Shown here in pieces: positions 1-36,275 of a DNA stretch of 36,275 nt (positions are counted from its first letter, which is position 1; each line of letters begins with the position of its first letter). This stretch comes from a virus. The notes beneath the pieces were generated by a model. That model ran no database searches, was not told where the DNA came from, and was given only the letters and a program-made list of their open reading frames with translations. The position numbers and the translations under genes are program-made. The DNA lies in IMG/VR virus record IMGVR_UViG_3300037234_000412, positions 1 to 36,275 of that record. One strand, given 5' to 3'.

Positions 1-480
1 CATGTCATAAGTAAGTAAATCTTTATATTTATATTCACTATTAGTTAAGGAAAAACTATCCCTCATTTGACCCAGTATTAAACACTCTAGTCTGTAGTTT
101 ATATCTCTCTTGTATTTAAGTTTATGTTTAGTACTTGATTTATTGATTGGTTTACTATTTGATTTGTTATTTCTTCTTTTAATTAAATCTTTATATTCTT
201 CACTTTTTAAATATCTTTCTGTCCTGGTTAACCCATCAATAAATACTTTATCATTATGATTTATTATTCCCTTTGCACACTTAGGACACCATCTACCAGT
301 TAGTGTATTACTGCTTTTAGTAGTCCATGTGTGTTTACGATGACACATGAGTGTTATCAAAGATTTAGAGTTTACATATTCCCCATCAATCCATGTACCG
401 TTGTTTGATTTAATCTTATCATTTAGTTTGATTATTTGTTGATTGATTATATTACGCTTATATTGCTTTAAAGAACTCAT
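1..480 (-). CDS. Zinc-ribbon protein of homing-endonuclease type, cut by window edge
   Basis: Open from an ATG at 480, behind a clear GGGAGG, for 160 codons to base 1 with no stop, so the C-terminus lies outside the window. Residues 46-68 carry C-x3-H-x-W followed by WCPKC, the treble-clef pattern seen in DUF4379-like modules and in accessory domains of phage homing endonucleases. The rest is rich in Lys and Asn and has no nuclease motif that I recognise. If base 36275 is joined to base 1 the frame continues five codons and stops at 36258. Function unknown; DNA binding is an inference from the zinc motif. Confidence 0.6.
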   Translation of the reverse strand, partial: MSSLKQYKRNIINQQIIKLNDKIKSNNGTWIDGEYVNSKSLITLMCHRKHTWTTKSSNTLTGRWCPKCAKGIINHNDKVFIDGLTRTERYLKSEEYKDLIKRRNNKSNSKPINKSSTKHKLKYKRDINYRLECLILGQMRDSFSLTNSEYKYKDLLTYDM

Positions 481-520
481 TGTACCTCCCGATACTACCC
501 ACATTAGAAAAGTAGTAACA

Positions 521-543
521 GGTGGGATTGGATATGTCCCACC
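521..543. repeat. Perfect 7-bp inverted repeat in the 5' leader
   Basis: GGTGGGA and TCCCACC flank a 9-base spacer, between the promoter at 580-608 and the ATG at 480. No T-run follows on the minus strand, so it is not a standard terminator. It could be an operator or a leader hairpin; a nearby CCCAC (498-502) could compete for one arm. Confidence 0.4.
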
Positions 544-579
544 GTTCGATAGCTTACATCTAGTTACAATTAGAATTAT

Positions 580-608
580 ACTTTATCAATCAATATCTTA
601 TTTGTCAA
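580..608 (-). promoter_or_regulatory. Sigma-70-like promoter, minus strand
   Basis: On the minus strand a perfect TTGACA (608-603) is followed after 17 bases by TAAAGT (585-580), with a TATAAT overlapping one base further on. It would drive the zinc-ribbon gene starting at 480, with a leader of about 90 bases. Confidence 0.45.
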
Positions 609-633
609 TGTTCATTACTAACTTGTTATTATG

Positions 634-825
634 TTAATGGTTTCTCTTCCCTCTCTCCTCAATCATACACTCAGCCATATCATAAGCTTCCTTAGCTATA
701 CGTTGCTTTCTTCTTAACTCTGCTTGCTTTAATGCTTCAGGCTTCATTACCATACTGCATGGGTCTGTAGTCCTCAATTCATACTTCATATACTCAAACG
801 CTATCTCATCTCTAAAGTCTTTCAT
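634..825 (-). CDS. Small hypothetical phage protein
   Basis: 63 residues, charged and helical, no family recognised. The start at 825 was preferred over an upstream ATG at 885 because AGGGGGAG sits just before it and TAATG links it to the stop of the DUF551 gene. It is the last gene before the promoter gap at about 480-634. Confidence 0.6.
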   Translation of the reverse strand: MKDFRDEIAFEYMKYELRTTDPCSMVMKPEALKQAELRRKQRIAKEAYDMAECMIEERGKRNH

Positions 826-1151
826 TACTCCCCCTCTGGTGCAACTGGTAACGGTTGCCAATGGGTGAAGACTTTGTAACTCCAATGTGTATCGTCTTTC
901 ATTGTTTCTAGTAATTCAGCAACACCCATTACATCTATATTCCCCTTCTCACTGCATACTAAAACATTATCATTACAATAGCCGTTGTCTAGTACAAGCT
1001 CAGGCAACCGATCATCAACACTAATCCATTTGTTAGACTTCTCTGTAATATGCTCTAAGTACTGTCTAACTTCGTTCAGTTTGCATATATCCTCATATCC
1101 CACCATATTCATGTCTATAGCTCTTATTACACAATCTAACTTATCTATCAT
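825..1151 (-). CDS. DUF551 domain protein
   Basis: 108 residues. The middle and C-terminus match the DUF551 pattern: WISVDDRLPE near residue 42, a central V-L-V-C strand, and THWQPLP near the end. DUF551 proteins are common in phage early regions and have no known function. Its ATG overlaps the stop of the 26-residue gene upstream (ATGA). Confidence 0.8.
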   Translation of the reverse strand: MIDKLDCVIRAIDMNMVGYEDICKLNEVRQYLEHITEKSNKWISVDDRLPELVLDNGYCNDNVLVCSEKGNIDVMGVAELLETMKDDTHWSYKVFTHWQPLPVAPEGE

Positions 1152-1228
1152 TTAAACCCCCTACAAACCTCTAACCAATCCCTAGTAGCCACTCTCATTC
1201 TCTCTATTGCTTTTGATAGTTCTGTCAT
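1148..1228 (-). CDS. 26-residue coupled mini-protein
   Basis: ATG at 1228 lies behind GGGAGAG and overlaps the upstream stop (ATGA); its own stop overlaps the next start the same way. Double coupling and a good ribosome site support translation despite its size. It is basic and helical with one Cys and resembles no family I know. Confidence 0.5.
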   Translation of the reverse strand: MTELSKAIERMRVATRDWLEVCRGFK

Positions 1229-1686
1229 GTATCACTCTCCCTACCTTCCCAATAACTACACACACGCCTTAAACCTTTAACAGTATAATGAATCATATCT
1301 TGCATACATTGCCCCCTATCTGTCATCTGAGTACAATTACCACAACACTTCATGCTCTCTATCTGCCCCTTCAACAAATCCTCATTAGCCATTAAATCTT
1401 CTACTGCTTTATGGGAGTTGGTTATCTCTTGTTGTTGATCATCAATAACACCATCCAACCTAAAAGCATTTTCAGTATGACTAACAATTTCTTTTAGATA
1501 GTTACCAATTATTATGTTGTTGTTATCTATTTGTTTCTGTTGGGATTTAATGATTACAACAGACTCATTAACCATATGAAAACCAGTATATAATGATCCC
1601 GCTTCAATAGAGTTATCCCAATCATGCAAGTCTACAAAATTACTAACCTCATCTTTCAATTTTTCTTCTATTATCTCTATATCCAT
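1225..1686 (-). CDS. Coiled-coil protein with Cys-rich tail
   Basis: 153 residues. The first 110 are acidic and Gln/Asn-rich with heptad spacing that suggests a coiled coil. The tail holds CCGNC, a further Cys about 12 residues on, and CSYWE, a four-Cys pattern common in small phage proteins and probably zinc-binding. Function unknown. Confidence 0.6.
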   Translation of the reverse strand: MDIEIIEEKLKDEVSNFVDLHDWDNSIEAGSLYTGFHMVNESVVIIKSQQKQIDNNNIIIGNYLKEIVSHTENAFRLDGVIDDQQQEITNSHKAVEDLMANEDLLKGQIESMKCCGNCTQMTDRGQCMQDMIHYTVKGLRRVCSYWEGRESDT

Positions 1687-1699
1687 AACCCTCTACCCC

Positions 1700-2143
1700 T
1701 TAATCAATTATTTCTACTTTACAACCGTCTAGTTCTTCAATAGTTAATCCGGACATCTTTGAATCAAAATTAGGTACATAGTCTTTTTTATTTAATTGTA
1801 TGTATATAAAATCATGTACATTCTGACTAATCCTAATACTCTCTAAATCTTTTAGTTTGTAACGGTATTCTGCACCCAACTCTAATTCATAAATAATTTT
1901 ACTCTTTGAATCACCCTTGAGTATTGGATGATAAATCACTGTAATTTTTCTTTCTATCTCATACCTATCATTAACAAAAAAATCACTAGGTATATTCCCA
2001 ATCTCTAAATCTTTCCAATCATTATCCATTTGTTTATTCTCCTTCGCAATATATGTTTTGATACACTTAGAACATAGACCATTAGTCAATCTATCGTAAT
2101 CACAAACCCCTATACCACACTCTCTACAATTTATTCCATTCAT
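1700..2143 (-). CDS. N-terminal zinc-ribbon protein
   Basis: 147 residues. CRECG near residue 6 and CSKC near residue 24 form a compact four-Cys ribbon, then a beta-rich domain of about 110 residues that I do not recognise. ATG at 2143 follows GAGG. The 68 bases upstream (2144-2211) hold no convincing gene. Confidence 0.6.
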   Translation of the reverse strand: MNGINCRECGIGVCDYDRLTNGLCSKCIKTYIAKENKQMDNDWKDLEIGNIPSDFFVNDRYEIERKITVIYHPILKGDSKSKIIYELELGAEYRYKLKDLESIRISQNVHDFIYIQLNKKDYVPNFDSKMSGLTIEELDGCKVEIID

Positions 2144-2211
2144 AACCTCTTAATCCCTCCATAACGCTACCACCAACGCTTTACTATCTTTCAAATGACT
2201 CTATGTACCAT

Positions 2212-2877
2212 TTAGTACTGCAAGCGCTTTATACTACCCTTTAATAAGTCCATAGTAGCCTTTTGTATTCCATTCATAGGCTTTTCATTACAACAATCAA
2301 CACATGAGCAACCTTTACAATCTTTATTTGCTTTCCTGAAATCATCATGACAATTCCATGCAGTACATTTTGAACCTTTCACATATGGATTCTTTTGGTA
2401 GACATTACAAGTAGCACATAACTCATTAAGGATTTTAAGATCACTAGGCAATGGATCACATTTAACTACTATTCGACTATTCATAACAGGTTTTGATATA
2501 TTTGCTTTAAGATTACAAGTAGGACAAAACTTAGAATTAAGTGAGTATTTAGTACCACATTGAACATACATCAAATCACCTTCAGAATCTTTCATATGAT
2601 TATTTCCATAGTCTAACTCTGGTTTTAATTCAGTACATCGATTGTAATAAGTTCCACTCTCTTTAGTTCTACCAACACCAACAAGATTCATGTACTTAAA
2701 AATATTACCTAGCTCTGGAGCTTTTGCAAATGTATGATGTTCCTGGATAACTTCCCATACTTTTTCTAGTTTAGATGGTGAATATTCTTCAAACTCTTGG
2801 CTGTAACTTTTTCTTAATCGATCATCACACTGGATATATGCTTCATCGATGTTTAGGATTAAATCATTTACGTTCAA
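2212..2877 (-). CDS. Helicase-loader-like protein with zinc clusters
   Basis: 221 residues. The TTG start at 2877 has GGAGG at proper spacing; the nearest ATG downstream hits a stop at once. The first 65 residues (helical, with an EEY-S...EVIQEHH...KAPELGNIFKY run) recall the N-terminal domain of phage helicase loaders such as G39P. Then come several Cys pairs (CPTC, CATC, CKGCSC, CC), enough for two or three zinc sites. It lies directly behind the replication initiator, where lambda-type phages place their loader. The role rests mainly on position. Confidence 0.45.
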   Translation of the reverse strand: MNVNDLILNIDEAYIQCDDRLRKSYSQEFEEYSPSKLEKVWEVIQEHHTFAKAPELGNIFKYMNLVGVGRTKESGTYYNRCTELKPELDYGNNHMKDSEGDLMYVQCGTKYSLNSKFCPTCNLKANISKPVMNSRIVVKCDPLPSDLKILNELCATCNVYQKNPYVKGSKCTAWNCHDDFRKANKDCKGCSCVDCCNEKPMNGIQKATMDLLKGSIKRLQY

Positions 2878-3874
2878 TTAAACTTTCCTCCATTGCTAAT
2901 CTTCTTTGTTCTAACTCTTCTGGATCTACATCACCCCATGCAAGCATTTTGTGATAATTTCTTTCCTCATCTGTTTTGTATGTTCTATCCTTCTCTGCTA
3001 CCTCAAACCAATTATCTAAACTATTACAAATAAAGTTCTGAAAGTTCTTAGGTCTGTAAGTTTGATCTAATCCATCATAAGCTTTTGATAGATTGTTAAT
3101 TGCTGTATGAATAAGATCTATACCATGTACATCAAACATTGTTCTTACTTCTCCGATTTTTGGAATGTTAATAATTGAATATCTACATGTTGGTAAATTA
3201 GATTTATCATTCCAGTGACTTATTGTATTTGTAATCATTGTTGATAGTTGGTCTTTTTGTGTTGGTGGTTGGTATGGGGTTTCTTTTTTAGTATTTTTTT
3301 CTTTTATGTTTTCATTTAGTTGAATTGTATTGTTTTGTATTTCGTTGAATTGTATTGTATTTCCTTTCCTTTGCGAGCTGAAGCGATCAGTACCCGACTC
3401 GGTAAGCGATCCCTTAGCGATAGGAAGGTCTTTAAAGGCACTCTTAAAGCTAATTGAATTATGAATGTCTAATATTTGAGCATCATTTAAGTCTTTTGCT
3501 TCTTCTTTTGTGATGTGCTTATATCTTATTAGATTCCCCTTAATACCTCCAACACGTCTTTTCTCTTTACCTTCTAAATATGGCTGTAAAAACACTAATA
3601 ATTTAGGACTAAAGAAATGCTCATTATCATCTAAGCTAAAAAGATCATAGTTTAATATAACGGTTCTTATCTTCTGTTCAGATGTTCCAAACTCATCAGA
3701 TAATAGGTCTATATCTTCTATCGGAAATGAAAAGTTTTCCTGATCTCTTAGCGTTTCAAGTATCATGAAATAGATTCCATAACCTTCTAATCCTAGCTCT
3801 TTTCTAACTCTTTTAATCTTCCTATCAAGTCTCGCATTTGAGAAGTGTGGGAAGTAGAATGCGTCTTTATCCAT
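2864..3874 (-). CDS. Replication initiator, DUF4373 (Lin1244/Lin1753-like) type
   Basis: 336 residues. The first 95 match the DUF4373 N-terminal domain: YFPHFSNARLD near residue 7, then GLEGYGIYFMILETLRDQ, a winged-helix fold found in phage DnaD-like initiators. A low-complexity linker follows (about 150-205), then a helical C-terminal part with a DnaD-like WF near residue 295. RBS AAGGAG precedes ATG 3874. The linker DNA holds direct repeats and an AT-rich block, so the gene may contain the origin it opens, as lambda O does. Confidence is high for the family, moderate for the role. Confidence 0.75.
   Translation of the reverse strand: MDKDAFYFPHFSNARLDRKIKRVRKELGLEGYGIYFMILETLRDQENFSFPIEDIDLLSDEFGTSEQKIRTVILNYDLFSLDDNEHFFSPKLLVFLQPYLEGKEKRRVGGIKGNLIRYKHITKEEAKDLNDAQILDIHNSISFKSAFKDLPIAKGSLTESGTDRFSSQRKGNTIQFNEIQNNTIQLNENIKEKNTKKETPYQPPTQKDQLSTMITNTISHWNDKSNLPTCRYSIINIPKIGEVRTMFDVHGIDLIHTAINNLSKAYDGLDQTYRPKNFQNFICNSLDNWFEVAEKDRTYKTDEERNYHKMLAWGDVDPEELEQRRLAMEESLIERK
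3260..3424. other. Candidate replication origin inside the initiator gene
   Basis: Two copies of a 15-base direct repeat (gttgaattgtattgt, 3319-3333 and 3344-3358) sit 25 bases apart. On one side is a strongly AT-rich run (about 3283-3318); on the other, three AGCGAT motifs (3382-3387, 3405-3410, 3416-3421). Iterons beside an AT-rich melting region within the initiator linker is the lambda ori layout. The protein repeat (NTIQ-NE) is a possible alternative cause. Confidence 0.4.
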
Positions 3875-3875
3875 A

Positions 3876-4157
3876 TTACTTAGACTCCTTTTTCACCCAA
3901 CAAAAATAATTATTATCTATACAGTTATCACCTTGGCATTCTGCATCTTCTGAATAATAATCTGTACCTGTTCCGTAGTAACAATTATCGCAAGACTTAT
4001 CTTCTACCAATATAAAAACCTGCTCCCTAACCGTATCGGGTAATACTTCCTTTTTAATTCTACTCTCAGGAATACCACCCGACTTAATTCTTTTTCTTAC
4101 TGCTTGATCTGATATGCCGTGATTTTTAGCATATTGGGCTACTGTTATTTTTTTCAT
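3876..4157 (-). CDS. HTH protein with C-terminal Cys cluster
   Basis: 93 residues from ATG 4157, which overlaps the previous stop (ATGA) behind AAGGAG. Residues 1-30 form a helix-turn-helix (YAKNHGISDQAVRKRIKSG), as in small phage DNA-binding proteins. The tail carries CDNC, C-x4-C and a last Cys, probably one zinc site. It sits just before the initiator gene, so a role in replication control is possible but not shown. Confidence 0.65.
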   Translation of the reverse strand: MKKITVAQYAKNHGISDQAVRKRIKSGGIPESRIKKEVLPDTVREQVFILVEDKSCDNCYYGTGTDYYSEDAECQGDNCIDNNYFCWVKKESK

Positions 4158-4510
4158 TTGTTCTCCTTGATCTTTATCTCTAAAGTACAGTAAGGACAAA
4201 CTTTATATCTCTTAACTGCATTTATAGGTGTTAAGTAAGATTTACCACAACCAAACATATTATCACCGTTTGAATCTGCTTTGTCCCATACACAATATTC
4301 ATTTAAGAGTTCCATTGCACTTTCACTAGGGGTTGGGCTTGCGTTAATTAAATCATCTACAGCTATATTGTATAATATAGAATCCTCCAATATAGACCTT
4401 GTTTGTGCCTCATCTCCATTTGATAAATACACGTATTTGACAGCATTAAAAGAAAACGCTGTTAAATTTGATATCTTTTTACATATTTTATTTATTATTT
4501 CTTCACTCAC
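4154..4510 (-). CDS. Small protein with C-terminal zinc ribbon
   Basis: 118 residues. GTG at 4510 overlaps the stop of the previous gene (GTGA). The helical N-terminal half is unassigned; FGCGKSYL and CPYC in the last 35 residues look like part of a zinc ribbon. Confidence 0.55.
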   Translation of the reverse strand: MSEEIINKICKKISNLTAFSFNAVKYVYLSNGDEAQTRSILEDSILYNIAVDDLINASPTPSESAMELLNEYCVWDKADSNGDNMFGCGKSYLTPINAVKRYKVCPYCTLEIKIKENK

Positions 4511-4875
4511 AACTTTGCCATCTTCTTGTAGTTATTTTTAAGAGTTGATAAATTTATACACTCTTCGCATTTTTCAAAATCTAAGATGCTCCCTTTTTGA
4601 TTTTCGTGAAAATTGTCGCAAGTTAAACAAATATTTCCTTGATCCTTTTTTATTTCAGTTGCTGATATAAAAAAACATTCTACACTACGGAATGAAGGGG
4701 TGTATGTACCATATTTATCCGTGATCTCTTTTTTATTTTCTATTTCCGCTTTCTTGTTCAGTACTATTTTAGATATAACTTTTTTTGTTAAAATCTCATT
4801 GCAAGAAACCTCTTCCATTAAGAATGACCCATCAGAATATTTAGACATAATTACAACAAGATAAGTTTTATTCAT
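4507..4875 (-). CDS. Hypothetical protein with CxxC pairs
   Basis: 122 residues, ATG 4875 behind GGGAG and overlapping the upstream stop by 8 bases. A beta-rich first half is followed by CLTC and CEEC separated by about 20 residues, a likely zinc ribbon. Function unknown. Confidence 0.55.
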   Translation of the reverse strand: MNKTYLVVIMSKYSDGSFLMEEVSCNEILTKKVISKIVLNKKAEIENKKEITDKYGTYTPSFRSVECFFISATEIKKDQGNICLTCDNFHENQKGSILDFEKCEECINLSTLKNNYKKMAKL

Positions 4876-5131
4876 TTACAACTCCCATAAAATAATATTT
4901 AAGTAAATCTTGGGTTGTTCTTTTTATTAAATTTTCACCGAAAGTAAGTATAGCCTCTGTTTTTAACTCTGTTTCAACCTTAAAATTACTAAAATTGGAA
5001 GTCATTATCATTGTAACCTTCCAACCTTTTTCGCTAATTTCATAATTAGTTTTACATTCGAGTATTTCAAATTTATCAACCTTAATTTCTTCCATTGTTC
5101 TGTTTAATAATCTCTCAATTTCTTCTATCAC
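4868..5131 (-). CDS. Hypothetical protein, GTG start
   Basis: 87 residues from GTG 5131, which has AAAGGGG six bases ahead. An in-frame ATG at 5155 has no ribosome site and lies inside the previous gene, so it was not used. An acidic alpha/beta protein, no family recognised. Confidence 0.5.
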   Translation of the reverse strand: MIEEIERLLNRTMEEIKVDKFEILECKTNYEISEKGWKVTMIMTSNFSNFKVETELKTEAILTFGENLIKRTTQDLLKYYFMGVVNE

Positions 5132-5142
5132 AATATTCCCCT

Positions 5143-5307
5143 TTAAAATACACATATCATTGAATTAACAATGGTATCGTTTTTATATAAATCTACCTCA
5201 ACAGCATTATTAAAAGGATTGCAAAATTGATAAATATAATCTTGAGCTAACTCTTTGTTTTTACTATTAAAAATTGTAACACCATTAACCTTAACTAAAT
5301 ATTCCAT
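5143..5307 (-). CDS. 54-residue hypothetical protein
   Basis: ATG 5307 follows AGAGGGG and a promoter at 5332-5360, so it is the first gene of its transcript. The start (MEYLVKVNGVTIF) suggests a beta-hairpin. No family known. Confidence 0.55.
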   Translation of the reverse strand: MEYLVKVNGVTIFNSKNKELAQDYIYQFCNPFNNAVEVDLYKNDTIVNSMICVF

Positions 5308-5331
5308 CTCTTATCCCCTCTAACTGTCTAT

Positions 5332-5360
5332 ATAATATAACTTATCATAACTTTATACAA
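5332..5360 (-). promoter_or_regulatory. Promoter, minus strand
   Basis: TTGTAT (5360-5355), a 17-base spacer, then TATTAT (5337-5332) on the minus strand. It lies between a terminator and the first gene of the next cluster, the expected place for a restart promoter. Confidence 0.4.
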
Positions 5361-5390
5361 CCACCTACAACAATAAAAAGGAAAAAGATT

Positions 5391-5417
5391 AAAAAAAAGC
5401 CGATCAACCGACCGACT
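5391..5417 (-). terminator. Rho-independent terminator, minus strand
   Basis: AGTCGGT pairs with ATCGGCT (two G-U pairs) across a 6-base loop, followed by eight T on the minus strand. It follows the gene ending at 5424 and divides the early operon into two transcripts. Confidence 0.6.
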
Positions 5418-5423
5418 CAATAT

Positions 5424-5582
5424 TCATTTCTTAAAATAATTAAGCTTTTTTACTATATCTTCTATAGACAATCCGCCGTGAGCATGACACCAACATTTTG
5501 TACATTTCACTATTGATGTATTATTGAAACGATCAGTATGGTATGACATATCACTCTTACAAACTGGACATATTATTTCCAT
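5424..5582 (-). CDS. 52-residue zinc-ribbon protein
   Basis: The protein opens with CPVC and then has CTKCWCH, a compact Cys4 ribbon like those of phage Lar-type or transcription-factor-like proteins. Its start overlaps the end of the previous gene by 10 bases, and it is the last gene before the terminator. Confidence 0.6.
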   Translation of the reverse strand: MEIICPVCKSDMSYHTDRFNNTSIVKCTKCWCHAHGGLSIEDIVKKLNYFKK

Positions 5583-5734
5583 CCCAAAACCTCCATTTGT
5601 TCTTCACTTAATTTCCTACACTCAATATCCTTCCAACTCTTCGTGCATCTACCATTAGATACAAAACCATTAACAATATAATCAATCTTAAATATCATGT
5701 TGTCTGGTGTTATTATGTAGTCGTTTACTTTCAT
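5573..5734 (-). CDS. 53-residue hypothetical protein
   Basis: ATG 5734 with GGAGG nearby; a longer frame from 5767 has no ribosome site. The sequence (MKVNDYIITPDNMIFKID) suggests a small beta-barrel-like fold seen in other phage orphans. No function known. Confidence 0.55.
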   Translation of the reverse strand: MKVNDYIITPDNMIFKIDYIVNGFVSNGRCTKSWKDIECRKLSEEQMEVLGWK

Positions 5735-5772
5735 TTTGACCTCCATCAAAAACGTTATCACTAGCAACCAAC

Positions 5773-6078
5773 TTAAAGCTTATCCTCAACATCACTAACC
5801 TCATGAGTTCTTTTATTGATTACATTACTCTCTACATTATCATAATCATCAACCAACATCTGATAGAACCTTTCATAGAACTTATCTTCTATCTGGTTAA
5901 TAATCATTTCGTGGCATTCTTTTTTTGTAAACAATGGATTACTAATAAAGATATTATCCCATTCACACGATGCCAACCTAAACCATAAAATAGAGGGAAT
6001 ATCATCGTTAAGAAGAGAATGAAAATCAAAGATGTATTTATTTATCTTTATCTGGTTGAACATTGTTTTTCTTATCAC
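5773..6078 (-). CDS. Hypothetical acidic protein
   Basis: 101 residues. GTG 6078 overlaps the previous stop (GTGA) and has GGGG close ahead; an in-frame ATG five codons later is an alternative. Aromatic- and Asp-rich, helical, no recognised domain. Confidence 0.5.
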   Translation of the reverse strand: MIRKTMFNQIKINKYIFDFHSLLNDDIPSILWFRLASCEWDNIFISNPLFTKKECHEMIINQIEDKFYERFYQMLVDDYDNVESNVINKRTHEVSDVEDKL

Positions 6079-6242
6079 ACTTTCCCCATCAACAAATCCT
6101 GTAAAAATCTCTTCCTAACCCTCTTATTCTCCAATAAAAAAATATTCCCCAATGAATCTCTTATCTTCAGTAACTCAATTAAGTCGTCTATTTCCTTATT
6201 AACTCGTTTCAGTTCAACCTCAAACACCCTTAAATTACTCAT
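6075..6242 (-). CDS. 55-residue helical protein
   Basis: ATG 6242 lies within the last codons of the upstream gene. It is nearly all heptad-like Leu/Ile and Lys/Glu, so a short coiled coil is likely. Coupled to both neighbours by overlaps. Confidence 0.5.
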   Translation of the reverse strand: MSNLRVFEVELKRVNKEIDDLIELLKIRDSLGNIFLLENKRVRKRFLQDLLMGKV

Positions 6243-7071
6243 TCAAATAATTCCTTACACATTCTATTTTAACACCATCATGCTCGTTTACTCCGCTCCT
6301 TACTAAATCATGACACCAAGCACGGCTGATTTTTAAAAGTTTAGCAGCTTCTACAAATGAACCCTTACTTAATAATACCGTACCATTCTTATCTGTTAAT
6401 GTGATAATGTTTTTTCTACCCCTTGGAACATGAATATTTCTAATATGATGATCATTTATTATTAACTCTTCCCATCCGGCTTTTATATGGTGATAGTATT
6501 TTTTCTTCATATCAATAACTTCTATCATCTTTTCTATTTCCATAATAGCACCGTCAATTTCTGCACTGATAACAACAGTATTATATGAATCTTCTTTAGA
6601 TATCGGTTTTACATATTCTATAGTATGTTTTCCGCCCCGGGTTTTAGTTATTAGTTTTTTAGTAGTATACCCACTTGGTTTCTTATAGATATTAATAACA
6701 TTATAACCATTGATTTCAAACTCGCTATATTCTGAAGCAGTAGCCCTGAAATAGTTTTCTGAAATACCAAGAGTATCTCGAAAGTCAATAAGTAAAGTTT
6801 TAACACCATCAACAAAAACATGTTTTGATCTTTTAGTTTCCCTTTCTTTATCCGACCGTTCTCTTATTAGTTCTATTTGGAATTTCGTTTTCCTTGGGAC
6901 GTCTAACATCTTATATTTACCGCGTTTGTTTGCTTTGTCGTATTTATCTTTATCTAAAGCAATACGTCTATGAATCACTAACATCTCTTTGGTTGGCGTA
7001 ACTGTAATCATTCCGCATGGTATTGTTTTATGGCTTACTAGTTTGTATTCGTATGGTATTTTTGTTGTCAT
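6235..7071 (-). CDS. Repeated HTH-module protein, NUMOD-like
   Basis: 278 residues behind GGGAG. Three related segments can be lined up by eye at about 83-130, 168-216 and 223-272: a helix, an L-x-I-S-like turn, an aromatic-rich helix and a closing I-x-G-x-x-V-x-x-I strand. The last (FVEAAKLLKISRAWCHDLV) looks like the NUMOD1-type HTH module that homing endonucleases use to bind DNA. No nuclease motif is present, so it may be a stand-alone DNA-binding protein. The first 60 residues are basic and unassigned. Confidence 0.5.
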   Translation of the reverse strand: MTTKIPYEYKLVSHKTIPCGMITVTPTKEMLVIHRRIALDKDKYDKANKRGKYKMLDVPRKTKFQIELIRERSDKERETKRSKHVFVDGVKTLLIDFRDTLGISENYFRATASEYSEFEINGYNVINIYKKPSGYTTKKLITKTRGGKHTIEYVKPISKEDSYNTVVISAEIDGAIMEIEKMIEVIDMKKKYYHHIKAGWEELIINDHHIRNIHVPRGRKNIITLTDKNGTVLLSKGSFVEAAKLLKISRAWCHDLVRSGVNEHDGVKIECVRNYLNE

Positions 7072-7283
7072 CTCTCTATCTCCCTCATTTCACGAGCCAT
7101 CATATTAACCCTTTCCCGACTCTCTTTAATTTGTTTTTTACTGAATCCCTTTTCTATTGTAAGTCTTAAAATATAAATTACCTTTTGTTTAAACCTGTTA
7201 GTTGCTCTTTGTTTTTCTAGTTTTCTGGTTAAGCTTTTAATTTCATCTAGTTGTAGTTTGTTTCTTTGTAGGTTGTCTATCAT
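7068..7283 (-). CDS. Basic helical protein
   Basis: 71 residues, Lys/Arg/Gln-rich coiled-coil character, starting in an ATGA overlap with the gene upstream. No family recognised; a nucleic-acid-binding role is only a guess from charge. Confidence 0.5.
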   Translation of the reverse strand: MIDNLQRNKLQLDEIKSLTRKLEKQRATNRFKQKVIYILRLTIEKGFSKKQIKESRERVNMMAREMREIER

Positions 7284-7558
7284 TGATACCTACGTTTTGA
7301 AGCAAAAAGTATTTCGTCCATCTCACTTGCAGTAACTTCTCTTTCAGGTACAGCATTATCCCAACCTAATGATTCCAATTCTTTTAAAAACTCTTCGTCA
7401 AACTCAAACTCATGACCACAACCAAAACGTCTAAAATGATCCATCTTTAGAGGGTCACACTTAAAACCTTTTTCAGTCTTGGTCATTCTTCCCATAGTTG
7501 AACACATACAGTATGGTGCATAGTTAATATCTTCTCTTAATTTATCTCTAGTACTCAC
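7280..7558 (-). CDS. Small Cys/His protein
   Basis: 92 residues from GTG 7558 behind GGGGG. CMC, then a Cys about 16 residues on, and FGCGHEF form a likely zinc site; the second half is acidic and helical. Function unknown. Confidence 0.55.
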   Translation of the reverse strand: MSTRDKLREDINYAPYCMCSTMGRMTKTEKGFKCDPLKMDHFRRFGCGHEFEFDEEFLKELESLGWDNAVPEREVTASEMDEILFASKRRYQ

Positions 7559-7560
7559 AT

Positions 7561-8544
7561 CTACCCCCTAGCCACTTTCAACTCGACCCCTTGCCTATTC
7601 CTTAACATCATTTCAAACTTACTCTTATTTACTGTAGGTACTGATTTATTACCCTGTACACTGATAAGTCCCAGGTCTACAGCTCTTTTAGATAAACTGT
7701 TAAACTCACCGTATGAAAGATCACTACTATCTACAACATGCTTACGGCTTTTTAATACACTAGGCATATCGTTTCCATCAAATCTACTATTTACATATAC
7801 ACTTAGTTTATCTGACTTTTCGACACTCCCCTTCTCCACTACCCTACTACGTTTTTTAGGTTGTGGGGTGGTTGTGGATAAAGCAACAGATATTAACGTT
7901 ATTCCAGATGGTGCAAGCAATGCAATAAGTACCGACATTGAGATCATAAAGGCATATTGAAGCCCCTTAGAGCTAATAAACGGTATATCTTTGGATATGT
8001 TCTCAAAGAGAGTAGGTTGTCTCGTGGTTGTGGATAGAGAGTGGATAACTTCATTTAGTAATACTTCATATTCTTTCTTATCAGCAGTTAATAACTCAAT
8101 ATCTTTTTTAATTGGGTCTACTCCGTTAGTCTTCCAATTTGCCATTCCTTGTACACTATCTGGCAACATAGATTCTTTGTTTAATATTCTAGTGTTTAGT
8201 GTTTTGATCTCAAGTGTATACCTGTTTTGTTGAGTCGTAAGGGCAGTGTAAGTAAGTGTTTTAGTGTCGTACACTGACTTTTTAGACTCAAAACTTTGTG
8301 ATTGACCGAGTAGGGTACATCCAATTGAAAAGGCTAAAACAATGCAGAATTTAACAGTCTTTTTATAGTAAGCAAAATAACCTAATAATATACAAAGAGC
8401 TAATGCAGTAACTTTAGATACAAAATCATTAAGCCCAATTGAATTAAATGTAAATCTGTAATAATGGATTTCTAAATACCATCCTCCGATTATTAGGGAT
8501 AGACCTCCGATTATTTTTGGTGCTTTGTTTATTATGTTTTTCAT
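7561..8544 (-). CDS. Membrane protein with long loop and soluble C-terminal domain
   Basis: 327 residues from ATG 8544, in an ATGA overlap with the previous stop. Hydrophobic segments lie at about 10-26, 43-60, 62-81 and 195-221. Between the third and fourth is a segment of about 110 residues with coiled-coil character. After the fourth comes a basic linker (KKRSR) and about 90 residues ending in a helical, winged-helix-like part (YGEFNSLSKRAVDLGLISV). That suggests DNA tied to the membrane. The fold call is by eye only. Confidence 0.55.
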   Translation of the reverse strand: MKNIINKAPKIIGGLSLIIGGWYLEIHYYRFTFNSIGLNDFVSKVTALALCILLGYFAYYKKTVKFCIVLAFSIGCTLLGQSQSFESKKSVYDTKTLTYTALTTQQNRYTLEIKTLNTRILNKESMLPDSVQGMANWKTNGVDPIKKDIELLTADKKEYEVLLNEVIHSLSTTTRQPTLFENISKDIPFISSKGLQYAFMISMSVLIALLAPSGITLISVALSTTTPQPKKRSRVVEKGSVEKSDKLSVYVNSRFDGNDMPSVLKSRKHVVDSSDLSYGEFNSLSKRAVDLGLISVQGNKSVPTVNKSKFEMMLRNRQGVELKVARG

Positions 8545-8735
8545 AATTTGCAATCCTTACAATAGCAAGTGTTATTACTCATAGTAAAACCTTGATCTTC
8601 CATGTATAAATCTTCTAAAGAGTGCATTGATATCATATCAGTATCTGTTGACTCGTAAGTTGTATCATGCTCAAATACCTTGCCACATATATCACACTCT
8701 ATCTTCATCTCTAACTCTATTCTTGTTTCTATCAC
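8541..8735 (-). CDS. Small zinc-ribbon protein
   Basis: 64 residues from GTG 8735 with GGGAG ahead. CDIC at the front and CYCKDC at the end make a four-Cys zinc site around an acidic centre. An internal ATG (residue 10) has a weaker ribosome site. Confidence 0.55.
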   Translation of the reverse strand: MIETRIELEMKIECDICGKVFEHDTTYESTDTDMISMHSLEDLYMEDQGFTMSNNTCYCKDCKL

Positions 8736-8752
8736 TCTCTAAACTCCCTTAA

Positions 8753-8914
8753 TTATTTTCCCTTAATCTCTAAATCCAACTCCGGCTCAATATATCTATT
8801 AGCTAAAATCTTAACTATCTTAGGCATATTCTTTTCGTATTCCCATATCTGCATTTTCTTACATACTAGATCTTCTATTTCTTCAGTTAGTTTTATTAGT
8901 TGCGGTTTTGTCAT
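8753..8914 (-). CDS. 53-residue helical protein
   Basis: ATG 8914 follows an AGG-containing site; the stop lies just before the next ribosome site. The sequence is amphipathic helix with a single Cys. No family recognised. Confidence 0.45.
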   Translation of the reverse strand: MTKPQLIKLTEEIEDLVCKKMQIWEYEKNMPKIVKILANRYIEPELDLEIKGK

Positions 8915-8915
8915 T

Positions 8916-9302
8916 CTAATATCTACCTATTTCATTTGATACCATAGACTCAAAACAATACTTTTCTAAATCTATCCTTGTTTCAGATATTCCTTTTAGT
9001 AATAAATTTATCTGTTTTTCTTTTTCCATTAAATCAGAAATTACTTTATCAAGGAAATTAGATGAATTATTTACATAATAAAAAGGTTTGAAAGTCTTGG
9101 AGATTTGATAACTCTTTTTAGACTTATTATATTCAATATTTCTTGGGAACAGTTCTTTGTATTTTGACAAATCATTTGTTGCTTGAGCTGTAGAAAGATC
9201 AAACCTTTCTTTTATATCAGATCTTTGCAATGAACCTTTTAGAATTAAACATGTTTCAATAAATAAAAATCTTCTTTTAACAACTTTTTTCACATCACTC
9301 AT
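8916..9302 (-). CDS. Winged-HTH regulator, DeoR/WYL-like N-terminal domain
   Basis: 128 residues. Residues 10-75 resemble the winged helix that opens DeoR- and WYL-type regulators: a first helix, then LQRSDIKERFDLSTAQATND as helix-turn-helix, and a YQISKTF wing. No WYL domain follows, only a helical tail, so it is a short form. It could control the early promoters near 10.8 kb. Confidence 0.6.
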   Translation of the reverse strand: MSDVKKVVKRRFLFIETCLILKGSLQRSDIKERFDLSTAQATNDLSKYKELFPRNIEYNKSKKSYQISKTFKPFYYVNNSSNFLDKVISDLMEKEKQINLLLKGISETRIDLEKYCFESMVSNEIGRY

Positions 9303-9448
9303 TTCTCAACAACCTCCAAACATTTACCACTAACACAAACAATTCCAATCTTACTCAAAAACTTAGCCATATTACTTTCATCTTTTTTACAGTAGAATAG
9401 CAAAGTACATTCTGAGCATTTTCCGTCTTTTTGTTGGTAGCTTTTCAA
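9299..9448 (-). CDS. 49-residue Cys-rich protein, TTG start
   Basis: TTG 9448 overlaps the stop of the HTH gene (TTGA) and has GGAGG seven bases ahead. Four front and back Cys (CSEC, C-x9, CVSGKC) suggest a zinc knuckle. Its stop overlaps the next ATG. Confidence 0.5.
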   Translation of the reverse strand: MKSYQQKDGKCSECTLLFYCKKDESNMAKFLSKIGIVCVSGKCLEVVEK

Positions 9449-9654
9449 ATCCCAACCTCCAAAAACAACTTATCCAACTTTTTCATACTATCAGCATCAG
9501 GTTTAAATCTTCCCATATACCAATTTTTTAAACTATCAAAACTTACATCAAGCCTTCTAGCCATTACAGGCCATGTAATATTCAGCTTTTTTTTGCATAG
9601 TTTTATTTTTGATTGAATGTTCCTTTTTTCGACACCTTGCATAATTGTTTTCAC
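9445..9654 (-). CDS. Cro/C1-type HTH protein
   Basis: 69 residues from GTG 9654 with AAAGGAG ahead. The centre (WPVMARRLDVSFDSLKNWYMGR) is a helix-turn-helix of the XRE class, then a short helix. The size suits a Cro-like regulator. No cleavage or dimer domain is present. Confidence 0.65.
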   Translation of the reverse strand: MKTIMQGVEKRNIQSKIKLCKKKLNITWPVMARRLDVSFDSLKNWYMGRFKPDADSMKKLDKLFLEVGI

Positions 9655-9963
9655 TTAGTTAGCTCCTTTAGGTTTGGCATATTTCCAACCACGATGAGTA
9701 ATCCAAGTAACATATAATTGATCGTTTATAGGTTGACCAACACTGTTTGAACTATCGCAAGTCATCCATTGACTATGGCATGGTTCAAAAGAAATGCAAC
9801 TCGGAGTAACTATTTCATTAACCATCATAAACTCATAACCCTCTGGTGGTTCTCTTTTAAAATTAGATAATTTTGTTTCTAAAAGAGATAAATCATGTTT
9901 GAGATTATTAACCTCTTCAGTTAACTCCTTAACTCGCTCTTTATTTTTATAGTCTACTATCAT
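9655..9963 (-). CDS. Coiled-coil phage protein with aromatic tail
   Basis: 102 residues. A leucine-zipper-like first 40 residues is followed by a small globular part with PSCISFEPCHSQWMTCDSS and a WITHRGW end. No family recognised with confidence. Confidence 0.55.
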   Translation of the reverse strand: MIVDYKNKERVKELTEEVNNLKHDLSLLETKLSNFKREPPEGYEFMMVNEIVTPSCISFEPCHSQWMTCDSSNSVGQPINDQLYVTWITHRGWKYAKPKGAN

Positions 9964-10046
9964 ACTTCATACCCCTCTTCTCTATATATCCCATGTTTCT
10001 CACATTCAACTATAAAATCAATTATTTCTTTTATTAGTTTTTTCAT
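9960..10046 (-). CDS. 28-residue coupled mini-protein
   Basis: ATG 10046 overlaps the stop of the gene upstream (ATGA) behind GAGG, and its stop overlaps the next ATG. Basic first half, one helix. Supported by coupling only. Confidence 0.4.
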   Translation of the reverse strand: MKKLIKEIIDFIVECEKHGIYREEGYEV

Positions 10047-10372
10047 TTTAAAGCCTCTTCTAATTTATCTACTATTTTTTGAGCGTATAGTTTGGAATTT
10101 TCTGTATCTCCTAATCCATAATGCCAATTGTTGAAAAGAGAATCTGAGGTGCAACTCTTTAAAGGGCATTCAGGACAACCATCCATATAAGATGTTGCAT
10201 TACCATATTTATTTTTTCTGAATAATTCGCATAAAGGACACTTATTCAGCATCCCAATTATTTTATTTTCTGTTTCCTGCGATAATGAATCATCTTTATC
10301 CTTACCACTAACAGTCAACTCTTTCCAAACCTCAATACTCAATTCTATTGCTTCTTTTAATTCTTGATTCAT
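10043..10372 (-). CDS. Cys-rich small protein
   Basis: 109 residues. CPLC and, 20 residues on, CPECPLKSC give a likely zinc site between two acidic helical parts. ATG 10372 sits in an ATGA overlap behind AAGG. A familiar style of phage orphan protein, function unknown. Confidence 0.6.
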   Translation of the reverse strand: MNQELKEAIELSIEVWKELTVSGKDKDDSLSQETENKIIGMLNKCPLCELFRKNKYGNATSYMDGCPECPLKSCTSDSLFNNWHYGLGDTENSKLYAQKIVDKLEEALK

Positions 10373-10527
10373 ACTTCAACCTTCCTCTTAAAATTCATTA
10401 ACCCTCTAGTACTATGGCACCCATGACAATTTCCACGGTAATTACTATGTTCTTCATGTTTACAATTGTAACAAGCTCTTTTGTGTGTGTTTAAATATGA
10501 CTTGAACCGTTTTAGAAAGTCTTTCAT
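10369..10527 (-). CDS. 52-residue zinc-knuckle protein
   Basis: Basic, with CYNCKHEEH and CHGCH, a Cys4 or Cys3His site. RBS GAGGAG before ATG 10527. Coupled at both ends. Confidence 0.55.
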   Translation of the reverse strand: MKDFLKRFKSYLNTHKRACYNCKHEEHSNYRGNCHGCHSTRGLMNFKRKVEV

Positions 10528-10634
10528 TTATCACTCCTCTCATAATACCCATTATCATATTTGCCATGTTCCCAACGTCCATATTTCTCTAAACAAATTG
10601 TTAAGAACTTGAATAGTCTTTTTAGTTTTTTCAT
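10524..10634 (-). CDS. 36-residue leader-proximal protein
   Basis: First gene of the early minus operon, ATG 10634 behind AAGGAGAG. Basic helix then a Tyr/Gly tail; overlaps the next gene by ATGA. Confidence 0.5.
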   Translation of the reverse strand: MKKLKRLFKFLTICLEKYGRWEHGKYDNGYYERSDK

Positions 10635-10655
10635 AACTCTCTCCTTATTATTTAG

Positions 10656-10734
10656 TGGCAATTAAAGGACTCGAACCTCCGTTACCAGATCACAAAAAAC
10701 CATAGTTACACGGATTTATATTTGCTAAACTGCC
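10656..10734 (-). ncRNA. tRNA-like fold in early operon leader
   Basis: On the minus strand GGCAGTT pairs with AATTGCC (7 bp), followed by U8-A9, and a 5-bp T stem GGAGG/CCTTT closes the canonical T loop TTCGAGT. Length is 79, close to a true tRNA. The middle 45 bases lack the D-loop GG and form no clear 5-7-5 anticodon arm. It lies between the early promoter and the first ATG. It may be a decayed tRNA, an attachment-site remnant or a regulatory fold. Confidence 0.4.
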
Positions 10735-10774
10735 ATATATTGTTATTCCCTTCGCTATTCCTGTAATTACATAT

Positions 10775-10803
10775 ACATTACACCTTACACTTACTCTTGT
10801 CTA
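10775..10803 (-). promoter_or_regulatory. Early promoter, minus strand
   Basis: TAGACA (10803-10798), 17-base spacer, TAATGT (10780-10775). It would start transcription about 130 bases before the first early gene, placing the tRNA-like fold in the leader. Confidence 0.4.
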
Positions 10804-10829
10804 TAGCTATTACACCTTTTTTATGATAT

Positions 10830-10858
10830 TTGATAAAAATAGCTTTTAGGTATATAGT
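10830..10858 (+). promoter_or_regulatory. Divergent promoter, plus strand
   Basis: TTGATA, 17 bases, TATAGT, with an ATG 30 bases on at 10889. It is back to back with the early minus promoter, a typical switch region. Confidence 0.5.
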
Positions 10859-10888
10859 GAAAGTTATATTTTTATTGAAGAGGGACAC

Positions 10889-11212
10889 ATGGAAGAAAAC
10901 AAAGAATTGCTATACAACGAGATAGCGAATATTTTTAGAGATGTTATGAAAGAGATTTTTAAAAGAGAAAACAATGAAGATAGTTACATGAAACAAACTA
11001 TACTTGGTACTAGGTTTAGAGCTTTCTGGGCTATACTGACAGCTTTTAAGCACTCTTTTAACAGAATGTATAAAGTTTTAGCTCTTGCCATTGCCGTGCA
11101 TCGTAACGACAATCACGAAGAAGATAAGAGTAAAACTATATCGAAGTTAACAAGGAGTATGTCAGGTGAAGATATTACAAAAGCAGATTCTAGGGGTGGA
11201 TGGGTCGTATAA
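10889..11212 (+). CDS. Hypothetical helical protein
   Basis: 107 residues, first gene of the plus-strand block, with GAGGGA ahead. Basic helical middle (FRAFWAILTAFKHSFNRMYK) and a polar tail. It overlaps the membrane-regulator gene by 47 bases. No family recognised. Confidence 0.5.
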   Translation: MEENKELLYNEIANIFRDVMKEIFKRENNEDSYMKQTILGTRFRAFWAILTAFKHSFNRMYKVLALAIAVHRNDNHEEDKSKTISKLTRSMSGEDITKADSRGGWVV

Positions 11213-11849
11213 AATAATAGTTTCAATATGCTTATTTATCTTAGGTGTATTGAACTTAATAAGCCAGATAAAATTAAATATAAATATTGTGTCTGGCATG
11301 TATATGACTTTACCTTTTATTTTATTATCAATAGGAAATCTTTTAATTGATAAAAAATCCAGTCTAGCAATAATATATTTTATAGTTGCCCTATATTCTG
11401 CATTAAACCCAGATTATCAAGAAGATTTTTCTGGGGCGGTATTTTTTATGTTTTCTTTTCATTCAATTAAAAAGAAGTGGTATTCGGTAATAATAATAAT
11501 CTCAACAATTTTGTGCATATCTTTAAAAGCGACAAAGTATGATTTGAGAGCAAATGTTGTGATGGCTTTAATTATTGCTTATGGAATAGTTTATGTTTCA
11601 TACTATTTCCTAATATACAGAAACAAAAAAACACCACCCAAAAGAAACATAGACATAATAATAATAGATCAAGAAGAGAAAGCAATACTCCAATTATACT
11701 GTAGGGGTTATTCTTATGATGAAATATCTAAAACATTATCTTTAAATATCTTAGGTTCATCAGTAAGAAGAAAGATAACATCAATAATGACAGATAATAA
11801 TAAAACTAATGATGCACAATTTGGTAAATGGTTGTACGAAAACGTATAA
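11166..11849 (+). CDS. Membrane protein with LuxR-type HTH tail
   Basis: 227 residues from GTG 11166, behind AAGGAG. About five or six hydrophobic segments lie between residues 15 and 152. After a basic linker, residues 170-215 match a LuxR-type DNA-binding domain: EEKAILQLYCRGYSYDEISK, then a recognition-helix-like SSVRRKI. A membrane-embedded LuxR-type regulator is known in bacteria but unusual for a phage; it may sense membrane state and act on lysis or lysogeny genes. The start is not certain because it lies within the upstream gene. Confidence 0.6.
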   Translation: MKILQKQILGVDGSYKIIVSICLFILGVLNLISQIKLNINIVSGMYMTLPFILLSIGNLLIDKKSSLAIIYFIVALYSALNPDYQEDFSGAVFFMFSFHSIKKKWYSVIIIISTILCISLKATKYDLRANVVMALIIAYGIVYVSYYFLIYRNKKTPPKRNIDIIIIDQEEKAILQLYCRGYSYDEISKTLSLNILGSSVRRKITSIMTDNNKTNDAQFGKWLYENV

Positions 11850-11918
11850 TTAAGAACAATTGATAAATGCGTGATTACATAGTAATATAAACGATATAAG
11901 ATTTAGTAGTCCGATTCG

Positions 11919-11956
11919 GTCGGGTTATTGTATGAAAAAACTTTAGCCCGACTTTT
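11919..11956 (+). terminator. Hairpin terminator, plus strand
   Basis: GTCGGGTTA pairs with TAGCCCGAC (one G-U), loop of 16, then TTTT-CATTTT. It separates the regulator gene from the lysis cassette; the tail is imperfect so it may be leaky. Confidence 0.5.
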
Positions 11957-11977
11957 CATTTTCAAAGGGGGCTTCTA

Positions 11978-12298
11978 TTGGGGAGTATTACACGAATGCT
12001 AATAAGCGAAGAAACAAGGGTTATATTATCCTTTGCACAAATAGGTTTATTGATTGCTATAATATGGACTTTTGCTAAGGTCTATTTTTCCAATAAAGCA
12101 GATAACGAAAAGAAAGATATTGAAATACAAAATCTAAATATAAAAGTTTTAAATCAAGACGATAAAATAGAAAAATTAGAAGATAAACATAATCTTATAG
12201 AAGTTACTCAAGCTGTATTAAACACTAAACTCGAAAATATCGAGGTAGGTGTCGTTGACATAAAAGCTATGCTGACAAGGCATATAGAAATCAAATAA
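11978..12298 (+). CDS. Membrane-anchored coiled-coil protein, holin-like
   Basis: 106 residues from TTG 11978 with AAAGGGGG ahead; ATG 11996 is the alternative. One hydrophobic segment near 17-37, then a coiled coil to the end. Its place before the amidase suggests a lysis accessory or holin-like protein, though sequence alone does not name it. Confidence 0.5.
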   Translation: MGSITRMLISEETRVILSFAQIGLLIAIIWTFAKVYFSNKADNEKKDIEIQNLNIKVLNQDDKIEKLEDKHNLIEVTQAVLNTKLENIEVGVVDIKAMLTRHIEIK

Positions 12299-12320
12299 TA
12301 ATTTATAGGAGTCGGACACT

Positions 12321-12851
12321 ATGCAAATTAAACAAGATCTATTAACAATCAATCCATTCAGTAGACCAGGTTACAAATTGAAGACTGTAAAAAAAATAGT
12401 TATTCATTATGTACAAAATCCAGAAACTACAGCAAAACAGAACCGTAACTTTTTTGAAATGAGAAAAGAGGGTAATCACGGTTATGGATCATCTCAGTAC
12501 ATTTGTGATGATACCGAAATACTCCAATGTATTCCAGACGATGAAATGGCTTACTGTGTAGGAGCAAAAGAATACACAGAGTTTGGTCTAAGTATATCTA
12601 ATTATCCAAATGACAGTACAATACATATCGAGTTTTGCCATCCAGACTTAACAGGTAGACCATGTGTAAAAACATATACTAACATTCTAGACTTATCAGA
12701 GCATCTATGTAAAAAGTTCAATCTCGACCCTGTAGAGGACATTTGCAGACACTTCGACATAACTGGTAAAGATTGCCCAAAGTACTATGTAGCGGTTCAA
12801 AGTGAGTGGTACAGATTAAAAGCCGATGTACTTTGTAGGTTGAATAATTGA
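12321..12851 (+). CDS. N-acetylmuramoyl-L-alanine amidase, Amidase_2 endolysin
   Basis: 176 residues. It cuts the bond between N-acetylmuramate and L-alanine of peptidoglycan. The Amidase_2 zinc site is visible: His29 in VIHY, His144 in CRHFDITGKDCP, Cys152 in the same motif; Glu104 lies in HIEFCHPD. INPFSRPG at 10-17 is typical of one branch of this family. No signal peptide, so release depends on the holin. RBS AGGAG precedes ATG 12321. Next to holin- and spanin-like genes, this is the lysis enzyme. Confidence 0.92.
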   Translation: MQIKQDLLTINPFSRPGYKLKTVKKIVIHYVQNPETTAKQNRNFFEMRKEGNHGYGSSQYICDDTEILQCIPDDEMAYCVGAKEYTEFGLSISNYPNDSTIHIEFCHPDLTGRPCVKTYTNILDLSEHLCKKFNLDPVEDICRHFDITGKDCPKYYVAVQSEWYRLKADVLCRLNN

Positions 12852-13006
12852 CACACCCAGATAAGGCAATATCAGAATTAAAAATAAAATGCTTAGATAA
12901 TATTGAGAATAAAAGCTTTTTAATGCAACGGTCTAGTGCCGTTGTAATTATTAGGTATATTGAGTTTTTGGAAGGGGAGATAAAAAATGGAATGGTATCA
13001 AGATAA
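12848..13006 (+). CDS. 52-residue coupled protein after the amidase
   Basis: TTG 12848 overlaps the amidase stop (TTGA) and the frame runs to 13006, overlapping the holin-like gene. Mixed helix with one hydrophobic stretch (SSAVVIIRYIEFL). The ribosome site is weak, so coupling would be needed. Function unknown. Confidence 0.4.
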   Translation: MTHPDKAISELKIKCLDNIENKSFLMQRSSAVVIIRYIEFLEGEIKNGMVSR

Positions 13007-13211
13007 AACAGGAGATACATCAAGTAAAAGAATTGCTGGGGCTGTTATCCTATCGTGTGGACTAGGGCTTTTAATGGTTGTTGGTATAATGTCTATATCA
13101 AAAGTAATAGCCGACCCATCTACAGCCCTACAGGTAGCAAATACTTTAATGCTAACAGGTGGAAGTCTTTTAGGTGTTGGGGTTATTGAATCTTTTGGAA
13201 AGGGGAAATAA
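12987..13211 (+). CDS. Two-helix holin-like protein
   Basis: 74 residues. Hydrophobic helices at about 15-38 and 50-70 joined by a short polar turn (SKVIADPST), a charged start and a basic end, the common holin layout. RBS GAAGGGGAG. It directly follows the amidase region, as in many lysis cassettes. Confidence 0.6.
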   Translation: MEWYQDKTGDTSSKRIAGAVILSCGLGLLMVVGIMSISKVIADPSTALQVANTLMLTGGSLLGVGVIESFGKGK

Positions 13212-13655
13212 ATGCTATGCAAAAAATTATTATCACTATTATTATTACTCTCATTATTGTCACAATCGCTATACTCAGAGGTCGTTTTGACAGACGAAGA
13301 AGCGAACGAGATCGATCAAGCTTTAACAACATCGGAAACGGAAATAAATCTATTAAACAATCAAGTGACACTATTGCAAACGGACTTGATGGGATCCGAA
13401 ACACTAACGAGCGAATTAAAACTGGAATCGATAAGCTTGAACAATCAAATAACATTGCTACAAAAAGAGCCTTTAATATTAAACAACATAGTAACAATGC
13501 AAAATCAGGAATTGGAAAGGCTAAAAACATCCTCAAAAGAGCAAAAAACCGATAAACTAATAGAATCAGTAAAGCAGTTTTTTAATGGTTTTGTCTGGGG
13601 TGCATTACTTGGTTTATTTGGTGGAATCTATTTGGCTACAATATTAAACCACTAA
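13212..13655 (+). CDS. Signal-peptide coiled-coil protein with C-terminal membrane helix, spanin-like
   Basis: 147 residues. Signal-like start (KKLLSLLLLLSLLSQSLYS), a long Leu/Asn/Glu coiled coil, then a hydrophobic segment near 125-143. ATG 13212 has AGGGG at correct spacing. The only Cys (residue 3) is not in a lipobox, so it is not a plain Rz1-type lipoprotein. Its end overlaps the opposite-strand gene tail by 20 bases. Confidence 0.5.
   Translation: MLCKKLLSLLLLLSLLSQSLYSEVVLTDEEANEIDQALTTSETEINLLNNQVTLLQTDLMGSETLTSELKLESISLNNQITLLQKEPLILNNIVTMQNQELERLKTSSKEQKTDKLIESVKQFFNGFVWGALLGLFGGIYLATILNH
13217..13555 (+). CDS. Embedded i-spanin-like protein
   Basis: 112 residues in another frame, wholly inside the previous gene. 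A single N-terminal membrane helix (IIITIIITLIIVTIAIL) and a basic coiled-coil ectodomain match the layout of an Rz-type inner-membrane spanin. In the shared stretch both frames use more G/C third bases than the non-shared tail, which suggests both are under selection. Dual translation from closely placed ATGs at 13212 and 13217 is an inference. Confidence 0.5.
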   Translation: MQKIIITIIITLIIVTIAILRGRFDRRRSERDRSSFNNIGNGNKSIKQSSDTIANGLDGIRNTNERIKTGIDKLEQSNNIATKRAFNIKQHSNNAKSGIGKAKNILKRAKNR

Positions 13656-13842
13656 CAGGACTATTACTATTTAAATAATTATGTACAGTAGTACTTTTTA
13701 ATTCATGAATACAGCAATAAGGATATTTAAATTGTAATCTCTTTTTTGCTGTACTCATTTTACTTGATTCCATGGTGTCACTTATTATCATTCCTGTTTT
13801 TGTTAGTATTGTGTATTTGAATTTGTGGGTTCTGTCGTTCAT
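13636..13842 (-). CDS. Small hypothetical protein
   Basis: 68 residues, basic, beta-rich start (FKYTILTKTGMII). ATG 13842 overlaps the upstream stop (ATGA). Last gene of its minus-strand cluster; its end overlaps the spanin-like gene tail to tail. Confidence 0.5.
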   Translation of the reverse strand: MNDRTHKFKYTILTKTGMIISDTMESSKMSTAKKRLQFKYPYCCIHELKSTTVHNYLNSNSPVSGLIL

Positions 13843-14174
13843 AGTTGATCCAAGATGTATTTAATTGCTTGTTCTTTGGCTTGGTCGATAGACTGATCTC
13901 TATAATAGCACGGCATTAAAGGAACTCTTTTGTTTTTAATACCACATAACAACATTTTATCATCGCCATATATAAAATAGTCTGTGCCTTCGTTTATCCC
14001 TTCAATAACTCTTTGTAGGAATAAGGAATAATAAGACGGATAAGAAAACCCCAAATCACCAAGCAATACAAGTTTCTTATCTAGAAAAATTCTAAATCTA
14101 TCTTTTGTGTCGTTTACTATATCAAACCCATCTGCGAACTCACACGCTTTTTTTATCTCTTCAATACCTAACAT
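13839..14174 (-). CDS. Hypothetical protein
   Basis: 111 residues from ATG 14174, preceded by AGGAGAAAAGGA; an earlier in-frame ATG at 14216 lies inside the upstream gene. Alpha/beta in character, with YFIYGDDKMLLCGI and CYYRDQS near the end. No family recognised. Confidence 0.5.
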   Translation of the reverse strand: MLGIEEIKKACEFADGFDIVNDTKDRFRIFLDKKLVLLGDLGFSYPSYYSLFLQRVIEGINEGTDYFIYGDDKMLLCGIKNKRVPLMPCYYRDQSIDQAKEQAIKYILDQL

Positions 14175-14187
14175 TCCTTTTCTCCTA

Positions 14188-14409
14188 TCATCCCTTAACC
14201 TCCAACCAAACATCAATCATTAACTCAATAAACTCTTTTATGGAATCATTCCCATCTTTTACAAACTTATTCCAATTTTCCAATACAGGTTTAGCAGTTC
14301 CGAATGTGTGGGCAGTATCAACAAATAATTGAAAATCTTCGTTACTGAGTTGAAAGTCGTTATCTCCTGTAGCTTTTATTATTAGTTGCCTATATTCTCC
14401 AGATGTCAT
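14188..14409 (-). CDS. Acidic helical protein
   Basis: 73 residues, helical and acidic, behind GGTGG and overlapping the membrane mini-protein gene by ATGA. No family known. Confidence 0.5.
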   Translation of the reverse strand: MTSGEYRQLIIKATGDNDFQLSNEDFQLFVDTAHTFGTAKPVLENWNKFVKDGNDSIKEFIELMIDVWLEVKG

Positions 14410-14513
14410 ATAAATCCACCAGCAATCTTATCAGCAAAAACATATAGTAATCCCATACCTACAAATACTAGAAAACCAGATATGAAAATTATTATGTTTA
14501 TTAGTCTTTTCAT
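14406..14513 (-). CDS. 35-residue membrane mini-protein
   Basis: One hydrophobic helix fills residues 5-27 after a KR start; ends GGFI. Overlaps both neighbours by ATGA. Phage membrane peptides of this size can act in lysis timing or exclusion; no evidence here for either. Confidence 0.45.
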   Translation of the reverse strand: MKRLINIIIFISGFLVFVGMGLLYVFADKIAGGFI

Positions 14514-14680
14514 TTTCTACCATCTTTAATATCTTCAAGCAAGCTAATAATTATATATATTGATACATATGCTAAAGAGCTTGATATCCAATACCCTATA
14601 GTTGTTAAACTTAAATCAGTTACATCACTATTAAAAATATACGCCATGAATACCAGAATCACTTTAATCCATTTCTTCAT
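14510..14680 (-). CDS. 56-residue two-helix membrane protein
   Basis: Hydrophobic stretches near 4-15 and 28-47, a basic start (KKWIK) and a charged end. RBS GAGGGAGA. A holin-like or exclusion role is possible, but it is away from the lysis genes. Confidence 0.5.
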   Translation of the reverse strand: MKKWIKVILVFMAYIFNSDVTDLSLTTIGYWISSSLAYVSIYIIISLLEDIKDGRK

Positions 14681-14681
14681 A

Positions 14682-14819
14682 CTATTTCTCCCTCTTCATC
14701 AACTCATTAACAGCATGTTGAAAAAACTTTGGTAATGATAAGTAACTATATTTATCTTTCCAAAACTTCTTAATCTTCTCAGATTCTTCTTTATCTTTTA
14801 TTTGTATGTTTGTTTGCAT
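14682..14819 (-). CDS. 45-residue possible ribbon-helix-helix protein
   Basis: A short strand (TNIQIKD), helix, a turn with SLPKF, then a second helix, as in small RHH DNA-binding proteins of the Arc/CopG type. AAGGAGG precedes ATG 14819. The length is right for RHH; the match is by eye. Confidence 0.45.
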   Translation of the reverse strand: MQTNIQIKDKEESEKIKKFWKDKYSYLSLPKFFQHAVNELMKREK

Positions 14820-15122
14820 TTATGATTCCTCCTTATTTAACCACTTCTCAACTTTTAATTGGGTAGTATATAGTTCATTGATTCTTTTTTGACTTGATGT
14901 TATGCCGTGTCGATTCATTGCTGTTACCCTGTTACAGTCCAGCGATAATTCCAATAGTAACATTTTAGATTCTTCCAACTGCTCTTTTAATTGCTCTGTT
15001 ATTTTTATTTGCGATTTGGCAATTGCCCCCACATCCTTCAAGGAAAGCTTTAAATTACTAACCTCGTTCTGCTCTTTTTTATATAATTTTCTAATGACTT
15101 TTAATTCTTCTTTTGCTTCCAT
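14820..15122 (-). CDS. Coiled-coil protein
   Basis: 100 residues, nearly all heptad-type helix with one Cys, behind GAGAGGTG. First gene of the short minus cluster. No recognised family. Confidence 0.55.
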   Translation of the reverse strand: MEAKEELKVIRKLYKKEQNEVSNLKLSLKDVGAIAKSQIKITEQLKEQLEESKMLLLELSLDCNRVTAMNRHGITSSQKRINELYTTQLKVEKWLNKEES

Positions 15123-15177
15123 TTCACACCTCTCACCATAAACCTACACCCTTTTAAATCTTTTTGCAATATTTTTA

Positions 15178-15206
15178 TTGACATTTTATTAAGATAGGAT
15201 TATTGT
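15178..15206 (+). promoter_or_regulatory. Promoter, plus strand
   Basis: Perfect TTGACA, 17-base spacer, TATTGT. It would drive the tRNA-like region and perhaps the RecT-like operon. Confidence 0.45.
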
Positions 15207-15248
15207 TTAGTCATGCTTAGTCTTATGACGGTACAATTTTTATTTACT

Positions 15249-15333
15249 TTTTCTATTTTGAATGGTGGGGCTATCTTCCCAGACTAGCTTCATCATTCAT
15301 CTTTTTTAATAGGTTCGATTCCTGTTAGAGAAA
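15249..15333 (+). ncRNA. tRNA-like fold with nested hairpins
   Basis: TTTTCTA pairs with TAGAGAA (one G-U) as an acceptor, and a 5-bp T stem ATAGG/CCTGT closes the canonical T loop TTCGATT. The centre makes no cloverleaf: TGAATG pairs with CATTCA around an inner GCTA/TAGC hairpin. It may be a tRNA mimic rather than a decoding tRNA. Confidence 0.35.
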
Positions 15334-15449
15334 TATACCATGTGGCGTATGCCTTGGTTAAAATCAGCTATGATATAAATAGTACTAAAACATGTTTGAT
15401 TGGTGTTAAATGTGTTTGTGATAAAAAAATAGTAGTAATAGTTTTAACG

Positions 15450-15485
15450 CCCTTGACCGTTTGACCACGTTAGTTAAGGGTTTTT
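15450..15485 (+). terminator. Hairpin terminator between the two tRNA-like folds
   Basis: CCCTTGAC pairs with GTTAAGGG over 8 bp (one G-U), loop of 15, then TTTTT. It would end transcripts after the first fold. Confidence 0.6.
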
Positions 15486-15488
15486 AAT

Positions 15489-15592
15489 GGACAAGTAGCT
15501 TTAACTGGTAGAGCATCCCCAAATTACAGATCTTATGCGGGATTATGGGAATTGATAACCAAAGTGCGTAGGTTCGAATCCTACCTTGTCCA
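15489..15592 (+). tRNA. tRNA-like gene with enlarged anticodon region
   Basis: Acceptor GGACAAG/CTTGTCC is 7 bp, U8-A9 fits, the D arm (GCTT, loop with GG, GAGC) is normal, and T arm GTAGG-TTCGAAT-CCTAC is perfect. The anticodon stem is only TCCC/GGGA, and it encloses about 27 bases instead of 7-9, so no anticodon can be assigned. A type-II variable arm (TTG/CAA) follows. Length 104. It could be a tRNA with a short insertion, a pseudogene, or a mimic. No CCA is encoded after the discriminator. Confidence 0.5.
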
Positions 15593-15689
15593 GTAGCTCG
15601 TATGAGTGAATAAATCAAGATAAACCTGATATAGTCCTGATTTAATAAATAGATATTTTTGGAACAAAGTTCTATCCTTTGTTTCGGTT

Positions 15690-15716
15690 TAGCTCCTTAA
15701 TTGGGGCTATTTTTTT
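15690..15716 (+). terminator. Strong hairpin terminator before the RecT operon
   Basis: TAGCTCC pairs with GGGGCTA (one G-U), loop of 6, then seven T. It lies 17 bases before the ATG at 15733 and just after another hairpin (AACAAAG/CTTTGTT), so it may act as an attenuator. Confidence 0.65.
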
Positions 15717-15732
15717 ATATGTGGAGGGAAAG

Positions 15733-15936
15733 ATGTTGGAGTTTTTTAAGTTTTTAGTTAGTAATTTTTGGTATTTTGTGGCTTTTTGTATAATTTTAAG
15801 TATGGTTTTAAAAACTATATATGGAATAGCTCATAAAATTGTTAGGCATTTTACTATATTGAAAGTCGGATACCCACCATTTCACTGTGATGGTGATGGT
15901 GATTTTAGAAAAATAGAAAGTGATGATGAGGATTAA
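15733..15936 (+). CDS. Small membrane protein with acidic tail
   Basis: 67 residues from ATG 15733 with GGAGGG; the upstream frame runs through the terminator. One hydrophobic segment at about 5-27, then HCDGDGDF and an acidic end. Function unknown; first gene of the operon with the RecT-like protein. Confidence 0.55.
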   Translation: MLEFFKFLVSNFWYFVAFCIILSMVLKTIYGIAHKIVRHFTILKVGYPPFHCDGDGDFRKIESDDED

Positions 15937-15939
15937 GTT

Positions 15940-17226
15940 ATGAGTAATACTGAAAACCCCAAATGTTGCGGACAGATCGCACAAATACAACCAGATAAAC
16001 ATAATGAAATAGATGGTTTCGGTATATGGTGCAATGTATGTAAACATTCATTATTTAGAGAAACGAAAGAGCAAGCTATAAAGGATTTTATGGTTGATGC
16101 TAAGAAAGGAGAGGTTAAGAAAGTGCAACAAAATGAAAGAGTTCCAATGAACAGGAATAACCAGTTACAGATTACCCCATTAGGTATATCTAAAATATTT
16201 GAGAATAAAAAAGATAGTCTTGCTATTATATCAAGTCCTGTTTTAACAGGTGATAAACCGGCTATGGCTAGATATGTTAATAATAATACAGAAAGATACC
16301 CTATGACTCTTAAGAGTCCTCAGTGGGACAAAATATGGGCTACCCCTGAAGGTCAACAATCTATAATTACAGGTATTGAAAACTCTTTGATAGACTGTGT
16401 AGAACTTGGAGTTACTGGTGATTTAGTGCCTATGGGTAAAACTTGTATTCTTATTGCTGGCGTTGATTCATTTATATTCAGATTAACACATGGTAATAAT
16501 GCACCTTTTGAAAATATAACTATAGAAAATATTTATGAAGATGATGAAGTGACTAGTGGCCGTAAAAATGGTTCATTCTTTATTGATGTAAATTTTGGAA
16601 AGACTCGTAAAAAGGTTGTTTCTGTTGCTGTTTATGGCGAACTTAAAAAGGCTGGTATTATTGTTGGTGAAATGTATGATGCTGAAAGATTATTAGAAAA
16701 GGCAGAATTACACTCTAAACCATATGCTAATTATATGAAGATGATTAAAGCTTATGAGTATCAAAAGTCTGAAGGTAAAGCAAAGAGAGATCCAAATGGT
16801 AGAGAGTTTTTTACATATTTTGATGTTGTAGATTCTACTACTGACCAATATTTTGATAGATCCGTTGATTTTTTTAGAGGTGCTGAATCAAGAAACGAAC
16901 TTAAAAAAGATAATAATGGAGAATATGCAAATCAAGTAATAACACCAACTTTTACTAAAAAGATTTATAGATCTTATATAGAAGGTGGAACCACTGAAAC
17001 TACAGTATTCTTAGACTCTCTTGTAAATCCTTATGCTGGTGCTGACCAACCAGAAATGTTAAGAAAAACAGCTGGTAAAAGTTTTCTTGCTAAATATGCA
17101 AAAGTTAGAAATAGTGAAGCTGCAATGCACGAAGTAAGAAGCTCTAAAGATGCTATTAAAGAAAGTATGGATTTATCTGAAAATCAATTTGAAGATTTAA
17201 AAAATGTTAATGGAGAGGTTGGGTAA
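15940..17226 (+). CDS. RecT-like annealing protein fused to a zinc ribbon
   Basis: 428 residues. Residues 9-34 hold CC and CNVC, then an AIKDF helix, like the Lar-type restriction-alleviation zinc ribbon. From about residue 75 the sequence follows the RecT annealing pattern: a helical start, a beta core (GVTGDLVPMGKTCILIAG, IYEDDEV), a Y-x-MIKAYE linker and the late PEMLRKTAGKSFLAKYAKV signature near 371. RecT proteins bind single-stranded DNA and pair complementary strands. GTG at 16123 (residue 62) has AAAGGAGAGG eight bases ahead, so a shorter form without the ribbon may also be made. No partner exonuclease was found. Confidence 0.6.
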   Translation: MSNTENPKCCGQIAQIQPDKHNEIDGFGIWCNVCKHSLFRETKEQAIKDFMVDAKKGEVKKVQQNERVPMNRNNQLQITPLGISKIFENKKDSLAIISSPVLTGDKPAMARYVNNNTERYPMTLKSPQWDKIWATPEGQQSIITGIENSLIDCVELGVTGDLVPMGKTCILIAGVDSFIFRLTHGNNAPFENITIENIYEDDEVTSGRKNGSFFIDVNFGKTRKKVVSVAVYGELKKAGIIVGEMYDAERLLEKAELHSKPYANYMKMIKAYEYQKSEGKAKRDPNGREFFTYFDVVDSTTDQYFDRSVDFFRGAESRNELKKDNNGEYANQVITPTFTKKIYRSYIEGGTTETTVFLDSLVNPYAGADQPEMLRKTAGKSFLAKYAKVRNSEAAMHEVRSSKDAIKESMDLSENQFEDLKNVNGEVG

Positions 17227-17387
17227 TGGAAAAACAAAGCTATAAAGTTATCAGAAAGTACGATAAAAAGGAGTTTAAACCATGGGAAATATCGGTCAAT
17301 GGATATTTAGATATCATGTATGTTTACGAAAATGGTGATTGGATGTATGTAAAGGATAATAAAGATTACTCTGTAGTACTAGACTAA
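17226..17387 (+). CDS. 53-residue hypothetical protein
   Basis: ATG 17226 shares a base with the RecT-like stop (TAATG) behind GGAGAGG. Basic start then WEISVNGYLDIMYVYENGDW, a beta-rich core. No family recognised. Confidence 0.55.
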   Translation: MEKQSYKVIRKYDKKEFKPWEISVNGYLDIMYVYENGDWMYVKDNKDYSVVLD

Positions 17388-17390
17388 ACT

Positions 17391-17412
17391 AAAAAACCCC
17401 TATTTCTAGGGG
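17391..17412 (-). terminator. Hairpin terminator, minus strand
   Basis: CCCCTA pairs with TAGGGG around a four-base loop and is followed by six T on the minus strand. It would stop late transcripts that read past the fiber gene, protecting the plus-strand operon. Confidence 0.5.
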
Positions 17413-17424
17413 AAGGGAAAAAAG

Positions 17425-17472
17425 ATGATAATAAACATAGATAAAAATAGGAGTTTAGATAAATGCGTATAA
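17425..17472 (+). CDS. Possible 15-residue leader peptide
   Basis: ATG with GGGGAAGGG ahead and a stop overlapping the lipoprotein start. It may couple or tune lipoprotein translation. Small size makes this weak. Confidence 0.2.
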   Translation: MIINIDKNRSLDKCV

Positions 17473-18227
17473 CACCCTTAATAGTACTTTATACCATATT
17501 CGTACTTTTGTATAGTTGCGAACCAGTTACAGAGATCGAGTATGTAGAAACTGAGGTAGAAGTTGAAACTATAGTAGAAAAAGAAGTCATTATTGAAACT
17601 GAGGTTGAGGTCGAGGTGGAAATTGAAAAGGAAGTGGAAGTCGTAACCGTTGTGGAAACTGAAACTTTAATCGATAATGTTATTGAAACTATAAAAATAG
17701 AATATGTTAACAGAGAGGTATATATAATGAGTGAAGAAGAAGTGAAAGAGTTTATCATGGAACCAATTACAGAATATAGTAATTATGTTAGTAATGATAA
17801 TAAAGTTTTTGGTGTTACAAGTGAGGGTTTTGAAGAGATCGCTTTTATTAAAGGGCTGTTTAAAATTGATGGTGTTATTTATTTTGAAGCTGAGGAAAAG
17901 TTATATAGTCAGGTTGATGGTGTTTTGACTATTATTGATGAACTTCCAGTGGTTCCAGAAAGTGAGTATATTGAAACTACAGTTGTCGAAGGTGAAACAG
18001 CAATCCTAAGAATAACTAAAGACAAATACAACGATATTGATATATCGAAAGTGTATAATAGAAAACTTGAAGTTGCTTATTTGCAGATTGATAGTACTTG
18101 TATGCGTGGAGATGATCTTTTATATTCTGTATGTCAGGAATCGGGAACTAGAAAAGTAGGGGTTTATATATGGACTGTTAATAGTTCTAGTCCTCGTAGT
18201 GTTTTTGATAGTGGGCGTATTTGGTAG
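17463..18227 (+). CDS. Lipoprotein with Val/Glu repeat stalk
   Basis: 254 residues. Signal peptide with lipobox LLYSC (Cys19) marks a lipoprotein. Residues 22-78 alternate Glu with Val/Ile/Thr, low complexity that could form a beta stalk or extended fibre. A beta-rich domain follows (about 95-254) with a Cys pair near 218 and 229. AGGAG precedes ATG 17463. A phage-encoded lipoprotein may block superinfection or change the host surface; that is inference from family examples such as T5 Llp. It is separated from the fiber gene by a shared terminator. Confidence 0.6.
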   Translation: MRITPLIVLYTIFVLLYSCEPVTEIEYVETEVEVETIVEKEVIIETEVEVEVEIEKEVEVVTVVETETLIDNVIETIKIEYVNREVYIMSEEEVKEFIMEPITEYSNYVSNDNKVFGVTSEGFEEIAFIKGLFKIDGVIYFEAEEKLYSQVDGVLTIIDELPVVPESEYIETTVVEGETAILRITKDKYNDIDISKVYNRKLEVAYLQIDSTCMRGDDLLYSVCQESGTRKVGVYIWTVNSSSPRSVFDSGRIW

Positions 18228-18233
18228 AATAGA

Positions 18234-18260
18234 GGGGAGTTTTTACGCTCCCCTTTTTTT
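18234..18260 (+). terminator. Terminator after lipoprotein gene
   Basis: GGGGAG pairs with CTCCCC over an 8-base loop, then seven T on the plus strand. On the minus strand the tail is weaker, so late minus transcripts may pass. Confidence 0.7.
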
Positions 18261-19422
18261 ATGCGTCTATCATTGCTATTATATATGAGCTTCCTACTGT
18301 TAGACGTTTACCGTGAGTTGTTGTCCCTATTCTTGGCACTCCACTTACCCCGTCTGAAGAGATATTAGTAGCCGACCCCAAAGCATCCCCCCCAGGAGTA
18401 TTATTTCCAGCCGTAACCTCTGCTTGTATTCTAGATGTTGTCCCTGAGTTTTCACTAAAAACAGTGTGGTAATGTCCTTGGAACTGATCTTCTCTCAAAA
18501 CACCAACAACATCAGCATCACCACCAACCGATTGCGGAGTAGTAACATAATCACCAGTATCAATCAAAGTCCTAGTCCCTAAATTATCAGGTGCAATTAA
18601 ATCAACATAAGGATTAGTCAATAATAATGCCTCAAGATTACTATTACCAGTTACAACAGAACCATCTAAATGAACCATATGTAATTCTTTATTAACCGCA
18701 CCAACTTTAAACTTATTGATAAGTAATGAAGTATTAAAATTACCACCAGCCCTATCATTTACAGTGTGAAAATCTCCATCGATAACGGTTCCACGATTAG
18801 CAGCTCTTTTTAAATCTCTTGCACTGTCTGGCTCGTACCAGTATAAAGCATTATCAGGGTCACTTGGGTCGATTCCTTGGTTTGTTGCTTGCCCTGATGC
18901 GGAATATGTTATACCTTCTCGTCTAACAAGAGTTCCAGCGGTATTGTAGATTGTTCCAGCTTGCCATTGTGGTATTGCCCCTGAGTTATCACTTTTAATG
19001 TTGGAACCACCACCGACAAATTGAGCTAGTTCACCTTCGTCAATGTCGCTCCCTTCTGTTTCTGTTTTACTAAGCAATTGATCGTCTATATATTCAACAT
19101 TAGATTCATTACTGACATACGACCCAAAGTTTGAACCACTAACATTTAATTCAACACCAGTATAAGTAATGTTTGTAATTCTAATTTGACCATAAAGGGT
19201 CTTTCCAGATAGTCCACTTTCTTGCGTTGTTGCTTTTGTATCTGGTGCTATCTCGTAATTACTCCCTGGAATAGTTGTTCCACCCTCTTTAATTACAATA
19301 TCAGATAATAAGAATTTGTAATCTCCATCTAATTTAAAATGTGTCCATTCATTTAAAACAAAAGTTCCTATAAAAACATTACTTATTGTTTCAAATACTC
19401 CAGGTTTAATATCTCTTTGCAT
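18259..19422 (-). CDS. Tail fiber or adhesin-like protein
   Basis: 387 residues from ATG 19422, after AAGGAG; an upstream TTG at 19440 lies inside the preceding gene. Gly/Asn/Ser-rich, beta-rich. The C-terminal part resembles collar-type fibre tips: LREDQFQGHYHT (GHxH) near 315-325, then a Gly/Thr-rich loop and RLTVGSSYIIAMIDA. Last gene of the late module, where receptor-binding proteins are expected. Confidence 0.6.
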   Translation of the reverse strand: MQRDIKPGVFETISNVFIGTFVLNEWTHFKLDGDYKFLLSDIVIKEGGTTIPGSNYEIAPDTKATTQESGLSGKTLYGQIRITNITYTGVELNVSGSNFGSYVSNESNVEYIDDQLLSKTETEGSDIDEGELAQFVGGGSNIKSDNSGAIPQWQAGTIYNTAGTLVRREGITYSASGQATNQGIDPSDPDNALYWYEPDSARDLKRAANRGTVIDGDFHTVNDRAGGNFNTSLLINKFKVGAVNKELHMVHLDGSVVTGNSNLEALLLTNPYVDLIAPDNLGTRTLIDTGDYVTTPQSVGGDADVVGVLREDQFQGHYHTVFSENSGTTSRIQAEVTAGNNTPGGDALGSATNISSDGVSGVPRIGTTTHGKRLTVGSSYIIAMIDA

Positions 19423-19432
19423 ATTATTCTCC

Positions 19433-20920
19433 TTATTCAATTACCACTAAAGGTTGTGACAGTACGCCGTCAATCTCTTCGTGCATTGGTTGCGATAAAA
19501 TACCATCAATCATATTAAACATTGGTTGTGATAAAACTCCATCTATAACACCAGGTTCTTCAAAACCTGACCTTGCTTCTAACATTAAAACATCTTGACC
19601 CGGGTTAACTTCTCTAACAATCCATTCAGTTTTAGTTGAGAATTGCCGACCGTTTATATTGACATCAAGAATGATTAAATCTAATAGGTTTATTTCACTA
19701 GTATCTTGACCAGAATAAAAAGGTATGATCTCGGATAGTTCCCCAAATCTTTGCATGAGTCTAAGCCCTAGACTTTCCAAATCACCATTAGTATATAAAT
19801 CAACATTATACGATGAACGTTTAACTTTATCAAATAGAGTATCATCGCCTATGATCCTGTTGTTATCGTATATATTATTCTTAATATCCTTTTGAAAACT
19901 AAGAGATACCGAACTATTAAAATATTTCTGAGCATCTTTATAGTCTTTTTTCGGAAACTTAGTAGTTTTCCAGCTTGCTATTTCATGTTTCTTGTAAGTT
20001 CTACCCCATTGTCTCAATGTGAGAAAACCATCGTTCTTGGTAAACATAAAAGCATTATCATTTTTTAAAGCCTTATTAACTAAATCTCTAACAGTTCCAC
20101 CATCAAAATAAAAGTTGATGAATGAATCATTAGCTATGAACTCATTGGTTTCTGTAGTGTCCCAATTATCTGAGTTATATGTTATTAAAGCTTTTTCTTG
20201 AATCTCAGTTGTTATTATAGTTCCTATTCTATTATTTGTTCGACCTGTTACATCTGCACTTACTGCATCTATAGCGTTTATTTGTCCATCTACAGGATTA
20301 AAAGTAAAAGATATACTATTACCATCTTTATCGTAAACAGTTGTTACAGCAGTTATATAGTCCTTATCTATCGCTATATACTCCGATGGGTCAACTCTAA
20401 AAACCGGAACATTCAGAAGATCACCATAACCAATAGGTATGTCTTTATCCTTAACATTATCAAATACATTAGGATAATCGATTATATTAAAAGTATTACA
20501 GACTCGTTGAGTTAATGCCCTAAAAACATTATTAACAACTAACTTGACAGATTTTTCATTTACTACAGGATATGATATTTCACCCATGAGAATAGTTTTA
20601 AAATCTTCTAGTATAGGATTATTTTTATCAGTTCTTTTTAATGTTAAAACAGTATTAAACCAATCAAGAGATTCAACATCGTCATATTTTCCATCACCGT
20701 TTTCTATTTCTAGAGTATAGTTTGTTAATAAAGTACTACCCGATATTGAGTCTGATATTTTACTATTAACATTTGGAATTGCTAAGCGATTTTCATATTG
20801 GTATGTCATCCCTCCGAACTCTGGATACGTCCAATCAGATGGATTTATTTCATTTCTAATTGCACTAGAGAATCTATGAGTTATCGGGTTTCCAATTTCT
20901 ACTATGTATTTAATTCCCAC
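19433..20920 (-). CDS. Tail hub / baseplate-like protein
   Basis: 495 residues from GTG 20920 (its G shared with the upstream TAG). The start (SSAIRNEINPSDWTYPEFGG) and centre (DLVNKALKNDNAFMFTKNDGFLTLR, then DLESLGLRLMQRFGE) follow phage tail hub proteins that sit between tape measure and fibre. The last 37 residues are three copies of a 12-residue unit with core DGVLSQP, also found in the next gene upstream. Role inferred from position and pattern. Confidence 0.55.
   Translation of the reverse strand: MGIKYIVEIGNPITHRFSSAIRNEINPSDWTYPEFGGMTYQYENRLAIPNVNSKISDSISGSTLLTNYTLEIENGDGKYDDVESLDWFNTVLTLKRTDKNNPILEDFKTILMGEISYPVVNEKSVKLVVNNVFRALTQRVCNTFNIIDYPNVFDNVKDKDIPIGYGDLLNVPVFRVDPSEYIAIDKDYITAVTTVYDKDGNSISFTFNPVDGQINAIDAVSADVTGRTNNRIGTIITTEIQEKALITYNSDNWDTTETNEFIANDSFINFYFDGGTVRDLVNKALKNDNAFMFTKNDGFLTLRQWGRTYKKHEIASWKTTKFPKKDYKDAQKYFNSSVSLSFQKDIKNNIYDNNRIIGDDTLFDKVKRSSYNVDLYTNGDLESLGLRLMQRFGELSEIIPFYSGQDTSEINLLDLIILDVNINGRQFSTKTEWIVREVNPGQDVLMLEARSGFEEPGVIDGVLSQPMFNMIDGILSQPMHEEIDGVLSQPLVVIE
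19439..19546 (-). repeat. Three 36-base coding repeats (DGVLSQP unit), hub gene
   Basis: Three 12-residue units at residues 459-470, 471-482, 483-494: IDGVLSQPMFNM, IDGILSQPMHEE, IDGVLSQPLVVI. DNA copies differ at synonymous sites. Confidence 0.85.
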
Positions 20921-21714
20921 TAAAAAGCCTGCTTAAACTCAAATCTTTTAGAGTACTTAAAGCTATTTATTGAAGATTGAAATATTATTTTATTACTAGT
21001 CTTCCCATAGAACTTGTTAAATGGTAGCCAATTGTCATTATCAAAATCTAAAAAGAAAGGGAATCCTTGCATAGTTTGAGTTACATAAGCCCTTCTGAAA
21101 TCTTCTATAATATCACGGTCTATTTTATATCTGAAGTCTACACCGATAAGTCCACCACCATATCCACCAGCGGAAGGTATTACTTGACCCGAAAGTGTTT
21201 CTCTAGGTTTTACAGATGAATAGAATCCAGGTTCTCTACTTGGCGAAATACAAATTGCTCGACATTCACCTACAGCAATTCTACCCATATAAGTTCCGTT
21301 ATGGTCTATAGTCATTGTTGATGCTGTTATTGATTGACTGATCTCATAAAGCCCATCTTTAAAAGCTCTACCATCAGTTGAGTTGATAGTTATAGTTCCG
21401 TTAATAGTTAATTGTGTTGCATCTGTTCCACCAATACCAATACAATTAAATTCGTTTGAACCTGATACGCTTAGAGGTTGAGATAGTACACCGTCAATTG
21501 TGTTATACATAGGTTGCGATAATACACCATCATAATCATAAAAATATGGTTGAGATAAAACCCCATCGTAAATATTAAAAGTAGAATAGTCTTCAGGAAC
21601 CGTAAAATTGATAGTTAAAGTTCCTGTATTCAAATATCTATCTGCAAGAGATGGGCTTTTTAATTCATCTGGTAAATCTGAAAATTGTATTATATCGTTT
21701 ATTAGTATTTTCAT
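20920..21714 (-). CDS. Tail-tip protein with internal DGVLSQP repeats
   Basis: 264 residues. Its ATG overlaps the tape-measure stop (TAATG). Residues 49-84 are the triple 12-residue repeat. After that a beta-rich domain contains GECRAICISPSREPGFY and a Gly-rich GGYGGGLIGVDFRYK, in the position of lambda M/L-type minor tail proteins or a distal tail protein. Exact homologue not recognised. Confidence 0.55.
   Translation of the reverse strand: MKILINDIIQFSDLPDELKSPSLADRYLNTGTLTINFTVPEDYSTFNIYDGVLSQPYFYDYDGVLSQPMYNTIDGVLSQPLSVSGSNEFNCIGIGGTDATQLTINGTITINSTDGRAFKDGLYEISQSITASTMTIDHNGTYMGRIAVGECRAICISPSREPGFYSSVKPRETLSGQVIPSAGGYGGGLIGVDFRYKIDRDIIEDFRRAYVTQTMQGFPFFLDFDNDNWLPFNKFYGKTSNKIIFQSSINSFKYSKRFEFKQAF
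21463..21570 (-). repeat. Three 36-base coding repeats (DGVLSQP unit), tail-tip gene
   Basis: YDGVLSQPYFYD, YDGVLSQPMYNT, IDGVLSQPLSVS at residues 49-84. Same unit length and same last-copy variant (QPL) as in the hub gene. Confidence 0.85.
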
Positions 21715-24700
21715 TACGCTACACTCACCCCACCTTGTATATTATCTGTTGTTATTCGTATATCTCCATCTTCTATTCCATCGTTAATAATGTCAAGGAT
21801 GGTTTCTTTTCCTATTTGAATAGTTATGTTTTGACTATTGCCACCTTCACCTCTTGGCTTAACTGTCACTTGTTCGCCCTGAGATACATTTAAGCCGACA
21901 TTATCAGCACCTGAGTTATTGTTATTAGTTGGGACAGTAAAACCGCCTAAAGGGGTTCCTGTTTGTGCTGATGGTATTGGAGTAGATTCGAGTTGAGATA
22001 ATAACCCAGTATACAAAGATCTTACTTCTGCATGTAATGGGTTTAAATTCCCTGCTACATCATACACTGGAACCTCTGATATAGCTCTTAATTGCTCTAT
22101 CTTAGTTCTTGATATAGCTAAATCACGTGAGTATATTGCTTTCTCTCGTTCAAAAGCTCTCACATTAGCTTCGTAAGCTTCTTTAGCTTCTGCTTGTTGT
22201 GCTAATGAAGACTCTTTGATATTTACAATTTTTTCTTCATTACGTAACGTCTGAACTAATTCAAGATCACCAGCCGTTTGGGCTTCTGCTATCTCTCGGT
22301 TTATTCTCTCTGTTTCTGTTTCTGCTATTACTCCAGATGCTTTTAAGTTTGCTTGCTCTTTAGCTGTTAAGCCATTAACATACAACTTTATTTTATCATT
22401 TTCTAAATCTTTTAAACCTTGTATTTCATCTTTATACTCTTCATCAAGTAATGCTTTCCGTCTATTAAACTCCTCGTTATCAAATTGTTCTTGAAGATTA
22501 AGTTTTTCGGTCAAATATTTTTCATCAGAATCAATTTTCATCTTAGCAATTCTTTTAATTCTCTGCTGTTCTTCTGACTCTATTTCATCGTTTAAGCCTG
22601 ACATTCCTTTAACAAAGCCTTCCCATAAGCCTTCCCACCATTTTTGATTGCCTATATTTTTTACGGCTGCTATTACATCGTCCATTGCCACTTTGACAGA
22701 CTCTCCTAAAGCTTCGCCCATTTCATCACCAGAACCACTAAAAATATCTATCATAACACCAATAGCGTTTAATGCTACGGCTGCAATCTCTAGCTCGACC
22801 ATTCCTGTAGATTCACCAATCATACCAACAAACTCGCCGTATGCACCAACAGATATTTCAAGCTGTCCATCTGCTAGTTTTTGAGCTTGGCTTAGTGCCA
22901 TATCTGTAAAGTCTAATACCTGTTGTACTTCTGCGTCATTTGCTGCTTTCTTTGCTTCTTTTTCTATTACTAGATTATCTTGTAAAACTTTTAGCTTGTC
23001 GGCTTCTGCTTTCTTAAAGTCTTGTACGTTTTGATTTATTGCATCCGTTCTTTCTTGAGCAACAGCGTCCTGTTTATCCTGTAATATTCTAATAGCTGCT
23101 AATTGATCGTCTTTAAGTTCACCTTCTCTTAGTGCTAATGTAGAAATGAAATCAATTTGTTCTTGGATTATCTCAATCTCGTCTTTTTTAGTACCTAAAA
23201 TACTTTGGACTGCTTCATTTTGATCTACATATGATTTAAGTATTGCGTCTGATGATTCCTTTTCTTTTATTATTTTCTCTGCTAATAATCTAGCTTCCTC
23301 TTTTTCTTTGTCAATAAGGTCTTGCTTTGCTTTAATCTCTAAACGAATAGCACTTTCAATCCTTCTAGCAACTTGGTTTTGCTCATATAATACTTCCAGC
23401 TGTTCTTGCCATTTCTTTCTAAATTTATCATTTGTTGCCCTTGAATACATATCTTCTAGTTTATCAATCTCAACTGAGTTTTCAGCTATTTGTCTTTTAA
23501 CTACAGATAATTTATCGGCTGTTTCAATAGTCCCATCTTTAAAAGCATCCTGTATTCTTTTACTTTCTTTAAACTTACTAATCATTCCTGTTTGTGCTTC
23601 AATTAGTCCTAGTGTTGCGACTGTTAATGTAGCTATTGCAGCAGCAGCAAACACGGCTGGATTAGCTGCCATTGCTAGGTTTAAAGCTTTAACGGCTTTA
23701 GTTAGTGTTGATATAACCATTGCCCCTTTTGTTGCTACAGTGAATGTTATTAGACCAGCAGCTACAGATGAAGTAACTACAGCTATAGTTTTGAGTACTT
23801 CTTCTAGGTTGTCACCTTCTGCTATAAAATCAGCAACTTTATTTACAGAATCTGTCATCGCTGGTAGTAATTTTCCAGCTAGTTCTGATCTAACCCCTAT
23901 AAATGCTTGTGCTATATTTCTTTGAGCATCAACAAAGTCCTCCGATTGTCTTGCTACATCTTCAGATATTAAACCGTATCTTGATGCTTCATCTCTTAAT
24001 TTTTGTATTCCCTCAGCACCTTCATTAGCAAATAATATTAAATCTTGACCAGCTCGACCAAATGCAGCTTGCGACAATGCAGCCTTATCGAATTGTGTTG
24101 GAGCTTTTGCAATTGCATCAATAAGCAGATTAAAAGCTTCCTCTGAGTCTGTAGTACTTAATAATTGCTCTTTCAATGCTACATCTGATTTATTTAAAAA
24201 GGTTGTAAGTGTTCCTGTACCAACTTGCAAATCACCAATATTCCTATTTAATTTTTGAAATAGTCCTGATAAATTATTAGCTGGTAATCCTGTTCTTTCA
24301 GCTGCAAAACTTAACTCCTGTAAAGCTTCAACACTTACTCCGACCTTACGTGATGTTTTTGCTAGATCATCACCCATTTTTGATATGTCTATTGTTGATT
24401 TTACCATAGCAACACCAACCGCAATAGCTGCAATACCTATAGCTTTTAATGCTATGGTTGCATTTTTTGATGCTGATTCCATAGCCTTTGTTTTCTGAGT
24501 TGTTTCGTCGTATTCTTTTTGTAATCTATTATATTCTTCGTTTAATTTTTGTATGCTTTTATCTTGTGGGTCTAATCCGTTTCTGATTAAAGATATTGAT
24601 TGCCTTTCTAATGCTTTCTGTTGAGCAATGATTGCTTGAGTATCTGTTTTATTAGCTCTCATTCCAGCACCAAGTCTTCTATTTTTATCAATGAACTTAT

Positions 24701-24836
24701 CTATTGATTCACCTTTAAAACTCTTCTGATACTTCTCTACTTGCTTTCTTTGAGACTCTGTTAGAGTTCCAAACTTTTTTAAATCTTTAGAAGCCTGATC
24801 AAAATCACTTTTTATCTTTAAGTTAATACTAGCCAT
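21714..24836 (-). CDS. Tape measure protein
   Basis: 1040 residues from ATG 24836, with GGAG 11 bases ahead; a TTG at 24872 lacks a ribosome site. Long helical protein with coiled coils and Glu/Lys/Gln-rich stretches. A hydrophobic pair occurs in the middle third (TIAVVTSSVAAGLITF and a later Ala-rich helix), as in TMPs that insert in the membrane during DNA entry. Its length sets tail length. It starts inside the gpT-like frame's end, the classic order GT then H. Confidence 0.9.
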   Translation of the reverse strand: MASINLKIKSDFDQASKDLKKFGTLTESQRKQVEKYQKSFKGESIDKFIDKNRRLGAGMRANKTDTQAIIAQQKALERQSISLIRNGLDPQDKSIQKLNEEYNRLQKEYDETTQKTKAMESASKNATIALKAIGIAAIAVGVAMVKSTIDISKMGDDLAKTSRKVGVSVEALQELSFAAERTGLPANNLSGLFQKLNRNIGDLQVGTGTLTTFLNKSDVALKEQLLSTTDSEEAFNLLIDAIAKAPTQFDKAALSQAAFGRAGQDLILFANEGAEGIQKLRDEASRYGLISEDVARQSEDFVDAQRNIAQAFIGVRSELAGKLLPAMTDSVNKVADFIAEGDNLEEVLKTIAVVTSSVAAGLITFTVATKGAMVISTLTKAVKALNLAMAANPAVFAAAAIATLTVATLGLIEAQTGMISKFKESKRIQDAFKDGTIETADKLSVVKRQIAENSVEIDKLEDMYSRATNDKFRKKWQEQLEVLYEQNQVARRIESAIRLEIKAKQDLIDKEKEEARLLAEKIIKEKESSDAILKSYVDQNEAVQSILGTKKDEIEIIQEQIDFISTLALREGELKDDQLAAIRILQDKQDAVAQERTDAINQNVQDFKKAEADKLKVLQDNLVIEKEAKKAANDAEVQQVLDFTDMALSQAQKLADGQLEISVGAYGEFVGMIGESTGMVELEIAAVALNAIGVMIDIFSGSGDEMGEALGESVKVAMDDVIAAVKNIGNQKWWEGLWEGFVKGMSGLNDEIESEEQQRIKRIAKMKIDSDEKYLTEKLNLQEQFDNEEFNRRKALLDEEYKDEIQGLKDLENDKIKLYVNGLTAKEQANLKASGVIAETETERINREIAEAQTAGDLELVQTLRNEEKIVNIKESSLAQQAEAKEAYEANVRAFEREKAIYSRDLAISRTKIEQLRAISEVPVYDVAGNLNPLHAEVRSLYTGLLSQLESTPIPSAQTGTPLGGFTVPTNNNNSGADNVGLNVSQGEQVTVKPRGEGGNSQNITIQIGKETILDIINDGIEDGDIRITTDNIQGGVSVA

Positions 24837-25227
24837 TTCTGAACCGACTCCTTTTTTCTTGGTAAAATTCAATGCTTTTCTGCATATTATTAAAGTACTT
24901 TAAAAAATCCAATGTCCAAGGCAATTCATCAAGTGTACCTTTTCCATGGGGTAACATATTAAAATGATGCCAATTTTCCCAAATGTTATAGTAATAATAA
25001 TAAGCTCTGTATAACTCTGTCACATTATCAAACTTGATTCTATTGTCGTCTGAATCAAATATCATAAACGACTCGTTATTCCTAAACTTTTTAATATTAC
25101 CAGAAGTAATAAAATAACCTCCGGCTAATTCTTCTATATCATCCTCGAAAAGAGCATCATTATATACCGACTCGTCAAAATCTCCGTACTGAAGACAAAA
25201 GATTATTCCGAGTCGTTGCCTTCCCCC
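24829..25227 (-). CDS. gpT-like extension, made by -1 frameshift
   Basis: The -1 frame is open from 25239 to its stop at 24829, giving about 133 residues if entered at the GGGGG run. It holds a helical, aromatic-rich protein (AYYYYYNIWENWHHFNMLP). The only ATG in frame (25065) has no good ribosome site and would cut off half the frame, so translation through a slip from the 25604 gene is favoured. Lambda gpGT is the model: an assembly chaperone binding the tape measure. Confidence 0.65.
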   Translation of the reverse strand, partial: GGRQRLGIIFCLQYGDFDESVYNDALFEDDIEELAGGYFITSGNIKKFRNNESFMIFDSDDNRIKFDNVTELYRAYYYYYNIWENWHHFNMLPHGKGTLDELPWTLDFLKYFNNMQKSIEFYQEKRSRFRNG

Positions 25228-25604
25228 TTGTCCAGTTCCTCAACTGTTTCAAGTAGGTAAGTTCTGATTTCAACTACCAATGATTCTAGCTCTGTAGCTG
25301 TTGTTTTCGATAGTGCTGAACCATTTTCAATAACTTCTTCACCAACAACATTCATGTCCTTATCAACCTTTTCTACCTCAATATTTTTCAGCCCGCCGAT
25401 AAAATTTTTAAGAACATAAGAGTTATCATAATTGATAATAATATTACCAACAGCATCATACTTAAAGGCTTTAATCTTTCCTAAATCCTCGATGCTTGGA
25501 AACTTCTTAATATTAACAACAATTTGCTCTTTGTCTGCTAAATCCTTGTTACCCTCAAAATCAGGTATAAACTTTTTCTCTTTTACTAGTGATCTTATTT
25601 TCAT
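25203..25604 (-). CDS. Tail assembly chaperone, gpG-like
   Basis: 133 residues, RBS AGGGGA before ATG 25604. Acidic helical second half, Lys-rich start. It lies between the tube and tape-measure genes, where lambda G lies. Its last nine codons follow a GGGGG run where a -1 slip would lead into the T-like frame. No direct sequence signature; call rests on position and frameshift. Confidence 0.65.
   Translation of the reverse strand: MKIRSLVKEKKFIPDFEGNKDLADKEQIVVNIKKFPSIEDLGKIKAFKYDAVGNIIINYDNSYVLKNFIGGLKNIEVEKVDKDMNVVGEEVIENGSALSKTTATELESLVVEIRTYLLETVEELDKGEGNDSE
25221..25227 (-). other. Slippery heptamer for -1 frameshift
   Basis: GGGGGAA on the minus strand, zero frame GGG GAA. A -1 slip keeps Gly-GGG pairing in the P site. 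It is the only homopolymer run within the 34 bases between the -1 frame stop (25240-25242) and the zero-frame stop (25203-25205), where any such slip must happen. Confidence 0.6.
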
Positions 25605-25621
25605 CTTTTCCCCTTTTATTT

Positions 25622-26311
25622 CTAAAGAACTGTTTCAGTTCCGTTAGTTACTCTTGTATAAATGCTTGCAGCACCTTCACCCTTTGCCCATCCAAAATCG
25701 AACGGCTGTGCAGCTTTTAAAGGTTTATCCATAGTTGTAGAATTAAGAATAGCTGGTACAAATAACCATTGCTGTTTCATTCCAACATCTGTTTGATCTG
25801 AGTTCATAAGAATAGCTAAAAAGATATTTGTATCATCAATCTCAGTAAGATTGTAAACACCAGCACCGTCATCATCTTGCATACTAAAGAACTTACCTAA
25901 GTATTCCTTTTGAGTTGCTGCCATGCTTCCATCAATATCATCTAATTTAAAGAATCCACTTGCGGAACCTGATAAATCAGTAAAACCATCTGTAATCATT
26001 TGGTTGTAACCTTCAGAACAATCATCGGTTGTATCTATAGTACCCTTTGCACCTGATATAGAAGTATCGACTTTACATATTTGATCAAAAGTTACAGGGT
26101 AAACATCATCACCTACTATTGGAGTTAATGTAGCACCACCAGTTTTAAACATATATCCAGCTTTAAAAGGTAGAACACTTGCCGTCGCTGCTTTGGACGA
26201 TATAAAAAACCATGAGTCTGTATCTAGTACTTCGATACCATCACCAACCGCCAAAACACCTAAAACTCTATTGAAAAGCTTTGCAACTTTTCCGGATTTA
26301 CTTTTTAACAC
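25622..26311 (-). CDS. Major tail tube protein
   Basis: 229 residues from GTG 26311, with GGAGG six bases ahead. Beta- and Gly/Asp/Thr-rich (GYMFKTGGATLTPIVGDDVYPV), length and position right for a siphophage tube protein (lambda V place). No family signature certain. Confidence 0.65.
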   Translation of the reverse strand: MLKSKSGKVAKLFNRVLGVLAVGDGIEVLDTDSWFFISSKAATASVLPFKAGYMFKTGGATLTPIVGDDVYPVTFDQICKVDTSISGAKGTIDTTDDCSEGYNQMITDGFTDLSGSASGFFKLDDIDGSMAATQKEYLGKFFSMQDDDGAGVYNLTEIDDTNIFLAILMNSDQTDVGMKQQWLFVPAILNSTTMDKPLKAAQPFDFGWAKGEGAASIYTRVTNGTETVL

Positions 26312-26411
26312 TTTCTACCTCCGTAGGTTTCTTTTTATTTTTAAGTAAGCCTTTTTCTTTAGCTTCCTTCATTGCTTTATTTGTATCGTACTTGGTTTTT
26401 TTACCAGCCAT
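26298..26411 (-). CDS. 37-residue basic mini-protein
   Basis: Lys-rich (MAGKKTKYDTNKAMKEAKEK). RBS GAGGAG; overlaps the tube gene by 14 bases. Function unknown. Confidence 0.45.
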   Translation of the reverse strand: MAGKKTKYDTNKAMKEAKEKGLLKNKKKPTEVESVKK

Positions 26412-26825
26412 TTAATACTCCTCACAATCGTCTAGCTCATGGCTAAACTCTAATTGAAAAAATACAAAACTAGAATTGACATTATCGTCTATAGGGAAAA
26501 AATCACCTACTAATTTTGTTCTAATTGTATATCCTAATAATTCTGGTGTTATGTTATCGTTTATATAATCCCTGATAACATCATAATAGTCAATGTACTC
26601 ATTTATTACTTTGTATAGCTGACATTTAATAATAAATAAGGTTGATGCTTTTTCGTTTACATCTCCATCAGTTGCAGCTAACACACATAACTCTTTTTTA
26701 TCGGATCTTTTTACATTACCATTATTATACTCATCAAAGTTATCTAAACTAGCAGTACTTAAAAGAGCTGGTAAATCTGCACTAAACATATCAACAAGTA
26801 ATTGCATTTTATCTTTAAGCTTCAA
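26412..26825 (-). CDS. Tail terminator-like protein
   Basis: 137 residues, acidic, alpha/beta, overlaps the next upstream gene by 11 bases. It lies between head-tail genes and the tube, the lambda U place. The family match is by order rather than motif. Confidence 0.5.
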   Translation of the reverse strand: MKLKDKMQLLVDMFSADLPALLSTASLDNFDEYNNGNVKRSDKKELCVLAATDGDVNEKASTLFIIKCQLYKVINEYIDYYDVIRDYINDNITPELLGYTIRTKLVGDFFPIDDNVNSSFVFFQLEFSHELDDCEEY

Positions 26826-27237
26826 TTTTATTCAACTCCTTTTGTAGTATTCTGTTTTCAAAGTCCTTTGCATAACCTGGTAATCCACTTGTAACATCCT
26901 GTTTTAATTTTCTGGTAATAACATACTTTCCAGCTTCTTTGGTTCCATCTCTTAAAGTTCTTCCAGTTTCAAAAAATCTCATGATAGGACTATATATTTT
27001 TGTTTCAGTTTGTCTTTTGTTAACATCTGAATAAATAATATACTGATTCCTTGAGTTTTTCGGAAACAAGGAAGGATTTATATTAAGCTCTTGACCTTTA
27101 AAATAACGCTCATAAAGCGTACTCCTAGCCTTTGAACCAATATAAGATAAATACTTACCATTAAAATCAGGAAGTGCCGTTGCTAGTTCTCTAATCCATT
27201 TAAAATTGAAATCTAAATCAGCAGTTAAACCAGCCAT
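26815..27237 (-). CDS. Minor tail / head-tail protein, gpZ-like
   Basis: 140 residues. The order RELATALPDFNGKY... then PIMRFFETGRTLRDGTKEAG recalls gpZ and HK97 gp10-type proteins that join tail to head, with the typical mid-protein E-x-G-T. Moderate confidence. Confidence 0.55.
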   Translation of the reverse strand: MAGLTADLDFNFKWIRELATALPDFNGKYLSYIGSKARSTLYERYFKGQELNINPSLFPKNSRNQYIIYSDVNKRQTETKIYSPIMRFFETGRTLRDGTKEAGKYVITRKLKQDVTSGLPGYAKDFENRILQKELNKIEA

Positions 27238-27539
27238 ATCATTGGGATTCCTTCTTCATCGATACCAAAAAACTTAAAAGTATATGGTGTACCGTTAGCC
27301 CTTTCAATTATGGTTGTTTGTTCTTCTATTCCATCGGGTCTAGTAGCAACCATAATTCTAGGACTAAGTTTTTTCTGAGTCGTGTTGCTCTGGTTATTAG
27401 ATTTATTCTCTATGTGAGATTCATCGAATACACCAAAGAAAGTACCACCATCGACAATGTTGAACTCTTCACTAGATGGAGATAGCTCCAACTGGTCTGA
27501 TTTGTGTTGATTCATTATGTCGAGAGTGGATTGACTCAT
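27225..27539 (-). CDS. Head-tail joining protein, gpFII-like
   Basis: 104 residues. Contains GGTFFGVFDESH, the shared GVFD stretch of gpFII-type attachment proteins, plus a beta end with PMIWLV. It sits in the FII place between capsid and Z. ATG 27539 directly follows the stop of the upstream gene. Confidence 0.6.
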   Translation of the reverse strand: MSQSTLDIMNQHKSDQLELSPSSEEFNIVDGGTFFGVFDESHIENKSNNQSNTTQKKLSPRIMVATRPDGIEEQTTIIERANGTPYTFKFFGIDEEGIPMIWLV

Positions 27540-27704
27540 TTATTTCTTTACTCCAACTTCTTTGCAATCAATTGCCCATGGACAAGTTCGGCATTTTTTT
27601 GCTTCTACTTTTCCCTTGCTAAAAGTCTCTTTATATTTTCCAAATGAATCAGGCTTTACTTTTCCTGATCTCTTTTCTACTTTCTTTATTTTTGCTTCAG
27701 CCAT
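27540..27704 (-). CDS. 54-residue basic Cys protein
   Basis: Lys-rich, ending CRTCPWAIDC, so three Cys. RBS AAGGGAG. Function unknown; position like lambda FI but no similarity seen. Confidence 0.5.
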   Translation of the reverse strand: MAEAKIKKVEKRSGKVKPDSFGKYKETFSKGKVEAKKCRTCPWAIDCKEVGVKK

Positions 27705-27716
27705 CTATAAACTCCC

Positions 27717-28790
27717 TTAACTAAATGTACCAGTTGATTTTGCAGTGTGATTTATATCACCTCTTAAAAACAAATGTCTTGTACTTGATCTAAGATTTTC
27801 TGATGGTGGGTTTTGCTCAATCCATGAATCAAAAGCAATTTCACCAGATACTCTATCTATTTTATTTCCGTTAGATGCAACAACATCAATACCTCTATAA
27901 ACAGTATAAGCCGGAGATACACCAGACCATGCACACATTACATCATCACCAATCCAAGGGGCAGCAGTTGCACCTTTATATGCAATGTAAGGAGTTCCAG
28001 GATTGTAAGTAAAAATATTTACAGCAGTAGAACTTCCAACAGGTCTATAGATTCCTAATAGTTTCAAACCTTGAACACCAGCCCATACAGGTGGTTTAAG
28101 ATTTTGTTGAACTAAAACGTTCGCTGCATTTGCTTGCATCTTAACTAAAACATTTGAATCTGACTCAAAAGCTACTTGCCAATTTTTACCAACTAGAAAA
28201 TTAACTTCCATCATTGGGCAACCCTTGGATTCAATTTGGTCTAAAACTTCTGTCATTGCTTCATCGATAGTTGCACCACCAGCAGTGAAGTCATAAGTTA
28301 AATTGTTTGCAACATCTCTTGCGTAAACTTCATCTAGACCAAGATCTGCAGCAGTAATTCCTTTTGCATAAAATGCACCATCAAGAATCATATCAATAGC
28401 CTGTTTATTCTTAGTCATTGTATGCCCTGTAGCATGGTTATTTAAAATCTTATTAGTTTTACGCATTTGAGCTTCATTAAAGCTTGCATTATCTCTTGTA
28501 CCTTCGACTGATTGATCTCTTAACTTTTCATCAATTGGAGTATACTCACTCGCTCTTGGTGGTTCAAAAAGAGTACCAGAACCAGCTTGATAAGGTCTAA
28601 GATGTGCTTGATTATCTTTACCTCTGTATGCAACCGCATAAGGAGAGTCTGTAAACTCATCTAAAAGTACAGTTGATGTATCGTCAATATCTACAGTAGG
28701 AAATAAGAACTTAAATATTTGTCCTGATTCCTGTAAAAACTTCTTTTCATAAAATAATTTACTTGTTCTAAGTAATAGTTCTAATGCCAT
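27717..28790 (-). CDS. Major capsid protein, lambda gpE-type
   Basis: 357 residues, close to lambda E (341). An HK97-fold head protein of the Phage_cap_E kind: RPYQAGSGTLFEPPRASEYTP near 65-85, an alpha-rich spine, and late GVSPAYTVYRGIDV. It directly follows the decoration protein gene, as in lambda. RBS GAGGG. Confidence 0.88.
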   Translation of the reverse strand: MALELLLRTSKLFYEKKFLQESGQIFKFLFPTVDIDDTSTVLLDEFTDSPYAVAYRGKDNQAHLRPYQAGSGTLFEPPRASEYTPIDEKLRDQSVEGTRDNASFNEAQMRKTNKILNNHATGHTMTKNKQAIDMILDGAFYAKGITAADLGLDEVYARDVANNLTYDFTAGGATIDEAMTEVLDQIESKGCPMMEVNFLVGKNWQVAFESDSNVLVKMQANAANVLVQQNLKPPVWAGVQGLKLLGIYRPVGSSTAVNIFTYNPGTPYIAYKGATAAPWIGDDVMCAWSGVSPAYTVYRGIDVVASNGNKIDRVSGEIAFDSWIEQNPPSENLRSSTRHLFLRGDINHTAKSTGTFS

Positions 28791-28793
28791 AAT

Positions 28794-29123
28794 CTACACC
28801 CTCTTTATGTCGAAACGTCTGTTTCTTCTAGTCGCTCTTTGAGCTTCTGTTAATGTTTTTGCAACATTTGAACCATCAACCAAACCTTCTGGATTTATTT
28901 CACCAGAAACAATGCAATCACGAAATCCAGCACCACCAAGAACTACTGATTCTTGATTAAAGATTGCTGCAACATTTGCATCTACTGCAAGTGGTTTATA
29001 TCCAGTTGTATCAAATTCTAATTCCATACCTCTATGATAAGTACCAGCTAACATTGGTAGTTGGTCTGTTGTTACTTTTCCAGCGATAAGTTTACCACCA
29101 TCACCGTATTCAATATCTGCCAT
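28794..29123 (-). CDS. Head decoration protein, gpD-type
   Basis: 109 residues. A Gly/Val-rich trimer-type protein; lines up with lambda D (GKVTTDQLPMLAGTYHRGMEL, then DCIVSGEINPEGL). It stabilises expanded capsids. RBS AAGGAG. Confidence 0.75.
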   Translation of the reverse strand: MADIEYGDGGKLIAGKVTTDQLPMLAGTYHRGMELEFDTTGYKPLAVDANVAAIFNQESVVLGGAGFRDCIVSGEINPEGLVDGSNVAKTLTEAQRATRRNRRFDIKRV

Positions 29124-29500
29124 TATTTATCTCCTTCAAGAAATTTGTCTACAGCATCTTCTGTTGCTTTGTTTTTAGCTTCTTCACTGTTTGGACTTGT
29201 AGGAACCTGATTAGTAGGTTCGATTGTTCCTAGATTCTGAGTTACAGTTTCACGAGCCTGGTTATTAACCTTGATCTCATTTACTGCATACTCTCCAGCT
29301 GTTAAACCATCTTTATACGCATTTAATACGTTCTCAGACACGTTACCACTTGCAAGGTTTAGAATCTCTTCCCCTCTTGCTCTCTCTTCTGCTACCGCAG
29401 CTTTAACACCCTCACCTACAGCGTTTTTAATAGCTTCTTTTTGCTCCGCCATTGCTTCAGGATTACTATTTAGATATTCCGTTAATGTCATCTTTGCCAT
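29123..29500 (-). CDS. Nested scaffold protein, Nu3-like
   Basis: In-frame ATG 29500 inside the protease gene, preceded by GAGGAGG at 11 bases. It would give a 125-residue helical, Ala/Glu-rich protein, the style of an internal scaffold. Lambda makes Nu3 this way inside gene C. Spacing is a little long. Confidence 0.45.
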   Translation of the reverse strand: MAKMTLTEYLNSNPEAMAEQKEAIKNAVGEGVKAAVAEERARGEEILNLASGNVSENVLNAYKDGLTAGEYAVNEIKVNNQARETVTQNLGTIEPTNQVPTSPNSEEAKNKATEDAVDKFLEGDK

Positions 29501-30202
29501 ATTGGATATATCCTCCTCTTTTATATTTCCATCACCGTTAGGCGGATTGGATTCGTTTTTAATTGGAGTATCATTTAGTTTCGCTACCCACTTGTTTAAA
29601 TCTTCTTTGTTGTCTACTTCTCGTATAAGGTTTTTAGCTTCTTCTATTTTAACCAAAACAACGTTTTTTGCAACTGGTTCAATTTTCTCTTCATTTGAAT
29701 CTGGAATTACTTCACTTGCAAATCCAGCGTCAACAATATTTTGACCACCAAATAACCATAATTCATTTTTCATATCTAATAGAGTTTCATCTACTGATTT
29801 TCCAGTTATCTTAGTATAAACATTTGCAATCAATCGATCTAGTCCATCTAATATCTCAGCCGTTAGCATCATATCATCAGAATTACCGACCGCAACATTC
29901 CACGCCTTATGGGTCATAAATGTTGTGTTTTCTCTAACCGATATATTTTTAGCACCTACAGCCATTGGAAAAGTTGACGCTGCACTTGCTGCCAATGCTC
30001 CATATTCAACAGTTAATGAGTTTGGATATTTTTTCATGTGGTCTGATATAAGGTTAAACAATCTATTAGCTACAAAACATGAACCACCTTCAGAGTCAAC
30101 AAATAAAGTTGCTTTCCCTCCATTTTTAGGAAGTTCATTTTTAAGCTTTTCAACTGTTATATCTATTCCAACTATTCCGTTTAATTCTATTCTTTTAGGC
30201 AT
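29123..30202 (-). CDS. Prohead protease, ClpP/S49 type, gpC-like
   Basis: 359 residues from ATG 30202 with AGGAG ahead. The ClpP fold is visible in the first 170 residues: DSEGG near 36, catalytic Ser73 in GALAASAAS, His98 in FMTHKA. It matures the prohead. The C-terminal half is the scaffold region. GTG at 30211 sits on the ribosome site and was not used. Confidence 0.85.
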   Translation of the reverse strand: MPKRIELNGIVGIDITVEKLKNELPKNGGKATLFVDSEGGSCFVANRLFNLISDHMKKYPNSLTVEYGALAASAASTFPMAVGAKNISVRENTTFMTHKAWNVAVGNSDDMMLTAEILDGLDRLIANVYTKITGKSVDETLLDMKNELWLFGGQNIVDAGFASEVIPDSNEEKIEPVAKNVVLVKIEEAKNLIREVDNKEDLNKWVAKLNDTPIKNESNPPNGDGNIKEEDISNMAKMTLTEYLNSNPEAMAEQKEAIKNAVGEGVKAAVAEERARGEEILNLASGNVSENVLNAYKDGLTAGEYAVNEIKVNNQARETVTQNLGTIEPTNQVPTSPNSEEAKNKATEDAVDKFLEGDK

Positions 30203-31652
30203 TGCTTTCACTCTCCTGTTTAAATAATGCTTGTGCTTTGTTATCTACAGGAACATTAGTATATTCAATTTGTTCCTCAGTCCATTTATCAATATAGTTA
30301 TCCCACTCATTACCATTTTCAGCAGCAACATCGGATCGAAGTTTTAATGCTCCATTGATAGATTTTAATTCCGCATTTACTTCTTGTAATGGATTTATAT
30401 GTCCAACTCTAGGATGTAAATACATGCCTTGTAAATATGCAGACTGAATAAAATCATTATCAAAAAATCCAGGTGCTTCAATAAGTCCTGAGAGTATAGC
30501 ATCTTTTGCAATCTCTGTGATTGTTGGTTTCATTACTGTACGCTCGAAAGTTTGACGCTCTTTTGTTATAGTTTTAATAAAGTCATTCAATGCACCTTTA
30601 TGGGCTGTAAATGAACTCTCATATTTTCCAATTATCATTTCGGGAGGTGTTTTAGTTCCCATACCAATATCGTATATAGTCCATTTTTTGAATGGGTCAT
30701 AATTATTTGATGGTGTTTTAACATCTGTAAACTCAAAGCTTTCATCGGTTCCTAGATCGAATATTCCACCAGTTCCCATTGTTTCTACATTAGCTTTTTT
30801 GGTGAATACATTTTTAACTTTGTCAACAATTCCAACTTTATTTGCTTTATTAGCATTTGCCATATTTGATATTTGCTTACCAATATCGGTTGTACTTGTT
30901 TTTGATACTCCAAACATAGAAGCTTCTAACACTACTCTATTTGTTATAGCATCTGCAAATGTATCATGATTTCTAGCTATATTGATTACTGAATAAGCAA
31001 GTGGATAACCTCTAAGCTGTTTCGCTAAATCTTTTAAGTAAAATTGAACTACATTCTGATCACCGTTCTCATCTTTGAATGGTATTTCTTTACCATCGGT
31101 TTTCATAATACCTTTTTTTCGTAGTAAGGAATCTGTTTTAATTCCTAAAGTGTAATCACCTTTGTTATATTCCCAATTGATTTGACTTCCAGGAGCTTCA
31201 ATTAAATCTACTAGCTTTCCATCTTCTCGCTCGAAAAACAATAATGAATCACCTTCGTATAATGCAGACCTAAATATTATGGCTTGCTTTTCATACATGT
31301 TCATTCTTTCTTGATAATAATTAACTATCTTTTGAAACTTCTTGCCCCATTCTTTGGCTTTATCTTTATCAATTCCTAATGCTTGCCAATCTGGTTGTGA
31401 TCTAAAAACTAGACCGCCACCAATAGCATATTCAACATGTTTATTTATAGCAGATTTAACCGCCCCATAAGTATGATATAGAGTTGTTGATCTTGTAGAA
31501 AGTAATCCATAAGAACCGCTTAAAATATCATTTGCATCTGAAGAAAACAACGGCATATTTTGCAATGTCCCCATTTGCTTCTCACCGTCGTATGAACCAC
31601 CAAGAGAATTGCTACCTGTCATTTTTCCGTTTTTGAATAGAAATACACCCAT
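30195..31652 (-). CDS. Portal protein, lambda gpB-type
   Basis: 485 residues. Portal signatures: RSTTLYHTYGAVKSAINKHVEYAIGGGL near 50-78 and LFFEREDGKLVDLIEAPGSQ near 140; a GTKTPPEMIIGKY loop near 335. It forms the ring through which DNA enters. Start shares TAATG with the gpW stop. Confidence 0.88.
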   Translation of the reverse strand: MGVFLFKNGKMTGSNSLGGSYDGEKQMGTLQNMPLFSSDANDILSGSYGLLSTRSTTLYHTYGAVKSAINKHVEYAIGGGLVFRSQPDWQALGIDKDKAKEWGKKFQKIVNYYQERMNMYEKQAIIFRSALYEGDSLLFFEREDGKLVDLIEAPGSQINWEYNKGDYTLGIKTDSLLRKKGIMKTDGKEIPFKDENGDQNVVQFYLKDLAKQLRGYPLAYSVINIARNHDTFADAITNRVVLEASMFGVSKTSTTDIGKQISNMANANKANKVGIVDKVKNVFTKKANVETMGTGGIFDLGTDESFEFTDVKTPSNNYDPFKKWTIYDIGMGTKTPPEMIIGKYESSFTAHKGALNDFIKTITKERQTFERTVMKPTITEIAKDAILSGLIEAPGFFDNDFIQSAYLQGMYLHPRVGHINPLQEVNAELKSINGALKLRSDVAAENGNEWDNYIDKWTEEQIEYTNVPVDNKAQALFKQESESNA

Positions 31653-31864
31653 TAGTAACCCACCACTACGCCACTACATCCGGTAACTTCTCTTAGTTCC
31701 CTGTTTAGTGATTGTCTATATTTTCTTAGTTTATCTATATCAGCAGCTTTAAAAGTTCTAGTGCTGGCTCCCGATCCTGTTGTATATTCCTGACCTACTA
31801 GCATTATATTTCTTATCGCTGTGTTTATTATTAGTAATTCTGCCTTTATTTCATCTTCTGTCAT
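31652..31864 (-). CDS. Head-tail connector, gpW-type
   Basis: 70 residues, close to lambda gpW (68). Helix, short strand pair (TFKAADIDKLRKY) and a helix ending in a GY tail, as gpW. It sits before the portal gene as in lambda. Confidence 0.75.
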   Translation of the reverse strand: MTEDEIKAELLIINTAIRNIMLVGQEYTTGSGASTRTFKAADIDKLRKYRQSLNRELREVTGCSGVVVGY

Positions 31865-32782
31865 TTAGTTATTCCCTTGTAATTCTTGGAATCGTTCATC
31901 TGTTATTAGTAGTATATGGAATGTAGCCCAAACTGGAGTATCATTTGCACCTACAACAACAGCTCTTATTGCTAAATCTGTTTGTGGTGGAATTATATCT
32001 TGGAATGGTCTTAAATCTTGATAGTATGGCGAACCTTGATTTGTTACCCCGAAATCTTTTTTTTCTTTAAATACTTTTCCTTTTCTTCTTGAAAGATATG
32101 AAAATTCACACTCATTAGCCGAACCACCTCTTGTAATTCCAGCCTCACCCCTATAAAGAAAACCCCAGAAACCCGAAGGTATAGTATACATTAATTGTTT
32201 ACTTTGATTCTTTGATACACCTAAAGGGATATATGACAATATTTTATCATGAGTTTGTGGAACACCTGTAACTACAGTATTGTCATAGTATACATATACA
32301 TCACCAAGTAAATCATCACCCATATCGGCTTCACTTTCAGCCCTAAAACATCTAACAACAGGATCGCCACTAGGAGTGACAATAGCTTTTTGAGTTTGTC
32401 CTTCCAGTGTCACTGTGACATCTTCAAGATTCCAATTACCTAAACCGTCAAGAGTTAATACACTTACAATAATATCTTGCGTATCGTCTGTATCTGAACT
32501 TGAAATATAAAGAGTTTCCCCTAGGTCATTTCCCCATCCGTAACCATCACCAAGTGGCCATATGTATTCTGGAGTTGTTGCGGTATCAACATCTGGATTA
32601 CTTCCGAACTTGTCAACAATTGACATTCCTTCCTCTAATCCCATTGATACTCTGGTTTCAAAAGGTATTTGACTACCAAATCCTCCAGGAGTTGCAACAA
32701 GCATTGCACGCTGATATTTTCCGATTTCATCTTTAACGGAACAATCATTATTATTACTACTCATGTAATCTATATCAGACAA
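31865..32782 (-). CDS. Structural protein of unknown role
   Basis: 305 residues. TTG 32782 has AGGGGG five bases ahead; the first in-frame ATG (residue 7) has none. Beta-rich, with an NPDVDTATTPEYIWPLGDGY stretch common in phage structural proteins of unknown role from marine sets. It lies between large terminase and gpW, an insertion into the lambda order, behind its own candidate promoter. Confidence 0.6.
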   Translation of the reverse strand: MSDIDYMSSNNNDCSVKDEIGKYQRAMLVATPGGFGSQIPFETRVSMGLEEGMSIVDKFGSNPDVDTATTPEYIWPLGDGYGWGNDLGETLYISSSDTDDTQDIIVSVLTLDGLGNWNLEDVTVTLEGQTQKAIVTPSGDPVVRCFRAESEADMGDDLLGDVYVYYDNTVVTGVPQTHDKILSYIPLGVSKNQSKQLMYTIPSGFWGFLYRGEAGITRGGSANECEFSYLSRRKGKVFKEKKDFGVTNQGSPYYQDLRPFQDIIPPQTDLAIRAVVVGANDTPVWATFHILLITDERFQELQGNN

Positions 32783-32803
32783 AACAACCCCCTAAACACA
32801 ATA

Positions 32804-32832
32804 AGGATAAACCGACTTTCTTTTTTTGTCAA
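32804..32832 (-). promoter_or_regulatory. Internal late promoter, minus strand
   Basis: Perfect TTGACA (32832-32827), 17-base spacer, TATCCT (32809-32804) within the 57-base gap after the large terminase. It could raise expression of head genes over terminase. Confidence 0.45.
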
Positions 32833-32839
32833 TCTGTTA

Positions 32840-34795
32840 CTAATCGGACAGTATTTTATAGTAGTAAGCCGTGAAATATTGCCTATTCTTTCCTAAAACA
32901 TTAAAGTATTCAGCAGCAGCAACAGAATAATTAAATGTGTCTAAAGGTTCATTTCTTTCAAATATTTTCTTCCATCCTTTTACACCTGGTTTAATTTCTG
33001 CATGAACCTCACTTAAAAAACCTTGATAAAAATTGTTCTGTATTTCCTTTTTTTGATCACCAATCATTTGATATTTTGGAAAGTGAATGGTTCCGTATCC
33101 TGTATGTCTCTCTATAACCCCCATAACTGATTCTTTTAAAGCAGAAACATGGACATTATATCTTTTGGTTAATGATGTTCTAACATCTGATATCTTAGCC
33201 TCTTTGATTATTCCCATTGTTTTCTCTTTTGATACACCCATAACAGCTATAAATCTAAGAGAGTTTTGAGCAACGAAGTCATATACAATATTAGCTTTGT
33301 TACTAAAATCTTTAGTTCTTTTTGCATATCGTGGGTCATAACCAGCATCTATTGCACATCCCATAATAACAACATCAACCCCTAAAACATTATACTCTTG
33401 ATTAGTTACAAAATCCGCTAAATTGTACCAACATGGATCATCTATATTTTCAGTTTTACCATGGAAATACTTATAGTCGACTATCCATTTGTTATCATCG
33501 GCACCAAAAGCAGTAACCATTAGCTCTAATCTATCACCCTGAACATCCACCCCGCCAAATAGAACTAAACCACCATTATAGTATTGCTCATCGTTCTCTT
33601 GGATTATTTCACCCTGTGGAACTTCACCTAGGCTGTAATCTTCTGCTCGGTCTTTTAGTGTTTGCCATTCGGGGGTTTTCTCTTGTGTTGCCCATGGTAG
33701 ACCTAAATAGTTAAGAGTAAAGTCTTTGAATTTTAAAACATCATCTCCAAAACCTGTATTGATGAATTGCTGACATATCCTTTCCCATCCTAAGAATGGC
33801 GAAATAAATCCAGGACTATGAAAACTTACTTTTTTTCTATCTTCTGGTGTTGCTGTTGGAATCCATACCCCATTTTTTAACATCCATTTTTTCTTCGACT
33901 CGTGAAAATCATCTTTACAGAATCGGCATGTGTATCTTACTGACTCAGGGATTAAAACTTTATTACCAGTAGTTTTATTTTTCTCTCTAGTGAATGTTAG
34001 ACCATGCTCTTGACCTATTCCTTTTAAATCTAATACTTGTTTTTCACCACATAAAGGACATGGAGCATTAAACTTTCGTTGATCACCTTCTAAATATGAT
34101 TTATAGATTCTTGACGTTGCCATTTCTGTAGGAGTAGAAATATATAACACCTTATACCTTCTAAGCCCCATAGTTCGACCGTCAATAATACCAGCAATAT
34201 CACCTTGACCTTTAAGCTCTGCCCCAGCTTCATCCCACTCATCGCAAAATATAAAATGAAATGTATTCGACTTTAAATCGGCTATAGAATTGTAAGAAGA
34301 TATCAATAGCTTTATATTTCCAGCAAACTCTTTATAGTTGGCTTTATCTCCTGTTTTTCGTTTCATTCTTTCGGACATTGGTTTTATTTTCAGATTTGCA
34401 CTATCAATCATTACATCAATTGCGGAACTAGATCGAATATTACCGATTCCCTTTGTAGAAGTTAAGAATAAAGATGAGCCTAGTTGATGATCTATCCATG
34501 CACCCATTCCATTCTCGCCTACACTAGTAGTTCCAGCAGATTGAACCGATTTCATTAAACTAACATGAGTATATGGGCTATCAGGATGTAAACACTCTAA
34601 AACCTCTTCCAAATGTGGTGCCGTATCTCTACTATATTTACCTGGAGTTTCAGTTGTTCCACTTGGTAGAAATCTTTTCTCTTCTGCCCAATCTGTCAAT
34701 GGAGGTATAAAACCAGTTACAGGTAATTCATCAATAGCCTTTTCCATAAAGTCAAATTGATGTGAATCTAAATATTCTTTTAAATTGTTTTTCAT
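32840..34795 (-). CDS. Terminase large subunit, GpA type
   Basis: 651 residues, close to lambda gpA (641). An N-terminal W-AEEKR-LP-G-TTETPGKY; a Walker-A-like KSVQSAGTT at 82-90; Walker B FIFCDEWDEAG with Asp185-Glu186; zinc pair CPLC (246-249) with C-x2-C (290-293); nuclease motifs GGVDVQGD and AIDAGYD after 400. It packs and cuts DNA, likely at cos sites. Starts by ATGA overlap with the small terminase. Confidence 0.95.
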   Translation of the reverse strand: MKNNLKEYLDSHQFDFMEKAIDELPVTGFIPPLTDWAEEKRFLPSGTTETPGKYSRDTAPHLEEVLECLHPDSPYTHVSLMKSVQSAGTTSVGENGMGAWIDHQLGSSLFLTSTKGIGNIRSSSAIDVMIDSANLKIKPMSERMKRKTGDKANYKEFAGNIKLLISSYNSIADLKSNTFHFIFCDEWDEAGAELKGQGDIAGIIDGRTMGLRRYKVLYISTPTEMATSRIYKSYLEGDQRKFNAPCPLCGEKQVLDLKGIGQEHGLTFTREKNKTTGNKVLIPESVRYTCRFCKDDFHESKKKWMLKNGVWIPTATPEDRKKVSFHSPGFISPFLGWERICQQFINTGFGDDVLKFKDFTLNYLGLPWATQEKTPEWQTLKDRAEDYSLGEVPQGEIIQENDEQYYNGGLVLFGGVDVQGDRLELMVTAFGADDNKWIVDYKYFHGKTENIDDPCWYNLADFVTNQEYNVLGVDVVIMGCAIDAGYDPRYAKRTKDFSNKANIVYDFVAQNSLRFIAVMGVSKEKTMGIIKEAKISDVRTSLTKRYNVHVSALKESVMGVIERHTGYGTIHFPKYQMIGDQKKEIQNNFYQGFLSEVHAEIKPGVKGWKKIFERNEPLDTFNYSVAAAEYFNVLGKNRQYFTAYYYKILSD

Positions 34796-35310
34796 ATGCT
34801 GTTTTTCCAGTCTTTAACGTCTTTTTTTTGTTGGTTTTGAATGTCTTTTATTATAGATTCTAGGTTTCTTTGTAATTCCCTTAGTAATTCATCTGGTTGA
34901 TTTTCTTGACATAAGTTTTTAATGTCTGGTTCGATTTTCTTAATTAAAGTTAATATTTGACTATTAGTTTTTTTCATGAATCCAAAAAAGAGATATTCAG
35001 CCATTTCATATTCTATTAGGTTTCCAGTTTCTCGCTCTAGTTTGATTTGTTCCTGTTTAATTTTATATTCTAGTTGTTCAGCTTTTAAGATATCTAACTT
35101 TAGTTTAGCTTCTGTTGACTTTTCATACAACTCCGCCATCTCAGGACTTTCATCAGGTTCCCCACCACCAAAAGTATTCCGTAACTCTTCATCAAACTTA
35201 GGAACATCTTCTACAACATAGGTTTCTTTTTCCTTGACCTTTTTCTTGATAGTCTTCTTTTTTGGAGGTTCATCTTTTAAGTTTTGAGAAAATCTATCGG
35301 CTAGTGTCAA
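34792..35310 (-). CDS. Small terminase subunit, C-terminal part (Nu1-like)
   Basis: 172 residues from TTG 35310 (TTGA overlap, AGGAA ahead). After a Lys-rich first part, residues 53-110 (ELYEKSTEAKLKLDILKAEQ, then RETGNLIE) match the helical ARARKE-like segment of Nu1 that contacts gpA. It has no HTH of its own; the HTH lies in the neighbouring gene. Confidence 0.65.
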   Translation of the reverse strand: MTLADRFSQNLKDEPPKKKTIKKKVKEKETYVVEDVPKFDEELRNTFGGGEPDESPEMAELYEKSTEAKLKLDILKAEQLEYKIKQEQIKLERETGNLIEYEMAEYLFFGFMKKTNSQILTLIKKIEPDIKNLCQENQPDELLRELQRNLESIIKDIQNQQKKDVKDWKNSI

Positions 35311-35630
35311 TTGCTAAGTTCCTGTTCAATCTTTTTTAGTATCATCTCAGCAATAGACTCTGAAAACTCAGAATTTAAAACCTTAATAGTAGCATTTATT
35401 ACCTTATCGACTTCACTATCAGTACTTTTATTTTTTGATTTTCTCATTCTAGCATTGTATCGGTTCTTATAGTATATCCATGGTTGTGAATCTTCATCTA
35501 TTTTTGGAAAGTCATAATCTTTAATGTTAATAAAATATGCTGGTCTTGGATTAAGATCACATTGTCTTTTTAATGCTGCCTGACTCATTCCATATTTTTT
35601 AGCAGCCTGATACATCGTTAATATTGCCAT
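35307..35630 (-). CDS. HTH protein, Nu1-like DNA-binding part of terminase
   Basis: 107 residues. First 25 form an HTH (YQAAKKYGMSQAALKRQ), as in the cos-binding N-terminus of small terminases; a helical tail follows. ATG 35630 sits on the previous stop. With the next gene it would make up one complete small terminase. Confidence 0.65.
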   Translation of the reverse strand: MAILTMYQAAKKYGMSQAALKRQCDLNPRPAYFINIKDYDFPKIDEDSQPWIYYKNRYNARMRKSKNKSTDSEVDKVINATIKVLNSEFSESIAEMILKKIEQELSN

Positions 35631-35791
35631 TAGTACACCCTTTTTACTTCAAAGTTATATTTATCAGCATCGTAACTCTTCTTATAGTTATGAATCATAA
35701 TATCTACGTCATAACCCTCAAATCCTTTGATTACCACTACATCATTAGTAGTTTTATCAGTTATAGTTAGTTTCTTGTATTCTCTTCTCAT
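35630..35791 (-). CDS. 53-residue hypothetical protein
   Basis: Basic start, beta-rich, ends with the terminase start overlapped (TAATG). RBS GAAGGA. No family known. The 77 bases upstream hold a TATAAT (35846-35851) but no convincing -35. Confidence 0.5.
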   Translation of the reverse strand: MRREYKKLTITDKTTNDVVVIKGFEGYDVDIMIHNYKKSYDADKYNFEVKRVY

Positions 35792-35868
35792 TTTGTTTCC
35801 TTCATATACAAATCATATATTTTAGAGCTTTTTATCTCAGTAGAAATTATAGGTAATAAAAGTCTCTT

Positions 35869-35958
35869 TTAAAAGTTTATAGTTCTTTTAAAACATAGTG
35901 TTTCTTTTGGTCTTGCTTTTTCACTCTCTTCTATTTCATCATAAATTTCTATCGTCAT
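35869..35958 (-). CDS. 29-residue mini-protein
   Basis: ATG 35958 behind GAGGGGAA and overlapping the previous stop. Charged. Support is the ribosome site and coupling only. Confidence 0.35.
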   Translation of the reverse strand: MTIEIYDEIEESEKARPKETLCFKRTINF

Positions 35959-36041
35959 TTCTTCCCCTCATTCAATATACAATAATCAATTATGCAATTG
36001 CCGTTGTCGTTTTTTATGCAGTCTAGGTTTGAGCATGTCAT
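35955..36041 (-). CDS. 28-residue four-Cys mini-protein
   Basis: Cys at 3, 8, 16 and 21 in a CSNLDC-x7-C-x4-C order like the DUF1540 pattern. Starts in an ATGA overlap with the upstream gene. Probably metal-binding. Confidence 0.45.
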   Translation of the reverse strand: MTCSNLDCIKNDNGNCIIDYCILNEGKK

Positions 36042-36247
36042 TTTAGTACAACCTTATGCATTATGAACATTGCAAAGTTAATTATATCTTTGCACTCTGA
36101 TAATATCTCTTGGTTATCGTCTTGCAATACTGCCAAATCTAATTCATGAGATTCTATCATTAAATACTTCTGTAAATGAGATATAGGTATATTATTAAAA
36201 TGTTCTTTATCTATGTTTTTCTCATTCTCTGACTTTTCAATTGCCAT
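36038..36247 (-). CDS. Small acidic protein
   Basis: 69 residues, acidic and helical, no family. First gene complete at the right edge; no good ribosome site is visible. The 28 bases to the window end would hold the last codons and stop of the left-edge gene if the ends join. Confidence 0.5.
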   Translation of the reverse strand: MAIEKSENEKNIDKEHFNNIPISHLQKYLMIESHELDLAVLQDDNQEILSECKDIINFAMFIMHKVVLK

Positions 36248-36275
36248 ATCTAAAAACTTATGAAAATTGTGTTTC

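What the first reader, a model, noticed from the sequence alone, without database searches (positions are those of the whole stretch)
19439..21570. Same triple 12-residue repeat in two adjacent tail-tip proteins
The hub protein ends in three 12-residue units (core DGVLSQP) and the neighbouring tail-tip protein has three at residues 49-84. Unit length, copy number and the last-copy QPL variant agree. DNA copies differ at synonymous sites, so the protein sequence is kept by selection. One array is terminal and the other internal, as if a short module had been copied between genes. It might be a docking motif between the two proteins or a surface epitope. I know no tail family with it.
Basis: partly seen in the sequence, partly recalled or inferred. 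Interest (0 to 1): 0.75.

Follow-up and report, generated by a model that had tools for sequence, protein, structure and literature searches.

The report
Tail-fibre docking repeats at phage tip
Two neighbouring proteins at the tail tip of a probable spirochaete virus carry the same three short repeated peptides, which most likely act as sockets that hold the virus's host-recognising fibre and have changed together as the fibre was exchanged.

Summary
The tail-tip protein (20920-21714, -) and hub (19433-20920, -) each hold three 12-residue DG[VI]LSQP units (SW 124 vs shuffled maximum 40). Three independent virus contigs have both arrays (window, L003, L005). Unit length and spacers change together in the two genes: 12-residue IDGVLSQPM, 12-residue FSGVLSQPQT, 7-residue TLSQPxx. 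L007 and L014 have only a degenerate hub array, so the hub array is probably older and the tip array a later copy. The tip protein is predicted to be a discoidin/CBM32-like plus a Dit-like domain; the array is its only low-confidence stretch, a loop insertion absent from other relatives aligned. The hub array is a C-terminal tail. In 22 of 22 phages compared, the kind of hub tail (none, ~28-residue, ~43-residue acidic, triple array) matches the N-terminal class of the next gene (fibre), through about seven switches on the hub-core tree. Best reading: a short-motif array that docks the fibre, one motif per chain of a fibre trimer, copied from hub to Dit. Hub C-termini and Dit arms are known fibre sockets (JBD30, p2). 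Binding is not shown, and adjacency of tail and fibre gene could explain part of the matching.

The parts
20920..21714 (-). Tail-tip protein (264 aa): discoidin/CBM32-like domain (about residues 1-153) plus Dit/gpM-like domain (about 154-264)
   Evidence: ORF; AF2 model pLDDT 80.9, pTM 0.76; VIA-align Z about 8 to CBM32/F5-8C domains; Foldseek hits to GTA 6tba (TMt 0.48), diffocin baseplate 8v3w (0.48) and lambda tail tip chain 8iyk_E (0.58); sits between tape measure and hub
21463..21570 (-). Internal array, residues 49-84: 3 x 12 units DGVLSQP; loop insertion between strands 32-37 and 88-94
   Evidence: absent from ten other relatives aligned; only segment with pLDDT < 50 is 49-84
19433..20920 (-). 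Hub protein (495 aa), GTG start
   Evidence: ORF; weak match to phrog_8917, unknown function; gene order tape measure - tip - hub - fibre; the hub role is inferred from gene order, its fold was not predicted
19436..19546 (-). C-terminal array of the hub: 3 x 12 units DG[VI]LSQP, the hub's tail
18259..19422 (-). Fibre / receptor-binding protein gene (387 aa from the ATG at 19422)
   Evidence: C-terminal part matches tail fibre phrog_9777, E 2.3e-4; also phrog_2282, E 0.0016
19063..19422 (-). N-terminal domain of the fibre, proposed partner of the arrays
   Evidence: alignment A5; present next to every array-bearing hub; no PDB or phage-collection match
21714..24872 (-). Tape measure protein upstream of the tip gene
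   Evidence: phrog_8462 E 2.2e-36

Best explanation
The triple repeats are docking arrays for the fibre / receptor-binding protein encoded next to the hub. The hub's C-terminal tail is a flexible peptide with three copies of a short motif (core GxLSQP, in distant relatives GxxSxP) that binds the fibre's N-terminal domain; three motifs in one chain would serve the three chains of one fibre trimer. In the lineage of the window, L003 and L005 a copy of the array was placed in a loop of the discoidin-like domain of the Dit-like tip protein, giving the same fibre (or a relative of it) a second ring of attachment sites. Because both arrays must fit the same partner, motif, spacer and spacing change together in the two genes. 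SHOWN: the arrays, their conservation, joint change of period and spacers, absence of the tip array from hub-array relatives, loop position, matching of hub tail class with next-gene class. INFERRED: physical binding, one motif per fibre chain, extra fibres on the Dit ring.
For: (1) Joint change: the best tip-hub match is the partner in the same phage in all three phages (spacer identity 0.50/0.58/0.33 within against 0.00-0.28 between), including a joint difference of period, 12 against 7 in L005. (2) Silent sites between the two arrays are near saturation in L003 and L005 (pS 0.85, 0.73) while pN is 0.20-0.32: the likeness is held by selection on the protein, not by recent gene conversion. 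(3) L007 and L014 have the triple hub array but no tip array. (4) Hub tail class matches next-gene N-terminal class in 22/22 phages. Classes were set on the first phages and then held in all 8 new distinct hubs whose next gene could be read. On the hub-core tree the class changes 7 times; 5/5 independent pairs on well-supported branches agree. (5) The array is the only low-confidence stretch (49-84) of an otherwise confident tip model. (6) Precedents: in JBD30 the hub C-terminus docks into the centre of the RBP trimer's N-terminal helical bundle, and distal tail proteins take part in fibre attachment (PMC11445458); in p2 a Dit arm extension holds the RBP N-terminal domain (PMC3893620).
Against: No binding was tested and no complex predicted. 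Hub tail and fibre N-terminus are adjacent in the DNA, so they could be exchanged together without touching. L032 has the fibre domain with an unrelated hub and no array; L051's genome has an Mtd_N-type protein one gene further on although its hub has no tail. The sign test on supported branches is 5/5, p 0.06 only. Tip arrays are known from only three phages. Low pLDDT is not proof of disorder.
Confidence: 0.6

Rival explanations
1. The two arrays bind each other (or a shared groove) and hold Dit-like ring and hub together.
For: They lie in adjacent tail-tip proteins and change together.
Against: L007 and L014 keep the hub array without a tip array; most relatives do without either array. Identical short motifs are a common sign of one shared partner rather than of self-pairing.
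Confidence: 0.1
2. The arrays are direct host-binding peptides: multivalent adhesive loops on the discoidin-like domain and the hub end that touch the spirochaete surface.
For: The tip array sits in a loop of a CBM32/discoidin-like domain; phage-specific spacers could follow the host.
Against: Does not explain why the hub tail type follows the class of the next gene's N-terminal domain.
Confidence: 0.12
3. Linkage only: hub tail and fibre gene are swapped as one DNA segment and the tail has no binding role; the tip array arose by a chance copy and both are tolerated linkers.
For: Tail and fibre gene are contiguous; tails are short and vary.
Against: The tip array lies on the far side of the hub core (about 1.4 kb), yet keeps period and spacers in step with the hub tail; silent sites are near saturated while the protein is kept.
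Confidence: 0.13

Closest known systems
Hub C-terminus docking into the receptor-binding-protein trimer of Pseudomonas phage JBD30 (gp53-gp54; PMC11445458)
   Same: C-terminal end of the hub holds one RBP trimer per hub chain
   Different: JBD30 uses a hub C-terminus inside a helical bundle, and no tandem motif array is mentioned in the passages read; here three tandem motifs, also present in the Dit-like protein
Arm extension of the Dit protein of lactococcal phage p2 (ORF15) that anchors the RBP N-terminus (PMC3893620)
   Same: Insertion in the beta-sandwich domain of a Dit protein that holds (here: is proposed to hold) the RBP
   Different: p2's arm extends a galectin domain placed after the ring domain and is ordered; here a repeated, probably flexible loop in a discoidin-like domain placed before the ring domain
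[quoted passage not shown]
   Same: A loop of a tip protein plugs into an RBP trimer
   Different: Single loop per chain, no array, different protein

Membership tests
Dit / distal tail protein (tip protein) | gene directly after the tape measure, before the hub | tested here: met
   same order in most relatives read
Dit / distal tail protein (tip protein) | tail-tube-like beta-sandwich with flanking helix | tested here: inconclusive
   residues 154-264: beta-helix-beta; Foldseek hits to tip, baseplate and tube proteins with TMt 0.48-0.58 but E above 0.001
Discoidin / F5-8C / CBM32 domain (tip residues 1-153) | jelly-roll fold | tested here: inconclusive
   VIA-align Z 7-8.6 over about 100 residues, top rows mostly this fold; no Pfam hit
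Hub with RBP-docking C-terminus (JBD30-like) | gp27/pb3-like hub fold | not tested
Hub with RBP-docking C-terminus (JBD30-like) | C-terminal tail beyond the core, matched to the RBP N-terminal domain | tested here: met
   22/22 class match
Hub with RBP-docking C-terminus (JBD30-like) | direct contact of hub C-terminus with RBP trimer | not testable with these tools
   no complex prediction available
Choline/cell-wall-binding repeats | family profile match; conserved aromatic residues in units of about 20 residues | tested here: not met
   no Pfam hit at 0.1; L003 and L005 units lack the aromatic residues and have period 12 or 7

The most novel reading that the evidence does not exclude
The tail tip uses a small peptide code: each class of fibre N-terminal domain has its own class of hub C-terminal tail, and in one class the code is a three-motif array (one motif per fibre chain) that can be copied into the Dit ring to multiply fibre sites on the same virion.
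Probability: 0.35. Interest if true: 0.7.

Novelty: new variant of a known kind. Interest (0 to 1): 0.55.

Why it matters
How fibres are held at siphophage tips, and how phages exchange them without losing fit, is known from few structures. Here sequence alone suggests a short, portable docking peptide that follows fibre class, and a case where the peptide was copied to a second tip protein. If true it gives a testable rule for which fibre N-terminus fits which tail tip, in a phage group (probable spirochaete phages) with no relative found in the annotated phage collection.

Tried and rejected
No match for tip, hub, fibre, fibre N-domain or array alone in 50,697 annotated phage records. A period-12 tandem pattern scan of all viral contigs found only L003's contig, so this array is rare; other periods were not scanned. 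First structure job with 6 sequences failed (pLDDT 34.6); 21 sequences worked. Profile searches of PDB with tip, hub and fibre domain: nothing meaningful; array alone: one hit at E 5.6, chance. Spirochaete genomes hold relatives of tip and hub, but none of those read has a tip array. Recent gene conversion as the sole cause of likeness rejected for L003 and L005 by silent-site divergence. Unit-by-unit register between the arrays of the window is best in order 1-2-3 (66/90) but 2-1-3 is almost as good (65/90), so no claim is made. A stricter form of the idea, 'the fibre domain always comes with a hub array', was refuted by L032. My regular expression missed the class ii next genes; they were read by eye.

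Full report
THE OBSERVATION. The window is a complete IMG/VR virus record of 36,275 bases with a siphophage-type late region on the minus strand: terminase, portal, Clp-like protease, major head protein, tail protein, tape measure, tip protein, hub, fibre. The tip protein (20920-21714) holds DGVLSQPYFYDY-DGVLSQPMYNTI-DGVLSQPL at residues 50-81; the hub (19433-20920) ends with DGVLSQPMFNMI-DGILSQPMHEEI-DGVLSQPLVVIE. The two arrays align without gaps over 36 residues with score 124, against a best of 40 in 300 shuffles. This is far beyond chance.

RELATIVES. No relative was found among annotated phages. IMG/VR gave L003 (tip 61%, hub 54% identical) and L005 (72%, 67%), both with triple arrays in the same two places. 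In L003 the units are FSGVLSQPQTxx in both proteins; in L005 the period is 7 in both (GTLSQPGATLSQPGITLSQPM and GVLSQPQETLSQPQETQSKPI). L007 and L014 have no array in the tip protein but a degenerate 3 x 12 array at the hub end (SGTMSYP/SGIMSHL/SGELTNP; YGYLSHP/SGVASFP/SGITSMP). All other relatives read have neither. Spirochaete genome bins (Treponema and Spirochaetaceae by record title) carry related tip and hub genes, which points to spirochaete hosts.

JOINT CHANGE. For each of the three phages with two arrays, the nearest hub array to the tip array is that of the same phage (normalised scores 0.69, 0.55, 0.52 within; at most 0.43 for tip-hub pairs of different phages), and spacers agree within phages (0.50, 0.58, 0.33) better than between phages (0.28 or less). 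Yet silent sites between the two arrays are strongly diverged (pS 0.48, 0.85, 0.73) and replacement sites are not (pN 0.23, 0.20, 0.32). So the likeness is maintained by selection on the protein; in L003 and L005 it cannot be recent copying alone. The numbers of codons are small (24-34).

PLACE IN THE STRUCTURE. With 21 relatives AlphaFold2 gave a confident tip model (pLDDT 80.9). Residues 49-84, exactly the array, are the only stretch under 50, between strands 32-37 and 88-94. Residues 1-153 resemble discoidin/CBM32 jelly rolls (Z about 8); the rest resembles tail-tube and distal-tail proteins, such as a chain of the lambda tail tip (8iyk_E, TMt 0.58) and the GTA (6tba, 0.48), at weak E-values. 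Similar folds occur in phage proteins of unknown function. Lambda gpM forms the hexameric distal-tail ring (PMC10721106).

HUB TAILS FOLLOW THE FIBRE. After the conserved QDxLxLE end of the hub core, relatives have one of four tails: none or up to 11 residues; 26-31 residues with TFDGxxAxxD; 39-45 acidic residues ending around DGG; or the triple array. The next gene's N-terminus falls in four matching classes: TGYQRQN; PGRDxxGDFK; Mtd_N-like KVGDGxTxW (Pfam PF18454, E 1.9e-5 in L047, just under its curated cut-off); and the domain of alignment A5. I wrote the rule down from the first phages; eight further distinct hubs with a readable next gene, found afterwards, all obeyed it; in total 22/22. 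On a tree of hub cores without the tails the class changes seven times, and all five independent pairs on well-supported branches agree (p 0.06, because five pairs cannot give less; seven pairs exist on the best tree). Class ii phages read (L008, L009, L058) also have a TGYQRQN-type gene further downstream, so that protein does not need a hub tail.

MECHANISM. The simplest account is that hub tails are sockets for the fibre. There is a direct precedent: in JBD30 the C-terminus of the hub docks into the centre of the RBP trimer's N-terminal bundle, with three RBP trimers per hub trimer, and distal tail proteins help form fibre attachment sites (PMC11445458). In p2 an arm of the Dit protein holds the RBP N-terminal domain, and in TP901-1 a loop plugs the RBP trimer (PMC3893620). 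A single hub chain facing a threefold fibre could offer one motif to each fibre chain, which would explain why there are three copies in every array at two different spacings; this step is inference. The tip array would then add Dit-borne sites for the same fibre.

LIMITS. Adjacency of hub tail and fibre gene means that joint exchange could occur without contact; the tip array, on the other side of the hub core, is the part of the evidence that linkage does not explain. L032 shows that a fibre of this class can live with an unrelated hub without array, and in L051 an Mtd_N-type protein lies one gene beyond although the hub has no tail. No complex could be predicted. The hub role rests on gene order.

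Noticed in passing
window 17463-18227 (+): Convergent to the fibre gene: a 254-aa protein with a lipoprotein-like start (LLYSC), a VETEVEVE-rich stretch and C-terminal GRIW. L003 has a weak relative in the same place (25%, E 5e-8). Possibly a surface lipoprotein of superinfection-exclusion type.
   Followed up: partly
window 13212-13655 (+) and 13217-13555 (+): Two overlapping membrane/lipoprotein-like ORFs in different frames just after an amidase-like endolysin (12321-12851): looks like a nested spanin (Rz/Rz1-type) pair.
   Followed up: no
L022/L039 and L075 (genome G001, contig C214): In this Treponema bin the hub (with one in-frame TAG) lies upstream of the tip gene and the Mtd_N-type fibre gene follows the tip gene directly: gene order differs from the other relatives.
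   Followed up: no
L020 7681-8365: A DNA methylase-like gene starts where the hub gene would start, while the hub lies at the other end of the same contig (L056): an insertion between tip and hub, or an effect of circular permutation.
   Followed up: no
L007 6645-9872: Hub enlarged to 1075 aa by a long N-terminal extension with Ig-like sequence before the hub core.
   Followed up: no
L051, L052, L053 and L022 tip proteins: Other, non-repeated insertions in the same discoidin-like domain at a different loop (about alignment A6 columns 116-180).
   Followed up: no
window 31865-32782 (-): Protein between terminase and portal matching phrog_8198 (E 5e-16), unknown function; unusual place, possibly a head decoration protein.
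   Followed up: no
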